DNA from: an uncultured Eubacterium sp.
Lineage (GTDB): Bacteria > Bacillota_A > Clostridia > Lachnospirales > Lachnospiraceae
Length of the DNA stretch: 8,690 nucleotides
NCBI GenBank assembly: GCA_947653505.1
Contig: CANTHI010000130.1
Span: forward strand, 1-8,690
Direction of reading: 5' to 3'
Under the pieces are notes generated by a model. The model was not told where the DNA came from. It worked only from the letters and a program-made list of their open reading frames with translations, and searched no databases. Shown here piece after piece: positions 1 through 8,690 of the stretch (positions are counted from its first letter, which is position 1; each line of letters opens with the position of its first letter). The position numbers were made by a program, and so were the translations under genes.

Positions 1-45
1 ACATATTCGGGAACGGCGGAACACATCCCCTGAATTTTGATATTA

Positions 46-267
46 TTATATTTCCTTATCTCCTGCGTCTGGCGCAGATAATACTTCGATCTGTTTTTGC
101 AGATCTGAAAATGTCTCGGATATTTCATGTCTTTTATAAATAAATGATGGTTTAATATCCGGAAGTATACTGCCTAAATAAAATGCATATTTATGTTTCT
201 TCAGCTCTTTATCCCTTGATTCGCTGACCAGATACCGTGCCAGCGCTATATGTGACTTCTTTCTCAA
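46..267 (-). pseudogene. N-terminal remnant of a zinc-dependent phospholipase C-like protein
   Basis: This 73-residue product resembles the N-terminus of the zinc-dependent phospholipase C family (PF00882 type) of Clostridia. Full-length members open with M-RKKSHI and carry an AFYxGSILPDxKPSF block followed by KRHE; all of these are visible here. Full members are, from memory, about 200 residues or more, so this frame holds only the first third and lacks most expected metal-binding histidines. I chose TTG at 265-267 as the start because AGGGGG at 277-282 lies 9 nt upstream and the family begins exactly at this RKKSHI. An ATG at 283-285 also opens the frame, but it would make the ribosome site part of the coding region. 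The frame ends at TAA (46-48). The 45 bases beyond do not obviously continue the homology, so truncation and frameshift cannot be told apart. Family assignment is moderately sure; pseudogene status is inference. Confidence 0.55.
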
Positions 268-276
268 TTCAAAATG

Positions 277-282
277 CCCCCT
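277..282 (-). promoter_or_regulatory. Ribosome binding site that decides a TTG start
   Basis: Read on the minus strand this is AGGGGG, 9 nt before TTG at 267. No comparable purine-rich site lies at good spacing before the in-frame ATG at 285. The site supports the shorter product starting at the family-conserved RKKSHI. Confidence 0.5.
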
Positions 283-411
283 CATTTCCTGTTTCTTTTC
301 CTTTTACGGGACAGCCATCCGGGAGACATCCTGGACTGCCTGCCAGATATTTCCCAAATGGCGTCTATGCATTTCTTAAAAATTCCTGCTTTATTTGTAA
401 AGCTGTCTGAT

Positions 412-441
412 TTCTGCCAAACCTTCTGTTTTCTGGCAGAA
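412..441 (-). terminator. Possible hairpin just after the DUF1540 gene
   Basis: Perfect 8-bp inverted repeat, TTCTGCCA (412-419) and TGGCAGAA (434-441), with a 14-nt loop, starting 4 nt after the stop codon of the DUF1540 gene. No U-run follows on the minus strand (the next bases are ATCAGACAG), so it is not a standard intrinsic terminator. It may stabilise the 3' end instead. Confidence 0.3.
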
Positions 442-445
442 TCCT

Positions 446-760
446 TTATTTTCTGCAGAATGTCCCACAGGCTGTCTGTTCACATCTGCATGCATTGGAA
501 CCGCCGACGTCAATTCCGTCTGCACGGCAGCTGCAGTCATCGTTGTGTACACATTTTTTTGCTTCACAACGGATATTGACTTTTAAAGAAGGTTCCTTTG
601 TGCTGTTTGTCATCGTATCTGCGCGTCTTTCCTCAAAGCTGTCACAGCATGTTTCGCTCGCGCTGCCTGCGCCGGCCCCTCCTACACTGATATTATCCCT
701 GATGCATCCGTGATCCTGATTGTACCGGCAGTTTACTACGCTGCAGTCTAATCTTGGCAT
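446..760 (-). CDS. DUF1540 domain protein with two cysteine-rich repeats
   Basis: A 104-residue protein with two copies of the DUF1540 motif, found in many Clostridia and presumed to bind metal; its biological role is unknown. Domain 1 spans about residues 5-42 with Cys 6, 11, 19, 38 and 39 around an INxSVGG-like core (DNISVGG). Domain 2 spans about 62-102 with Cys 65, 70, 76, 78, 91, 93, 98 and 102 and a matching DGIDVGG core. The linker at about 43-60 is polar. The start is ATG at 758-760, preceded by TAAGGAGGAATATC, an excellent ribosome site. A longer in-frame start at 838 would add 26 residues with no domain and would swallow the ribosome site. The gene lies 246 nt downstream of thrS on the same strand. 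That gap contains tandem and inverted repeats, so the gene probably has its own control. The family call is firm; function is unknown. Confidence 0.85.
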   Translation of the reverse strand: MPRLDCSVVNCRYNQDHGCIRDNISVGGAGAGSASETCCDSFEERRADTMTNSTKEPSLKVNIRCEAKKCVHNDDCSCRADGIDVGGSNACRCEQTACGTFCRK

Positions 761-780
761 GATATTCCTCCTTATACCTG

Positions 781-801
781 GGAATGCAGTTATTGCATTC
801 C
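781..801 (-). promoter_or_regulatory. Perfect inverted repeat in the DUF1540 leader
   Basis: GGAATGCA (781-788) and TGCATTCC (794-801) form an 8-bp stem with a 5-nt loop, ending about 13 bases before the AAGGAGG site of the DUF1540 gene. It could be an mRNA hairpin close to the ribosome site or a protein operator. Just upstream lies a smaller repeat, CGTAT (812-816) with ATACG (821-825). There is no U-run, so a terminator is unlikely. Confidence 0.4.
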
Positions 802-871
802 GTATTTTATGCGTATTACCATACGTATTCTGATGCATGCATATTTCCAGGATTTTTTATGATACTTGTAT

Positions 872-898
872 TGATAGTTCTATCATAGTTCTATCATA
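872..898 (-). repeat. Tandem 11-bp operator-like repeat upstream of the DUF1540 gene
   Basis: TAGTTCTATCA occurs twice back to back (875-885 and 886-896). The first copy belongs to the 14-bp dyad TGATAGTTCTATCA (872-885, two 6-bp arms, 2-nt spacer). The second contains the shorter dyad ATAGTTCTAT (885-894). On the minus strand the block holds two TATGAT hexamers that could serve as -10 elements, but no good -35 box was found. Tandem dyads in front of a gene suggest a regulator site; the regulator is unknown. Confidence 0.4.
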
Positions 899-1006
899 TT
901 CCCATGAATTATCCATGCAGATACATACGTACTTCCATGCATCCATAGTATAAGCAGGATATCATTTATTATGCGCGGCTGCAGAACTTACCAGGTCTGG
1001 AAATTT

Positions 1007-2974
1007 TTATTTTGCTTTTTCTTCTTCCGGCAGTTCTTTGCGAATCTCTTTTGTACGGATTTCCCTGCAGATATTGTCGATAAATTCCTGCAGCGGCTGT
1101 ACGCCTTCGTTGCCTGCAAAACGGCTGCGTACGGATACGGTGCCGTCCTGCTCTTCCTGCTTTCCTACGACCAGCATATAAGGCAGCTTGTCGAGTCTTG
1201 CTGCACGGATCTTAAATCCGATTTTTTCGGAACGGCTGTCAACGGTTGCATCCACTCCGTTTTTCTTAAGCTGTGCACATACTTTTTCTGCGTATGCGTT
1301 AAATTTGTCAGAGATTGGCAGGACACGGACCTGTTCCGGGCAAAGCCATGTCGGAAATTTGCCGGCATACTTTTCAATCAGCCATGCCAGCGTACGCTCG
1401 TAGCAGCCCATAGACGTCCTGTGAATGATGTACGGGCGTATCTTCTCTCCGTTTTCGTCAATATAATACATATCAAAGTTTTCCGCGATGGCACAGTCCA
1501 GCTGGATCGTAATCATCGTGTCTTCTTTGCCATATACATTTTTAGCCTGAATATCAATCTTTGGCCCGTAAAATGCTGCTTCACCGTCTGCTTCCACAAA
1601 CGGCAGTTCTTTTTCTACCAGAATCTTGCGGAGCGCATCCTGTGTGGATTCCCAGTACTGCGCATCGCCCAGATATTTTTCTTTATTCTGCGGGTCCCAC
1701 TTGGACAGACGGTAAGTGACATCTTCCTGCAGCCCGAGCGTGGAAAGTGTATAATAAGCAAGCTCCAGACAGCCTTTGAGTTCCTCCTCTGTCTGGTCCG
1801 GCCGGATCACAAGGTGGCCTTCCGAAATGGTAAACTGGCGCACACGTGTCAGTCCATGCATCTCACCGGAGTCCTCCGAACGGAACAGCGTGGAAGTCTC
1901 TCCCATACGGTATGGCAGATCGCGGTAGGACTTCTGTGTATTTTTGTATACATAATACTGGAACGGGCAGGTCATCGGACGAAGCGCAAACACCTCGCGG
2001 TCCTTCTCCTCATCTCCCAGAATAAACATGCCTTCTTTATAATGGCCCCAGTGACCGGAAATCTTATACAGATCGCTCTTTGCCATCAGCGGCGTTCTCG
2101 TACGCACATAGCCCCATTCATTGTCTTCCAGATCCTCGATCCAGCGCTGGAGCTTCATGATCATCTTTGTGCCCTTTGGCGTAAACAGCGGCAGGCCCTG
2201 TCCGATTACATCCACGGTTGTAAACAGCTCCATCTCACGGCCAAGTTTGTTGTGATCCCGCTTTTTGATATCCTCCAGATGCTCCAGATAAGCGGCCAGT
2301 TCCTCTTTTTTATTAAATGCCGTCGCATAAATGCGCTGCAGCTGTGCCTTGTGCTCGTCCCCTCTCCAGTAAGCCATTGAGGAAGATATGAGCTTGTAAG
2401 CTTTGATCCCTTTGGTTGACATTAAATGCGGTCCTGCACAAAGATCCACAAAACCGCCCTGATCGTAAAAGGAAATCTCAGCATCCGGCTCCAGATCCTC
2501 AATCAGTTCTACTTTGTACGGTTCTTCCCGCTCACGCATATACTGTATGGCTTCTTCCCGGGACAGTGTGAAGCGGGTAATCTCATGTCCTTCCTTTATG
2601 ATTTTTTTCATTTCTGCTTCAATGCGGTCCAGATCTTCTCTGGAAAACGGGGCATTGTCAAAATCATAATAAAATCCATCTTCGATCGCCGGCCCGATCG
2701 CAACCCTGGCATCCGGAAACAGCTGTTTCACCGCCTGCGCCATCACGTGCGAGGCAGTATGGCGGATCACGGTTAAGCCTTCTTTTTCATTTGCTGTCAC
2801 AATACGCAGTTCACAGTCTTCTGTGACAGGGGTTCTTAAGTCCACGATTTTCCCATTTAACTCACCCGCACATGCCACACGTGCAAGCCCGTCACTAATG
2901 TCTTTTGCGATCTCATATACAGTCTTTGATTCACCGTATTCCTTCACTGTTCCGTCTTTTAATTTAATCTGCAT
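1007..2974 (-). CDS. thrS: Threonyl-tRNA synthetase
   Basis: Charges tRNA-Thr with threonine in the cytoplasm. The 655 residues are close to the usual 640 or so. Domains in order: TGS (about 1-61); the second N-terminal editing domain (about 65-225) with its H72-x3-H76 and C179-x3-H183 site for removing mis-attached serine; the class II catalytic core (about 240-535) with the motif 2 segment FRSEDSGEMHG at 364-374; and the anticodon-binding domain (about 545-640). The three zinc ligands that select threonine appear to be present as C336, H387 and H518. The core reads MTCPFQ where E. coli-type enzymes have MNCPGH, and SMGCYERT near motif 3, which marks a variant clade I associate with Clostridia. 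The start ATG (2972-2974) follows an AGGAGAAG site. The gene lies 33 nt after the small membrane protein gene, so the two are probably cotranscribed. No T-box leader is visible nearby. No clear intrinsic terminator follows the stop. Confidence 0.97.
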   Translation of the reverse strand: MQIKLKDGTVKEYGESKTVYEIAKDISDGLARVACAGELNGKIVDLRTPVTEDCELRIVTANEKEGLTVIRHTASHVMAQAVKQLFPDARVAIGPAIEDGFYYDFDNAPFSREDLDRIEAEMKKIIKEGHEITRFTLSREEAIQYMREREEPYKVELIEDLEPDAEISFYDQGGFVDLCAGPHLMSTKGIKAYKLISSSMAYWRGDEHKAQLQRIYATAFNKKEELAAYLEHLEDIKKRDHNKLGREMELFTTVDVIGQGLPLFTPKGTKMIMKLQRWIEDLEDNEWGYVRTRTPLMAKSDLYKISGHWGHYKEGMFILGDEEKDREVFALRPMTCPFQYYVYKNTQKSYRDLPYRMGETSTLFRSEDSGEMHGLTRVRQFTISEGHLVIRPDQTEEELKGCLELAYYTLSTLGLQEDVTYRLSKWDPQNKEKYLGDAQYWESTQDALRKILVEKELPFVEADGEAAFYGPKIDIQAKNVYGKEDTMITIQLDCAIAENFDMYYIDENGEKIRPYIIHRTSMGCYERTLAWLIEKYAGKFPTWLCPEQVRVLPISDKFNAYAEKVCAQLKKNGVDATVDSRSEKIGFKIRAARLDKLPYMLVVGKQEEQDGTVSVRSRFAGNEGVQPLQEFIDNICREIRTKEIRKELPEEEKAK

Positions 2975-3007
2975 GTTATTTACTTCTCCTGTCTGTTTCT
3001 GTTTCTG

Positions 3008-3214
3008 TTAATCATCAAGCTGGCCTTCCAAATCTGTGGTATCCAGACCTTTGTTTCCATTGTTGCTGGCGATGATCGATGTTTTTTTCGGGCAGAGCAT
3101 AATTCCCAGCACAAATCCGGTCAGCACACAGGATAACAGTCCCAAAAACAGCTCCCGCTTTGATACGTCTGTCATACCATCCAAAGATTCCCAGAATAAT
3201 TTTAATTTTTTCAT
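3008..3214 (-). CDS. Small single-pass membrane protein upstream of thrS
   Basis: A 68-residue protein that I cannot name. Residues 1-20 are charged and amphipathic (lysines near the start, then ESLDGMTDVSKR). Residues 22-41 are a clear membrane segment (LFLGLLSCVLTGFVLGIML) ending at CPKK. The tail (42-68) is polar, rich in Asn, Gly and Asp, and ends DLEGQLDD. The glycine-spaced segment followed by CPKK loosely recalls the N-terminal anchor of YtxH-type proteins, but the long helical tail of that family is absent. ATG at 3212-3214 follows AAGGAA at 6-nt spacing. The stop lies 33 nt before thrS with no terminator between, so the pair looks like an operon. By the positive-inside rule the C-terminal side of the helix (KK) is weakly favoured as cytoplasmic, but both flanks are charged and topology is uncertain. 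Confidence 0.7.
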   Translation of the reverse strand: MKKLKLFWESLDGMTDVSKRELFLGLLSCVLTGFVLGIMLCPKKTSIIASNNGNKGLDTTDLEGQLDD

Positions 3215-3244
3215 GTCAGTTTCCTTCTTTCCTCTTCATTATTA

Positions 3245-3332
3245 TTTTATAGTTCTGAAATCTGAAATATACTTAGTAACCATAAATCCCTTGTACAATC
3301 TGTTTTATAGTTGTAAAATCTGAAATATACTT
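3245..3332 (-). repeat. Pair of 30-bp direct repeats before the thrS operon
   Basis: Positions 3245-3274 and 3303-3332 are direct repeats matching at 28 of 30 bases (C/G at repeat position 11 and G/A at position 13), with start points 58 bp apart. Each has the core ATCTGAAATATACTT; the first copy also has CTGAAAT twice in tandem (3255-3261, 3262-3268). They fill most of the 135-bp gap between the chemoreceptor stop (3350) and the small membrane protein start (3214). Read on the minus strand each contains TATAAA, but no convincing -35 box stands at 17 bp. They may be paired operator sites or a small duplication carrying promoter material. Confidence 0.6.
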
Positions 3333-3349
3333 TAATCCCTGGTCATTTC

Positions 3350-5389
3350 TTACCGTCGGATTTCAAACCGGTGCACCAGTTCATCCAGAATCGACGCCTG
3401 CGAAGCCAGCTGCTCGCTCGTTGCGGACGTCTCCTGCGCTGCCGCTGAATTATCCTGCACACCCCTTGCAATTTCTTCGATGCCAAGACGGATCTGATCC
3501 ATATTTTCTGCCTGTGTAACCGCGTTTTCTTCTGTCTTCCTGATCATCCCGTTAATATCACCGACTGCCTGTACCGATTCTTCCAGCGAAGTCATAACGC
3601 CTGCTGCGATAGAACTGCCTTTATCGATCTCTTCCATCGAAACGCCGATTAAATCCCTGGTCATGTTGGCAGCTTTGGAGCTCTCCATCGCCAGCTTGCC
3701 GATCTCATCCGCCACTACCGCAAAGCCTTTGCCAGCTTCCCCTGCACGTGCTGCTTCGATCGAAGCGTTCAGTGAGAGCAGATTGGTCTGGTCCGCAATC
3801 TCTTCAATCGTCTGGATAATTCCTACTACCTGCTGGGAAGTCTCATGTATCTTGCTGACAGCTTCCATCATCTTCGTCATTTTATCCTGGTTCTGCTGCA
3901 TCATCGTCGTGACGTGCCCAGCTGCCTGCGCGGATACTTCCGCATCCTTGCGGCTTTGTTTTACCTGTTCTTCAACCGAGATTGTATTTGCTACAAGCTC
4001 TTCAATCGCGGCTGCCTGTGTTCCGGCACCTTCTGCCAGAGTCTGGGAAGCGTGTGCCAGCTCCGTCGCACCAGAAGATACTTCTCCTGCACTCGTCAGG
4101 ATGTGCTCCATTACTTCATTCATAGAATCCGAGATATTCAAAAGCGCATCCTTAATCTTTTGAAATTCGCCATGATACTCATTCTGTAATTCGATATTTA
4201 ATTTCCCGTCTGCAAGCCTTTCGAGTACCTGCGCGATCTCGTCTATGTATACAATATACTCCTTTAGGCGTGTTACTGTCTCTCCGATCGAATTGCCAAG
4301 CTCCCCGATTTCATCCTGCGCCGTATTATGAAGCTCCACATCCAGATCTCCCGCAGCCAGCTGCTGTGCCGTATGATTCAGCTCCAGGATCGGTTTTGTC
4401 AGGTTTGCCGCGCTTCTGCGGATATTGAATACAATCAGTACCACCCCAAGTATAAAAATCACAACCAGCGCAAAAACCATCCAGAAAATCTCCGCGTAAA
4501 ACTCCGCAAATGGAAGGCTGCTGATTACAGTATAGCCAATGCTGTCACTAAACGCCACAACACCATATTTCGTTTCACCGCCAAGCTTGTACTTTAGAAA
4601 TTTTTCTTTTCCCGCCTCTAACGCATCTGTCAGACTTTTAGACACATCCAGCTCCGTGATTTTTTTCTGCATCAGCTCTGGCTGCGGATGGTAGACAATC
4701 GTTCCTTCTGAGGTAGCCAGAATCAGGGATCCGCTGTTGCCGACTTTATAATGGCTCATAACTTCCATCATCCGGTCCAGGGAAATATCCACGCCCGCAA
4801 CACCTGCCAGACTGCCTGTACCTGCCGGATCATATACCGGCGCCACCGCGCTTACGATCATGCTTCCGGTACTTGGATCCAGATAAGGCTCTGTCAGCGC
4901 AGTTTTTCCAGCTTCCACCTGCGGATACCATACACGCTCTGTAAACACCCAGCTGTCATCCGAAGTATAATCATCCGACTGCGTCAGGGTACTTGTATCC
5001 TTGTCCGCAATCCACGCCGCCAGAAAATTGTCAGCATCTGTTGCAACCACATTTTTCAGATATGTGCGGACTACATCCATTTTTTCATGATCCAGAATCC
5101 GTTTTCCAGCCCCTGTTTCAGACAGCACAGCCTGAATCTCCGGATCGGCTGCCAGCTGCTGCGCAACCTTTGCATAGCCACCCAGAAATCCGGTCAGCTC
5201 CTGCAGCGCAGCCTCCGACTCCAGTGTCAGCTCCTGCTCCTGCGAGGATACAATCGAGGAGCGCATCATAAGAATCGCAACAACTGCCACAACTACGAAT
5301 ACAAAAAGAACACTTCTTCCGATCTGCTTTAAAATTTCATCCGCAATTCTTTTTTTCGGATGCATCTCACCATCCTTTCGCGATTTCAT
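3350..5389 (-). CDS. Methyl-accepting chemotaxis protein with a dCache ligand domain
   Basis: A 679-residue transmembrane chemoreceptor that relays an extracellular signal to CheW and CheA. TM1 is at about 26-42. An extracellular dCache_1-type sensor follows at about 45-295 (RVWYPQVEAGK, EPYLDPSTG, GVAGVDISLD). TM2 is at about 301-323. A HAMP domain spans about 322-375, and a second HAMP-like stretch with LADGKLNIELQNEYHGEF spans about 390-422. The signalling domain (about 430-660) contains the near-invariant hairpin tip IADQTNLLSLNASIEAARAG (531-550) and GKGFAVVADEIGKLA. There is no C-terminal NWETF-like tether for CheR/CheB. In the sensor, R152, W154, Y155, Y169, D171 and D201 line up with the amino-acid-binding residues of PctA-like receptors, so an amino acid ligand is plausible. 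The start ATG (5387-5389) follows AAGGAGG; a second ATG eight codons in (MHPKK) also has a purine-rich site. No che or flagellar genes are adjacent. Confidence 0.95.
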   Translation of the reverse strand: MKSRKDGEMHPKKRIADEILKQIGRSVLFVFVVVAVVAILMMRSSIVSSQEQELTLESEAALQELTGFLGGYAKVAQQLAADPEIQAVLSETGAGKRILDHEKMDVVRTYLKNVVATDADNFLAAWIADKDTSTLTQSDDYTSDDSWVFTERVWYPQVEAGKTALTEPYLDPSTGSMIVSAVAPVYDPAGTGSLAGVAGVDISLDRMMEVMSHYKVGNSGSLILATSEGTIVYHPQPELMQKKITELDVSKSLTDALEAGKEKFLKYKLGGETKYGVVAFSDSIGYTVISSLPFAEFYAEIFWMVFALVVIFILGVVLIVFNIRRSAANLTKPILELNHTAQQLAAGDLDVELHNTAQDEIGELGNSIGETVTRLKEYIVYIDEIAQVLERLADGKLNIELQNEYHGEFQKIKDALLNISDSMNEVMEHILTSAGEVSSGATELAHASQTLAEGAGTQAAAIEELVANTISVEEQVKQSRKDAEVSAQAAGHVTTMMQQNQDKMTKMMEAVSKIHETSQQVVGIIQTIEEIADQTNLLSLNASIEAARAGEAGKGFAVVADEIGKLAMESSKAANMTRDLIGVSMEEIDKGSSIAAGVMTSLEESVQAVGDINGMIRKTEENAVTQAENMDQIRLGIEEIARGVQDNSAAAQETSATSEQLASQASILDELVHRFEIRR

Positions 5390-5410
5390 AAAATTCCTCC
5401 TTTTCCTTCA

Positions 5411-5420
5411 TGTCCGGACA
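5411..5420. promoter_or_regulatory. Perfect 10-bp palindrome before the chemoreceptor gene
   Basis: TGTCCGGACA is a perfect palindrome ending about 22 nt upstream of the chemoreceptor start codon, just before its AAGGAGG site. It could be an operator in the leader, but a 10-bp palindrome can also occur by chance. No partner copy was seen elsewhere in the window. Confidence 0.25.
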
Positions 5421-5491
5421 CATTTCAAAAGCATATTTTAAGCACCTGCATCTGTAGTGCTTTGCTCCTTCACGCCTTTGTCCTTATACAA

Positions 5492-5520
5492 CATATTTTA
5501 TAACTTTTCCGTCGTTCATG
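5492..5520 (-). promoter_or_regulatory. Candidate promoter for the chemoreceptor gene
   Basis: On the minus strand TTGCAT is followed after 17 bp by TAAAAT, about 100 nt upstream of the chemoreceptor start and just after the glyoxalase stop. The -35 match is weak (TTG only) and the -10 match is good (5 of 6). A sigma-28 motility promoter (TAAA, about 15 bp, GCCGATAA) was looked for and not seen. Confidence 0.3.
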
Positions 5521-5531
5521 CAAGAAGTAAA

Positions 5532-5900
5532 TCAGTGGCACGGCACAATTTCCAGCCAGTATCCATCCGGATCCTGTATAAAATAAATACCCATCTGCGG
5601 ATTTTCAAAACAGATGCATCCCATCTCTTCATGCAGCCTGTGTGCAGCTTCGTAATCATCGGTCTGAAACGCAAGATGGAACTCACAGTCCCCGAGATTA
5701 TACGGCCTGTCCATATCCCTCATCCACGTCAGCTCCAGCTCAAAACCCGACTGCCCGTCCGCCACATAGACGATAATAAAAGAACCGTCCTGCGCTTCCT
5801 TTCTGCGTACTTCCTTAAGTCCCAAAGCCTTTTCATAAAACTCCAGTGACCTGTCCAGATCCAGTACATTGTAATTTTCATGAATCATTTTAAATTTCAT
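5532..5900 (-). CDS. gloA: Glyoxalase I-like VOC enzyme (lactoylglutathione lyase family)
   Basis: A 122-residue protein of the vicinal oxygen chelate fold, most like glyoxalase I, which converts the hemithioacetal of methylglyoxal and a thiol to a 2-hydroxyacyl thioester. Two beta-alpha-beta-beta-beta modules are apparent: NVLDLDRSLEFYEKALG near the start and FHLAFQTDDYEAAHRLHEEM in the second half. The four expected metal ligands align with E. coli GloA as H7, E56 (in ELELTW), H75 and E117 (in DPDGYWLEIVP). Clostridia usually lack glutathione, so the true thiol partner, or even the reaction, may differ; other VOC activities are possible. The start is ATG at 5898-5900 because GGAGG lies 8 nt upstream. 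An in-frame ATG at 5913-5915 overlaps that site and is rejected. The gene stands alone, with the T-rich repeat array directly upstream and no clear terminator after it. Confidence 0.8.
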   Translation of the reverse strand: MKFKMIHENYNVLDLDRSLEFYEKALGLKEVRRKEAQDGSFIIVYVADGQSGFELELTWMRDMDRPYNLGDCEFHLAFQTDDYEAAHRLHEEMGCICFENPQMGIYFIQDPDGYWLEIVPCH

Positions 5901-5914
5901 AGCTGTTTCCTCCA

Positions 5915-6420
5915 TTTTTTATTTTTTTATTATTTAATTTTTTTATTTTCGAATTTTTCTTATTTTTTATTTTTCTTATTTTCGAAATTTTTTATTTTGT
6001 ATTTTTTTATTTTCTAACTTTTCTTATTTCCTTATTTTCTTATTTTCCAATTTTTCTCATTTTCAATTTTTGTTATTTTCCAATTTTTCTCATTTTCAAT
6101 TTTTCTTATTTTCCAATTTTACTTATTTTCCTAATTTTCTTATTTTTCTTAATTTTCTTATTTTTCCTAATTTTCTTATTTTTCCTAATTTTCTTATTTT
6201 CGAATTTTTCTTATTTTCCAATTTCTCTTATTTTCCAATTTTTCTTATTTTCCAATTCCTCTTATTTTCCAATTTTTCTTATTTTCCAGTTTTCTTATTT
6301 TCCAATTTTTCTTATTTTCCAATTCCTCTTATTTTCCAATTTTTCTTATTTTCCAGTTTTCTTATTTTCCAATTTTTCTTATTTTCCAATTTCTCTTATC
6401 TAATTTTTTTCTTATTAATT
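5915..6420. repeat. Degenerate 17-bp minisatellite array
   Basis: About 500 bases of almost pure T, A and C on the plus strand, built from a 17-bp unit CTTATTTTCCAATTTTT with variants of 16-18 bp. From about 6039 to 6394 the units can be laid end to end without gaps (more than 20 copies); towards 5915 the array decays into T runs with TTATTTT and CGAA pieces. Local families show homogenisation: 6039-6071 and 6072-6104 are a 33-bp pair (one mismatch), and 6139-6192 holds three 18-bp units with TTTTTC(C/T)TAATTTT. The only G residues are in rare CGAA, GTTATT or CCAG variants. There are no unique spacers, so this is not CRISPR, and no coding role is evident. On the minus strand the array would form an A-rich leader for the glyoxalase mRNA. 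Confidence 0.92.
6227..6360. repeat. Perfect 67-bp higher-order duplication inside the array
   Basis: Four successive units, three of 17 bp and one of 16 bp (unit ends TTTTT, TCCT, TTTTT and CCAGTTTT), form a 67-bp block at 6227-6293 that is repeated base for base at 6294-6360. A third copy begins at 6361 and diverges in its second unit. An exact duplication amid diverged units points to a recent slippage or unequal exchange event, so length variation between strains is likely. Confidence 0.88.
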
Positions 6421-6529
6421 TATATTTCCTGAAAATAAGAATAGCATTTTTATGCCATGACAGTACTTTTCATACAGACAGTATACCAAATTACCAGATC
6501 ATCATTCCGGTTTGAATATATTAAAGCTT

Positions 6530-6559
6530 ATTATAATATCAATTTTAATTTAATTTCAA
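6530..6559 (-). promoter_or_regulatory. Sigma-A-like promoter facing the repeat array and glyoxalase gene
   Basis: On the minus strand TTGAAA (6559-6554) is followed after 18 bp by a perfect TATAAT (6535-6530). Transcription would start near 6523, cross the whole array and reach the glyoxalase start at 5900, giving a leader of about 620 nt. The surrounding sequence is very AT-rich, which raises the chance of a random match, but both boxes and the spacing are good. Apart from this promoter, the stretch 6421-6600 holds no open frame I would call. Confidence 0.5.
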
Positions 6560-6616
6560 GTCAGATTGGAAAAATATAAATATGATTTTATTTTAATTCC
6601 TCCTTGTGAAGATACA

Positions 6617-6662
6617 GACAAAATCTCCGATGAATCTATGATCACCCATAGTTCACCGGAGA
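6617..6662 (-). terminator. Intrinsic terminator of the SEC-C gene
   Basis: An 11-position outer stem (6652-6662 with 6624-6634) and an inner 5-bp stem (6647-6651 with 6636-6640) around a 6-nt loop, with one bulged base at 6635. On the minus strand it is followed by ATTTTGTCT. The single non-Watson-Crick position is G-U in minus-strand RNA but A-C in plus-strand RNA, so the structure favours minus-strand transcription. It starts about 57 nt after the stop of the SEC-C gene. Confidence 0.7.
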
Positions 6663-6719
6663 CCGATAAAACTTATTCATAATTTTTCTGCTATTTTATC
6701 CGTTTTTCATTTATCAGAT

Positions 6720-7229
6720 TCACTTGTTTTTATTCATACAGCAGTATTTATATTTCTTTCCGCTGCCACATGGACACGGTTCATTACGTCCGATCTTTTT
6801 TCCGACAATCACAGTACCGGATTTTTTCTGCTCCAGATACAATGCCTTCTTGGTCTCCGGATCAAAAATATCATCCCACATCGGCAGATTGTACAGCCAG
6901 TCTGCCTTTGCATCCACCATGTTTTTATATAGCTTTTCCTTATCAAATGCAAGAGAGACTACCGTATCTTCTTCCATTGTTTCGATCGGATTCGGCTCTT
7001 TTAAACTGTCATTGATTCCGTCCAGAAATCCTGTCATTTCCATAATAGACAGATTATATTTTTCTGCCAGTTCTTTCACGGTTCCTTTTACTTCTTCATC
7101 CGGACTGACCAGCAGTTTTTCATATACGCCCTGCTCCAGTCGGAAATACCGGTCCCAAAGCTTTTGAAGCTCTCCTTTATTTGCCTTTTCATTGTATACA
7201 ATTTTTTTCCACTCTTCTAATAACGCCAT
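6720..7229 (-). CDS. SEC-C motif protein
   Basis: A 169-residue cytoplasmic protein ending in a SEC-C zinc-binding motif: [19 protein letters not shown] with ligands C152, C154, C163 and C164. This is the motif found at the C-terminus of SecA and in many small proteins. The rest (about 1-140) is mostly helical and acidic, with [12 protein letters not shown] and [12 protein letters not shown], and matches from memory a conserved Lachnospiraceae family of unknown function; there is no SecA ATPase sequence. The start is ATG at 7227-7229 (MALLEEWKK), preceded by AAAGGATGGGA. An in-frame ATG at 7260-7262 would add eleven residues ([11 protein letters not shown]) but has a poorer ribosome site. A strong promoter lies at 7297-7325 and a terminator at 6617-6662, so the gene is a single transcription unit, divergent from the enolase. 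Confidence 0.88.
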
Positions 7230-7296
7230 GTTTGTATCCCATCCTTTTTTTGTTCTAAGCATCAGAAGTATTCTTCGATTCTTTTCATCAAGACCA

Positions 7297-7325
7297 ATTA
7301 TAACCTATCTTTTCCGGTTTTCCAA
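7297..7325 (-). promoter_or_regulatory. Sigma-A promoter of the SEC-C gene
   Basis: On the minus strand TTGGAA (7325-7320) stands 17 bp before a perfect TATAAT (7302-7297). Transcription would begin near 7290, leaving a leader of about 60 nt before the ATG at 7229. Spacing and position are both ideal. Confidence 0.75.
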
Positions 7326-7348
7326 GTGTTTTTTAAAACATCTTTCAT
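7298..7348 (-). other. Possible 16-codon micro-ORF in the divergent region
   Basis: On the minus strand GGAGG is followed 9 nt later by ATG and the frame [16 protein letters not shown], ending in a TAA that lies within the TATAAT box of the SEC-C promoter. A good ribosome site before a start codon is suggestive, but the peptide is very short and no promoter for it was recognised. It could be a decayed gene start or chance. Confidence 0.2.
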
Positions 7349-7385
7349 ACAAAATATCCTCCGTTCATGTATGATGTGTTGTTTT

Positions 7386-7414
7386 TTGGGAAAGAGTATA
7401 CAACAGGTTACAGT
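7386..7414 (+). promoter_or_regulatory. Candidate enolase promoter
   Basis: TTGGGA (7386-7391), 17 bp, TACAGT (7409-7414): each box matches consensus at 4 of 6 positions. The start of transcription would be near 7421, about 50 nt upstream of the enolase ATG. The -10 box lies inside the left arm of the inverted repeat at 7407-7434. A better match was not found in the divergent gap. Confidence 0.35.
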
Positions 7415-7434
7415 ATGCATTCCCTTACTGTAAC
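7407..7434. promoter_or_regulatory. 9-bp inverted repeat upstream of the enolase gene
   Basis: GTTACAGTA (7407-7415) and TACTGTAAC (7426-7434) form a perfect 9-bp inverted repeat with a 10-bp centre, 37 nt upstream of the enolase ATG and overlapping its candidate -10 box. The arrangement fits an operator for a dimeric repressor. No U-run follows on the plus strand, so a terminator is unlikely. The regulator is unknown. Confidence 0.45.
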
Positions 7435-7457
7435 AGACTAAAAAGATTACCCGAACG

Positions 7458-7466
7458 AAAAGGAGG
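7458..7466 (+). promoter_or_regulatory. Enolase ribosome binding site
   Basis: AAAAGGAGG ends 5 nt before the ATG at 7472. It fixes the enolase start. Confidence 0.85.
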
Positions 7467-7471
7467 CTATT

Positions 7472-8690
7472 ATGTCAGCAGCATTCGAAATTATTGATGT
7501 GTATGCCAGAGAAATTATGGATTCACGTGGAAATCCTACGGTAGAAGCAGAAGTCACCATAGAAAACCAGGAAAACGGAGAGATCCTGTGCAGCCGCGCA
7601 GACGTTCCTTCCGGTGCCAGTACCGGACAGTTTGAAGCTGTAGAACTGCGCGATAACGACAAAGCCTTTCATGGAAAAGGTGTCCGCAAGGCTGTCGCTA
7701 ATGTAAATGGAAAAATTGCCAGACAGCTGATCGGGAAAAATGCACTGATGCAGAACCGGATTGATGAAATGATGCTGGAGCTGGATGGTACCAAAAACAA
7801 GTCCTCGCTTGGTGCAAACGCCATACTTGGTGTATCTATGGCCTGTGCCAGAGCCTGCGCAGATGCGTTAAAACTCCCTTTGTACCGTTATCTGGGAGGC
7901 TGCGGCAGGGGAACGATCCCTGTACCCATGATGAACATTTTAAATGGCGGTGCACACAGCCGCAACTGTATTGATTTTCAGGAATTTATGATTCTGCCGG
8001 TCGGCGCCTGCGGGATCCGTCAGGGTCTTCAGTGGTGCGCAGAAGTCTATCAGGAGCTGAAAAAGCTGCTGGATCAGGACGGGCACAGCACCGGCGTTGG
8101 AGATGAAGGCGGTTTTGCACCGGATTTAAATAATACGCCGCAAGTGCTGGATTATCTGATGAAAGCAGTCCAGAAAGCCGGTTTTGAACCAGGACGGGAT
8201 ATTTCCTTTGCAATGGATGCAGCCGCGAGCGAGCTGTTTCAGGAAGACGCTGCGATGTATTATTTTCCGGGAGAGACAAAATCCCTGCTGCGTCAGAACG
8301 CCAGGATCATCGAACAGAACCAGACACAGGAATCCGAGTGTACCTGCGAAGGCACAACCGTCGTCACGGAACAGGTAAAAGACGGCTGCATGTGTGAAAC
8401 AGACTGCAACTGTCTGACACCTGATACCGATGGCCAGATGATTATGCGTTCCTCGGATGAAATGATCGAATATTACGAAAAACTGGTAGATAAATATCCG
8501 ATTGTATCCATTGAGGATCCTCTGGACGAAGAAGACTGGGACGGCTGGAAAAAAATCACGGAACGGCTTGGGAAACGGATTATGCTCGTCGGAGACGATC
8601 TGTTTGTAACCAATGCCACAAGGCTGCAGCGCGGCATCCACAACGGATGCGCCAATGCCATTTTAATCAAGCCAAACCAGATCGGAAGCC
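7472..8690 (+). CDS. eno: Enolase with a cysteine-rich insertion (partial, runs off the right edge)
   Basis: Phosphopyruvate hydratase of glycolysis, interconverting 2-phosphoglycerate and phosphoenolpyruvate with magnesium. 406 codons are visible with no stop. The start ATG follows AAAAGGAGG at 5-nt spacing. The active site is intact: S50 in the mobile GAST loop, H162 (GGAHS), E171, E212 (GDEGGFAP), metal ligands D249, E348 and D375 or D376 (VGDDLF), and K400 (ILIKPNQIG). The odd part is about residues 269-322, between FPGE and RSSDEM. From the first to the second metal ligand is 99 residues, against 45 in B. subtilis enolase, so about 54 are extra. The insert begins Gln-rich and contains C290, C292, C306, C308, C312 and C314 (C-x-C-x13-C-x-C-x3-C-x-C), which suggests a metal site. 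Other departures, such as [14 protein letters not shown] for the usual GGAHADNNVDIQEF, mark a divergent enolase, perhaps a second paralogue. No other glycolytic gene is in view. Confidence 0.93.

What the first reader, a model, noticed from the sequence alone, without database searches (positions are those of the whole stretch)
8276..8437. Enolase with an extra segment carrying a CxC...CxCx3CxC cluster
About 54 residues are inserted between the first (D249) and second (E348) metal ligands of an otherwise intact enolase, at the point where ordinary enolases have a short beta turn (SGEG...KTSxE). The insert holds six cysteines in three C-x-C pairs, a pattern typical of zinc or iron-sulfur sites and not expected by chance. 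It may make the enzyme redox- or metal-responsive, mediate an interaction, or mark a moonlighting paralogue. All catalytic residues visible are retained, so activity is likely kept.
Basis: partly seen in the sequence, partly recalled or inferred. Interest (0 to 1): 0.75.

Follow-up and report, generated by a model that had tools for sequence, protein, structure and literature searches.

The report
Enolase with metallothionein-like cysteine insert
A sugar-breakdown enzyme of uncultured bacteria related to gut Lachnospiraceae carries an extra, strongly conserved segment with three Cys-x-Cys pairs near its active site; differently built segments of this kind sit at the same spot in other branches, which hints at a metal- or oxygen-responsive attachment.

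Summary
The window's enolase (7472-8689 +, cut by the window end) has a 53-residue in-frame insert (residues 269-321, nt 8276-8434) with six Cys in three CxC pairs between metal ligands D249 and E348. It is no artefact: proteins P0001-P0042 all have this 91-residue loop segment, and in 31 distinct segments five Cys are invariant, the sixth present in 29. The insert's dN is close to that of the core, synonymous sites at or near saturation. No second enolase was found in four genomes with CxC enolases. In a family sample 85 of 115 usable rows have a plain 43-residue segment; four have two or more CxC. New: CxC-rich inserts occur in four places on the core tree, two of them known from a single sequence each. 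CxC is in excess in 17 long inserts (15 seen, 2.7 expected, 0 of 5000 shuffles), and still so without the window type (9 against 1.4). Best reading: a metallothionein-like thiolate site, probably zinc, at the end of mobile loop L3, tuning activity or assembly. Metal binding and regulation are inferred, not shown.

The parts
7472..8689 (+). eno, phosphopyruvate hydratase (3' end cut by window edge; most full-length close relatives 474-484 aa)
   Evidence: ORF; Enolase_N 184.9 bits and Enolase_C 250.5 bits, both above cut-off; 91% identical to P0001
8276..8434 (+). 53-residue insert (residues 269-321) right after the GE of the ...YYFPGE loop
8339..8347 (+). first CxC pair (C290-T-C292)
   Evidence: both Cys in 31 of 31 distinct clade segments
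8387..8395 (+). second CxC pair (C306-M-C308)
   Evidence: C306 31 of 31, C308 29 of 31
8405..8413 (+). third CxC pair (C312-N-C314), followed by LTPDT
   Evidence: both Cys 31 of 31
8216..8218 (+). D249, first Mg ligand (role recalled)
   Evidence: invariant in alignment A1
8513..8515 (+). E348, second Mg ligand (role recalled)
   Evidence: invariant in alignment A1

Best explanation
A housekeeping, apparently sole enolase carries a selected six-cysteine module grafted onto the C-terminal end of mobile loop L3, near the active site. In the reducing cytoplasm the three CxC pairs bind metal as a small thiolate cluster (most likely zinc, possibly Cu(I)), which folds the otherwise loosely structured insert. 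Metal loss or oxidation (oxygen, disulfide stress, copper) unfolds or cross-links it and changes L3 mobility, subunit assembly or activity, so enolase flux follows metal or redox state. Shown: the insert, its place in the sequence, purifying selection on the insert and its Cys, CxC excess, CxC inserts in separate branches, catalytic residues kept, no second eno found in four related genomes. Inferred: position in L3, metal binding, metal identity, the coupling to activity.
For: Cys columns nearly invariant (mean entropy 0.06 against 0.60 for the other columns of segment positions 20-68) while the residue inside each pair varies; one variant lost a Cys and gained one five residues on, keeping six. 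dN of the insert 0.10-0.12 against 0.08-0.11 for the rest, synonymous sites at or near saturation, three pairwise comparisons. CxC-rich inserts in four places on the core tree (5 changes, all forced by starred branches, 5-5 in bootstraps; 6 changes on the larger FastTree; one-clade AU p 8e-60). CxC 15 against 2.7 expected in 17 long family inserts; 9 against 1.4 without the two window-type rows (0 of 5000 each); 4 against 0.7 without L129 as well (11 of 5000). AlphaFold: core confident, residues 289-296 and 305-321 below pLDDT 50, compatible with, but not specific to, a metal-dependent fold. Precedent for a CxC-containing zinc redox switch: Hsp33 (PMC7423844 passages).
Against: No metal, redox or activity data. 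Low pLDDT fits plain disorder equally. Two of the four CxC branches (P0069, L129) rest on one sequence each. The other inserts vary in length and several are Gly/Ala-rich. P0043, inside the window clade, keeps only 3 insert Cys, and P0059 keeps 3 in its clade, so full Cys sets can be lost. 13 of the 17 long inserts have fewer than two CxC. The absence of CxxC, which would set this apart from zinc ribbons, is not significant (none in 247 of 5000 shuffles or fewer-or-equal). In M. [quoted passage not shown]
Confidence: 0.4

Rival explanations
1. Metal-free thiol-disulfide switch: the CxC pairs form disulfides on oxygen exposure and reversibly stop or protect enolase.
For: Relatives are mostly named as anaerobe groups (titles; lifestyle recalled); conserved CxC pairs; plant enolase ENO2 is described as a target of redox modifications (PMC11971034 passages).
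Against: The shifted variant (CISQTDCCC) breaks one CxC pair but keeps six Cys; 4 of 31 segments have 7 Cys and the P0069 insert has 5, which fits counting of ligands better than fixed pairs.
Confidence: 0.2
2. Docking handle: the insert is a metal- or disulfide-stabilised surface loop that binds a partner (an RNase, another metabolic enzyme, the cell envelope) without regulating catalysis.
For: Enolase appears in PDB complexes with RNase E, RibD and Csm/AcrIIIA2 (titles); mycoplasma enolases carry a lineage-specific addition in the S6/H7 region (PMC8822174; identity of position not tested).
Against: CxC inserts with otherwise unlike sequences suggest shared chemistry rather than a shared partner interface.
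Confidence: 0.2
3. Metal store or detoxification: an abundant glycolytic protein is used as a carrier of a metallothionein-like peptide, with no effect on enolase itself.
For: CxC clusters resemble metallothioneins (recalled); L129 has a 169-residue segment with 10 Cys.
Against: A place near the active site is not needed for a store; no test of metal tolerance.
Confidence: 0.12
4. Tolerated, near-neutral expansion of a permissive loop with chance cysteines.
For: The loop tolerates inserts of many lengths, many without CxC.
Against: Constraint on insert and Cys; CxC excess 0 of 5000 shuffles, also without the window type.
Confidence: 0.08

Closest known systems
Ordinary bacterial enolase (PF03952 + PF00113; e.g. 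B. subtilis 4a3r, Anaerostipes caccae 3uj2)
   Same: Both enolase domains, catalytic and Mg residues, overall fold
   Different: In the three alignments printed (B. subtilis, A. caccae, E. hirae) the match stops at residue 265-268 of P0001 and resumes at 321-328. The 60 chains listed of 67 matched are 417-477 aa, against 484 for P0001; the other alignments were not seen
Metallothioneins (plant type 1 domains with CxC-x3-CxC runs; recalled)
   Same: CxC pairs, CxC-x3-CxC spacing
   Different: Embedded in an enzyme loop; only six Cys; no Pfam metallothionein match in the window enolase or P0001
Hsp33 redox-switch domain (CxC + CxxC, Zn; PMC7423844 passages)
   Same: CxC in a Cys cluster of a bacterial protein; the proposed metal-release logic
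   Different: Hsp33 has one CxC and one CxxC; here three CxC and no CxxC, inside a glycolytic enzyme; not filed as a homologue
Mycoplasma enolase helix-7 / H7-H8 insert (PMC8822174 section 18)
   Same: Lineage-specific addition in the S6/H7 region of enolase
   Different: Short helix motif F-K/G-K-L/F-K-x-A-I, absent here; no CxC cluster in the passages seen; identity of position not tested

Membership tests
Enolase (phosphopyruvate hydratase) | Enolase_N and Enolase_C domains above Pfam cut-off | tested here: met
Enolase (phosphopyruvate hydratase) | Mg ligands D249, E348, D375 and catalytic H162, E171, E212, K400 present (roles recalled) | tested here: met
   for the window; all but E212 invariant and E212 nearly invariant (90% or more) in A1. 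C-terminal active-site residues lie beyond the window end
Enolase (phosphopyruvate hydratase) | Enolase activity | not testable with these tools
   needs assay
Metallothionein | Small, Cys-dominated protein recognised by a metallothionein model | tested here: not met
   no such Pfam match for the window enolase or P0001; it is a large enzyme
Metallothionein | Thiolate metal cluster | not testable with these tools
   needs ICP-MS or spectroscopy
Hsp33-type zinc redox switch | CxC plus CxxC four-Cys motif | tested here: not met
   three CxC, no CxxC in the window insert
Zinc ribbon / ferredoxin-type site | CxxC pairs (recalled) | tested here: not met
   no CxxC in the window insert, none in 17 family inserts; over all 17 the absence alone is near chance level (247 of 5000 shuffles also have none)
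Mycoplasma enolase helix-7 insert | F-K/G-K-L/F-K-x-A-I helix motif | tested here: not met
   motif; no match in the window enolase

The most novel reading that the evidence does not exclude
Several lineages of Lachnospiraceae-type bacteria have independently turned their apparently only enolase into a metal- or oxygen-gated enzyme by growing a metallothionein-like CxC cluster on active-site loop L3, a direct control of glycolysis by metal or redox state for which I know no bacterial precedent.
Probability: 0.25. Interest if true: 0.85.

Novelty: new variant of a known kind. Interest (0 to 1): 0.6.

Why it matters
Enolase is among the most conserved enzymes. A strongly constrained thiolate-type module near its active site, gained in more than one branch, would be an unusual direct link between metal or oxygen state and glycolysis in anaerobes. 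The separate branches give a ready experiment: unlike inserts, same loop, same CxC spacing, and natural insert-free relatives as controls.

Tried and rejected
Frameshift or assembly error: rejected, P0001-P0042 share the segment. Paralogue: no second enolase in 4 of 4 genomes searched with an insert-free query. Single origin of all CxC inserts: rejected on the core tree (AU p 8e-60; the group was defined by the trait and the test is model-bound). Transfer of one homologous insert between branches: made less likely because region searches with the two main inserts return disjoint sets (33 and 19 proteins), but these searches need shared 5-residue words, so it is not excluded, above all for the shared CxCxxPDT end. 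The segment as a module in other proteins: not found; all 33 and all 19 hits carry PF00113 (only proteins of 0.55-1.75 times the query length are searched). A DNA pattern scan for CxC-x3-CxC in two genomes gave 61 and 85 hits against 13 and 18 for the reversed control; in the 30 hit loci read, 0 of 44 pattern occurrences lay in the longest covering frame (the two enolase loci as positive controls scored correctly), so I draw nothing from it; a first version gave the same. CxxC absence as a pointer to metallothionein-like sites: checked again and found not significant, so the confidence was lowered slightly.

Rows dropped: of 130 family loci (L081-L210), 13 gave no ORF by my motif, L093 was under 400 aa and L131 lacked anchors, leaving 115. 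The 130 are among the best-listed matches of 317 genomes with a match (397 sampled); the query P0001 carries the insert, so the sample leans towards it. P0030, P0041, P0042, P0044, P0045, P0046 (fragments or mosaics) and L001-L080 were left out of the trees. The 179-row tree uses representatives of 230 rows; the 52-row tree was hand-picked and does not include P0043. The 42 rows of the conservation count were picked by segment length 91 and include the window. Codon analysis used three DNA sequences (window, L081, L082). One search lists the best 120 of 7972 proteins; others were not seen.

Literature: ten searches, seven of them with enolase as a term; by titles and abstract starts none is about a Cys-rich enolase insert (one search listed 15 of 42, 10 of 19, 6 of 7). 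The library lacks most subscription papers. Seen as passages: PMC11971034, PMC4373793, PMC10619443, PMC13370339, PMC7423844; as passages and section 18: PMC8822174; the rest as search listings.

Full report
What is there. The window holds, on the + strand from 7472 to its end, an enolase gene whose last part lies beyond the window. Both enolase Pfam domains score far above cut-off, and the Mg ligands and catalytic residues that the window covers are in place (roles recalled). Right after the GE of the ...YYFPGE loop lies an in-frame stretch of 53 residues (269-321, nt 8276-8434). The three printed PDB alignments to the close relative P0001 (B. subtilis, A. caccae, E. hirae) stop at residue 265-268 and resume at 321-328. 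The stretch contains C290, C292, C306, C308, C312, C314: three CxC pairs.

It is real. Among the 120 proteins listed of 7972 found, P0001-P0042 all have a 91-residue segment between the D249 motif and SIED (77-91% identical to the window). In 42 rows of that length (39 of these proteins, L081, L082 and the window; 31 distinct segments) five of the six Cys are invariant and the sixth is present in 29 of 31, while the residues inside the pairs vary. The two departing segments keep six Cys: C308 is replaced by Ser and the residue between C312 and C314 becomes Cys. One shorter relative, P0043 (segment 77, three Cys), falls in the same clade, so loss or partial forms occur. Between the window, L081 and L082 the insert has dN 0.10-0.12 against 0.08-0.11 for the rest of the gene, with synonymous sites at or near saturation: the insert is held nearly as tightly as the core.

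It does not look like a second copy. In the four genomes found with CxC enolases (G001, G380, G334, G209), an insert-free enolase used as query matches only that one gene, in two pieces flanking the insert. Completeness is not told, and the window's own genome is not held.

Where else it occurs. The family of G001 is not named by the tool; named relatives (names, titles) suggest Lachnospiraceae. Of 397 genomes sampled from it, 317 have a match; 130 loci were read and 115 gave a usable enolase: 85 have a 43-residue segment, 8 a shorter one, 17 have 55 or more, 4 have two or more CxC. Of loci L035-L080, mostly other taxa, 39 of 46 could be read: 33-48 residues, no CxC. The loop is thus an insertion hot spot in these bacteria; many inserts lack CxC, and 85 of 230 segments (the window type included) contain PDT near their end.

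Separate branches. On a tree of the enolase core with the variable loop left out, rows with at least two CxC fall in four places: the window clade (its sister rows P0085, L144, L195 lack it), the P0047-P0066/L083 clade, P0069, and L129. The fewest changes are six on the 179-row FastTree, five of them forced by starred branches, and five on the 52-row maximum-likelihood tree, 5-5 over the 5-95% range of bootstraps. Holding them as one clade is rejected (AU p 8e-60; the group was named by the trait). Some changes may be losses (P0059). P0069 and L129 are one sequence each, so the firmest count is two well-populated branches plus two single ones. Region searches with the window-type and the P0050-type insert return disjoint sets of proteins (33 and 19), all enolases; the search needs shared 5-residue words, so distant homology is not excluded, and both types share a CxCxxPDT end.

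More than composition. In the 17 long inserts of the family sample, picked by length and not by Cys, there are 15 CxC against 2.7 expected (0 of 5000 shuffles). Fourteen of the 15 come from L081, L082, L083 and L129, one from L087. As P0001 was the query, L081 and L082 were favoured; without them 9 are seen against 1.4 (0 of 5000), and without L129 too, 4 against 0.7 (11 of 5000). CxxC is absent, but this is not significant (247 of 5000 shuffles have none; 1174 of 5000 without the window type). Cys makes up 5.7% of the inserts against 1.4% of the cores. Single-insert shuffles give P of 0.0065 (window), 0.0043 (P0050), 0.0052 (P0069), 0.0001 (L129), these being picked for their CxC; P0043, P0059, P0103, P0115 and P0112 give 0.06-1.

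Structure. AlphaFold on P0001 with 56 sequences gives a confident enolase core (mean pLDDT 85.2), a helix at 266-281, a weak hairpin at 285-302, and pLDDT under 50 at 289-296 and 305-321. The 50 Foldseek matches listed are all enolases. In streptococcal enolase loop L3 (245-266) closes over the active site together with L1 and L2 (PMC4373793 passages). By motif the insert sits at the end of L3 (inference). In the M. [quoted passage not shown]

Mechanism. CxC clusters look more like metallothionein-type thiolate clusters (recalled) than like zinc ribbons or ferredoxin sites. The most likely working is a small Zn (or Cu) thiolate site that orders the insert and couples metal or redox state to L3, assembly or a partner. 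The step from conserved CxC to metal is inference, and the step to regulation more so. Rivals are a bare disulfide switch, a docking handle and a metal store; neutral expansion is disfavoured.

Novelty. Lineage-specific additions in enolase are known (helix 7 of mycoplasmas, PMC8822174), and redox modification of plant enolase is known (PMC11971034). A conserved CxC module in the enolase active-site loop was not met in seven searches with enolase as a term of a library that lacks most subscription journals. I rate it a new variant of a known kind.

Noticed in passing
window 5921-6399: A T-rich tandem array, period 17, 28.6 copies, 85% matches, lies just upstream of the minus-strand glyoxalase-family gene (5532-5915).
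   Followed up: no
window 446-838, - strand: A second Cys-rich protein, 130 aa with two DUF1540 stretches, in the same window as the CxC enolase.
   Followed up: partly
window 1007-2974, - strand: Threonyl-tRNA synthetase gene; no Rfam family, hence no T-box leader, reaches its gathering score anywhere in the window.
   Followed up: partly
L129 (G209:C52): The longest enolase loop segment seen: 169 residues with 10 Cys and five CxC, including CECGC and CCCH runs.
   Followed up: partly
L083, L085, L088, L129, P0064, P0115: Many enolase inserts (29 of 230 segments) share an (I/V)PxG(A/S/V)YEAG motif, with or without Cys; its role is unknown.
   Followed up: no
P0041, P0044, P0045: Enolases that look like mosaics of a window-type half and a foreign half, each on a single contig; assembly chimeras or recombination.
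   Followed up: no
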